Below, piece after piece: positions 1 to 37,803 of a DNA stretch of 37,803 nt. The stretch spans positions 1-37,803 of IMG/VR virus record IMGVR_UViG_3300027777_000009, one strand, 5' to 3'. The DNA comes from a virus. The position numbers and the translations under genes are program-made. Each line of letters opens with the position of its first letter. Position 1 is the stretch's first letter. The notes under the pieces were generated by a model. The model saw only the letters and a program-made list of their open reading frames with translations, was not told where the DNA came from and made no database searches.

Positions 1-99
1 ACATTCTTTGAGGGGTTCAACGCTTTGCCATACGCGCGGTTGCCAGTTGACGCCCGAAAGAATTTTATCTTCTTTCGCCAGCGGCATTTTAATTTTGCC
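1..99. repeat. terminal direct repeat, left copy
   Basis: These 99 bases are identical to the last 99 bases (37705-37803). The portal gene continues in the same frame from base 1 into base 37704, so the repeat marks a circular molecule or an assembly overlap on a circularly permuted genome. A length of 99 is typical of a k-mer overlap, so I do not read it as a biological terminal repeat. The unique length is 37,704 bp. Confidence 0.97.
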
Positions 100-1440
100 C
101 TTGAGCATCGCAAACGGAAGCCAGTCTTCAAACATCGGCTGCATCAACTGGTCAATGATGTGCTGCTGGTCGTATTGATACTGCGCGGTATCTTCCAGCC
201 GTCCAGCCTTGAAGCTGGAATAGTTCACGCCTTCTAAATCATTAGCGACGGTGTTGTAAGCCAGCCCCGCTCCCGCTGCGCCACCGCGCAACATTCCTTT
301 GACAAACGAGCCGTAAGCATCCATCGGATGCTTTGGATCAATGTCGTGCCAAACTTCTCCCGGCTCGCCCATTTCAACCATGCCCGGTGACATTTCTTCT
401 AGCGAATTTCCGCGCGAATCAGTTGCGCCGTCGTATTCGGTTGGCAGTTCTTTAGAAACAAATCCGCCTTTGCAGGCGGCTACGCGCGCGGCTACGGCCT
501 CGGCTTCTTCGTATTTGTGAAGCGCATTTAACCGCGTGGCAACCGAGCAAAAATCCGGCATCCCAACTAACTGATTTGCTCGGTCAACGTCAAAAATCAT
601 GTAAATGTCTTCGGCGGGAACGCGCGTCTGATAAACTTTGTCGGAATTGTTCGGTAGGACTTCGCCGGGATGCCGCGACAAAATCCAATAAGCAATCGGG
701 CAATCAAATTCGTCGTATTCGATTCCAAATTTGATGTTGTTTCCGTTCAGCGGATTTTTTCCAACATTCCAAAAGTTCAAAAAATCAATTTCCAACGGAC
801 GAACCGCAAAGCCAAATGCGTTGTTAAATCCTCGATACTTGCGAACCATGATTGCGCCGTCGCGCTTCCACGCGCGAACCGACAGCCGTTGCAAATTAAC
901 GCCGGACATATTCCGCATCACCGTGCAATTTTGCGGTTTCAAAAATTCTTTCCAAGCATCTTGCACCATCTGATTTGCTTCCGTGTCGAATTGAAAGCGC
1001 GGTTTGTTGGAAACTTTTGCGTTTGGGTTAGCGGGATCGGCTGACTGTGGTTTCAACGCGGGCGCAGGCTCGCGGATTTTCATTTGCAACTGAATCCCCT
1101 GGTGTCCGATGACGTTATTTTGGTATAGGCGCAACATCCGGCGCATATAATCGTCGTCGCGCTCAAGCTGGCGAAGCCGTGAGCGCGTGGCGATTGCAGA
1201 AACTAAAATTTCGGCGTCGGCGGAAGAAATGGACACCGGCCAGTCGGCGGTTAGCCGCGAAGTCATTGCAGACGCAAACATCCGCTTGCCATCGCTGCGA
1301 ACGGACTTTCTTTCGTTCCATTCCAGCGGTTTTTCAATGGTTTTTACCGTGATAATCGTCTCTTTTGGGGTGGTTTCAGCCGCTTTCACGGGCGGCAAAA
1401 CCGCTATTTCACCCGCTTTTCTGACGGCTTTTTCACTCAC
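1..1440 (-). CDS. portal protein, lambda gpB family (N-terminal 480 codons)
   Basis: The dodecameric portal forms the capsid vertex through which TerL pumps DNA. I translated this reading frame from a GTG at 1440, which overlaps the gpW-like stop as GTGAGTGA. It runs without a stop to base 1 and continues at 37704 down to 37486, giving 552 residues, close to lambda gpB (533). Family segments seen include NNVIGHQGIQLQMKIR near residue 120, DRANQLVGMPDFCSV in the middle, and GVNYSSFKAGRLEDTAQ about 75 residues before the edge. No other start fits the overlap as well. The gene order TerL, gpW, portal matches lambda A-W-B. Confidence 0.95.
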   Translation of the reverse strand, partial: MSEKAVRKAGEIAVLPPVKAAETTPKETIITVKTIEKPLEWNERKSVRSDGKRMFASAMTSRLTADWPVSISSADAEILVSAIATRSRLRQLERDDDYMRRMLRLYQNNVIGHQGIQLQMKIREPAPALKPQSADPANPNAKVSNKPRFQFDTEANQMVQDAWKEFLKPQNCTVMRNMSGVNLQRLSVRAWKRDGAIMVRKYRGFNNAFGFAVRPLEIDFLNFWNVGKNPLNGNNIKFGIEYDEFDCPIAYWILSRHPGEVLPNNSDKVYQTRVPAEDIYMIFDVDRANQLVGMPDFCSVATRLNALHKYEEAEAVAARVAACKGGFVSKELPTEYDGATDSRGNSLEEMSPGMVEMGEPGEVWHDIDPKHPMDAYGSFVKGMLRGGAAGAGLAYNTVANDLEGVNYSSFKAGRLEDTAQYQYDQQHIIDQLMQPMFEDWLPFAMLKGKIKMPLAKEDKILSGVNWQPRVWQSVEPLKEC

Positions 1441-2074
1441 AATTTCCGCCTCCAAACGGGAAAATCGGCGGCAAAGCACCAAATTGGCCTACGCTGGCTT
1501 GGTTTGGATTTGTAAAGACGGTATAGCGGTTGCGCCCATTGCTTCTACCCATCTTGGAGTTTTCTTTCTTCACTTCGTTTTGGCGGATTTGCTTCCAATA
1601 GTTGTATTCGTCTCGCAATTCTTTTGGCGAAAGTCTTTTGATGCGCGTTCCTTCAACTTCGCTTTCCAAAATGTCGTGTGTTGCCTTGCCAAGCTGGACG
1701 GCTTCGATTAGCTCAATCATCTTTTGCGCCTGCGTCCGCAAATCAATGTCCGGCGCAGCCCCTTCAAGATTTGGCGTGACGGCGAGATTGTTTAGGTAGA
1801 TGCGCTGACGCTCGCCCGTGCTGACATTGCCAGCAAAGCCCTCCATCGTGTAACTCGCCGGAAGCCACGTTGCGGTTGTCGCCGCCGTTACGTTGATAAC
1901 GTGCGTATCGCCGTTTGCGGTGGATAAAAACTCGATGGCCTGACCGTTGCCGCGAAGTTCGTAGGTGAGTTGCCAGCCTTGTGACGCTGGATAATTGCCT
2001 AGCGACCGCTGCCAAGACAGCGTATCACCTGCCGCAATTTGAATCGGCTCGTAGTTTTTAATTGGAACTGACAA
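1433..2074 (-). CDS. head-tail joining protein with gpW-like C-terminus
   Basis: The protein has 213 residues and lies between TerL and portal, exactly where lambda has W. The N-terminal half is beta-rich, with a segment like GNYPASQGWQLTYEL that recurs in lambda-like phages. Residues 115-160 (KMIELIEAVQLGKATHDI followed by an SPKELRDEYNYW segment) resemble gpW, the small protein that closes filled heads and prepares them for the tail. It is about three times longer than gpW, so it is a fusion or an elaborated version. The start is a TTG at 2074; no ATG fits upstream in frame. A 100-bp gap separates it from TerL. Confidence 0.7.
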   Translation of the reverse strand: MSVPIKNYEPIQIAAGDTLSWQRSLGNYPASQGWQLTYELRGNGQAIEFLSTANGDTHVINVTAATTATWLPASYTMEGFAGNVSTGERQRIYLNNLAVTPNLEGAAPDIDLRTQAQKMIELIEAVQLGKATHDILESEVEGTRIKRLSPKELRDEYNYWKQIRQNEVKKENSKMGRSNGRNRYTVFTNPNQASVGQFGALPPIFPFGGGNCE

Positions 2075-2175
2075 TGCTATTTGATTCGCAATCTCGGCTT
2101 TGCCAGCCGATTAAGTCAAACCATCGCGCGACGGCGAAAGTTAAACCTGCTCTTCTCTTTTAAGCAAAAGTCAAT
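2075..2175 (-). promoter_or_regulatory. TerL-gpW spacer with the TTGACTTT element and a hairpin
   Basis: On the minus strand the TerL stop codon TAA runs straight into ATTGACTTTTGCTT (2162-2177 on the plus strand is AAGCAAAAGTCAATTT). The same element occurs at four other virion gene junctions. A 6-bp hairpin follows at 2094-2110 (TCGGCT, 5-nt loop, AGCCGA), without a T-run. The start of the next gene is about 90 nt from the element, farther than at the other copies. The role (promoter -35, mRNA processing or translation signal) is not known. Confidence 0.45.
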
Positions 2176-4143
2176 TTACAGCCAGCCCTTGCGCTTTCCG
2201 ACAAATCCGCCGACGCGAACGCGAGTTGCAGGTTTGGCGATTGGTTTTGGCGCGGGCGTAACCGGCGCGGGTTTCTCAACTGGTTTCAAAACGTATTCAG
2301 TTTTCTCTTGAGCAATCGGCGCAACCGTGTTTTGCGGAATCACCGCCGCGCGAACTTTCGCAATGTTCGGTTTCAAGATGTCATACGCCGCGAGATTATA
2401 CACGCGCAAGTCTAAAGACTCGTTGCGCTCGAAAGTTTTGATCCAGCGGCGGCGGACTTGCCCTTTTTCCATGAAGGTTTGCAGCTTTTCAGAACATAGT
2501 TGCTTGAAATAGCTTTCGTTGTAGCCGCGCGCCTTGGGAAAATGGCAATAGCGCGCGCCAACATCTTCAATCCGCAGGCGTGAGAAGATTGCATCCTTCG
2601 CGGTGTCCGTCCCGACATTGTAAAGCCAAATGCCGTAAAATTTGTTCTTGTTCGCCTGCACCAGCGGCGAGTGCGGCGTTGAACTGCCCTTGACCGCGTA
2701 AAAACGCCGCGCAAAGTTGCGTTTGCAGAAACGATAGACCGCCTTCGTCTTATGTCCGCTATCAAACGCCGCGCACGTCACGCCAATATCAACGCCAGTC
2801 GGATGCGTGAATTTCTTGGATAGATAATCTTCAACTTGCTTTTGCACGTCCGGCAAATCAAAGTCGCCGTAGATGACGTGTTTTTCTATCCCCCAAGTTT
2901 CTTCTTCGTCGCCCCATCCAAGGATTTCAAGCTCGACGCGGTCTTTCTGAATGTCTGCCGCCGCCGTGAGCAAACAAACTTCTGCGGGCAGGTCGCCTTC
3001 GTAATCTTCGCAGCGTTCAAGCAGTGGACTCCATAAGACTTGCTCCGCCGCTTCTTCCCATGACTCGTTTAGGAAAATGTTCGTCCAAACGCGCAAGGTT
3101 TCTTTCCCGCCTTTTTTCGCGGTGAGAAAGTTTTCTGCGAACTGGTGGAGATAGGATTTGAACGCCCGCTTTTTTCCGATGGTTTGATATAGGCCGGAAA
3201 GCAGCCGCCCGCGAATGCCTTTGAAAGGCGCAGTGGCTCGCCATTCGGCTCGCAATTGATTAACTGAAGGGTTTTCAGGATGTCCGCTCGCGATGGCTGC
3301 AAGCCTTTGTTGGTCACTCCATTCGCCGCCGCATTTTTCGCATTCATAAATTGTTTTCTCCGTGTCGCTGATTTCGCTGCCGTCCGATTGCTTGAATGTC
3401 CATTTCACATTTGACCATTTCAAAATCTGGAAATGTCCGCACTCATGGCACGGCAAAAAGTAATGCTGCTTGTCGCTGCGCTCGATGATGTCCTCGATGC
3501 GCGACATCCCCTTGATTGTGACGGTAGATGATTTAAGCCTAACCGCATCGTGAAAAGTAATCGTTGCGCGGTCGCCGAGCGCAACCGGATCGCCCTCGGT
3601 CGTCGTCTCAAACGCATCCACCTCATCCTGAATTGAAATTTTCTTTGATCGTTGTCGAAATCCCGACGGAGAATTTGCGCCAAGAGCCGTCAGGTTGCCA
3701 CCCGGAAACTTCCGGTTCATCGTCGTGCTTTCAGAATCTTTGGCGCGCGGCTCGATAAGCTTGCCTTTCAGTCGCGGCGTCTCTTTTGTTGCCGGAATGA
3801 ATTTTTCCCGCATGAAGCTTTTTGCGCTGTCTAGCGTAGGATAAACAACCTGCATCGCACACGGAGCGTGGTCAACGTGATAGCCAAGGATGATGCATAT
3901 ATCCAGCGTCTTGCCGAGCTGGGACGCGATTTGCCATGCGATTTCTGAAACATTCGGGTCAAGCGGGTCGTCCAGCATTTCCCTTTGGTAGGGCATCCGC
4001 GAACAATGGTATTTACCCGGCTCGGCATTGCCTTCCGCCGGAAGATAAAAATACTTGTCCGCCCAAGTCGAAACCAAAAGATGTTCCGGCGGCTCAATTA
4101 TCCGCGCCAGTTCACGCAATGATTTTGGTAGGCCGCTGGTCAT
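2176..4143 (-). CDS. terminase large subunit, lambda gpA family
   Basis: This is the packaging ATPase and nuclease, 655 residues (lambda gpA has 641). A Walker-A-like QLGKT lies at residues 75-79, after a conserved AWQIAS, and a Walker-B-like DEVDA at 173-177. A GpA-type zinc finger is formed by C232, C235, C268 and C271. The nuclease domain begins at about 395 with AADIQKDRVE, whose D397 fits the first catalytic acid. The tail from about 610 is a proline/lysine-rich low-complexity linker. TerS lies upstream but is separated from it by a methyltransferase gene. The ATG at 4143 is 38 nt after the methyltransferase stop. Confidence 0.95.
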   Translation of the reverse strand: MTSGLPKSLRELARIIEPPEHLLVSTWADKYFYLPAEGNAEPGKYHCSRMPYQREMLDDPLDPNVSEIAWQIASQLGKTLDICIILGYHVDHAPCAMQVVYPTLDSAKSFMREKFIPATKETPRLKGKLIEPRAKDSESTTMNRKFPGGNLTALGANSPSGFRQRSKKISIQDEVDAFETTTEGDPVALGDRATITFHDAVRLKSSTVTIKGMSRIEDIIERSDKQHYFLPCHECGHFQILKWSNVKWTFKQSDGSEISDTEKTIYECEKCGGEWSDQQRLAAIASGHPENPSVNQLRAEWRATAPFKGIRGRLLSGLYQTIGKKRAFKSYLHQFAENFLTAKKGGKETLRVWTNIFLNESWEEAAEQVLWSPLLERCEDYEGDLPAEVCLLTAAADIQKDRVELEILGWGDEEETWGIEKHVIYGDFDLPDVQKQVEDYLSKKFTHPTGVDIGVTCAAFDSGHKTKAVYRFCKRNFARRFYAVKGSSTPHSPLVQANKNKFYGIWLYNVGTDTAKDAIFSRLRIEDVGARYCHFPKARGYNESYFKQLCSEKLQTFMEKGQVRRRWIKTFERNESLDLRVYNLAAYDILKPNIAKVRAAVIPQNTVAPIAQEKTEYVLKPVEKPAPVTPAPKPIAKPATRVRVGGFVGKRKGWL

Positions 4144-4181
4144 TTAAGCAAAGTTAGCGTTGTTCAATTAACTGTTGGGCG

Positions 4182-4883
4182 TCATAGCAACGTCCCCTCT
4201 AATTCGCGGCGGATTCGTTCGCAGGCGTTGTCGAAGTGCCGCTTGTCCTTCTCCACGCCGATGAAATTCATGCCGAGCCGGATGCAGGCTATCGCCGTCG
4301 TTCCGCTGCCCATGTATGGGTCGAGCACGGTTGCGCCTTTCGGCACGCCGAGTTGTTCCAGCGTCCACGCCATCACGCGCACAGGCTTTTGTGTCGGGTG
4401 TCCGACGCGCTCGGCGTTCGTCGCCGCGATGCTACATGAGATTTGCCGGGTGTTGCGGTCTTGGTTCGTCCATGCGAGTTCCGCGTTTGCCATTGACGGC
4501 ACAGCATCCGGCTTGTGCCAGACCAGCCAGCCACGAGACAGCGGAAGCGGGTAGTAGTTCCCGCCCCAGATTGCCACGAGCGGAGCGAGGCCTAGCAGTC
4601 CGTCCACTTCGCCGGGTTCGTTGTCCCACGATTCAGCCACCTTTCCGGCGCGGCGTTGCCACTTGGTCGGTTGAGCCGCGAAGCCGATGCCATACGGCGG
4701 GTCGGTCACTACCGCGTCACACGCGAAAGGCAGCACGTCTTTGCAGTCAGCATGGTAGAGGACGCACCACGAATGACGCCCAACCAGACGCTGGAGCGAA
4801 TGACTACCGCGTTGGCAGTCATCGGCGAGGCGAGGCGTTGTTGGCGCGGTAGTCATGCGGTCAGCTTTTCGTTGACCTAACAT
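4182..4883 (-). CDS. DNA methyltransferase (DPPY type), orphan
   Basis: The protein has 233 residues. TDPPYGIG (residues 60-67) is motif IV and LDPYMGSGTTAIA (187-199) is motif I with the SAM-binding FxGxG turn. The order IV before I makes it a beta-class enzyme, and DPPY usually means N6-adenine, with N4-cytosine possible. HPTQKPV (162-168) is the family motif that precedes motif I. No endonuclease is next to it, so it is probably protective or regulatory. The gene sits between TerS and TerL, which are adjacent in lambda. By eye it is about 60% GC against about 50% in its neighbours, which suggests later insertion. The start at 4883 overlaps the TerS stop; M10 (4856) is an alternative. Confidence 0.9.
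   Translation of the reverse strand: MLGQRKADRMTTAPTTPRLADDCQRGSHSLQRLVGRHSWCVLYHADCKDVLPFACDAVVTDPPYGIGFAAQPTKWQRRAGKVAESWDNEPGEVDGLLGLAPLVAIWGGNYYPLPLSRGWLVWHKPDAVPSMANAELAWTNQDRNTRQISCSIAATNAERVGHPTQKPVRVMAWTLEQLGVPKGATVLDPYMGSGTTAIACIRLGMNFIGVEKDKRHFDNACERIRRELEGTLL
4800..4856. repeat. perfect 12-bp inverted repeat at the methyltransferase 5' end
   Basis: ATGACTACCGCG at 4800-4811 is exactly complementary to CGCGGTAGTCAT at 4845-4856, with a 33-nt spacer. The distal arm coincides with the alternative start codon M10 of the methyltransferase. It could be an operator for self-repression, a translation-blocking mRNA hairpin, or a trace of insertion. Confidence 0.6.
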
Positions 4884-5362
4884 TTCAAAACCTCAATTCC
4901 TTTTTCGTCGCCTTCCAGTTCGGCTTGCGCGGCGGCGTAGTTTAGTTTCTTGCCAAGCTCACCCAAAGCGCCGCGCACCTCATCATCAACCGCCGCGCGC
5001 TGCGGCTCGGTCAATCCAATCTTGCTTTGAACATTATTCCCGACGCGTAACATTCTTTGCTTCCACGTCACCGCGATTTCTTCCCATGCGCGGATAACTA
5101 CCGGAGCGGAAATGTCATCGCCAGACTCTTGCCGGTCTTTGCGCTCTTCACGCTTGGCTTTCGCAAGGTTAAGCCGCTCGACTGCCGGTGTGGTGTTTTC
5201 TTTCTTGCGATTCAGCAAGCCTTGAATCGCGCCCTTAAAATCTATCATGCCACCATCTAATTTCGGAATGTGGCCGTCTTCCGCAAGCTGGTCAATTCGG
5301 CGAGGCGTGACGCCAATCAGTTCAGCCAACTCTTTGCGGTGGATTTTTTTGGGAAGGGTCAC
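4877..5362 (-). CDS. terminase small subunit, Nu1-like
   Basis: This is the DNA-recognition subunit of the packaging motor. It has 161 residues (lambda Nu1 has 181). The N-terminus (about 8-34) is a winged HTH with KELAELIGVTPRRIDQLAE followed by DGHIPK, the Nu1/MerR-like pattern. A lysine/glutamate-rich helix and a C-terminal helical part for oligomerisation follow. The GTG start at 5362 overlaps the stop of the upstream HTH gene (GTGA). The cos or pac site it recognises would be expected nearby; I could not identify it. Confidence 0.85.
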   Translation of the reverse strand: MTLPKKIHRKELAELIGVTPRRIDQLAEDGHIPKLDGGMIDFKGAIQGLLNRKKENTTPAVERLNLAKAKREERKDRQESGDDISAPVVIRAWEEIAVTWKQRMLRVGNNVQSKIGLTEPQRAAVDDEVRGALGELGKKLNYAAAQAELEGDEKGIEVLKC

Positions 5363-5841
5363 GCTTTAGCCTTTTTCTTTTGCCAAACTTTCTTCGCCGC
5401 CGCCGAATGATTGCCGCCGTCTTTATGGCTGCGCTGAAATTTTAATCCGAAGTTTTTTTGAAAGTCTTTTGCCATCGCTGACAGCCATGCCTTGCCAACC
5501 CCTATCTGTTCGCCTATCTGCTCGTAGCTCTTATTTCCAATCATGTCTGGCTTAACCAGTGCCGTCATCGCCACAAACCGATTCTGCGCGGCCTTCGGGT
5601 GGCGCGGCGTAAATCCGTTCGCCGTCTTTTCTGTCCAACACCAAAAGAAAACCGAGTCCATCAATTCCGCCAAGCCCTTTAACTTTTCCAGCCGCTCCCA
5701 ATCTTCCGGCGAAACGTCGCCGCCGTCAGTAATTGACAACCGCCGATAGACATCCGGCATTTCGGACTTGTCCACCCCTTCAAGGTGTCCAGTCTCATTA
5801 ACGATTCGTAGTCCGTCTATCCCGTGGGATTCGTCGTTCAT
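5359..5841 (-). CDS. HTH protein upstream of TerS
   Basis: The protein has 160 residues, starting MNDESHGIDG. A C-terminal helix-turn-helix is visible at about residues 106-128 (SYEQIGEQIGVGKAWLSAM), followed by a strongly basic tail rich in lysine. It could be a DNA-binding partner of TerS or a late-gene regulator. The ATG at 5841 has an A/C-rich leader (AACAACAAAGTCAATTCCAAC), as other genes here do; a longer frame begins at 5949, inside the transposon, and cannot be the original start. The transposon inserted only 39 bp upstream of this start, so its native promoter may have been displaced. Confidence 0.75.
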   Translation of the reverse strand: MNDESHGIDGLRIVNETGHLEGVDKSEMPDVYRRLSITDGGDVSPEDWERLEKLKGLAELMDSVFFWCWTEKTANGFTPRHPKAAQNRFVAMTALVKPDMIGNKSYEQIGEQIGVGKAWLSAMAKDFQKNFGLKFQRSHKDGGNHSAAAKKVWQKKKAKA

Positions 5842-5887
5842 GTTGGAATTGACTTTGTTGTTAAATTGTAGATTTGTCAATACATTT
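5842..5887 (-). promoter_or_regulatory. leader of the HTH-TerS operon, truncated by the transposon
   Basis: On the minus strand the target duplication AAATGTAT is followed directly by TTGACA and an A/T-rich stretch up to the start at 5841. TTGACA matches a -35 hexamer, but I see no convincing -10 hexamer at 16-18 nt. The bases 5880-5887 (ATACATTT on the plus strand) are the left copy of the 8-bp target duplication. Confidence 0.4.
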
Positions 5888-5912
5888 GGGGATAACATAC
5901 TTGATGTAACTA
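5888..5912 (+). repeat. left terminal inverted repeat of the transposon
   Basis: This 25-bp end starts GGGGATAACATACTTGATG and continues TAACTA. It matches the right end (8394-8418, reverse strand) at 21 of 25 positions. The endonuclease stop codon TAG (5910-5912) lies within the repeat, so the operon fills the element to its edge. Confidence 0.93.
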
Positions 5913-6632
5913 AATGACGAACCGTTCCTTCTTCATGTAAAGACGGCACATATTTCCGGGCGGGATTCTGAACTTCGTGCCGTGATTGCGTAGAACAGCA
6001 CTGTTTGGCTTTGATTCGCGGGCATCAAAGTCTATGGCGATTGTCCCTTGCTCCAACTCATAGGCCAAAAGGCTCAAATGCAAATCCTCAAAACAGTCCG
6101 CTTGCACGAACCGGATTTTGTTTCCGTCCCGCTCGCCCTTAACCAGCAACAAACGCCGCAGCTTGCCCGCTGCGATGCCTAAAAGTGTTTCGTGCGACCA
6201 ATACGGGATAGGGTCGTTGCCTTCTGATTTCAGCGGACGCACAAAGATTTGATTGGCGTCGTCTTGCACCTTGAACATATCCGATTTGCCCGAAACCGTG
6301 TGGCGCAAACCCTTCCGTCCTTCGGCGTCAAGCCAGCCGTATTTTCTCACCAAGTAGAGCATCACGTCTTTGGGTTGCGGCTCTTTGTGGAAAAGCGTTA
6401 TCAGGTTCGTTTTGGCCGTGTAGTATTTCAGTTCCCAGCCCATCGAATCGGCAATGTCGAGATTGCCGGTTGTCAGGCCGAACAAATCTTCAAGAAAGTT
6501 TCCCGGTCCGCCAGTTCCGGCAGTGCGGGCGGTAGCTGGCAAATCATACCAGCCGTGTTGAAGTATCGCTCGCAACCGTGTGAACAATTCCTTCTTGTTT
6601 CGTGGCGGGTGCGGAGGATAGTCAATGCTCAT
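5910..6632 (-). CDS. type II restriction endonuclease, MvaI/BcnI family
   Basis: The enzyme has 240 residues, close to MvaI (246) and BcnI (238), which cut CCWGG and CCSGG. The core is recognisable: GGPGNFLEDLFGL (E48), then D62 and WELKY (E67, K69) as the PD-(D/E)XK acids and lysine, LITLFHKEP, an H-T-V-S-G segment near residue 113, YWSHETL, and HGTKFRI near the C-terminus. The start M at 6632 overlaps the methyltransferase stop (ATGA), so methylase is translated first, as expected for safe establishment. Exact specificity cannot be read from the sequence; CCNGG-type sites are the prediction. Confidence 0.9.
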   Translation of the reverse strand: MSIDYPPHPPRNKKELFTRLRAILQHGWYDLPATARTAGTGGPGNFLEDLFGLTTGNLDIADSMGWELKYYTAKTNLITLFHKEPQPKDVMLYLVRKYGWLDAEGRKGLRHTVSGKSDMFKVQDDANQIFVRPLKSEGNDPIPYWSHETLLGIAAGKLRRLLLVKGERDGNKIRFVQADCFEDLHLSLLAYELEQGTIAIDFDARESKPNSAVLRNHGTKFRIPPGNMCRLYMKKERFVI

Positions 6633-7441
6633 TTTTTGATGTGGCGACGCGCTACTTCTATGCGTTCGCGGGCAATCTTGCAATAGTCTTTTGAGATTTC
6701 CAACCCAATCCATTTGCGACCGCACACCTCGGCGGCAATCGCCGTTGAACCGCTGCCCATGAATGGATCAAGGATGATTTTGGCCGTAGTGGATTCAATA
6801 CAGCGTTGCGCTAGTTCAACCGGAAATGGCGCGGGGTGTGGATTATTCACTTCTTGCGGGATAACCCAAACGTCGCCAGCGGCGTTCGCTTTGTCGGCAA
6901 GTTTGAAGTCCGGTTTGCAAATCAGATAAATCACTTCATACGTCGGCAGGAAATATCCGGCATTGAAATTGATTCCCCCCGCACGTTTCCAGATAATGAT
7001 TTGCCGCACTGGAAAGTCCTTCACGATGTCGGAACGGTCTTGCAACTTACCGTCTTGGACGCGCCACTTGTGATTATAGAAAATCGCGCCGTCACTCCGC
7101 AAAACGCGCATCATGGCCGAAAGGCAATCACGCTGCCATTTCACATATTCTTCATGCGGCATATCGTCCGAATGAGACTCGTAGCCTTTCATCAGTTGCG
7201 CTTTTTCCCATTTGCCGCCACTGCCGTTTTTCATGCCGTTGCCAGTGGAGTTGCGGAGATTGTAGGGCGGACTGGTGACAATCAGACCTACGGATTGCGC
7301 GGGCATTTTGTCCATCAATTCGGTGCAATTACCGCAATGAACATTCCCAAACCATTGCTCCATTTGGCGGTCGGGGACAGTGGTTAGCGCGGCTTTAAGC
7401 AAGCCGTCCATCGTCGTCGGGATGTGCGGGAAGTTTTTCAT
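6629..7441 (-). CDS. type II DNA methyltransferase (TSPPY, beta class)
   Basis: The protein has 270 residues. VTSPPYNLR (55-63) is catalytic motif IV and LDPFMGSGSTAIAA (224-237) is motif I, so it is a beta-class amino-methyltransferase. SPPY is usual for N4-cytosine enzymes, which fits pairing with an MvaI/BcnI-type nuclease, since M.MvaI and M.BcnI make N4-methylcytosine. A target-recognition segment lies between the motifs (about 125-215). It is coupled by ATGA overlaps to the transposase upstream and the nuclease downstream. It should protect phage and host DNA from the linked nuclease. Confidence 0.92.
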   Translation of the reverse strand: MKNFPHIPTTMDGLLKAALTTVPDRQMEQWFGNVHCGNCTELMDKMPAQSVGLIVTSPPYNLRNSTGNGMKNGSGGKWEKAQLMKGYESHSDDMPHEEYVKWQRDCLSAMMRVLRSDGAIFYNHKWRVQDGKLQDRSDIVKDFPVRQIIIWKRAGGINFNAGYFLPTYEVIYLICKPDFKLADKANAAGDVWVIPQEVNNPHPAPFPVELAQRCIESTTAKIILDPFMGSGSTAIAAEVCGRKWIGLEISKDYCKIARERIEVARRHIKK

Positions 7442-8355
7442 GCCGTTAATTCTTGGTAAGTCAAGCGAGAGCCTACAACTGATTCCAGAACGGAATCAAG
7501 CCGTTCCCCACCGTCGAGTTTTAGCATATTCCACCGCGTCTCAAATTCCGCAAGGTAGCGCGGCAAATGTTTCCATGTGAAGTGGTGGAAAGTTCCGTAA
7601 TAACCGCGCTTGAGCATTGCCCAAAACGATTCAATGCCGTTCGTGTGCGCTTTGCCCACAACATATTCGCCCATTGAATGATTCACGCTCGTATGCTTGT
7701 AGTCTTTCAAGCCGAGATACGAGCGGTGGTCGTCGGTGTAGAGCGTAGAGCCGGGCACCACGTTCGTTTTAATAAACGCATGGAGATTTTCGCGGCTAGT
7801 ATTATCAACCATTGCCGTTTTCACCTTGCCGCCGCGCTCACGCGCACCAACCACCGGCTGCTTGCCAACCGTCCCGCGTCCAGCTTTCAACCGCTGGCTG
7901 CGATGCTTATTTTTTTCTTTGCCGCCCATGTAAGTTTCGTCGGCTTCAATCGTGCCGGACATTGGGCCGCCAAGCGTGGACATTGAAGCGGCAACTTCGC
8001 GGAGACGGCCAAGCATAAACCAAGCTGTTTTTTGGGTGACGCCAATCTCGCGTCCTAGCTGATAGCTGCTTATCCCTTTCCGGTTCGTTGTAATCAGCCA
8101 AGACGCGGCAAACCATTTTTGCAGCGGCAGGCGGCTTTCTTCAAAAATCGTGCCCTTGCGGACAGAAAATGTTTTTGCACAATCAGAGCATTTGTAGCCG
8201 CGATCTACATTGTAAATTTTGCGGTTGCTTCCGCAGCACGGACAGATTATCCCTTTCGGCCAGCGGAGTTTTTCAAGATGTGCGACACATTCTTTTTCAG
8301 ACGGAAAAGTTTTTAGAACATCTAGCAAGCTCTTGTATTTCGGCTCTGTTTTCAT
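7438..8355 (-). CDS. IS1595-family (ISXO2-like) transposase
   Basis: This 305-residue DDE transposase mobilises the element that contains it. The N-terminus has a zinc ribbon (C38-x2-C41 and C56-x2-C59), followed by an HTH region around 95-115. The catalytic core shows EADETYMGGKEK (D139), YTDDHRSY (D208) and HTNGIESFWAMLKRG (N239, E242, K249), the D-D-N-K arrangement of the family. The length is normal and there is no frameshift, so the enzyme looks intact. Its stop overlaps the methyltransferase start (ATGA), so it heads a three-gene operon. Confidence 0.95.
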   Translation of the reverse strand: MKTEPKYKSLLDVLKTFPSEKECVAHLEKLRWPKGIICPCCGSNRKIYNVDRGYKCSDCAKTFSVRKGTIFEESRLPLQKWFAASWLITTNRKGISSYQLGREIGVTQKTAWFMLGRLREVAASMSTLGGPMSGTIEADETYMGGKEKNKHRSQRLKAGRGTVGKQPVVGARERGGKVKTAMVDNTSRENLHAFIKTNVVPGSTLYTDDHRSYLGLKDYKHTSVNHSMGEYVVGKAHTNGIESFWAMLKRGYYGTFHHFTWKHLPRYLAEFETRWNMLKLDGGERLDSVLESVVGSRLTYQELTA

Positions 8356-8360
8356 AATCA

Positions 8361-8405
8361 GTTACTTTATGTAACCAGATTACACCGTTTGTCTAGTGTC
8401 GTCAA
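8361..8405 (-). promoter_or_regulatory. transposon promoter and operator-like inverted repeat
   Basis: On the minus strand TTGACG (8400-8405) and TAATCT (8377-8382) are separated by exactly 17 nt, a good sigma-70-like promoter. The -35 lies inside the right terminal repeat. Between -10 and the transposase ATG (8355) is GTTACATAAAGTAAC (8361-8375), a 5-bp inverted repeat with 5-nt spacer, placed as an operator would be. Transposase, methyltransferase and nuclease would share this promoter. Confidence 0.65.
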
Positions 8406-8418
8406 GTATATTATCCCC
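8394..8418 (-). repeat. right terminal inverted repeat of the transposon
   Basis: Read inwards on the minus strand it is GGGGATAATATACTTGACG then ACACTA, matching the left end at 21 of 25 positions. Bases 8419-8426 (ATACATTT) just outside are the right copy of the target duplication. Confidence 0.93.
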
Positions 8419-8426
8419 ATACATTT

Positions 8427-8735
8427 CTACCGAAGTAAAATCCGGCTGAAGATACCGCGCAAGCCAGCCCGTCATTGGACGTTAATACGACCTTCGTTAA
8501 AAAATAAAAGGAGTCTCGCGCCGCTTTACACATTCGACCCTTCCGGCTAACCAAGAGAGACACGAAGGATAACCCGCCGAATGAGCATGGATGGGGGGAT
8601 TGTTTCTTTAAGTTAATTTATTCAACTTCCATGCCAAAACCATTAAACGCAACTGAAATCTTGGTTTTTTTTGTGTCCAGCCACTGAAAGCAAGCTTGGT
8701 CACCTGTATTATATGGGCTTATGGGAGAACCTTTA
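8427..8735 (-). other. gene-free stretch upstream of the transposon, terminator-like structure
   Basis: I see no convincing gene in these 309 bp. On the minus strand a GTCTC...GAGAC pair (8557-8561 with 8513-8517) encloses a GC-rich segment and is followed by TTTTATTTTTT (8498-8508), which could end the replication/integration transcript. A TATAAT-like string lies near 8711. Before the transposon arrived, this region joined directly to the leader at 5842-5879, making a spacer of about 350 bp, the largest in the genome and a likely site for promoters or packaging signals. Confidence 0.5.
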
Positions 8736-8891
8736 TCACCAGTTCCTAGCCTCGGCCTCGGTCGTCGTCTGCCCCCTCGCCTCCGCGTTCCAACGCATTT
8801 GATAGACAAAGTGCGCCGAGACACCCAAAGCGGCTGAAAGCTCCTTAACGGTCAACTGTGCGTCATTGGCGATAGTTGGGGCGTTGCTCAT
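8736..8891 (-). CDS. short HTH protein, excisionase/AlpA-like
   Basis: The protein has 51 residues. The central part LTVKELSAALGVSAHFVYQM (13-32) is a clear MerR/excisionase-type helix-turn-helix. The start overlaps the helicase-loader stop (ATGA), so it belongs to the same operon. It is short for a free-standing regulator: after RW it ends in a low-complexity stretch with TTTEAEARNW, and a frameshift truncation is possible. Its position downstream of the recombinase operon would suit an excisionase or Cro-like repressor. Confidence 0.65.
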   Translation of the reverse strand: MSNAPTIANDAQLTVKELSAALGVSAHFVYQMRWNAEARGQTTTEAEARNW

Positions 8892-9511
8892 TGATTCGTC
8901 CTTTCAGAATAATCTTTCGTGTCTATCCCTACGCAAATGTTATTTCCACGAATCAACCGAGAGAAAATACGCCCATCAATCGCTTTGATGCCTTCCGCGT
9001 CCTTGTTGCTGGTTATCAGCGTCCAACGGTCAATGCGGCAACCTAGCAAAGTGTTTAGTTCCTCGGCAGCAAATCCAGACGGATCGCGCTCGGCTCCGAT
9101 GTCGTCCAGAAACAGAACCGGCCAACGCTGCATCTCCCTCCTCATTTCAAACGAATCGCCAGCGCGTAATCGCTGAACAAATTCAGGCCAGAAAACAACC
9201 TGCGCGAAGTAGTCCATGCGCGACCAGTCAGACATCTGTTTGGCATAATTCCAAAGCTGACGGCAAATGTGAGTCTTGCCAGTCCCGCTGCTGCCGATGA
9301 GTGACAACCAACGCGGCGACTCTTTAGCCTTAAACGCGGTAGCCCATTCCTGCGCGGCGGTTGCGGCCTTGATTAGTTCGGGGTCGGCGCGCGTCTCAAA
9401 GCCGAGCCATTCAGCGAACTTTGGCTTTAGCGGCATCGGAGAGCGGGGCGGCGTTGTAAGTTCCTGAATTGCGGTCGGGAGCAGTTGGGCGATGGGTAGT
9501 GCGGTTTGCAT
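8888..9511 (-). CDS. DnaC/IstB-like helicase loader ATPase
   Basis: The protein has 207 residues. Walker A GSSGTGKTH is at 73-81 and Walker B PVLFLDDIG at 131-139, with a downstream R-rich sensor segment (RIFSRLIRGN). This matches DnaC-type AAA+ loaders, the counterpart of lambda P, which bring host DnaB helicase to the origin. The start M at 9511 was chosen because its leader CCAACCAAAACCGAATT resembles the RecT leader; frames from 9535 or 9436 are possible. It overlaps the end of the initiator gene by 101 bp. Confidence 0.88.
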   Translation of the reverse strand: MQTALPIAQLLPTAIQELTTPPRSPMPLKPKFAEWLGFETRADPELIKAATAAQEWATAFKAKESPRWLSLIGSSGTGKTHICRQLWNYAKQMSDWSRMDYFAQVVFWPEFVQRLRAGDSFEMRREMQRWPVLFLDDIGAERDPSGFAAEELNTLLGCRIDRWTLITSNKDAEGIKAIDGRIFSRLIRGNNICVGIDTKDYSERTNQ

Positions 9512-10172
9512 AATTCGGTTTTGGTTGGCGGTCATTGGCTGACCATGAAATTAGTTTGTGTTTCCAGTTGATGAGTTTTCCGTGCTGGTTAGTCCAAAGC
9601 TGATTGCCTTCGTGGTGGTCAAAAAATGTTTTAGCGGAGGATTCGGGGACGGCTCGGATAGCAGCTTCGGCTTTCACATCTTCCCAAGTTGGCAAGTTCG
9701 CATCCGCGCTAGTGTGTGTGTGTGTTATATTATTCTCTTCTCCTCTCTTCTCCTCTCCTCTTGCCGTAGAAACTTCCGAGACACTAGCTAGTTTCTCCGT
9801 AGTTTCTCCGTAGATACTAGCTAGTTTCTCGCTAGTCTTTTTGTAATAACCCTTATTTTTGCCCTTTGCGTAGTCGCTTTGCTTGCTGTCCCATCCCGCG
9901 ATTTCAATAAAGCCGTCAATGCGCTTAATGTAGCCAATGCGCTCTAGTAGGGCTATGGACTGGTTAAAAACAGGCACGGAGCAGTTAATCTTTCGAGCAA
10001 ACCCAATCAATTCAAAGTCGGCATCCGACCAAGAAAATCGGCACGATCTGTTTTTAGATGCTTCCGAGAGAATCACTAGCCACACGCTAGTCACTAGGGG
10101 CTGTTCGCACATGGCAAACTGCATCCCCTTTGAGTCGAGCATATCGTTGTGAATTTTGAACCAGTCAGCCAT
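9411..10172 (-). CDS. replication initiator, lambda O-like
   Basis: The protein has 253 residues. The N-terminal 100 or so have the plan of phage replisome organisers: WFKIHNDMLDSKGMQF, a helix-rich part, then LIGFARKINCSVPVFNQSIA and LLERIGYIKR typical of a winged HTH. A charged, repetitive middle (residues about 110-150, with EKLAS twice, GEEKRGEE and THTHTS) separates it from the C-terminal part, which should contact the helicase loader encoded next. The repeats in the middle are the DNA repeats at 9708-9836. This matches lambda O, whose gene contains the origin. Confidence 0.75.
   Translation of the reverse strand: MADWFKIHNDMLDSKGMQFAMCEQPLVTSVWLVILSEASKNRSCRFSWSDADFELIGFARKINCSVPVFNQSIALLERIGYIKRIDGFIEIAGWDSKQSDYAKGKNKGYYKKTSEKLASIYGETTEKLASVSEVSTARGEEKRGEENNITHTHTSADANLPTWEDVKAEAAIRAVPESSAKTFFDHHEGNQLWTNQHGKLINWKHKLISWSANDRQPKPNYANRTTHRPTAPDRNSGTYNAAPLSDAAKAKVR
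9708..9836. other. putative replication origin (repeats inside the initiator gene)
   Basis: The 15-mer ACTAGCTAGTTTCTC occurs at 9783-9797 and 9816-9830, 33 bp apart, with a third partial unit (TAGTTTCTCCG, 9800-9810) between them. GCTAGT occurs again at 9708 and 9831. Next to them is a strand-asymmetric tract, 9733-9760, of only C and T on the plus strand, and an alternating GT run with an AT-rich TTATATTATT. More CTAG-type sites lie at 10075-10098. Iterons plus an easily melted tract in the O gene are what lambda ori looks like. Confidence 0.5.
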
Positions 10173-10178
10173 AAAATT

Positions 10179-11225
10179 CTAAAATTGATTTTGAAACTCA
10201 ATCCGCTTTGCCAACGGCGGTGAAACTTCTACCGTAATCACCGGATTAAACCGCATTCTTGAAGATGGACACGGCACGCTCTTGGCATCCGCATGGCAAT
10301 AGCCAGCCGTCGTTTCCATATTCTTGTGACCCATTACCTCTTGCAACGCCTTGATGTTGATGCCCGAATCAAGCAGATGCGTAGCAAAACCGTGGCGCAA
10401 CTCATGCGGTAAAACGAAAATCCCCAACCGCCGCCGACTTTCCCTCACCGCCTGCTGCACATAATCCTTGAGCATGTGCCATCGCCCAATGACCTTCGTG
10501 CGCGGATGCGCGCAAGTCCGATGCGCCGGGAATACCCAAGCGTGCTGCCAGCTAAACCGCATTTCAGGGTATTTCTTACCAAGCTGATTCGGCAGATGAA
10601 TTGGAATCTTATTGCGGCAATCCATTTCAAACGTCCGGTGCGCGATAATGAGTTGCCGCTGAAAGTCCGCCACTAATTCATCGGGTAAGGCGATAATGCG
10701 ATCCTTTTTGTTCTTGGCCGCGTGAATGAAGATTTCCCGTTGTTCAAAACGAATATCTTTTACTTGCAACGCCACCGGCTCACCCACCCGCATCCCCCGC
10801 TCATATAAAATCCGCGTGATAAAATTGGTCGGATACCCGCCCACATCCCGCACATCCGCCAGCAACCGCCTCACATCAGTGACCGAAGGCGCATTTCGGA
10901 TTTGTTTAGGTTTCGTCGCCCGCAACGCATTCACATCCTTCAAAGGTTTTTTCAATACATCCTTGTAAAACCAACAGATAGCCGCAAACGCCACATCCTG
11001 CGTGCTGACCGAGCAATCATCCACCAACACCATTTGCGTCAGCCAATTCTCAAACTTCTGTTCACTCGTCAGCTTGACCGGCTGTGTGTAAGCAAACCGC
11101 AGGAATCGGCGCACATAGCCAAGATACTGCTGCTCCGTTGACCAAGCATTATCCTGTAACGCCATTACCGCCCGACCCTTTTGGATCAAAGCCTCAATGT
11201 TCTGCTCGCGGATTTGTGGATTCAT
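10179..11225 (-). CDS. tyrosine recombinase of integron-integrase (IntI) type
   Basis: The protein has 348 residues (IntI proteins have about 320-350). The catalytic set is complete: R146 in YERGMRVGEP, the K-beta region near KNKKDR, H274-x2-R277 in LPHELRHGFATH, H300 in MGHK and nucleophile Y309 in TAGYCH. Between patches lies the IntI-specific insertion, recognisable as GKKYPEMRFSWQHAWVFPA followed by H-P-R-T and a GRWHML segment. An N-terminal SAM-like core-binding domain is present. It probably integrates the phage. No attC or attI site was found nearby. The ATG at 11225 follows the upstream stop by 4 nt. Confidence 0.9.
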   Translation of the reverse strand: MNPQIREQNIEALIQKGRAVMALQDNAWSTEQQYLGYVRRFLRFAYTQPVKLTSEQKFENWLTQMVLVDDCSVSTQDVAFAAICWFYKDVLKKPLKDVNALRATKPKQIRNAPSVTDVRRLLADVRDVGGYPTNFITRILYERGMRVGEPVALQVKDIRFEQREIFIHAAKNKKDRIIALPDELVADFQRQLIIAHRTFEMDCRNKIPIHLPNQLGKKYPEMRFSWQHAWVFPAHRTCAHPRTKVIGRWHMLKDYVQQAVRESRRRLGIFVLPHELRHGFATHLLDSGINIKALQEVMGHKNMETTAGYCHADAKSVPCPSSRMRFNPVITVEVSPPLAKRIEFQNQF

Positions 11226-11229
11226 TATG

Positions 11230-11520
11230 CTAAGGAGTTTTTGTATAAACACTGTTCGGCGTGATGGTCACTCGCACAGGTTTTGGAATCCGCCAGCCAT
11301 GCGGTTCGCTTTTCAGGTCTGGCCGGGTGCGGATGTAGCTGTATTCTTTTTCGATGAAGTCCACGGCTTGCTTTCTGGTTTTGAATATCGCAGGCAGCAG
11401 TCCGCGATGGATGATGTGTCGCGTCTCGCCATTCATTTTGTTTGCGCTTCGCCAGATAGCCGCCCACGCCGAACAAGGCGCTGCTGCCAACAGGGTGGGG
11501 CGTTGACGTTTTGGTTTCAT
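11230..11520 (-). CDS. small conserved phage protein of unknown function
   Basis: The protein has 96 residues starting MKPKRQRPTL, with the ATG overlapping the upstream stop (ATGA). The C-terminal half carries FKTRKQAVDFIEKEYSYIRT and a segment ending PHGWRIPKPVRVTI, which looks like a compact conserved fold. The upstream gene's other product (11693-12037) has a related KTVFKTFPSREEAEKFV segment, so the two may share a small domain. I do not recognise a function. Confidence 0.7.
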   Translation of the reverse strand: MKPKRQRPTLLAAAPCSAWAAIWRSANKMNGETRHIIHRGLLPAIFKTRKQAVDFIEKEYSYIRTRPDLKSEPHGWRIPKPVRVTITPNSVYTKTP

Positions 11521-11696
11521 TCGTGAGTCTCCTTCGCCCCACCCTGCGGCAGAGCTTGGTCGTTGGAGTGCCGGACGGTGCGTTTCTTTTTCTTCGGCCT
11601 CCCACCGAGTTTGCCATTCTCGCGCACGGCGGCAGTCTTGGCTTTCGACTTTGCCAAACCGCCGAGGCGTCCGAGGGATTGAGCAGCGGGATTCAC
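11517..11696 (-). CDS. small basic protein (GGLAKSxAKTAA...GGRPK type)
   Basis: The protein has 59 residues. It begins MNPAAQSLGRLGGLAKSKAK and continues TAAVRENGKLGGRPKKKK, a pattern common in short bacterial and phage proteins of unknown role; glycine and lysine residues suggest nucleic acid contact. It has a GTG start overlapping the upstream stop (GTGA), and its own stop overlaps the next ATG. Both overlaps support it strongly. Confidence 0.75.
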   Translation of the reverse strand: MNPAAQSLGRLGGLAKSKAKTAAVRENGKLGGRPKKKKRTVRHSNDQALPQGGAKETHE

Positions 11697-12037
11697 GGTT
11701 TAAGATTACAGTTATATTCCGCGACAAACTTTTCCGCTTCTTCCCTCGACGGAAATGTTTTGAATACGGTTTTGGAATAGATGCCAATCACCACCTCGGC
11801 GACTTTGCCGTTGAATGAGTAGCACGCAATTTTGTTTCGGAGTTCGTTGTTCGTTTTCATGTCTAAAGAATAACCTAACCGCTTTGGATTGCAAGAAGTA
11901 TTTGCATTTATTTTTAGCATCACGAAAGCCTTGATTTTGTTGACGATTAAGGCCGGACGCTCCAACAAATCAGCGCAGCCAATGAGTGCCGCGTTGACGG
12001 TTTTCGAGAAATCGGGCATCGTTGGCGCGTCACTCAT
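11693..12037 (-). CDS. hypothetical protein
   Basis: The protein has 114 residues starting MSDAPTMPDF, 16 nt after the nuclease stop. The last 50 residues (from an internal M at 11860) include GKVAEVVIGIYSKTVFKTF and SREEAEKFVAEY, alternating strand and helix. The first 60 residues look less protein-like and the real product might start at 11860. No function is recognised. Confidence 0.55.
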   Translation of the reverse strand: MSDAPTMPDFSKTVNAALIGCADLLERPALIVNKIKAFVMLKINANTSCNPKRLGYSLDMKTNNELRNKIACYSFNGKVAEVVIGIYSKTVFKTFPSREEAEKFVAEYNCNLKP

Positions 12038-12052
12038 GGCTGGCTTTTGCGT

Positions 12053-13135
12053 TCAAATCTTCGTCAAAATATTCGCGCTGGTTTTGGTTTCGGTCACACC
12101 GGAAAGCAGTTCGTCTAGCTTGGCGTCTAACGCCTTTCCTTTTGCTCCGGTCGCGGTCTTGAGCGCGGTCTTGAGCGCGGTCTTGCCAACGGTAATACAT
12201 TCGGCAACAAACTTATCTTGAGTGATGCCTGCGGCTAAAGCGCGGCTGAATACCGTTTGCGCGTCCGTGATTTTCTCCGTCTCGCGTCCGGCCTTGAGCG
12301 TCCAACCTTCCACGGCTTCACTGGAATCAATGCGGCGGCGAACTTCGGCGGTTGCGGTTTCTTCGGCCAAGCGGACAAGGGATAGGAATTTTCCGAGGCG
12401 GTCAGATGCCAAGGCTTTAATTCCAGACTCAACTAATTCCGGTTCACCTACGACATTCTTGATTGGCAAGCTGGCGTTTAGAAACTCCTGACAAGTCGGC
12501 TTGGCCTTGCAATACTGACATTGCTTGTCGCCCGGTATGCGCGGCGACTTCGGATCATTGCTCGCCACAATTCGCGTTTCCATTTCGCCAAGCGCAACAA
12601 TCAACGCCATCTTGTCGTATTCGCACGGCTCTGGCGTCATCGTCACCCAAGGTTGAATTGGCGCGACATAAACCTTGTCTAGTCCGTATTCAATCGCGGC
12701 CAAAACTGCCAAATCGCGCAGTTGCAAATTGCGGGAAGATTCAGCGACTTCGTTCCGGCCAGTCTTGTAATCCAGACAAAGACCAACCTTGCCATAGACA
12801 TAAACCACGTCCGGCTTGCCGCTGTGTTTGAAGCCGCCGAAATCTGACCAGATACGTTGCTCGCGGCGACACCACGGCTTGTTATCGCCAAAAATCTTTT
12901 CAAGTAAAACCTCCTCAATGGCCTTGCATTTCAAAGCGGTTCCAAGCTCGTCGTCGGACAGTGCGGAAATTTTTTCCTGCGATTCAAGCGCGGCATGAAT
13001 CCGATTGCCGCTTTCCGCGTCCGTGGACTTCTCGCCTTCGGGCAAGCCGCGTTGCGCTAGATGCCGTCCGTGGCAAAGTAAGTCGGCCTCCGCGCTGCTC
13101 GCGCTAGTCATGCCTTGTCGTTCGTCGTTAATCAT
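12053..13135 (-). CDS. PD-(D/E)XK nuclease, DUF2800/Cas4-RecB type, RecT partner
   Basis: The protein has 360 residues. Nuclease motifs are GNRIHAALE (H47), KPDVVYVYG (D109) and LCLDYKTGR (D122, K124). C21 in ADLLCHG and the cluster C206-x2-C209-x5-C215 can form the Fe-S cluster found in AddB and Cas4 nucleases. As a 5' to 3' resecting exonuclease it would make the single strands that RecT (the upstream gene) anneals. I chose the start M at 13135, with leader ACGCACAAACAATTTT; 13165 is an alternative with a GGAGGAG upstream. Confidence 0.85.
   Translation of the reverse strand: MINDERQGMTSASSAEADLLCHGRHLAQRGLPEGEKSTDAESGNRIHAALESQEKISALSDDELGTALKCKAIEEVLLEKIFGDNKPWCRREQRIWSDFGGFKHSGKPDVVYVYGKVGLCLDYKTGRNEVAESSRNLQLRDLAVLAAIEYGLDKVYVAPIQPWVTMTPEPCEYDKMALIVALGEMETRIVASNDPKSPRIPGDKQCQYCKAKPTCQEFLNASLPIKNVVGEPELVESGIKALASDRLGKFLSLVRLAEETATAEVRRRIDSSEAVEGWTLKAGRETEKITDAQTVFSRALAAGITQDKFVAECITVGKTALKTALKTATGAKGKALDAKLDELLSGVTETKTSANILTKI
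12153..12186. repeat. 12-bp tandem repeat in the nuclease gene
   Basis: GCGGTCTTGAGC is repeated at 12153 and 12165, with a partial third unit at 12177. It encodes a KTALKTALKTA helix near the C-terminus of the nuclease. It can expand or shrink by 4 residues without breaking the frame. Confidence 0.8.
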
Positions 13136-13200
13136 AAAATTGTTTGTGCGTGTTTTGGGCGACATACGCACCCCGTCGCCTCCTCCGGCTTGCGCCGAAA

Positions 13201-15174
13201 TTACTTCTTGCCGTAAAGTTTGATGATGTTTGAAAGCGTCTTTACCTGCGCCAAGACTTCGCAGACAGATTCCGGCAATTCGTCGTAGCTCGCCCAAGAA
13301 TCCGCACCCTTGGCAATGTTCTTGTTGGTAATGTAATCGCGCACGTCGTCAAACGGCACTTTGGCTTCCGTCAACATCCGCGCGACAAAGGCTTTGGCTG
13401 TTTCTTGTTCTGGTGATGGTTCTGCGGCAGGCGCACTATCGCCCATCGGTATTTCGTCGGCTTCAACCGCAGCGGGCTTGTCAAAGATGGGCTTGGCCGC
13501 TATGGGTTCGGATAAAATGGAAGCAGAATTAAACGGAGCATCTTCGTTTTCCATCGCATCAGCGACTTCCGGCGAAAGCGTAATCCACTTGGACGCACGG
13601 CGGAAAACGGTGTTGTGGGTCGGAACCATGCTTTTTCCTGCCAGATAGGTTTTTGAGTTTCCGCTTACGGCAATGCACCGAGTTGGAACAGACGCAATCA
13701 TTTCAATGCTCTCAATAGCCCTGTATTTGGCGATTTTGCGCGGCTTAAAATTGGCGATTTTGCGCGGCATCTGCGAAGGGCAAGCGGTGGGTTGCCAGCC
13801 AACAAAATGAGCCTCACAAACGACTCCAAACCCATTCATTTTTTTAATCCCAACTTGAGGCACATCGCCAAGTGAAGAAACCAGCTCCGCTACGGCGGCA
13901 GACAGTTTTTGGTTTTTATTGTAGAAATGAACTCGACCGCGTTGCTTGTCAATGTGTCCGTCCGAATCAACAAGTCCAGCGAGCAATGCAAGCCGCTGCT
14001 CTTTTGATGCTCGCAAATAAATTTCGGGAACGTGCTTATTTTGAAGCACGCCAAGGGATCGCAGGTCATCTAAAAACCCGCCCTTCAATCGAACGCACAA
14101 AGCCCCACTCCGTTTATCAACGCCAATTTTACCGAGTTTATACTTTGAATCTAATGCCATTTTAACAACATGGTCTTTGTCGGATGCTCCGCAGGTAATT
14201 GAGGCAGCCCTTGACGTTCCATCGCCAAGCCAATAGCCAAAAAGGTATGGGTCTATTGGCAGAACCGACTCGCAAATTTCAAGCGCTCCCTGCATTGGAA
14301 CCGTAACCGAAAGTCCTTCCTGCTTCGCTTCGTAAAGTTCGTTAACTGTGTGCGATTTGTATTCGACTTTATTTGCATTAGATTTTCCAAATCTGGAAAC
14401 CCACTTATGCTCATCATCACAAACAATGCTTTCCCCATTTGAGAACGCAACCTTAAAGCATTGGAGTTTTTTGATTTCGGAAACCGCCAAAACCAAAACC
14501 TGAACCCCATTCATATCAAAAACAACTTGTCCTTTTCTGATTTCGCCCATAGTTGTCCATCCTGATGAAGTTGGAATTGGCGTGTCCAAGGCAAGCCCCT
14601 TCTTCGCCATTTCGTTGTAATCCGTCACCCACGGGCCAGAACCGCTTGCCCTGCTGCGTTTTTTGATAGCGTCAATTTCGCCTTTGGTCATTACGTCGGT
14701 TTGTGTGCTGCCGTCCTTGAACGTGATAGTGGCATAGGCCGCATACATCGCCCCACGTTCGTTTTTCCAATCAATCTGATGTTTAACAACGCCGTTTTCC
14801 CAAGAGAAATTATCTTTGTCGCAAACCACTTGGGCAAATACGCCGGACACATCGCCGGAGCGTTTGGCAAGCTCGACGATACCTTTGTAGTCCACTATCA
14901 ACGTGCAGACATTGCCGTAAGGAATCAGGTGCGCGCGGCGTCCGTCCGGCTCAAGGCCGAGCGCGGAGCAGTTCAACATACATTGAATAACGCTTTCCGG
15001 TGTGCAGTCGAGCAGCTTGGGCGTTTTCATCAATGCCGTCAGGCCAACGCGCACAAATCGGTCAGGCGTCATGTGCTTGGGCAGCGACAAGGCGATTTGC
15101 TGTTTGAAATAATCGCCCGCGATTTGCTGGCGTAGAGTTTGAGTTGGTGCGGATTTTGCGATTGCATTTGTCAT
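13201..15174 (-). CDS. recT: RecT single-strand annealing protein interrupted by an intein
   Basis: The precursor has 657 residues; the two exteins together make 328. N-extein 1-192 has the RecT fold region (SALGLEPDGRRAHLIPYG at 70-87, LIVDYKGIVELAKRSG) and ends WVTDYNEMAKK. The C-extein starts TVFRRASKWITLSPE (522 on). Joined, EMAKK and TVFRR restore the conserved RecT EMAKKT segment. An acidic proline-rich linker and a C-terminal helical part from about 590 follow, possibly for partner binding. The product anneals DNA with the Cas4/RecB-type nuclease encoded next. The ATG at 15174 has an A/C-rich leader (AACAACCAAAACAAAACT). Confidence 0.93.
   Translation of the reverse strand: MTNAIAKSAPTQTLRQQIAGDYFKQQIALSLPKHMTPDRFVRVGLTALMKTPKLLDCTPESVIQCMLNCSALGLEPDGRRAHLIPYGNVCTLIVDYKGIVELAKRSGDVSGVFAQVVCDKDNFSWENGVVKHQIDWKNERGAMYAAYATITFKDGSTQTDVMTKGEIDAIKKRSRASGSGPWVTDYNEMAKKGLALDTPIPTSSGWTTMGEIRKGQVVFDMNGVQVLVLAVSEIKKLQCFKVAFSNGESIVCDDEHKWVSRFGKSNANKVEYKSHTVNELYEAKQEGLSVTVPMQGALEICESVLPIDPYLFGYWLGDGTSRAASITCGASDKDHVVKMALDSKYKLGKIGVDKRSGALCVRLKGGFLDDLRSLGVLQNKHVPEIYLRASKEQRLALLAGLVDSDGHIDKQRGRVHFYNKNQKLSAAVAELVSSLGDVPQVGIKKMNGFGVVCEAHFVGWQPTACPSQMPRKIANFKPRKIAKYRAIESIEMIASVPTRCIAVSGNSKTYLAGKSMVPTHNTVFRRASKWITLSPEVADAMENEDAPFNSASILSEPIAAKPIFDKPAAVEADEIPMGDSAPAAEPSPEQETAKAFVARMLTEAKVPFDDVRDYITNKNIAKGADSWASYDELPESVCEVLAQVKTLSNIIKLYGKK
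13612..14598 (-). other. class-3 intein with LAGLIDADG endonuclease, inside RecT
   Basis: The intein is residues G193-N521 of the RecT precursor (329 residues). The first residue is Gly, not Cys or Ser, in GLALDTPIPTSSGWTTMGEI. The class-3 WCT set is present: W258 in DDEHKW, C500 in VPTRCIAV, and T522 as the +1 residue after the terminal THN. H520-N521 allow cyclisation and release. Between the splicing blocks are two LAGLIDADG motifs: LFGYWLGDGT (311-320) and LLAGLVDSDGHI (397-408). All key residues are intact, so it should splice and its nuclease may home. An 18-bp direct repeat (13727-13744, 13751-13768) encodes PRKIA twice. Confidence 0.92.
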
Positions 15175-15194
15175 AGTTTTGTTTTGGTTGTTGG

Positions 15195-15554
15195 TTAAAT
15201 TTCAGTTATTTCGATAATAGTTCTTTCAGTTTCGCCCTTGAGAGCTTTCCTCTGCGTGGTTTCAATGCTGATTTTTTCCGGCTCGTCTCCTTCAATAATT
15301 CGGCAATACCGGAGACAGTCGAGCAGCCACTTTTCCGAAAGATTGTCGGGATCGAGCAGGCGTTTTCGGACAGAGACAAAGCGGATAAAAAGTTTTCCTG
15401 TTGCTCCTTCTTGGCTTTTATCCGCCGCCAATGATTCATGCCGAGCAAGGCGTTCCACGACGGCAACCGTCCGGGGACTATCAGCGTCAAGATTGGCTTT
15501 GATAAAGGCTTCACTGGCACGGGGAAATTTTGCTTTGATTGCATCGCGGGTCAT
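15195..15554 (-). CDS. RusA-like Holliday junction resolvase candidate
   Basis: The protein has 119 residues. The segment RKRLLDPDNLSEKWLLDCL followed by RYCRIIEGDEPEKISIET resembles the RusA core, in which D-x-D-N-L and a later D-D coordinate metal. Here the first two acids are D88 and D90 or so, and the later position is G-D-E. A resolvase would fit next to RecT and the resecting nuclease, for processing branched DNA before packaging. The start follows the upstream TAA directly. RusA assignment is likely but not certain. Confidence 0.6.
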   Translation of the reverse strand: MTRDAIKAKFPRASEAFIKANLDADSPRTVAVVERLARHESLAADKSQEGATGKLFIRFVSVRKRLLDPDNLSEKWLLDCLRYCRIIEGDEPEKISIETTQRKALKGETERTIIEITEI

Positions 15555-15740
15555 TTAGTGTGGAAATTTATTGGTTGGTGTCGGGTCAAATTCAAGCAGC
15601 ACTTTCTTTTCAACTACGTCGCGTTCAACCGAAACAATACCTTGATAAAAATCTTCAATCTCAACACCAGCCGCGAAAACTTCCACCTCGTAGGTTGGCG
15701 GCATTGATTTAAGACGATTGATTAAATCTTCGGCAGTCAT
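15555..15740 (-). CDS. small acidic hypothetical protein
   Basis: The protein has 61 residues starting MTAEDLINRLKSMPPTYEVE. It has a helix followed by beta strands, and resembles small phage proteins in which the N-terminal helix is followed by a PPxxxV strand. An upstream in-frame start at 15782 gives a less natural N-terminus. Its stop TAA abuts the ATG of the RusA-like gene. Confidence 0.65.
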   Translation of the reverse strand: MTAEDLINRLKSMPPTYEVEVFAAGVEIEDFYQGIVSVERDVVEKKVLLEFDPTPTNKFPH

Positions 15741-15797
15741 AGGTCGTGAGTTAAAAACCGCAATCGCCGCGAACGGGGTCAATAAGTGGCTTCATAA

Positions 15798-16181
15798 TTA
15801 TTTCTTGGAAATCTTTTTAAGCGCGGCCTTCATAACAGACATTGGCACTTCGCCGGTATCAGTTCCGTTTGGCGACACAATTCGGATAGTTCCCTCTTTT
15901 CCGTCACCCTCCAACGGCAGCTTCGGCTGGTTCGGATCATCAATGCTATGCGTCGTGCCAAGCGTCTGTTTCAACGACCAAGACAAGTCGCAAGCGTAGC
16001 TGGCCGCGTCGAAGTCCACGGTGATTTTGAAGCCAAGCGCAAACTTCGGCTTGGCGTCGTTGGCTTGCGCTTCTTCCTCGGTCTTGTGAATGGCTTTCAG
16101 GATGTCCTCTGCGCCTTCTTCAATCAGCTTGCGTAAATCCTCGCTGGCGTTGTCGGCAATGGTTCGGAGTAGTTGGTTCAT
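15798..16181 (-). CDS. hypothetical early protein
   Basis: The protein has 127 residues. A helical, acidic N-terminus (MNQLLRTIADNASEDLRKLI) leads into a strand-rich centre (FALGFKITVDFDAASYACDL) and a lysine-rich C-terminus. The mix suggests a small compact protein that may act with the RecT/nuclease module encoded after it. No family is recognised. The leader AACAAAAAAACTAAAACC before the ATG is of the A-rich, SD-less kind. Confidence 0.65.
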   Translation of the reverse strand: MNQLLRTIADNASEDLRKLIEEGAEDILKAIHKTEEEAQANDAKPKFALGFKITVDFDAASYACDLSWSLKQTLGTTHSIDDPNQPKLPLEGDGKEGTIRIVSPNGTDTGEVPMSVMKAALKKISKK

Positions 16182-16197
16182 GGTTTTAGTTTTTTTG

Positions 16198-16509
16198 TTA
16201 AAAAAGTTTCGCTTGGCTATCTATCGTCCAAACTGCGCTAGGATTACCCCTTGCACTCGGACGGCGCACACCGCTCTTAAAAATTCTCCCCTGACCGCTC
16301 AATTCCGAAAGGCGCGGAGCAACATCGTCTGGATGCTCTTGGATTAACGCCGCCAATTCATCTGCTGTAAAATCGCCACGCTCGGTCAGCGTCATAATAC
16401 ATTTCATTCTGATGGCATCGGCCTTGCCTTTGACCTTAAACGCAGCTTCCGCGCTAGTGCCGCCAGTCTTAAAGCCCGGTGCGGTTGGATATATGGCGGT
16501 TGCGTTCAT
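16198..16509 (-). CDS. winged-helix DNA-binding protein
   Basis: The protein has 103 residues. After an N-terminal tail, GDFTADELAALIQEHPDDVA (45-64) followed by RLSELSGQGRIFKSG is a winged HTH like those of small phage regulators that sense or bind DNA ends. It starts ATGA-coupled to the zinc-ribbon gene upstream. A transcription or replication role is likely; the target is unknown. Confidence 0.7.
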   Translation of the reverse strand: MNATAIYPTAPGFKTGGTSAEAAFKVKGKADAIRMKCIMTLTERGDFTADELAALIQEHPDDVAPRLSELSGQGRIFKSGVRRPSARGNPSAVWTIDSQAKLF

Positions 16510-16730
16510 TGTCCGTTAAAAGCATTCGCTCGGTTCGACTTATGCCCACCCGCATAGCAGGACGACTCATAACGCGGACGCGCACGAAACCGCTCAACCT
16601 CCTGTGCGCTGCACTTCGGACAAACGCCGTGTGTTTCCGGTTGATCCGCGCATTCAATCGGCTCGCCCGTGGTGCGGTCAAACCAACCCTTGTGCCAACT
16701 GCAATAGCCTTTAATCATTGGCTTGCTCAT
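16506..16730 (-). CDS. small zinc-ribbon protein
   Basis: The protein has 74 residues. C-x2-H (YCSWHKGWF) and C-x2-C (GVCPKCSAQE), with another Cys at 'ECADQ', can form a zinc site. Its start at 16730 has a real Shine-Dalgarno, AAGGAGGAAT, directly before ATGA, rare in this genome. This clear SD supports the shorter start over 16784. Confidence 0.72.
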   Translation of the reverse strand: MSKPMIKGYCSWHKGWFDRTTGEPIECADQPETHGVCPKCSAQEVERFRARPRYESSCYAGGHKSNRANAFNGQ

Positions 16731-16987
16731 ATTCCTCCTTGATGCCGCGTCGTCATACCGCCGGTTGAATCGCAGGTCATCCACGCGAAGTATTTTCCGA
16801 AAGTTGGCGCGTGTGTGGTGCAGTCGTCTTTCAGCGACCGTGCGCTAGTGTGATATGACCGCATTCCGTTTGCCCCTGCTGTCTTGCCAGCCTTCTTCAA
16901 TGCTCGCCAAGCCTTGCTATAAGCCGAGCGGTTTTTAGACGGCGGCAAACCGTGATGCTTCCGATTGGGATTGATTGGTGCAGCCAT
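16727..16987 (-). CDS. small basic hypothetical protein
   Basis: The protein has 86 residues, basic, starting MAAPINPNRKHHGLPPSKNR. It contains SAYSKAWRALKKAGKT and several scattered histidines and cysteines, but no motif I recognise. It is coupled by ATGA to the zinc-ribbon gene. Confidence 0.6.
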   Translation of the reverse strand: MAAPINPNRKHHGLPPSKNRSAYSKAWRALKKAGKTAGANGMRSYHTSARSLKDDCTTHAPTFGKYFAWMTCDSTGGMTTRHQGGI

Positions 16988-16990
16988 AAA

Positions 16991-17143
16991 TTATTTAGAA
17001 ATCACGGTTAAGAAGAAGCAGACCCATCCGACCACCGCCACGACGACCACCGCCACCAGCGCCAGTTTCAAATGCGCGTTGCTCGCCTCAAGCTCTGCCT
17101 TCGTCGGTTGCTGCCAGAATTTGTTTATGGGTTCAAAGGTCAT
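16991..17143 (-). CDS. small single-span membrane protein
   Basis: The protein has 50 residues: a polar N-terminus (MTFEPINKFWQQPTKAELEA) and one strong membrane helix LALVAVVVVAVVGWVCFFL at 29-47. The ATG at 17143 follows the upstream stop as TAATATG. The longer frame from 17239 would read through the previous gene and is unlikely. Possible roles are holin partner, antiholin or superinfection exclusion; nothing decides between them. Confidence 0.65.
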   Translation of the reverse strand: MTFEPINKFWQQPTKAELEASNAHLKLALVAVVVVAVVGWVCFFLTVISK

Positions 17144-17144
17144 A

Positions 17145-17312
17145 TTATATTGACTCCTTTTTGATTTGGTTTTTAATTGCAATCTCAAGCCAAGCGCAAA
17201 GGGTGATGTTGGAAGCGATAGCCGCATGGCGAGCAGCAAAGTGTTGCGACTTCTTTAACTTGACGGATTTGGTGTAATCTTCCGGCTGACAATAGCGTTT
17301 CATTGACGCCAT
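17145..17312 (-). CDS. small RHH-like hypothetical protein
   Basis: The protein has 55 residues starting MASMKRYCQPEDYTKS. SVKLKKSQHFAARHAA followed by SNITLCAWLEIAIKNQI has the strand-helix-helix rhythm of ribbon-helix-helix regulators. AGGA lies 12 nt before the ATG. It could be a repressor of the early genes. Confidence 0.45.
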   Translation of the reverse strand: MASMKRYCQPEDYTKSVKLKKSQHFAARHAAIASNITLCAWLEIAIKNQIKKESI

Positions 17313-17389
17313 TAAATCACAGTTCCTAAAACCGCGCAAGGGGAAAAAGGGAAAAGGGGAAAGATTACAGTTTAACTAATAATTGCGCG
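17313..17389 (-). other. gap with purine/pyrimidine-asymmetric tract
   Basis: No gene is seen. On the plus strand 17340-17363 is made of G-runs and A-runs only (GGGGAAAAAGGGAAAAGGGG core). Only three G-runs of three or more are present, so a quadruplex on its own is doubtful. It lies between the RlpA-like gene and the RHH-like gene, where a promoter could be expected, but none is clear. Confidence 0.4.
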
Positions 17390-17409
17390 TTGGACATTCT
17401 AATGTCCAA
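17390..17409 (-). terminator. hairpin overlapping the RlpA-like stop codon
   Basis: TTGGACAT (17390-17397) pairs perfectly with ATGTCCAA (17402-17409) around a 4-nt loop. The stop codon TAG of the RlpA-like gene lies in the loop region. There is no T-run after it, so it may be a processing site or transcript 3' end protection and not a classical terminator. Confidence 0.45.
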
Positions 17410-17710
17410 GCTGACTAACTTTGACTTCACAAACTCCAAGTGCAAGCCCGTTCAACTGCTCGAAAGCCTTTGGTGACAGGTCTATTCTGTTGCCATATTT
17501 CTTCGCGGGTTTATCCGTGACGGTGACGAGAACGAAATTGCCGTTGTGCGTGTCGGTGACGAGCAACTTTGTTCCGATGGGGTAAGCGCGAGTCGCGCAG
17601 GTCATGGCTTTGGGGTTGAACTTGTGACCGTTGGCGGCGAGTTGTCCGGCGTCGTCAAATTGCTCCCAGCTTGCGGTTAGTATCGTGACTGCTAGGACAA
17701 TGTTGGTCAT
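17399..17710 (-). CDS. RlpA-like double-psi beta-barrel protein, possible endolysin
   Basis: The protein has 103 residues. A short hydrophobic N-terminus (MTNIVLAVTILTASWEQ) may be a signal anchor. The rest matches the RlpA barrel: ANGHKFNPKAMTCATRAYPI then GTKLLVTD, FVLVTVTDKP, and NRIDLSPKAFEQL, where the Asp fits the catalytic acid of RlpA lytic transglycosylases. In canonical RlpA a His precedes the R-x-x-P-x-G-T turn; here it is Thr, so activity is uncertain. No other endolysin is visible in the genome, so this is the best candidate for cell-wall cleavage at lysis. Confidence 0.8.
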   Translation of the reverse strand: MTNIVLAVTILTASWEQFDDAGQLAANGHKFNPKAMTCATRAYPIGTKLLVTDTHNGNFVLVTVTDKPAKKYGNRIDLSPKAFEQLNGLALGVCEVKVSQLGH

Positions 17711-17712
17711 AC

Positions 17713-17973
17713 CTATGCGGTTGCGTCTCCATCTTGAGGAATTGCCGTCTGCCGTTCGGCTTCGGCTTCAATAACAAGTTCCGCAATTTTATTATCAATC
17801 AGGTATTGCCGCTCGACAATCGCAGCGGCGTGAATCGGTTTGGTGTTGGTGAACTTGGTTGCCATGCCGTCAATCAACACGACGTAAGGCAAGTTGAGTT
17901 CGTCCAGATTTAATAATGTCCGCGCCATTAAATCAGCGGTTATCTTAATTTGTTTGCGCGTGGGTTTGCTCAT
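17713..17973 (-). CDS. hypothetical protein
   Basis: The protein has 86 residues starting MSKPTRKQIKIT, with the ATG inside the previous stop (ATGA). The centre LPYVVLIDGMATKFTNTK may be a beta hairpin, followed by a glutamate-rich helix. No family is recognised. Confidence 0.6.
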   Translation of the reverse strand: MSKPTRKQIKITADLMARTLLNLDELNLPYVVLIDGMATKFTNTKPIHAAAIVERQYLIDNKIAELVIEAEAERQTAIPQDGDATA

Positions 17974-18146
17974 TTTACACAATGCTTCAACTTATTTGTA
18001 GTTCCGTGCAGCGGACAGCTCGCGCTAATCCAAAAGATGCCCGTCCGATCCGCGCAGCCTTTGCCGGAACAATTATCAAGCACGGGGCAGGTGCAACCGA
18101 GCTTTAGCGCGGCGGGACTGCCTGGGTTGGGGTGTTTGGGTTTCAT
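17970..18146 (-). CDS. small Cys-rich conserved phage protein (GCTCPVLDN type)
   Basis: The protein has 58 residues. GSPAALKLGCTCPVLDNCSG (9-28) and FWISASCPLHG (38-48) match a short family seen in many phage genomes, with a typical GCxCPVxDN and CPLH pattern. Cys and His spacing fits a zinc-binding site. The gene is ATGA-coupled on both sides. Function is unknown. Confidence 0.8.
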   Translation of the reverse strand: MKPKHPNPGSPAALKLGCTCPVLDNCSGKGCADRTGIFWISASCPLHGTTNKLKHCVK

Positions 18147-18367
18147 TTCTTTTTGATGCGATAAGCCGCTACTGGACGACCGTTAATTCGCCGCCAGACA
18201 GGCTCAACTTTTCCAGATTTTATCCTTGCTGAAACAAGTTTGAATGTATGCGATTTAGATTTTCCAATTCGCAGAGCAATTTCTTCGGTGGTCTCTGCCG
18301 ACTCATCCCAAACCTTGCCGTCGGCGAGTAGGGCGGAAACGAGCATTTGAGCGGAGTTTTTTTTCAT
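18143..18367 (-). CDS. small helix-turn-helix protein
   Basis: The protein has 74 residues, basic. TEEIALRIGKSKSHTFKLVS (28-47) is an HTH of the winged type, followed by a wing-like strand (VEPVWRRINGRPVAAYRIK). Such proteins often regulate early transcription. It is ATGA-coupled to the phosphoesterase gene upstream. Confidence 0.7.
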   Translation of the reverse strand: MKKNSAQMLVSALLADGKVWDESAETTEEIALRIGKSKSHTFKLVSARIKSGKVEPVWRRINGRPVAAYRIKKK

Positions 18368-19098
18368 AACGGCATCTTAAACTCGGTTTCTTCGCGTGAC
18401 CATTGGGCGAGCGATAAACTGGCCTTGTCGCCGCTGACATGACCAAACACCATGCCCGGTGACCAAGCTAAAGTTGCGCGGCGTCCTTTGGCGTAACCCA
18501 TTTTTTGAATGTCGCACGCTGTTCCGACACCGTAGCAAACGGCATCCTCACTCGTGCGGGCGCGGGCGATGCCGGGACGATGCGCGTGAGCCACCACGGT
18601 ATTACCCCACGTCTCGGCGGTGTCGCGCAAATAGTTTTCCGCGAACAGGTGTCCGTGACCCCACTTGAATCCGCCAAGCTCATACCAGCCGCAACCGTGG
18701 ACGGTGTAGGGAATGATGCGCGCCTTGCAATGCTTTAACGGCTCCTCTATGTCATCAATGACGGATTGCGCGGCGAGACGAACCATTTCGTTGTGATGTT
18801 TAACGAGGTTGTAGGCGCGATCCTCATGGTTGCCGATGCAGAACACCGTGGGCCGAAAGCGCTTTAGTAATTCGCGGCCTTGGCTCAAATCGCAATCCAC
18901 CGGCTCGGCTTCGTCCTTCGTGCCTTTTGCGCCGGAACGAAACGCCGTAAAATCAAAAGCATCGCCCAGATGGATGCGATGCTTTGGCTTGAATCTTTCC
19001 GCGAAGACCAAAATTGCGTCGGTGAAAGTTTTGTTAGCGAGATGCCCATGCGAGCAACCGAACGCTAGAACTGGATCCCATTTGCGTGTGATGTTCAT
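18364..19098 (-). CDS. calcineurin-like metallophosphoesterase
   Basis: The protein has 244 residues. Metal-binding motifs appear in order: GCSHGH (14-19, in the place of D-x-H, with Cys for Asp), LGDAFDF (44-50), CIGNHED (87-93), WGHGH (146-150) and VVAHAHRPG (168-176). The usual first aspartate is replaced, which could change the metal site or activity. The substrate may be nucleotide, cyclic nucleotide or nucleic acid end; a role against host signalling is possible. It is ATGA-coupled at both ends. Confidence 0.85.
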   Translation of the reverse strand: MNITRKWDPVLAFGCSHGHLANKTFTDAILVFAERFKPKHRIHLGDAFDFTAFRSGAKGTKDEAEPVDCDLSQGRELLKRFRPTVFCIGNHEDRAYNLVKHHNEMVRLAAQSVIDDIEEPLKHCKARIIPYTVHGCGWYELGGFKWGHGHLFAENYLRDTAETWGNTVVAHAHRPGIARARTSEDAVCYGVGTACDIQKMGYAKGRRATLAWSPGMVFGHVSGDKASLSLAQWSREETEFKMPL

Positions 19099-19298
19099 TT
19101 TGATTTTGGTTTTTTAATTACCGTAAAGCCGACGATGTTGCCCTGTCCGTCGCGCGTCCATTCCACCGACTCGCCAACCTTCACCTTCACGTCAATAAAT
19201 ACTGGCTGCGGGCGCATGGGCTGATTCGGCTGCGTCGCGTTCGGCGCGGGAACAAACCGCCAATTTTCTACCGGCGCGTCTTTGGCAAGGCGGGTCAT
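19095..19298 (-). CDS. small hypothetical protein
   Basis: The protein has 67 residues, with a Pro/Gln-rich front (APNATQPNQPMRPQP) and a beta-strand C-terminus (VFIDVKVKVGESVEWTRD, then GNIVGFTVIKK), resembling a small OB or SH3-like fold. It is ATGA-coupled to the phosphoesterase gene. Confidence 0.6.
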   Translation of the reverse strand: MTRLAKDAPVENWRFVPAPNATQPNQPMRPQPVFIDVKVKVGESVEWTRDGQGNIVGFTVIKKPKSK

Positions 19299-19480
19299 TT
19301 GTATCTTTCAGGATTAGATTTTATCGCCGTCGCCAGACAACTGATGTCCTGGCTCAAGTGCGCGATGGAGCGCCAGTCCAACGGATTCTCCAAAACGACT
19401 TTGTTGAGTTGTTCCATCTTCTTTTTCAATCGCGCTTCGTGCGATTTTGTGGTGGTGTTCGATTTCAAATTCGCCGTCAT
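19295..19480 (-). CDS. small helical hypothetical protein
   Basis: The protein has 61 residues, all helical and basic, with an N-terminus like MTANLKSNTTTKSHEARLKK. Its stop overlaps the next start (ATGA), which supports it. A second frame over the same bases (19314-19559) encodes a zinc-knuckle protein; one or both may be real. Confidence 0.6.
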   Translation of the reverse strand: MTANLKSNTTTKSHEARLKKKMEQLNKVVLENPLDWRSIAHLSQDISCLATAIKSNPERYK

Positions 19481-19559
19481 ATTGTTCGGTGAAGGGACAG
19501 TCCGCCTTCATGTGGCCGATTTCGCCACAAGTCGCGCAGAATGTTTCGGATGCGTTCAC
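19314..19559 (-). CDS. possible CCHC zinc-knuckle protein (overlapping frame)
   Basis: The protein has 81 residues from a GTG at 19559 that overlaps the DUF1353 stop (TAATGTG). Residues 8-21 read CATCGEIGHMKADC, a perfect C-x2-C-x4-H-x4-C zinc knuckle, the RNA/ssDNA-binding type. The downstream half reads in a different frame from the 61-residue gene at 19295-19480 and may be only its shadow. A frameshift linking the knuckle to the other frame is an alternative. Confidence 0.45.
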   Translation of the reverse strand: MNASETFCATCGEIGHMKADCPFTEQYDGEFEIEHHHKIARSAIEKEDGTTQQSRFGESVGLALHRALEPGHQLSGDGDKI

Positions 19560-19560
19560 A

Positions 19561-19962
19561 TTATTTTCGGTCGTCGCGGTAACTGCGCCAGCCGCCAAAT
19601 TTCACACCCTCGTAAATCGTCTCGATGGTCGGTGCGTCCACACCGCAAATTTCCATCGCCTCCTTGAGCAGATTGTCGCAGTCCAGCTTGGGCAGATCGG
19701 CGGTGACTTTTAAGCCGTTGATGTCCTCTAGGAGCGTGTTGCGGTAGGCGGCATCGTGCAAAATGGCCGGCAACCAGTAATCGCCGAACGGTGGCAGGAG
19801 CGACCACATTGCCGACGGCGTGCTGGCTCCGTCTGACATCGTGCCTTCGGGGATGATGAATACGCGACCATCGCGCGCTGTGTAAGTCACCGGCTTGGCG
19901 AGCTTCACATTGCGTCCGTCGAGCGTGAGGACACTGACAATTCTTGAATCAAATCCCGCCAT
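19561..19962 (-). CDS. DUF1353 family protein
   Basis: The protein has 133 residues. FIIPEGTMSDGASTPSAMWS (36-55) then LLPPFGDYWLPAILHDAAYR and a D-x-L-L-K-E-A-M motif match DUF1353, a family common in phage lysis and tail regions. The conserved D, H and acidic residues suggest a metal-binding hydrolase, but the activity is not established. The ATG at 19962 has the leader CAAAATAATTTT. The longer frame from 19983 is less likely. Confidence 0.85.
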   Translation of the reverse strand: MAGFDSRIVSVLTLDGRNVKLAKPVTYTARDGRVFIIPEGTMSDGASTPSAMWSLLPPFGDYWLPAILHDAAYRNTLLEDINGLKVTADLPKLDCDNLLKEAMEICGVDAPTIETIYEGVKFGGWRSYRDDRK

Positions 19963-20173
19963 AAAATTATTTTGAAAACCCAACGCAAGACACGGACTGA
20001 ACAGGCTTGGTTTTATTAGTTAGCCAGCCAAGGCCAGCCGATGATTAGGTGATGCCCGCTGCCGTGCCTTGCGTTGAACTGTCAAAAATCGTATAGCCGG
20101 AGGGTCTTGCGACCTTTCCACGCGGCTATCGCGCGTCCGCGCGGAGTTCTGGCAGACTCCGGTTATTGCCAGA
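19963..20173 (-). other. structured non-coding region, ncRNA or processing site candidate
   Basis: No gene is present in 211 bp. The region holds several inverted repeats on the minus strand: GGAGT/ACTCC near 20143-20160, a GC-only CGCGC/GCGCG near 20130-20143, the terminator at 20083-20129, and a long pair 19981-19995 / 20062-20076 (CCGTGCCTTGCGTTG, 14 of 15 complementary) around CCAAGG-rich segments. Such density is well above that of other spacers here. It could be a small RNA, an anti-termination site or a packaging site. Confidence 0.5.
20083..20129 (-). terminator. rho-independent terminator candidate after the lysis genes
   Basis: On the minus strand an ATAGCCG / CGGCTAT stem (20123-20129 with 20093-20099) encloses an inner GGTC-GCAA-GACC hairpin and is followed by AC and GATTTTTGAC. 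The branched stem with a short T-run fits a terminator for transcripts coming from the fiber and lysis genes. Confidence 0.55.
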
Positions 20174-20803
20174 TTAAAAATTGTGACTGAATGCCGCCAT
20201 GCCGCAGATATACACGCCATCCGCTGCGGCATCGCCACCGCTGCGATTCTCGTAAAAGCCGCCCACATTCAAGCCCCATGTCTTTGAAAGCGTGAAGCGG
20301 TGACTCGCGCCAGCAACAACAATCTGACCAACCTTGCCGCCACCTGAATCAATCAGCACAGCGGTGAACGGCGTGACTTTGAACGTCGGGAAGCCGATGT
20401 TTTTCAGCGGGTAAATGTCGGCCTTGAGTTGTAAGCCGCCTTTGACAAAGTTGTAGGAGGTTGAACCATTCACGCGCACGGCGTCGTAACCGAGGACTGC
20501 GCCGACGTTGCCGGTGAGGTTGTAAATGTAATCCGCAAAGGCCAGATTTTTGTTGCCCTTGATGCCGCGACCAGCACCGATGGCCACGGCAAAGTTGGTG
20601 CTGACCGTGGTCGCATCCCAAATCTCTTGTAGCCCGTGCGACAAAGACGGGTCAACCTTAACGATGCCGCTGGTGAAGTCGGCAGGAGGGTTGGTGGATT
20701 GCCCGTGCGCTTTCGGACAGCCGACGTAGAGCAGTCCGGCGAACAAAGACAGCAGGCAGATTTGAATGAGTTGATGACGTGCGAGGGCGGGGTTATGTTT
20801 CAT
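20174..20803 (-). CDS. secreted beta-rich protein, outer-membrane-barrel-like
   Basis: The protein has 209 residues. The N-terminus (MKHNPALARHQLIQICLLSL, then FAGLLYVGCPKAHGQS) is a signal peptide, with an AHG-QS cleavage or a weak lipobox at VGC. The mature part alternates short strands and turns: LKADIYPLKNIG, FKVTPFTAVLID, SHRFTLSKTWGLNVGGFYE, and ends with a terminal F (SHNF), as outer membrane barrels do. It follows the holin-like genes. It might be a spanin-like lysis protein, a receptor blocker or a tail-associated protein; nothing decides. The ATG at 20803 follows the holin stop (20808) closely. Confidence 0.65.
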   Translation of the reverse strand: MKHNPALARHQLIQICLLSLFAGLLYVGCPKAHGQSTNPPADFTSGIVKVDPSLSHGLQEIWDATTVSTNFAVAIGAGRGIKGNKNLAFADYIYNLTGNVGAVLGYDAVRVNGSTSYNFVKGGLQLKADIYPLKNIGFPTFKVTPFTAVLIDSGGGKVGQIVVAGASHRFTLSKTWGLNVGGFYENRSGGDAAADGVYICGMAAFSHNF

Positions 20804-20807
20804 AATT

Positions 20808-21050
20808 TTATTGGTTGGTTTCCGGCGGCAACGGCGATTGTTTGAGGTAGAACGCCGCTGACAAAATCGCGGAGAAAATGAAATTGACGGCGACCAATCC
20901 AACCAGATGCCAGATGCCGCTCGCGTTGGTAAAATTGAATTTCTCCGGTGCAAAGCCCATGCCGGTCAAGCCGCTAACCACGGCCTGCGCGCCGCCGCCA
21001 ATCATTGCCGCGCCTAAACCGTAGAGCCATTTTTGCGTCGTGTTTTTCAT
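20808..21050 (-). CDS. putative holin, two membrane spans
   Basis: The protein has 80 residues. Two hydrophobic segments, GLGAAMIGGGAQAVVSGL (about 11-28) and GLVAVNFIFSAILSAAFYL (about 51-69), flank a polar loop, and a short charged tail ends it. Size and topology fit class II holins, which form lesions that release the lysin. It is next to a one-span XhlA-like protein and the secreted protein. Confidence 0.7.
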   Translation of the reverse strand: MKNTTQKWLYGLGAAMIGGGAQAVVSGLTGMGFAPEKFNFTNASGIWHLVGLVAVNFIFSAILSAAFYLKQSPLPPETNQ

Positions 21051-21053
21051 GGT

Positions 21054-21278
21054 TTATTTTCCTTTGATATATTCGACAAACAACGTCGCGCCTGCGCCAA
21101 TCACGCCGCAAAGAAAGCCAACGGTGGCAATCACCCCCGCCCGCTTGTTCTCGGCCATTTCCAGAATGGCGAGGCGGCGGTTTTGGTCGGTGTAAGCCTT
21201 GAGCACCATGTCGAGCTTGGTTTCAATTCTGGAAACCGTGGCGTTCATCGAATGTTCGTTGTATTCAACCGTGTCCAT
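21054..21278 (-). CDS. XhlA-like membrane protein (holin accessory)
   Basis: The protein has 74 residues. An N-terminal coiled segment (MNATVSRIETKLDMVLKAYT, after MDTVEYNEHS) with heptad spacing is followed by one C-terminal membrane helix, GVIATVGFLCGVIGAGATLF (53-72). This is the XhlA/gp-like layout of holin-associated proteins. It is 3 nt upstream of the two-span holin gene. Confidence 0.65.
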   Translation of the reverse strand: MDTVEYNEHSMNATVSRIETKLDMVLKAYTDQNRRLAILEMAENKRAGVIATVGFLCGVIGAGATLFVEYIKGK

Positions 21279-21283
21279 AAAAT

Positions 21284-21352
21284 TTAGTTTCCAAAACTAA
21301 TCGCCGCCACGATGACGGAGAAGGCCGAGCAGTCTGGTCGGATGGTGGTCAT
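21284..21352 (-). CDS. possible 22-residue microprotein
   Basis: The frame MTTIRPDCSAFSVIVAAISFGN starts inside the upstream stop (TAATG) and ends 5 nt before the next ATG, so it exactly fills the gap between two genes. It is hydrophobic in the middle. The perfect fit to the gap is the only support; it may be a leader or chance. Confidence 0.35.
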   Translation of the reverse strand: MTTIRPDCSAFSVIVAAISFGN

Positions 21353-21636
21353 TACGCCACATTCCAGTTCGCCGTCAGCACGACATTCTCGCCCGTCGCG
21401 TCCAGATTGAAATGGCCGCCTGAAAACGCGATGGTGGCGTAGCCAGTCGGCACGTCCACAAAGCTGCCGATGCTGGCTGCGGGGACGGTCAGGTTGGCTT
21501 GACCTTGAACCAGAATGTTGCCGTCGGTGTCTGGCGCGTTGATTGCACCCGATTGCATCTTGGATTGCGCGAGCAGCGACGTGACGGCACTGGCAGGTAA
21601 CGTGGTGACGGTGGTGATTTGCGCGATAGTGGTCAT
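21352..21636 (-). CDS. small structural protein downstream of the fiber
   Basis: The protein has 94 residues starting MTTIAQITTVTTLPASAVTS. It ends with a strand-rich part (GYATIAFSGGHFNLDATGEN, then VVLTANWNVA), like short receptor-binding or fiber-cap proteins. It follows the fiber stop by 4 nt (TAATTCTATG). It may be a fiber chaperone or tail decoration protein. The longer frame from 21726 overlaps the fiber gene and is rejected. Confidence 0.6.
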   Translation of the reverse strand: MTTIAQITTVTTLPASAVTSLLAQSKMQSGAINAPDTDGNILVQGQANLTVPAASIGSFVDVPTGYATIAFSGGHFNLDATGENVVLTANWNVA

Positions 21637-21640
21637 AGAA

Positions 21641-24487
21641 TTAGTAAGGACACCAAGTTGCGGTTGGACTTCCGGCGGAATACGTTTCCGAGAAGTATTC
21701 ATTCGGCTGCAATGGAATGGTGACATCCGTTGCCAGAGTGAAAATGGTTGTGCCGTTCTTCTTGATGGCCGTGGCGGTCACGCCTATGCCGTTGTCTATG
21801 AACACGAAGATGTTTTTACCAAATGTATTCGTCCAGTTCACCGTTGTAGCAGGAAACGAAATGCTCGACGGCGCGAGCGTGTTGGAGGCAAAGGAGGCAA
21901 AACCCACATTAGCAGAAATCAAACCATCAAATTGGTTTGTTCCAGTCCCAGTCCATATTGATTTTGGCCGATTTAATGCCGTTCCAATGGTTCCAACATT
22001 GTCGCTGATAGGCAAGAATCCTCCCGAGTAGAATTGCCATCTCAACGAATTTCCCTCGCCAAGCTTTAATGTCGAGTCAAGAGATTTGATGGTGGAAGCA
22101 ATCACCGTCCCCGTCAAAATCGCGTTGTCGTTCGTCTGTCCTTCGCTAAATCCGTTCGTGGAGACTACGAAATTAAGATTCGTCGGCGTGCCGGTGAAAG
22201 TTGGATTGGCAATCGTCGGGCTGACGATGGTGTTATTATTGCTAACCGTTAAAGCCGCCACGCCGTTGAACAAAATCCGCAAGCGATTCGTCCCCATCAT
22301 TATTTGATTCGTCTGGCCGTTAATGATGGTGGCGATTACAGAATTTGACGGCGTGCTGTAAAATTGATTCGTGCCTTGAATTGAAAGTTCCTGCGCCGTC
22401 CCGTTCGTGCTGGCGACGTAGTTTAGCGCGGGCAAGTTGCCGATCGGAACAGTGCCCACAAGATTGTTGGCGTTCAGATTCGTCAACCCGCCGCCGTTAT
22501 TGTTCGCCAGATTGGTCAACACGGACGAGGCAGGCTGGTCGTTGTGAACCGTATAAACCAAACCCGTTGTCGTCACAGTCGGAATCATTCCGATGCTCGC
22601 ACCGTTGGTGGAAATTCCCGACAATGGTAAATTAGTTGAGCCACCAAGATTGCCAGTAACCAGACCTTTCAAAATGCTCGTGCCTTCCACCACCAGATTG
22701 CTTGCGCCAACGGAATTGGTCGCGCCGATGTGGACGCCGTTGCCGCCGCTGATCATCACCGTGGAGTTGCTTTGGACATTGCCCCAAACCGTGCCGAGTC
22801 CGGGGACGTGCGCTTGATACGCGCCCGTGACGGAGTTCGTCCAGATATAGCGGGTGGTTGTGGTGTTGGTGAATAGCGGATTGGGCAGCGCGGCTTCGGG
22901 GACGAGGCTGGTCAGTTGCGAGGCATTAAGATTCGTCAAGTTGCCCGCGTTGTAGCTCCGCTGATGGAAACCGTCGTTCGTCGTTTCGAGCCAGCCGAGC
23001 GTGTTGGTCGTGCCGTTGTTTAAGACGCCTGCGGGAATGCTGCCGCTGGTTAGTTGTGATGCGCTGAGGGCGGTCAACCCGCTGCCGTTGCCGGTGATTG
23101 TGCCGATTGATGAAATTGTTGCTGTCCCATTCGCAAACGATGCGCCGCCGTCAGCATTCAGAGATGAGTGAGGCAGCGTCACCTGTTTCCCTACATACCC
23201 ATCTGCCGAATTATCCACAATCCCGCCAGAGGATGCGGGGAGAGTGATTTTTGGGATGGTGGGATTCGGTTGAGATTGAATAATAGAAACACCGTTAATC
23301 TTTGCCTGAAAGTTAATTTCATACCCACCATTCCAATCTAGCCAGTTTGTTCCTGTTCCAGAGTTACACTGACCACCAGAAGAATTAGCAGTAGTAGAAT
23401 AATACCAGCCGCTGTTAATCGTGGTGTCGCGGATTATAAAACTTGGGTCAACAGAGTTAGTATAAATAAACGCTGTTCCTGCTCCTGATTCGTTTGGACG
23501 TGAATAGTTGTAATACCACAAACCATTGGTCGCCACAGGAAACGCATTCCCCGTCACCTTAATCGTCGGTGCATTGGCGACGGTGAAGTTGCCAACGAAG
23601 TTATTGGCGTTGTTGGTAAAGTTTAATGCGCCACTTGCGGAAATAGTGTCAAAAACCGCCCCGCCCGTGACTTGCAACTTGTTACTGCTGCCGTCGTCAA
23701 ACGTGCCTCCAACAATGACATTGCCGCGAGGCACATAGGATGGAGAAATTCCAAGATAGGTGTTTCCAGATAATCCAGTTCCAGAGGGGATGCCGCCATG
23801 AATGAACACATCTCCTCCGTAATAATTCCCAACCGGAGGGACGACATTGCCGCCCGCCAAATCCAGAGACGCGGCATTATTGCTCGCTACATCATTCGGT
23901 CTGATTTTGATTTGAGGATAGGTGGTTTGATTCACGACGCCGGTATTCGTAGATACCAGCCCACTCGTATTCGTGCCCACCGCCACCGTCGCGCCATTCG
24001 TCACCAGCACGCCCACGGTCAGGTTCGTGTTGTAAAAGGTGTAGGTCGTGCCGCCGGAGCTTCCTTTTAGCGCAAACATTGCGTCAGCTTGCGCCATGCT
24101 ATACGCATAAATCCCGCTGCCGAGATTTGTTGAAATCGTCGTATAATCCACGGCATAAACTGTGATGGAAATGTTCGTTGGAAAGTAGTTCGTGAACTGA
24201 AGCGTCACCGTCGGCGGTTGGATCGACGAATAATATTTCACCAAATACGAAAGCCCGGAAATCATCGGGTTTGTATATTGCGAAGTCGTCACGACCCGCT
24301 TCACTTCATCGCCGACGACGTAAGACTTGTTTAGCGCGTTCAAATAAAACGGCTGGAAAGAAACCTGCTTAACGGTCTGTGTTTGGCCGAGGCCATTCAC
24401 GAAGGAATAAATCACGTTGATGTTCGTTTGCGCTTGGCAAACAAACTGTGTCAATAAAAGCGCAAAAACGATAATCCGCGTCATCAT
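21641..24487 (-). CDS. large tail-fiber-like protein with signal peptide
   Basis: The protein has 948 residues. It begins with a clear signal peptide (MMTRIIVFALLLTQFVCQAQ) although it lies in the tail gene block. The rest is Asn/Thr/Gly-rich with beta-helix-like repeats; GLT-x-L-x-A-x-x-L-x-x-x-(I/V)P units occur near 465-485, 510-530 and 663-685 (GNGSGLTALSASQL, NLTNLNASQL, GGGLTNLNANNL). The C-terminal end (IFVFIDNGIGVTATAIKKNG) is a compact strand domain. It is probably the receptor-binding fiber. The start at 24487 has the recurrent TTGACTTTTACTTTATT element; the GTG at 24511 is less likely. Confidence 0.8.
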   Translation of the reverse strand: MMTRIIVFALLLTQFVCQAQTNINVIYSFVNGLGQTQTVKQVSFQPFYLNALNKSYVVGDEVKRVVTTSQYTNPMISGLSYLVKYYSSIQPPTVTLQFTNYFPTNISITVYAVDYTTISTNLGSGIYAYSMAQADAMFALKGSSGGTTYTFYNTNLTVGVLVTNGATVAVGTNTSGLVSTNTGVVNQTTYPQIKIRPNDVASNNAASLDLAGGNVVPPVGNYYGGDVFIHGGIPSGTGLSGNTYLGISPSYVPRGNVIVGGTFDDGSSNKLQVTGGAVFDTISASGALNFTNNANNFVGNFTVANAPTIKVTGNAFPVATNGLWYYNYSRPNESGAGTAFIYTNSVDPSFIIRDTTINSGWYYSTTANSSGGQCNSGTGTNWLDWNGGYEINFQAKINGVSIIQSQPNPTIPKITLPASSGGIVDNSADGYVGKQVTLPHSSLNADGGASFANGTATISSIGTITGNGSGLTALSASQLTSGSIPAGVLNNGTTNTLGWLETTNDGFHQRSYNAGNLTNLNASQLTSLVPEAALPNPLFTNTTTTRYIWTNSVTGAYQAHVPGLGTVWGNVQSNSTVMISGGNGVHIGATNSVGASNLVVEGTSILKGLVTGNLGGSTNLPLSGISTNGASIGMIPTVTTTGLVYTVHNDQPASSVLTNLANNNGGGLTNLNANNLVGTVPIGNLPALNYVASTNGTAQELSIQGTNQFYSTPSNSVIATIINGQTNQIMMGTNRLRILFNGVAALTVSNNNTIVSPTIANPTFTGTPTNLNFVVSTNGFSEGQTNDNAILTGTVIASTIKSLDSTLKLGEGNSLRWQFYSGGFLPISDNVGTIGTALNRPKSIWTGTGTNQFDGLISANVGFASFASNTLAPSSISFPATTVNWTNTFGKNIFVFIDNGIGVTATAIKKNGTTIFTLATDVTIPLQPNEYFSETYSAGSPTATWCPY

Positions 24488-24490
24488 AAT

Positions 24491-24507
24491 AAAGTAAAAG
24501 TCAATTT
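24491..24507 (-). promoter_or_regulatory. TTGACTTT element before the fiber gene
   Basis: On the minus strand, ATTGACTTTTACTTTATT runs from the stop of the 53-residue gene into the ATG at 24487. It is one of five copies of the element in this genome, four of them 3-21 nt upstream of a virion gene start. Confidence 0.55.
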
Positions 24508-24662
24508 CCACACCCCTGACACGGCCTCTGCCCTGTCGCCTTCTGGATCAAGTCAGCCACGGCATCGTCAATGATTCCCGCCGGTATCGGCGGCGAGTCC
24601 TTGATGGCTACCGGCTTCGGTTTCTCGATGGGCTGCGCGTGAACGTGGATTTTCTTTTTCAT
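24501..24662 (-). CDS. small linker protein between tail-tip and fiber genes
   Basis: The protein has 53 residues, read by hand: MKKKIHVHAQPIEKPKPVAI then KDSPPIPAGI and a helix ending in CQGCGN. The ATG overlaps the stop of the 1077-residue gene (ATGA). It has a proline-rich centre and a C-x2-C end. Function is unknown. Confidence 0.7.
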   Translation of the reverse strand: MKKKIHVHAQPIEKPKPVAIKDSPPIPAGIIDDAVADLIQKATGQRPCQGCGN

Positions 24663-27600
24663 TTGATGAACTTGGCATATTGCGATGAGAAACGACCAGA
24701 CGCATTCACGTTGTCACGAATCGCATTGTAAGTTCCCCAATCGCTCGCGCAATCGGTATAGGCCCCACCTTCGGGGCCGGTGTAGCTGCCAGCGGTCTGA
24801 ATGCCTTTTTCGACGTTGTAACCGTTCCATTGTGGAGGCAAATGGACGTTGTGTGCGGTATCGTATTCGAGCGTCACACCGGAGGGCAGCGCGGGCGCAG
24901 TTTCCGTGCCGCTCCAACCGCCATTCGTCGGCAATGAGGCGCGGGCTTCCACCATCGGCGCGTGCGGATAATAACGATTGGTCGAGGTGTCGCCTTGGCC
25001 GCTGCCGTTGTCTTGGTTCCAGCCAAAGTGACCGGCTTCGGATGCGGGATTGAACGGGGCTTGCCAAAATGGGTCGGTCATGGTGGTGGCAATCATGCCC
25101 ATGTAATACGTCCCGTAAGTGGCATCGGCGGCGAGCGTGGGCATGGTCACCAAGTTCTGGGTGGCGAACTTTTCCAGTGAGCCAGCCACGCCACCCACCA
25201 TCACCGGGCAGCACGGCGTAAATTTAATGTTGGCATCAATTGCGCCGTATGACGTGCAGCCGAGTATGCCCGTTCCCGGTGTCGTGCCACCGAGCCAGAC
25301 GGTTGAAACGGAGGTCGCGGCTTCGAGGGCGGCTTGGCGCGTATTAAAATACCAACGGACTTTTACAAAATCGCCTTTCGGCGTGTCATCATCCCACCAC
25401 GGTTTCATGTCGTGCGGAATAAGATACTTCGCTGCCATCTGGTCGCCGTCGCACGTTGCGGTCAGGTCGCCCACATTCGTCTTGGTGAGAGTGACGGTGG
25501 TAATCAGGTTGTGCGGGTTGCCGTTGCCTGCGTCGGCATCGTAGAGGTCAACGGACTGCGTTATGCCGCTGCCCAAGTCCGTCCAATACGGCGTAGCGGG
25601 AATGGTGAAGGTAGTTTTATCCGTGCCAACATCATAGACGCCCGCACAGGCGAGCAAGCCAAACGGCGGCTTGCCCCACCAACGCATCTTGCCGCAAAAA
25701 GTTTGCCCCGCGCCGTCATAGTCAGTGGTGTCCACGTCCAACTCTGCCGCCATTTCGGGAAAATCGCAGCCGGTCGGAATGGGTATTGGCGTGCCGTAGG
25801 GTGTCATGGAATCTCCTATGACAGTCACCTGCGTAACGCCGTAGCCTTCAATCATCACCCAATCGCCCGTCACGGGTGCGGTTGCGCCCAGCGTTGGCGT
25901 GATGATAAGACTTCCGCCGCCGCCCGCGACGAATTTACAAACCGTTGCTTGGTCAACCGCCCACAAATCTTTGCCGTAAGGCCGCGCAAAATTGGCGCTT
26001 GGCCAGACTTCTTTGGTGTTCACCTGTTTGACACCAACAAGCGTGTTACCAATTTGTCGCTTCCAAAAGAATGGCAGGTTCGCGTCGGAAGCGATGCTGC
26101 CAGCCAGCGTGTCAATCTGCGCTTCTAAAAACGGTTGCCAACGCATCGTCACTTCGGGCAAGTAGGCTTCGCTCGCGTGACCGTAGCATTGCGTTTCCCA
26201 TTGGTAAGGATTAGCCGAGCCGAAGCTGGTGGTGACGCGACTTTGATAATCGCAACCAAACCAAAAGTGACGGTCGTAACCTGGATTATTGTGACTGATG
26301 ATTTCGCCTGTCCGTAGATGCGTCGGGAAGCCGACATTTGCCATGCCACCGCCAATGATGCGGGCGGCTGTCCATGATTGCACCCCGTCAACATAGCCCG
26401 GTTGCGTGAATTGTTCGTGACCGCCTACAGTGAACAGCCAGAGATAATCTTGAGAATCAATCCAGTCAATCTTTTCAAAGGTCGGCGTCCAGCCCGTCGC
26501 CCACGGAGCATGAGTGCCGTCACTGATGGGCGCGTTGTAGTCGTCCATGACGGATGGCATGGTGGTAATCCGCGTCGTTAAATCGCCCGCCACTTCGTCG
26601 TAACAACATAACGGCAGACGCGCCATTTGAGCATCGGTGCGGAGTGAACCATTCAACGGCCAGTCGCTCAAATCCCACGAATCCGCCGCTGCTTTCCAAT
26701 CAGCGTCGAGGTCGACAGCGGTGTATGGGTCGGATAATTCCCATGTGATTGAAAGCGTAACGTCATAGGTATCTGCTCCATACAATGCCGCCACAAAGCT
26801 AAACGTATAAGTGAACGTCGTATCATTCAACACCGCTTCGCACGCCCAATCCGAAGTGCCGGAATACGGTTTATGCTGCGTCATGGCTACGTGAGTGGCG
26901 GTGTCCACAGAAAAAACCGGCCCGTCAAAACTTGGCACGGTGGTATATTGCGAGGCTTGAAACACCAGCGCGTGCAAATCGAATGCGTTAACTTTGGAAC
27001 ATTTTGGCGGGGCGACGGCTGCCAAGACGCCGCTAATATAGGCGGGGCCGTTTTTGGTGGCGTCAATCGGGCTGTAAAGACAGCGAAAAACATAAGCACC
27101 ACTCCCGCCACAATCAACGGTGTCAGCCGCTAAACTGCTGGCCGGTGTTACCCCGCTATCAACCGTCCATTGCCCCGTAGTGGCGTCATAGCTGCCGGTG
27201 TTGGTATCGCTTTCGACTGTGAAATTATTTTCAACCAGTTCCACGATGCCGCTGGTCTGATTCACCGTTTGTTTTTTTGAGCCGGTGAAATGCGAGATTA
27301 ACGTGGCTTCAACGCCGGATTTACATTCGGCGTAAAAAGAAAACGTGCATTTCAGCGAACGATAGAGGGTTTGGGTAGGTGATGCCGAAGGCGTGGCCAC
27401 GCACTGTTCTGGGTCGGTGAACGGGAGCAATCCCTGCCAAATCTTTTTAGCCACCACGCCACGGAAGCCTGATTTCTTACAGGTGCGCGTGCCTACCGTT
27501 TCGCCGGTCGTGGTTGGTCGGTAATAGTTATGGTCTTTGAGAATTGTATCGGCTATCTCCACCATGTCGGGAGTGTAACCGTCCACGTTCCGCGTGGAGA

Positions 27601-27892
27601 GTCCGTTCAAATCGCCAATGCCACCCGCTATCCAACTGCCAATCCAATCTTGCGGGCAAAGGCTGAAATGATAGCCGTCACCGCCGCAATGCGTATATCC
27701 CAGTTGCGAATAACGGCCATACGGCGCAGTCTGAATCACCGTCGAGTCAGCGCATGAAGTCGTCTTGCGCACGAGCGTCACATTATCGTAACGCTTCACC
27801 ACATCGCAACCGCTCCAATGATTTGCGGAAGCGTTCGGGTTATTGCTACCCAAAGCCAGCTTGCGATACGGTGGTGCGAAGTTGCCGGGCAT
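24659..27892 (-). CDS. very large tail-tip protein of unknown family
   Basis: The protein has 1077 residues, the largest in the genome, with no signal peptide. It is rich in Cys, Trp, Gly and aromatic residues, with many pairs such as KCTFSFYAECKSG, CDYQSRVTTSFGS and CCPVMVGG. It lies between the distal tail genes and the fiber, where lambda has its tip protein J. Repeated beta strands and the lack of a coiled coil favour a compact hub or baseplate-like protein. I recognise no family. The gene starts TATG straight after the previous stop. Confidence 0.75.
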   Translation of the reverse strand: MPGNFAPPYRKLALGSNNPNASANHWSGCDVVKRYDNVTLVRKTTSCADSTVIQTAPYGRYSQLGYTHCGGDGYHFSLCPQDWIGSWIAGGIGDLNGLSTRNVDGYTPDMVEIADTILKDHNYYRPTTTGETVGTRTCKKSGFRGVVAKKIWQGLLPFTDPEQCVATPSASPTQTLYRSLKCTFSFYAECKSGVEATLISHFTGSKKQTVNQTSGIVELVENNFTVESDTNTGSYDATTGQWTVDSGVTPASSLAADTVDCGGSGAYVFRCLYSPIDATKNGPAYISGVLAAVAPPKCSKVNAFDLHALVFQASQYTTVPSFDGPVFSVDTATHVAMTQHKPYSGTSDWACEAVLNDTTFTYTFSFVAALYGADTYDVTLSITWELSDPYTAVDLDADWKAAADSWDLSDWPLNGSLRTDAQMARLPLCCYDEVAGDLTTRITTMPSVMDDYNAPISDGTHAPWATGWTPTFEKIDWIDSQDYLWLFTVGGHEQFTQPGYVDGVQSWTAARIIGGGMANVGFPTHLRTGEIISHNNPGYDRHFWFGCDYQSRVTTSFGSANPYQWETQCYGHASEAYLPEVTMRWQPFLEAQIDTLAGSIASDANLPFFWKRQIGNTLVGVKQVNTKEVWPSANFARPYGKDLWAVDQATVCKFVAGGGGSLIITPTLGATAPVTGDWVMIEGYGVTQVTVIGDSMTPYGTPIPIPTGCDFPEMAAELDVDTTDYDGAGQTFCGKMRWWGKPPFGLLACAGVYDVGTDKTTFTIPATPYWTDLGSGITQSVDLYDADAGNGNPHNLITTVTLTKTNVGDLTATCDGDQMAAKYLIPHDMKPWWDDDTPKGDFVKVRWYFNTRQAALEAATSVSTVWLGGTTPGTGILGCTSYGAIDANIKFTPCCPVMVGGVAGSLEKFATQNLVTMPTLAADATYGTYYMGMIATTMTDPFWQAPFNPASEAGHFGWNQDNGSGQGDTSTNRYYPHAPMVEARASLPTNGGWSGTETAPALPSGVTLEYDTAHNVHLPPQWNGYNVEKGIQTAGSYTGPEGGAYTDCASDWGTYNAIRDNVNASGRFSSQYAKFIK

Positions 27893-27893
27893 A

Positions 27894-28385
27894 TCAGCAA
27901 ACGGGTTTGATTAACACCCACTTGGCCGTGCCGCCGTCGAGGTTGCCGGTCAACGGCGTGCCGCTCGGTGCGCCCAAGTCAGATACCGGGTCTTTCGGCA
28001 CATAATAACCCGAGCTGGTCGCCGCCGGAATGTCCACCAGCGCCAGCCAAATCCCCGCCGTGGCCTGAACGGTTGCCCCGCTCGAATCCAAATCTACCAA
28101 GCCAACTGTCACAAGTGGATTTTGCGGCGAAAGATAAGCGCATTTACCTTTGGAGTATGGCAAAGATGTATCAAGTTCAACGTGCGTCGGATACATCCAC
28201 GGCCAGAGCCCTCCACCCGCAGGCGGAATACTTGGCGGAATAAAATACTTTCCGTCCGCCTTCTGAACAAAGTTCCACCCCTTGATATAAACTCGCTCAC
28301 TGGTGCACCACTTAACAAGATAGTCCAACCAAACCCATATCGGGCTTTTATCCTGTGAAGGTTTTGGCGGGTTAAAGATTCCCAT
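27894..28385 (-). CDS. tail-tip hypothetical protein
   Basis: The protein has 163 residues with a Trp/Pro-rich N-terminal half (SPIWVWLDYLVKW, IPPAGGGLWPWMYPTH) and a strand-rich C-terminus ending WVLIKPVC. It lies between the distal tail and the 1077-residue protein. It is probably a tail-tip component. No motif is recognised. Confidence 0.6.
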   Translation of the reverse strand: MGIFNPPKPSQDKSPIWVWLDYLVKWCTSERVYIKGWNFVQKADGKYFIPPSIPPAGGGLWPWMYPTHVELDTSLPYSKGKCAYLSPQNPLVTVGLVDLDSSGATVQATAGIWLALVDIPAATSSGYYVPKDPVSDLGAPSGTPLTGNLDGGTAKWVLIKPVC

Positions 28386-28388
28386 AAA

Positions 28389-29228
28389 TCAAAGGCGCGT
28401 GTTGCCGTAAAGATTCATCAGCCACAAACCGTAATCCCATGTTTGCGTAATGCTCCATTTTCGTTTTGCAACTTGCCGAACAGATGGGGAGTTTTTAATC
28501 CAACCATACTGAAAAAGCTGCGAAATCGAAGTGCCGGGAATTGGAATTGCGCCGGGGTCGGTGTCATTCGGAAAGTCAAAAAGAACTGCGGACGGAATTG
28601 ATTCGGCAGAAATCAAAGTCGCCGTCGAAAAGATTTTACCGATGTTGGCGAATTGAGCAGGATAAATATACTGCGCCGTTACAACTTTAGAATGAGTCAA
28701 GACCGGCGCAGGAACTTCAACCTGCTCAACGCCGTCGTAAATTGCTTTTGCCAACTGGATTCCAGCATTAGAAAACGGCGTGGTGGAAATCTTGGGAATA
28801 ACAAAGTTGCCAGTCGTCGAGTCAACCAGATTAGTTTCGAGCGTGTTTTGTCTTTTCCACGCTTTCAACAACTGAACCTCTGCCGATGCCGCAGCCAGCA
28901 CTAAAGGGTTGCGGGAATCCAACAAATCTTTCATCGCCTTGTTTGGCACAATCTCCCACGTTTCTTCCGACTCCGTTGCCGCCGAATTGAAGCCGCTGTT
29001 GATGAAGTTCCAGTTGTATTCCAGCGTGATTTCTGAACGGCTTCCGAAATTGTTTGAAAATTCGTAATTGATTCCGAGCGCGTCCGCCGACGCCGCGATG
29101 CTGTCAATCTGCGCCTGCGATAGCGAAGCGTAAATCACATTCGACCAACGCCCGTCCGACCGCCGTCCGTAGCGATACGGTTGCTGTTGCGGAACTAAAG
29201 TGCCGAGTAGTTTTTGAGTGTTAATCAT
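28389..29228 (-). CDS. distal tail protein candidate
   Basis: The protein has 279 residues starting MINTQKLLGTLVPQQQ, the ATG overlapping the tape-measure stop (ATGA); an upstream frame from 29267 overlaps the tape-measure gene and is rejected. There are alternating strands and a Q/Y-rich segment (RYGRRSDGRWSN). In lambda-like order the gene after the tape measure encodes a tail-tip protein (M, L). Several segments, such as LFDFPNDTDPGAIPIPGTS, look like virion structural loops. Confidence 0.6.
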   Translation of the reverse strand: MINTQKLLGTLVPQQQPYRYGRRSDGRWSNVIYASLSQAQIDSIAASADALGINYEFSNNFGSRSEITLEYNWNFINSGFNSAATESEETWEIVPNKAMKDLLDSRNPLVLAAASAEVQLLKAWKRQNTLETNLVDSTTGNFVIPKISTTPFSNAGIQLAKAIYDGVEQVEVPAPVLTHSKVVTAQYIYPAQFANIGKIFSTATLISAESIPSAVLFDFPNDTDPGAIPIPGTSISQLFQYGWIKNSPSVRQVAKRKWSITQTWDYGLWLMNLYGNTRL

Positions 29229-30472
29229 GGGTTGTTGGGCACGTTCATAAGCGAATCGTTCGCCCATTTCATGCTGCTGTCCAAGCTTGGGGGGTGGTAA
29301 TTATTTTCAGGAAGCTTAAAGTTGTTTGAAATCGCTTTCCTTAACATTATTTCAATGTTGTAAAGAAAATGATTCGTCTGGACGGCGTGCTGCTCCATTC
29401 GTGCCGCCGCGTGAACCGCGCCAATGTTTGATCCGAGAAAGTTTCCGACTTTGACAAGTGAATCAGACGCAATCTTTCCGCCACCTTTCATCTTTTGAGC
29501 GGTGTCGGCGATTGCGTTGAAATCCGGCTTCGGAGATTTCAAGCCAGCTTCCGCTCTTTCCAGCTTCTCGTTAAATTTCTTAAGCCATTCCGCAAATTTA
29601 TCACCCGCCGCATTTGCCTGACTTTTCGCATCGTTAAACATTGAATCCGCCGTCATGCCTGCGTTTGCGTTTCCAGCACGACGAATGGCGTCGGCGTGAG
29701 ATTTATTTGCTGGATCGTCAAGGCTCGCCGCAGAGTTTTCAGCCCCAACCGATAGTGCGCCCAACCATGTAGCCGCCGAAGCAACCTTACCACCAACCCA
29801 TGCTGAAAACGCAATACAAGCCTGAAGCATTATCAGAATCGCCGGAGCAAGCGCAACGATGATTTCTTGAGAAACTAAATCAATCTCGTCCGCAAAAACT
29901 TTCAACCGAGCCGACGTGCTAGACGACATTAAATTCATCTCCTTGCCAAGCTCCTCGAAATCAGTTTTTAGAACGGCGATTCCTTGACCTGCTCCGCGTC
30001 CTAAAACTTCCCGCAACGGTTGCGCGATTTGTTCCGGCGAGACGCGCTTAACCGTGTCGCCGATTTGGTGCATAAACAAATCTGCCGCCGTCTTGGTTTT
30101 TAAGTCGCCTTTCGAAACGCCGAGCGCACTAAACGCTGCGGTCGCGGATTTGTTGCCACCCAAAGCCTTCGCTCTCGCCAGATTGATTTTTTCCAGCGCA
30201 GTCGCCACCGAATCCATCTCCGTTCCGGCATCCTTTGCCGCCTGTCGCAGCAACTGCACCTGCTCGACCGTGGTTCCGAGTCGTTTGGCCGTATTAACTA
30301 ATTCTTCCGCCGTTTCAATCGTGCGGCGAAAGGCTTGCTCAACCGTGGCCACGCCAATCGCGCCAATCACAAAACCTTTGACGCTTTCGGAAACTGAATC
30401 TTTAACGCGGTGCATCCCGCGCTCGAACGAGGCGGAATTTAGCGAGATGGTTGATTCAAGATTTAAGCCCAT
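29225..30472 (-). CDS. short tape measure protein
   Basis: The protein has 415 residues. It is mostly helical with a membrane-like segment (IIVALAPAILIMLQACIAFS, about 208-227) and N-terminal tape-measure features: GMHRVKDSVSESVKGFVIGA and an Ala-rich helix. At about 1.5 angstrom per residue this predicts a tail of about 60 nm, short for a siphovirus (lambda is 135-150 nm). The last part is polar. It follows the tail chaperone gene. Confidence 0.8.
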   Translation of the reverse strand: MGLNLESTISLNSASFERGMHRVKDSVSESVKGFVIGAIGVATVEQAFRRTIETAEELVNTAKRLGTTVEQVQLLRQAAKDAGTEMDSVATALEKINLARAKALGGNKSATAAFSALGVSKGDLKTKTAADLFMHQIGDTVKRVSPEQIAQPLREVLGRGAGQGIAVLKTDFEELGKEMNLMSSSTSARLKVFADEIDLVSQEIIVALAPAILIMLQACIAFSAWVGGKVASAATWLGALSVGAENSAASLDDPANKSHADAIRRAGNANAGMTADSMFNDAKSQANAAGDKFAEWLKKFNEKLERAEAGLKSPKPDFNAIADTAQKMKGGGKIASDSLVKVGNFLGSNIGAVHAAARMEQHAVQTNHFLYNIEIMLRKAISNNFKLPENNYHPPSLDSSMKWANDSLMNVPNNP

Positions 30473-30473
30473 A

Positions 30474-31103
30474 TCAGTTCAGCGTTGCCAAGTATTCCGC
30501 AAAGGCTTTCGCGTTCTTGTCGCCCTGCGCTTCCATCGCGGAATAATCTTCGTGCGAAATTAAACGCACCGAGCCTTGCGATTCCATATACTTAAAAAAA
30601 TCAGTCATCGCCTTTGCCATCGGTTCTTCGTCAATCTCCTGCGCCGTCCAGCCAGCGTTTGAGCGCAAACAAATCTCCATTGAGTGTGACCAGTGCGATA
30701 TACTGTCTGCTTCGCTTGTGGGCGATGTTGAAAGCGGATGCCACGGCATCGCGGAGGCCTCGCGGCAATAAGTCTTGAACTGCTCAAAGCACGGCAGAAT
30801 TGAAAAGCCTTTTTGTTTCGTGATTTTTCCGGCGACTTTGCCAAACCGTTTCGCTTGCTTGGCAAGCTGCTTTGGCTGCATTAAATAAGATTTGAACTCC
30901 GAAACTGGCAGTCCGCAAATCAGCAGCGCAAAAAATAATTCTTTCGTCAATTCTTGAACGGAAATTTCGAGCGGCGATTCATCCACAAACGGCGATTCAA
31001 ACCGCTTCAATAGACGGTAGCGTCCGAGGCTTAACGGCAAGAGCCGCAAACCTAGAATGATTTGCGGCTCTGGTAAAGCCGCAGTAAATTCGGCGGCAAT
31101 CAT
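30474..31103 (-). CDS. tail assembly chaperone candidate
   Basis: The protein has 209 residues. Its place between tube and tape measure matches lambda G/GT. The first part is hydrophobic (IILGLRLLPLSLGRYRLLKR), and the rest is helical and charged. A -1 frameshift as in lambda G-GT was looked for by eye; no clear slippery sequence was found at the end. Its protein sequence does not prove the role. Confidence 0.6.
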   Translation of the reverse strand: MIAAEFTAALPEPQIILGLRLLPLSLGRYRLLKRFESPFVDESPLEISVQELTKELFFALLICGLPVSEFKSYLMQPKQLAKQAKRFGKVAGKITKQKGFSILPCFEQFKTYCREASAMPWHPLSTSPTSEADSISHWSHSMEICLRSNAGWTAQEIDEEPMAKAMTDFFKYMESQGSVRLISHEDYSAMEAQGDKNAKAFAEYLATLN

Positions 31104-31116
31104 GTTGGTTTGAAAG

Positions 31117-31563
31117 TTACGCGCTCGCCGCTGCCGTCACATTCGGCACTTGCAAGAGCGGAATGGAAAGCTCTGCCGACTTCGTGATTTCCTGCGGGAT
31201 GTCTGCGCCCGGTTGAACAATCCAATAGGAATAAACCAAGTCCGGCGAACTAGCAGCGGCAGTGATGGCAATGATTGTTCCCGGCGTAAAGGCAGCGGAA
31301 AGTTTCGTGGCCGTAATCGCAGCTGCCAATCCAGACGCGCCGATGACAAACTTCAGATCGGCGGCAGTTTCCAGTCCGTAATAATTCTCCGAAACCACGT
31401 CGCCCTGAAGTGAGCGGATGCGTTCTTTTTCAGCGATGGATTTGATGCTGGACGATTGCAGCAACATTCCAGTGAACGGAGTTGCCGTCACGCCGTGGTC
31501 GGTGGACGTGGCCTTAAAGCCGAAATTTACCGCATAGCCTAACGGCACGATGGTGTTGCTCAT
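31117..31563 (-). CDS. major tail tube protein candidate
   Basis: The protein has 148 residues. It begins MSNTIVPLGYAVNFGFKATS with long strands and has an alpha segment around LQSSSIKSIAEKER, the tail-tube plan. It lies where lambda V does, before the tail chaperone and tape measure. Being about 100 residues shorter than V, it should lack the extra Ig domain. Confidence 0.65.
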   Translation of the reverse strand: MSNTIVPLGYAVNFGFKATSTDHGVTATPFTGMLLQSSSIKSIAEKERIRSLQGDVVSENYYGLETAADLKFVIGASGLAAAITATKLSAAFTPGTIIAITAAASSPDLVYSYWIVQPGADIPQEITKSAELSIPLLQVPNVTAAASA

Positions 31564-31566
31564 AGA

Positions 31567-31893
31567 TTATTTGTGTTGAATTATTCGGACGCTAACTAAT
31601 TCCATGCCGTCCGCGATGCTGGCGCGGATATCCAGGCCGACAACTTTGATTTCAGTCGACACGGCGGCGAGTCGCGCTTTCGCAAATGTCTTTAGCGCGT
31701 CAATCATTTCGGCTTCGCGCGAGGCAAAGGCGTTCTGCGAAGTAATCAGCGCAATGGAGTTTTCGACAGCGGCTTTTTCGGCAGGACTCGCGCCTTCTTT
31801 TACTGACGGCACGGGCTGTTGACTTGGCGCGGCGATGGCTTCAATCGTCGCCAGCGCGTCCGCAATGGTTTTAACTCCGGCAATAGGTGTCAT
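31567..31893 (-). CDS. helical hypothetical virion protein
   Basis: The protein has 108 residues, helical (MTPIAGVKTIADALATIEAI start), with a Pro-rich loop in the front half. It lies next to the tube protein; perhaps a tail-tube chaperone or minor tail protein. No motif is recognised. Confidence 0.55.
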   Translation of the reverse strand: MTPIAGVKTIADALATIEAIAAPSQQPVPSVKEGASPAEKAAVENSIALITSQNAFASREAEMIDALKTFAKARLAAVSTEIKVVGLDIRASIADGMELVSVRIIQHK

Positions 31894-31897
31894 AAAA

Positions 31898-32299
31898 TTA
31901 TTTGTTTTGAATTAGCTGCGCACCAATTTGAATTGGAATGTTCGTCGTGTTGTAACCTTGAAAGGCGCAGTAAATCGTAATCGTTCCGCTGTTGGTTAGC
32001 GTCACCGCCGCAATGGTGTCATTCGTTGCGGAATAGCTCCCGACGACGGACATATTCGCCGTATTCGTGGACATCCCCATCAGAATCCGACCGCCCGCGC
32101 CATTCGTTCCGCCTGTGCCAACCGACTGAATCATAAAAGTCGGCGACGGATAAATTGAAGCACTGCCAACGACTATCGCCGAGCCGGTGTTGGTCGAAAG
32201 ATTTAACGAAGTCAGCGTCAGAAGATTCGACGAAACCAAGGCCGCGCGTGAGGCGCACAAGCCGCAAATCAAAATGGTGATGGCTAAAAGTTTCGTCAT
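31898..32299 (-). CDS. secreted virion-block protein
   Basis: The protein has 133 residues with a signal peptide (MTKLLAITILICGLCASRAA) followed by an Asn/Ser/Thr-rich, strand-forming body (TLTSLNLSTNTGSAIVVG). It resembles the fiber and the 205-residue protein in composition and in having an export signal. It lies between the tail terminator and the tube. Its role is unknown. The gene is preceded by the recurrent element AAATTGACTTTTGCTT at 32310-32325. Confidence 0.6.
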   Translation of the reverse strand: MTKLLAITILICGLCASRAALVSSNLLTLTSLNLSTNTGSAIVVGSASIYPSPTFMIQSVGTGGTNGAGGRILMGMSTNTANMSVVGSYSATNDTIAAVTLTNSGTITIYCAFQGYNTTNIPIQIGAQLIQNK

Positions 32300-32309
32300 T
32301 CTACAATTA

Positions 32310-32325
32310 AAGCAAAAGTCAATTT
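32310..32325 (-). promoter_or_regulatory. TTGACTTT element before the secreted protein gene
   Basis: On the minus strand AAATTGACTTTTGCTT is followed by TAATTGTAGA and the ATG at 32299. The stop codon of the tail-terminator gene lies within the element. The copy before the protease-capsid gene (37470-37485) is nearly identical and is followed by the same GTAGA-ATG. Confidence 0.6.
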
Positions 32326-32788
32326 ATGCCGGTATGGCTGACGGGCAGGAATAGATTTTCATTTTCCAACCCGTCCCCCAATAGTTGCCATCCTGCTTTC
32401 GCATCGGCGTCCGCTCGCTTAATCCAAAGCAGGTAAAACTAGCCTGCGCCGCCGTCAAATCTTCTGGCAAGGTTTGAGACAGCATTACGGTTTGAAGATT
32501 GGCAGCGTTGGCTTTGTGCTGCGGCAATGGGTCGTTTGTGCCGTTCGCCTTTTCCTTGTCGGTCAACTTGCTATACGGCGTCCGCAATTCGACAACGACA
32601 TCTGCCCAGCGGTTTCCGGAAAGTGGCGGATCTTCGTTGCTTAAGTCGCCCTCGACATACGCCACAATTCGCGCGTCACTTTTGTCCACGTTGCTTTCGC
32701 CAGCCAGTAAAAGCAGGTTGCTTGTCCAGCCGCCTTTTGCGGTTAGGTAGCTGACGAAAGCGTTTTCAATTAGTTCGGGGTGTTCCAT
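32324..32788 (-). CDS. tail terminator candidate (lambda U-like position)
   Basis: The protein has 154 residues, mixed alpha/beta, starting MEHPELIENAFVSYLTAKGG. Its place (after a Z-like protein, before the tube) matches lambda U (131 residues), which caps the tail. Segments GNRWADVVVELRTPYSKLTD and RTPMRKQDGNYWGTGWKMK are typical of strand-turn structure in such proteins. Assignment rests on order and size. Confidence 0.55.
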   Translation of the reverse strand: MEHPELIENAFVSYLTAKGGWTSNLLLLAGESNVDKSDARIVAYVEGDLSNEDPPLSGNRWADVVVELRTPYSKLTDKEKANGTNDPLPQHKANAANLQTVMLSQTLPEDLTAAQASFTCFGLSERTPMRKQDGNYWGTGWKMKIYSCPSAIPA

Positions 32789-32789
32789 A

Positions 32790-33524
32790 TCAATTTGTTT
32801 TCACACCAGCGGCGTGCGCGTTTTCGCGCAGCTTGCCTGCAAGATACTTTTTCATGCTGGCGGTTTCTTCTTGCACGGCCTTTTCAAGTCCCGGCTGTCC
32901 GTATTTAATCAATGCGCCTTTGTGTTTTGTCAATCCGCCTGCCGAGTTCCATATAACGCACTTGGCAAAGTTTCCTTGCGCGGCGGTTGCGGGACTAACA
33001 CCACCCTTAAAATCTCCAGTCTTTTTAGGTAAATCGCCAGACGCAAACTTAACGCGGCCATATTTTGAAAAACGCGCGAGGCGGCGAAGCGCGGGAAGCC
33101 AACCGGAACGAATGAAGCCAACCGAGGCAATTCTTGCTCGAACCATTTTAAGAGCCTTTTCTTTTAATTCGGCGGCGGGCGGTATCTTTTCACCCTTTTT
33201 TCTTAATCTGGCGATGATAATTAAAACAGAAAGTTGCGCCCAATAATCAGTAACGATTTGGAGTGATTGCTTTTTAAGTGCCTTGCCGCGCTTGCCAATT
33301 CCGATTGACATCATTTGCGCGCCAAGCTCGTCCTTTATTCTCTGATAATCCGCCTTGCGAGTTAGCCGGATCGCTCCCTGTGTAGTAGGCGAACCTGCCA
33401 CAATGAAATAAGCCTTTTCATTCAAGGCTTCCGGCAATGTGCGGCGATTAACTTGAAGATACCGTTTAAGAGTGTTCTGAAAATCGGCTTGGCTGGCTTT
33501 TGAAATTGTGAAAGTGGTTTGCAC
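32790..33524 (-). CDS. minor tail / tail completion protein (lambda Z-like position)
   Basis: The protein has 244 residues, basic, starting MQTTFTISKASQADFQNTL from a GTG; the TTG at 33545 lies in the recurrent element and is unlikely. Segments such as SKASQADFQNTLKRYL and NRRTLPEALNEKAYFI resemble the neck or tail-completion proteins of HK97-gp10 type. The order FII-like, ligase, Z-like, U-like follows lambda apart from the ligase. Confidence 0.6.
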   Translation of the reverse strand: MQTTFTISKASQADFQNTLKRYLQVNRRTLPEALNEKAYFIVAGSPTTQGAIRLTRKADYQRIKDELGAQMMSIGIGKRGKALKKQSLQIVTDYWAQLSVLIIIARLRKKGEKIPPAAELKEKALKMVRARIASVGFIRSGWLPALRRLARFSKYGRVKFASGDLPKKTGDFKGGVSPATAAQGNFAKCVIWNSAGGLTKHKGALIKYGQPGLEKAVQEETASMKKYLAGKLRENAHAAGVKTN

Positions 33525-33532
33525 CCACAATA

Positions 33533-33546
33533 ACGCCAAAGTCAAT
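33533..33546 (-). promoter_or_regulatory. TTGACTTT element before the Z-like gene
   Basis: Minus strand AATTGACTTTGGCG, overlapping the ligase stop TGA, is followed by TTATTGTGG and GTG start at 33524. It is the least exact of the five copies. Confidence 0.45.
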
Positions 33547-34186
33547 TCTTATCAGGGCGAAGTTTTACAAAGCGCGGCTCTCGAAACTTGCCAGAAGCGG
33601 TCATACAAAATGCGGAAATTTCAATCATGTCGCCCGCTTTCACCGACTCAAAAGCCTTGCCGAAAATTGGGCATTTGCCCGCGTCCTGATTTTGAAAGCT
33701 GATGGCAACCGAGCCGCGAAGTTTTTCGGTCACGCGAACATCAAAGGTTTCAATGCGCTTTGCCTTGAATTGTCCGACGCCCCAATAGCCTTCTGGATGC
33801 TTGAACACCACCCCTTCGCCGCCATCGCGCAGAACGGCTTCTATGAACTCGCCGCCGAATCCTGATGGAACAATCGCCATGCGCGAATCAAAGCTGCTGG
33901 CGAGGCTGGCAAGAGCTTCGCGGCGGTCTGTTAGCGGTGAGCGTCGGCAATCGTCGCCCTGACAATTCGCAACGTCAAACGCCCAAAAGAATCCGTCGCT
34001 CATCCGCTCACCCGCGATGATTGAACCTTGCCAGTTTAGAAGCTCAAATCGGCCATCTTTCTTTTCGTCGGCAATATAGCCCTTACCTGAAAACTCCAAC
34101 CCTTCGGCAAGCGTAATCGGTCTAATTGTCGGGCGTTCAATCGTCACGCCAAAAATATGACACCAATCGCAAAAACCGTCAATCAC
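33542..34186 (-). CDS. minimal ATP-dependent DNA ligase
   Basis: The protein has 214 residues. All main nucleotidyltransferase motifs are seen: motif I EKKDGRF (K42 nucleophile), motif III WAFDV (68-72), motif IV EGVVFK (124-129), motif V FKAKR (140-144), and motif VI near the C-terminus, REPRFVKLRPDK. An OB-fold of minimal size follows motif V. It would seal nicks. It lies between the FII-like and Z-like genes, a very unusual place for a ligase. Its GTG start overlaps the previous stop (GTGA), so it is co-translated with structural genes. Confidence 0.88.
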   Translation of the reverse strand: MIDGFCDWCHIFGVTIERPTIRPITLAEGLEFSGKGYIADEKKDGRFELLNWQGSIIAGERMSDGFFWAFDVANCQGDDCRRSPLTDRREALASLASSFDSRMAIVPSGFGGEFIEAVLRDGGEGVVFKHPEGYWGVGQFKAKRIETFDVRVTEKLRGSVAISFQNQDAGKCPIFGKAFESVKAGDMIEISAFCMTASGKFREPRFVKLRPDKN

Positions 34187-34509
34187 ATTCCTTGCACGTT
34201 CAAATCGGCGTTAATTCGCATCTGATAGCCAGCGGGCGCGGGCGTGACGTTGGTTATGGTGTAATCGCGCCCGACGTAAGTAATCGTCTCGCCAGAGTCG
34301 GGCAGTGTGCCGCCGAATTGGTCAGTTAAACAAGTCAACTGCAAATCGGAAGTCAGCTCGAATCCACCAATGTCGTTTGCGCGTTTGAATTTTGCGCCGC
34401 CCGGTAGAAGTTTCCAGTCTGATCCGTTCCATGTGAACGCTGGAGCGTCTGTTCCAAGTTCATCATAAACTTGTTTCAACGATGCCGCATGGATTGAATA
34501 GACTGACAT
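34183..34509 (-). CDS. head-tail connector / stopper candidate (lambda FII-like)
   Basis: The protein has 108 residues, beta-rich, starting MSVYSIHAASLKQVYDELGT. GGTLPDSGETITYVGRDYTI then TNVTPAPAGYQMRI is the strand pattern of FII-type or head-closure proteins. Its place after the small head proteins and before the Z-like protein fits. Its stop is the GTGA overlap with the ligase. Confidence 0.65.
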   Translation of the reverse strand: MSVYSIHAASLKQVYDELGTDAPAFTWNGSDWKLLPGGAKFKRANDIGGFELTSDLQLTCLTDQFGGTLPDSGETITYVGRDYTITNVTPAPAGYQMRINADLNVQGM

Positions 34510-34519
34510 AAATCAAAAA

Positions 34520-34555
34520 CCGCTGCCGCTGAAAACCCAAAAACAGCGACAGCGG
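34520..34555 (-). terminator. rho-independent terminator inside the head operon
   Basis: CCGCTGCCGCTG (34520-34531) and CAGCGACAGCGG (34544-34555) form a 12-bp stem with one mismatch and a 12-nt loop. On the minus strand a TTTTT run follows the stem. It lies between the 88-residue gene and the connector gene, so it would lower transcription into the connector and tail genes after the abundant head proteins. Confidence 0.75.
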
Positions 34556-34575
34556 CGGGAATGGTTGCAACCAGA

Positions 34576-34842
34576 TTATTTTTTATCGCCAGCAGCGAGG
34601 GCGGCGGCTTTCGCTTTTTCCGCTTTCACTTCGGCGTCAATCTTCGCCACGCCAACCGGCGAGCCGTCAACGTCCACGATGCGGCCAGAGTGTGCCAGAA
34701 TCGCAATCAATTCGGCGGTCTTTTGGTCTTGAACATCCGCTTCAAACGTGTCGCCTTTGGCGATGTGCAAATCGCCGTCCTTCTTGCCGTCAACTTTCAG
34801 CTTGTGCGTGTTGCGGAAGTCGCTTGTTGCTTTGAATTTCAT
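34576..34842 (-). CDS. small head protein of unknown function
   Basis: The protein has 88 residues. A beta-rich start (MKFKATSDFRNTHKLKVDGK, KGDTFEADVQDQ) is followed by a helix and a Lys/Ala-rich tail. Position and size fit lambda FI-type packaging helpers or head completion proteins. No family is recognised. The leader is a long A/C run (AAAAAAACAAAACAAAAAAC). Confidence 0.6.
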   Translation of the reverse strand: MKFKATSDFRNTHKLKVDGKKDGDLHIAKGDTFEADVQDQKTAELIAILAHSGRIVDVDGSPVGVAKIDAEVKAEKAKAAALAAGDKK

Positions 34843-34869
34843 GGTGTTTTTTGTTTTGTTTTTTTCGGT

Positions 34870-35487
34870 TTATGGGACGATTTGCTTCAGTCCGGTCATC
34901 GTTGCGCTGACGGAAATGTTCGTAACCGTGCCGCCGGTTGAGTAAATAAGCCGGACATATCGGTTTGCATCAGATGCGTTAAAACCAATCGTGGTCACGC
35001 CATCAAGCAATGACAGCGCAGTTGCCGTGTTTGTGAACGGTGCGGCAGCGATATAGGGAGTCGCCCAGCCAGAGCTTGAGGCCGTTGGCGTGGTGATAAC
35101 TCCGGGAAAGTTAATCACATCTGTTGCCGTCAACTGTGCCGGATACATATTGTTCGTATAGATAATTGAGGCCGCCGTGGCATACGCAACATTGTTCAGA
35201 GTGGTAAAGTTCGTTTGATCGGCAGACGTTTGAATCAATACCGACAGCGTAGCGCCGCCTGCATTGGTTTTCGTGGAAAAATCAATCTTGGCGATGCCTT
35301 CAAAGCCGTGAATGTCAGTCCAGTTGTTTGTAACCGCGCTGCTCGCCGCGCCTATGATAAGGCGCGGTGCGTCCACGACGACAGTCCGAACGCTCGCAAA
35401 CGTGTCGGCGGCGGCAGATGCAGAAAAGGCGGCGAGTGAAAGACTGGCGACCGCCAGAATCATCAGTTTCAATTTGGTGAATTTCAT
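34870..35487 (-). CDS. capsid-associated protein with signal peptide
   Basis: The protein has 205 residues. Signal peptide MKFTKLKLMILAVASLSLAA with an ASA-A cleavage site, then a beta-rich body: FEGIAKIDFSTKTNAGGATL, VLIQTSADQTNFTTL, RYVRLIYSTGGTVTNI. The body pattern is typical of decoration or head-fiber proteins that sit next to the capsid gene in many phages, but an export signal is unexpected. It follows the capsid stop directly. Confidence 0.65.
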   Translation of the reverse strand: MKFTKLKLMILAVASLSLAAFSASAAADTFASVRTVVVDAPRLIIGAASSAVTNNWTDIHGFEGIAKIDFSTKTNAGGATLSVLIQTSADQTNFTTLNNVAYATAASIIYTNNMYPAQLTATDVINFPGVITTPTASSSGWATPYIAAAPFTNTATALSLLDGVTTIGFNASDANRYVRLIYSTGGTVTNISVSATMTGLKQIVP

Positions 35488-35524
35488 ATTTTAGTTAGTT
35501 GAATGTTGTTCTGTTGGTCGTCAA

Positions 35525-37459
35525 TTATTGGTTGGCAGCGTCCGCGCTAACCACAAATTCCTGCGGGTGGCGAAGCGCGATGTCCACAAAGTTGTTGATG
35601 GTGATTTTGACTTCCGCTTTGTCCGCCAAAGTGTAGGGGTCAACCACGATGTCCAGCCCGCCAAACATCGCCATAATCAGCGAATTGAAATTGCCGAAAA
35701 TCATCTGATTGTTCAGGATCTGATTCGTGTCAAACGCCGGATAGCCATTGATTTCGTTGTCTTCCCAAAGCGCGATGTTCGTCACGTTCGTGCCGCCGCC
35801 GGTCAGGAACTTGGCAGCACTCTTGAGCGTGCCTTTCGCGGTCGGCGTGGTGACATAGGCGCGCGAACCACCTTGCGAGTTGGCCGCGTTGATGGCGGTT
35901 TCAAAGGCAACCAACTTGGCGTAGGTCGCTGCCGCACCAAACGTAACCGAGCCAACGCCAGGAGTGTTGATGATGCCTTGCGGCTCGCTGGCTGCACCGC
36001 TGCCGTTGAAGCCGAGATAATCCAAGCGCAGAGCGTTGACCGTCATCAGGTCGTCTCGCATGAAATTTTCAATGGCGATGGCCGATTGAATCAAAAGCTG
36101 TTTGGAATAAATGCCAACAGCGGAAACACGTTTCGGCGTGAGCGTAATTTGGTCAATCGCCTGATTGCTGACAGCGGCCTGCGCGATTTCAGAAAGGCTA
36201 TAAGCCGTGGCTGCGCCGGTCTGACGCGGAATCGCCACGTTGCCAGTCAAGCCGCCCATGACGCGGATGCCGAGCGTTGAAAGCACCATCTTGTTGCGGA
36301 GCAGTTCAATCGGAGTCGGCTCAAGCAGCGTAGGAACAAATGCGCCACCTTGACCAAAAATGTTGACCTGCATATCGCGACGGCCTTTTTCGGGATCGCC
36401 CTTCTTGCCGACAGAAACATCGGTCGGAATCCAGAAAGACGAACTGCGCTTGCCGTAGCGTTTTTCGGCTTCCTGATTGTAATCAAATTCGGGGCAGTCC
36501 TTTTCAATCTTACCGCTCTTGCTATTCATGCAGGACTGAATCGCGCGGGTGACGGAATAATCCGAAACCTCCTCTTGCGTCATGCCGATGTGCGCTTCCG
36601 TGTGGTCGAGTTTGCGAGCGCCAAAGGCTTCCAACGCCTTGCCGGAAAAGTCGCCCACATTCTCGCCAGCCAAATCGCAGTCCGTCGCAATCTTGCGAAT
36701 CGCTTCGGCCATCGTCGGCGTCTTGGCGGCAATCTTTTCAGCCGCGTCATGGATAGCCTTGCGGCGAGCGCGGTCAGAGGTTAGAGCGCCGTCAGCAATG
36801 GACTTGCGTTGCGCTTCGGTCGGTTCGGTGATAGTGATGTCGGGCATAATTTTAGTTGGTTCGGAAACTTTTGTTTCTACATTTACGGGAGAGTCAATTT
36901 CTGGAAGGTCTTGATAAGAGCGAGCAACACCCATTCCAGCCCCTACAGTCGGGTCGGCGGGAACGGCGACGGATGAAATTTCAGTCGGCTTCCACGCAAA
37001 GCGATAAGCGTCTCTGCCATTCGGCAATTTCTCTTTGCCAAGAAATTTTGTGCGGCGATAACCAGCGGAAACGTGCGGGCGAATGTTGTCGGCCATCTGA
37101 CCAAATCTTTTTACCGCGTCGTCATCGCTGCCGAGCTTTACCAATGCAATGCCGCGCTTTTCGTCAGTGATTTCGGCTTTTTCAATTACGCCAAGATGCC
37201 GCGATTCTTCATGTTCGTCCAAGAAAGCCCCGCGATTGTTGATGACTGACAAATCCACGTTTTCGGGATTGTGATCGAGGACTTCAACGAAGACTTGCCC
37301 TTCTTTCAATCCTGTCAGTTTGGCAACGGTTGGAGTCGACTTTTGCAGCGCAGGCCATTCAGATGAAAAAGAAATCGGAATTGTCCGCGCGGTGCGGTCA
37401 ACTTTTGTAAGGTCAATCTCGCAGTAGCGATAGCCTGTTTCTAAATCGTGCTTTGCCAT
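35525..37459 (-). CDS. prohead protease fused to HK97-fold major capsid protein
   Basis: The protein has 644 residues. Residues about 10-175 are an HK97-type prohead protease: VEVLDHNPENVDLSV, FLDEHEESRHLGVIEKAEIT (H83), RPHVSAGYRR (S131) and ISSVAVPADP. Residues 205-390 are helical scaffold (delta-domain-like), and about 385-644 are the capsid fold: GIRVMGGLTGNVAIPRQTG, YSKQLLIQS, DYLGFNGSGAASEPQGIINT, ALWEDNEINGYPAFDT. M205 (36847) has the leader GAACCAACTAAAATT, like real starts here, so the capsid protein may also be made alone. The ATG at 37459 follows the recurrent element. Confidence 0.93.
   Translation of the reverse strand: MAKHDLETGYRYCEIDLTKVDRTARTIPISFSSEWPALQKSTPTVAKLTGLKEGQVFVEVLDHNPENVDLSVINNRGAFLDEHEESRHLGVIEKAEITDEKRGIALVKLGSDDDAVKRFGQMADNIRPHVSAGYRRTKFLGKEKLPNGRDAYRFAWKPTEISSVAVPADPTVGAGMGVARSYQDLPEIDSPVNVETKVSEPTKIMPDITITEPTEAQRKSIADGALTSDRARRKAIHDAAEKIAAKTPTMAEAIRKIATDCDLAGENVGDFSGKALEAFGARKLDHTEAHIGMTQEEVSDYSVTRAIQSCMNSKSGKIEKDCPEFDYNQEAEKRYGKRSSSFWIPTDVSVGKKGDPEKGRRDMQVNIFGQGGAFVPTLLEPTPIELLRNKMVLSTLGIRVMGGLTGNVAIPRQTGAATAYSLSEIAQAAVSNQAIDQITLTPKRVSAVGIYSKQLLIQSAIAIENFMRDDLMTVNALRLDYLGFNGSGAASEPQGIINTPGVGSVTFGAAATYAKLVAFETAINAANSQGGSRAYVTTPTAKGTLKSAAKFLTGGGTNVTNIALWEDNEINGYPAFDTNQILNNQMIFGNFNSLIMAMFGGLDIVVDPYTLADKAEVKITINNFVDIALRHPQEFVVSADAANQ
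36847..36868 (-). promoter_or_regulatory. internal translation start for the capsid domain
   Basis: Within the fused gene, ATGCCCGACATC at 36847 is preceded by GAACCAACTAAAATT, closely matching the leaders of true starts (for example CAACTAACTAAAAT before 35487). Starting here gives a 440-residue scaffold-plus-capsid protein without the protease. Confidence 0.55.
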
Positions 37460-37469
37460 TCTACCATTT

Positions 37470-37485
37470 AAGCGAAAGTCAATTT
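37470..37485 (-). promoter_or_regulatory. TTGACTTT element before the protease-capsid gene
   Basis: Minus strand AAATTGACTTTCGCTT is followed by AAATGGTAGA and the ATG at 37459, just after the portal stop (37486). It is nearly identical to the copy at 32310-32325. Confidence 0.6.
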
Positions 37486-37803
37486 TTAAGTTTCACCAGC
37501 GGACGAGGGAGGTGCGCCTTGCTCGGCAACTGCGCCCTTCGTAATTGTTGGCTGCGAGATTGGCGCGGGTTGAATGTTGTGCGTCTGCTCGGATAGCTGG
37601 TCTTCCTCGCGCGTCTCATCAACTTCGTCAATGTTGCCGCCGCGTTCCGCGATTTTTTCACGGCGAGTCGCAAAGCCAGCCTCAACTTCAAGGATGTCCG
37701 CCTGACATTCTTTGAGGGGTTCAACGCTTTGCCATACGCGCGGTTGCCAGTTGACGCCCGAAAGAATTTTATCTTCTTTCGCCAGCGGCATTTTAATTTT
37801 GCC
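37486..37803 (-). CDS. portal protein, C-terminal part (continues at base 1440 side)
   Basis: This frame is the end of the portal gene described at 1-1440. It includes the family C-terminus: WQSVEPLKECQADILEVEAG followed by FATRREKIAERGGNIDEVDE. Bases 37705-37803 are the second copy of the terminal overlap, so the portal is one 552-residue gene on the circle. The stop TAA lies at 37486-37488, next to the recurrent element. Confidence 0.95.
   Translation of the reverse strand, partial: GKIKMPLAKEDKILSGVNWQPRVWQSVEPLKECQADILEVEAGFATRREKIAERGGNIDEVDETREEDQLSEQTHNIQPAPISQPTITKGAVAEQGAPPSSAGET
37705..37803. repeat. terminal direct repeat, right copy
   Basis: Identical to bases 1-99. See the left copy for meaning. 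Confidence 0.97.

Follow-up and report, generated by a model that had tools for sequence, protein, structure and literature searches.

The recT locus

The window, i.e. the whole stretch of DNA that was analysed, is an entire IMG/VR virus record of 37,803 bases. A recT gene with an in-frame insert lies on its minus strand, overlapped at the 3' end by an exonuclease gene; the features of both are as follows, with a slash before the last residue or residues of a motif marking the insertion boundary:

13201..15174, minus strand, stop included: recT with in-frame intein, 657-aa precursor (ORF and translation, Pfam)
14599..15174, minus strand: N-extein, RecT residues 1-192, ending NEMAKK (the RecT Pfam match runs up to residue 192)
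13612..14598, minus strand: putative class-3 intein with LAGLIDADG homing endonuclease, residues 193-521, 329 aa
14401..14409, minus strand: block B, with H256 (B:10) and W258 (B:12, the W of WCT), aligned with MchDnaB1 His65 and Trp67
14215..14250, minus strand: LAGLIDADG motif 1 (PYLFGYWLGDGT)
13954..13989, minus strand: LAGLIDADG motif 2 (ALLAGLVDSDGH)
13675..13677, minus strand: C500, the block F:4 Cys and predicted initiating nucleophile, aligned with MchDnaB1 Cys124
13618..13620, minus strand: T519, the block G:5 Thr of WCT, within PTHN, aligned with MchDnaB1 Thr143
13612..13617, minus strand: H520-N521, penultimate His and C-terminal Asn
13201..13611, minus strand, stop included: C-extein, beginning with T522, the predicted +1 nucleophile
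12053..13297, minus strand: PD-(D/E)XK exonuclease gene, overlapping the recT 3' end, start codon uncertain (PDDEXK_1 4e-7, DUF2800, phrog_69 exonuclease 3e-24)
12758..12772, minus strand: empty [DE]xK/T site (DYK/TG) in the exonuclease

The window also encodes terminase, capsid, integrase, helicase loaders and a RusA-like gene. Two DNA methyltransferase genes (4182-4883 and 6629-7441) were noted, as were two very long ORFs of 956 and 1077 aa (21641-24511 and 24659-27892) with no PHROG or NCBIfam match. The best NCBIfam match of the tyrosine integrase at 10179-11252 is an integron integrase model, under its cut-off.

The interrupted ORF matches RecT (Pfam PF03837, E 2e-40; PHROG phrog_148, 9e-64) and LAGLIDADG_3 (Pfam, E 2e-8), in each case far beyond chance. 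Translation of the ORF gives the N-junction EMAKK/GLALDT and the C-junction PTHN/TVFRR. Alignment of the junctions with intein-free RecTs shows the RecT domain to be continuous once the insert is removed, which leaves a protein of 328 aa; both exteins are intact, the frame is open with no stops, and the C-extein retains a conserved RecT motif. The sequence-only reading had placed an intein of 329 residues at 13612-14598 within a RecT of 328, splitting its conserved core at EMAKK/T; coordinates, lengths and junctions are all exact, and the +1 Thr is, as it proposed, supplied by the host protein, T522 being the first C-extein residue.

PD-(D/E)XK exonucleases are the usual partner enzymes of RecT, and the two act together in RecET-type recombination. 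The DYK/TG of the window exonuclease is uninterrupted, and this is the site where related class-3 inteins sit in other phages.

Class assignment and splicing residues

The first residue of the intein is Gly193, so that, as had been read from the sequence, the usual Cys or Ser nucleophile is missing there, as is Thr. The WCT motif comprises Trp B:12, Cys F:4 and Thr G:5 (PMC5222942, PMC5050341), and in MchDnaB1 His65, Cys124 and Thr143 form a catalytic triad, to which Trp67 adds the W of WCT (PMC7664689). The window intein has all of these residues, H256-x-W258, C500 and T519, and its splicing blocks match those of the solved class-3 inteins MchDnaB1 and MsmDnaB1 with E down to 1e-19. The +1 residue (G:8) is T522, one of the two residues, Ser or Thr, that class 3 calls for. 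The sequence-only reading had assigned W258, C500 and T522 to the signature: W258 and C500 stand, and the Thr of WCT is T519, because that residue is defined at G:5 and T522 sits at G:8. Mutation of T522 therefore tests the +1 nucleophile and not the class-3 signature.

Among 81 related inteins in an alignment, HxW and the block F Cys are present in every one, and the G:5 Thr in 80. The absence of this Cys from such an alignment had been named as grounds for giving up the class-3 assignment. The junction is K/T in 55 of the 81 and K/S in 16; it is a chemical context shared across unrelated folds. One related class-3 intein (L146:1147-2142) ends in PTCN rather than PTHN, with Cys replacing the penultimate His.

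An AlphaFold2 model of the window intein, built with 50 inteins, is complete (pLDDT 96.7, pTM 0.93). Foldseek searches with it recovered PI-SceI inteins (E 2e-19), the class-3 MsmDnaB1 intein (TM by target 0.83-0.88) and I-DmoI. The splicing domain is thus predicted to have the HINT fold (matches to PI-SceI and 6bs8), and the two LAGLIDADG motifs, with their acidic residues, lie in a predicted endonuclease fold resembling I-DmoI. Searched against viral models (BFVD), it gave its best matches to a mycobacteriophage terminase, to a DnaB and to an 'HNH endonuclease'; entries of this last kind have been reassigned to RecB-like exonucleases (PMC5050341). Both the HN end, at residues 520-521, and the pair of LAGLIDADG motifs had been recognised beforehand, and the identification of a class-3 intein with a homing endonuclease agrees with the block alignment and the WCT residues.

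The insertion site in RecT

The chain of the solved LiRecT aligns with the window protein as MAKK/TVLRN, and K192 of the window RecT corresponds to LiRecT K206. We infer a three-residue offset between the chain and the numbering of the paper, since K206, R210 and N211 then fit. By this alignment LiRecT residues K206 and T207 flank the intein site, within helix alpha3 and at the base of the DNA groove. In LiRecT, K206, R210 and K215 touch DNA, and K206E abolishes DNA binding (PMC9772228). As the insert breaks helix alpha3 beside a DNA-contacting Lys, the unspliced precursor is probably unable to anneal DNA.

Other RecT inteins and their rarity

A DNA pattern and a profile scan revealed four further RecT class-3 inteins in IMG/VR contigs, at the same codon boundary:

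L048, UViG 2547132402_000001: RecT intein in an Edwardsiella-type prophage
L047, 3300005664_000547: RecT intein
L049, 3300046050_000003: RecT intein at L049:3282-4262
L050, 3300028888_001839, a 252-kb contig: RecT intein

The insertion motif in all RecT inteins is M-[AW]-x-K/T, and all hosts match RecT in Pfam. At all five loci the adjacent gene encodes a PD-(D/E)XK or YqaJ exonuclease, whose own [DE]xK/T site is empty. In the L049 intein the splicing residues are kept and the Asp of LAGLIDADG motif 1 is replaced by Asn (GYWLGNG), because of which its endonuclease may be inactive. In L050 an HNH-like free-standing endonuclease ORF (L050:5201-5908) was noticed by eye shortly downstream of the intein-bearing recT.

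RecT homologues without the insert, whose search had been proposed as a check, are readily found: the site is uninterrupted in an alignment of RecTs from Pseudomonas phage D14H, Methanosarcina virus MetMV and Mycobacterium phage Sbash, and likewise in phage Edno5. Occupied sites are rare, since the exact empty-site pattern alone matches at least 120 viral stretches. A pattern for an intein ending in HN before the RecT TVxRR picked up two genuine RecT inteins along with four chance matches in viral contigs, and 35 matches, none of them in RecT, in a species-genome collection; a second profile scan added no RecT intein, and a related-locus search with the window protein alone gave no match. The element itself is also rare, given that no homologous RecT intein was found in 50,697 phage records, 72,556 plasmids and 398 sampled Pseudomonadota genomes.

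The empty allele, probable mobility and kinship

The recT of phage Edno5 is a near-identical empty allele of L048: 30 of 30 bases are identical on each side of the boundary AAGAAA/ACGGTC, and the two RecT proteins share 97% and 100% identity on the two sides of the insert. The insertion in L048 is seamless relative to Edno5. The five inteins are 45-59% identical to one another, as against 30-46% for their RecT hosts, and this greater likeness of the inteins suggests that they spread by homing. The GC3 of the window intein is 0.43; that of 27 window genes averages 0.58, with a minimum of 0.46.

In two trees the RecT inteins cluster together (96/66 and 91/73), and the intein of L053, whose host is a phrog_35747 exonuclease, joins them. 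The RecT and exonuclease inteins together are split from those of terminases, portals and other proteins (100/96 and 99/96), and kinship of the RecT inteins with PD-(D/E)XK exonuclease inteins is supported by these sequence comparisons. Of a proposed transfer from exonuclease to RecT, only the kinship is supported: a tree that keeps all exonuclease inteins together is not rejected (AU p 0.35), so the move may have gone either way. No RecT gene was found within about 3 kb of the exonuclease inteins by a five-sequence model, a result that says little.

Comparison with known inteins and RecT proteins

The class-3 inteins that Kelley et al. 2016 (PMC5050341) describe in RecB/Cas4-like exonucleases of mycobacteriophages share with the window intein the WCT motif, the LAGLIDADG motifs, Gly as first residue, a Lys/Thr insertion in a catalytic motif and the same side of the tree; they differ in host, a PD-(D/E)XK nuclease interrupted at DxK/T, and are about 35-38% identical to it. 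The DnaB1 class-3 inteins of Mycobacterium smegmatis and M. chimaera (6bs8, 6rix) have the same fold with aligned Cys-His-Thr and Trp, but are mini-inteins without endonuclease, in a helicase host with a GK/S junction (PMC5222942). Phage TerL class-3 inteins, e.g. that of Mycobacterium phage LittleE, provide the best BFVD match and are likewise full-length with LAGLIDADG and K/T or K/S junctions, whereas their first residue is mostly Ala, their host is an ATPase and they occupy a separate branch. The window exteins constitute an ordinary RecT beside a PD-(D/E)XK exonuclease, as for RecT/Redbeta proteins (LiRecT, 7ub2; phage RecTs), in which MAKK/T is uninterrupted.

Class-3 inteins are already known, and RecT is a standard genome-editing tool. 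No report of an intein in RecT was found in the main text of open-licence papers, and RecT is absent from Kelley et al.; a table entry elsewhere is possible. The RecT host, the MAKK/T site and the kinship of RecT and exonuclease inteins appear new in the literature searched, in line with the earlier remark that RecT was unfamiliar as an intein host.

Interpretation and alternatives

On the best reading of the data, a phage RecT carries a full-length class-3 intein that includes a LAGLIDADG homing endonuclease and would splice, spread and share a lineage with exonuclease inteins; we assign this reading, based on sequence and structure models, a probability of about 0.92. The splicing steps are inferred from the intein family. 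C500 would attack the K192-G193 bond to give a branched intermediate at block F, the N-extein would be transferred to T522, and cyclisation of N521 would release the intein, ligating EMAKK to TVFRR in the 328-residue RecT; H256, W258, T519 and H520 are expected to assist. The endonuclease would cut intein-free recT at the conserved MAKK/T codons, with repair copying the intein in. Given the shared lineage, these inteins have probably moved between recT and PD-(D/E)XK exonuclease genes, in one direction or the other.

The sequence-only reading had raised the idea that splicing could control recombination. It is possible, though unlikely, that splicing is conditional, under ssDNA, redox or metal control, the intein serving as a post-translational switch for phage recombination. 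RecT would then be made as an inactive precursor, and splicing would await a cue from phage replication or damage (ssDNA or redox), a scenario that we consider doubtful; if true, annealing would be turned on when useful, and so would the repair through which the intein itself is copied. The split of the DNA-binding helix next to the K206 equivalent and the Cys as initiating residue fit such a switch, and there are precedents: a RadA intein whose splicing is induced by ssDNA (cited in PMC8987985) and oxidation- or metal-sensitive class-3 inteins of DnaB (PMC6195587, PMC7360933). Nothing here, however, points to slow or regulated splicing. Inteins generally insert near conserved active-site motifs (PMC5050341), so the RecT site needs no regulatory explanation, and the sporadic occurrence of RecT inteins, most of which retain their endonuclease motifs, is what one would expect of selfish elements.

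That the insert is inactive, with splicing lost and recT broken, or capable of N- or C-terminal cleavage only, is improbable. Some class-3 genes are indeed pseudogenes, such as Arthrobacter Arth_1007 (PMC3196547), but here all catalytic residues and both exteins are intact in an open frame, the AlphaFold2 model is complete and the conserved RecT motif persists in the C-extein. It is very unlikely that an intein of class 1 or 2 has been mistaken for one of class 3: class 2, formally possible because the first residue is Gly, is ruled out by the complete set of W258, C500 and T519, by likeness to solved class-3 inteins and by a tree position among other WCT inteins. A chimera in which assembly fused part of a RecT to a terminase-type intein, conceivable for an IMG/VR virus contig whose closest intein families are those of terminases and exonucleases, is ruled out as an artefact, with a probability close to nil, by the shared junction in five independent contigs and the seamless occupied/empty pair with Edno5.

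RecT thereby joins the known targets of class-3 inteins; in five diverse phages a single conserved site is occupied, and this lineage is tied to inteins found in the partner exonucleases of RecT. A homing endonuclease in the gene of a recombination enzyme also makes testable the old question of whether inteins profit from recombination or regulate it, and the Edwardsiella pair (L048 and Edno5) offers a ready natural test of homing.
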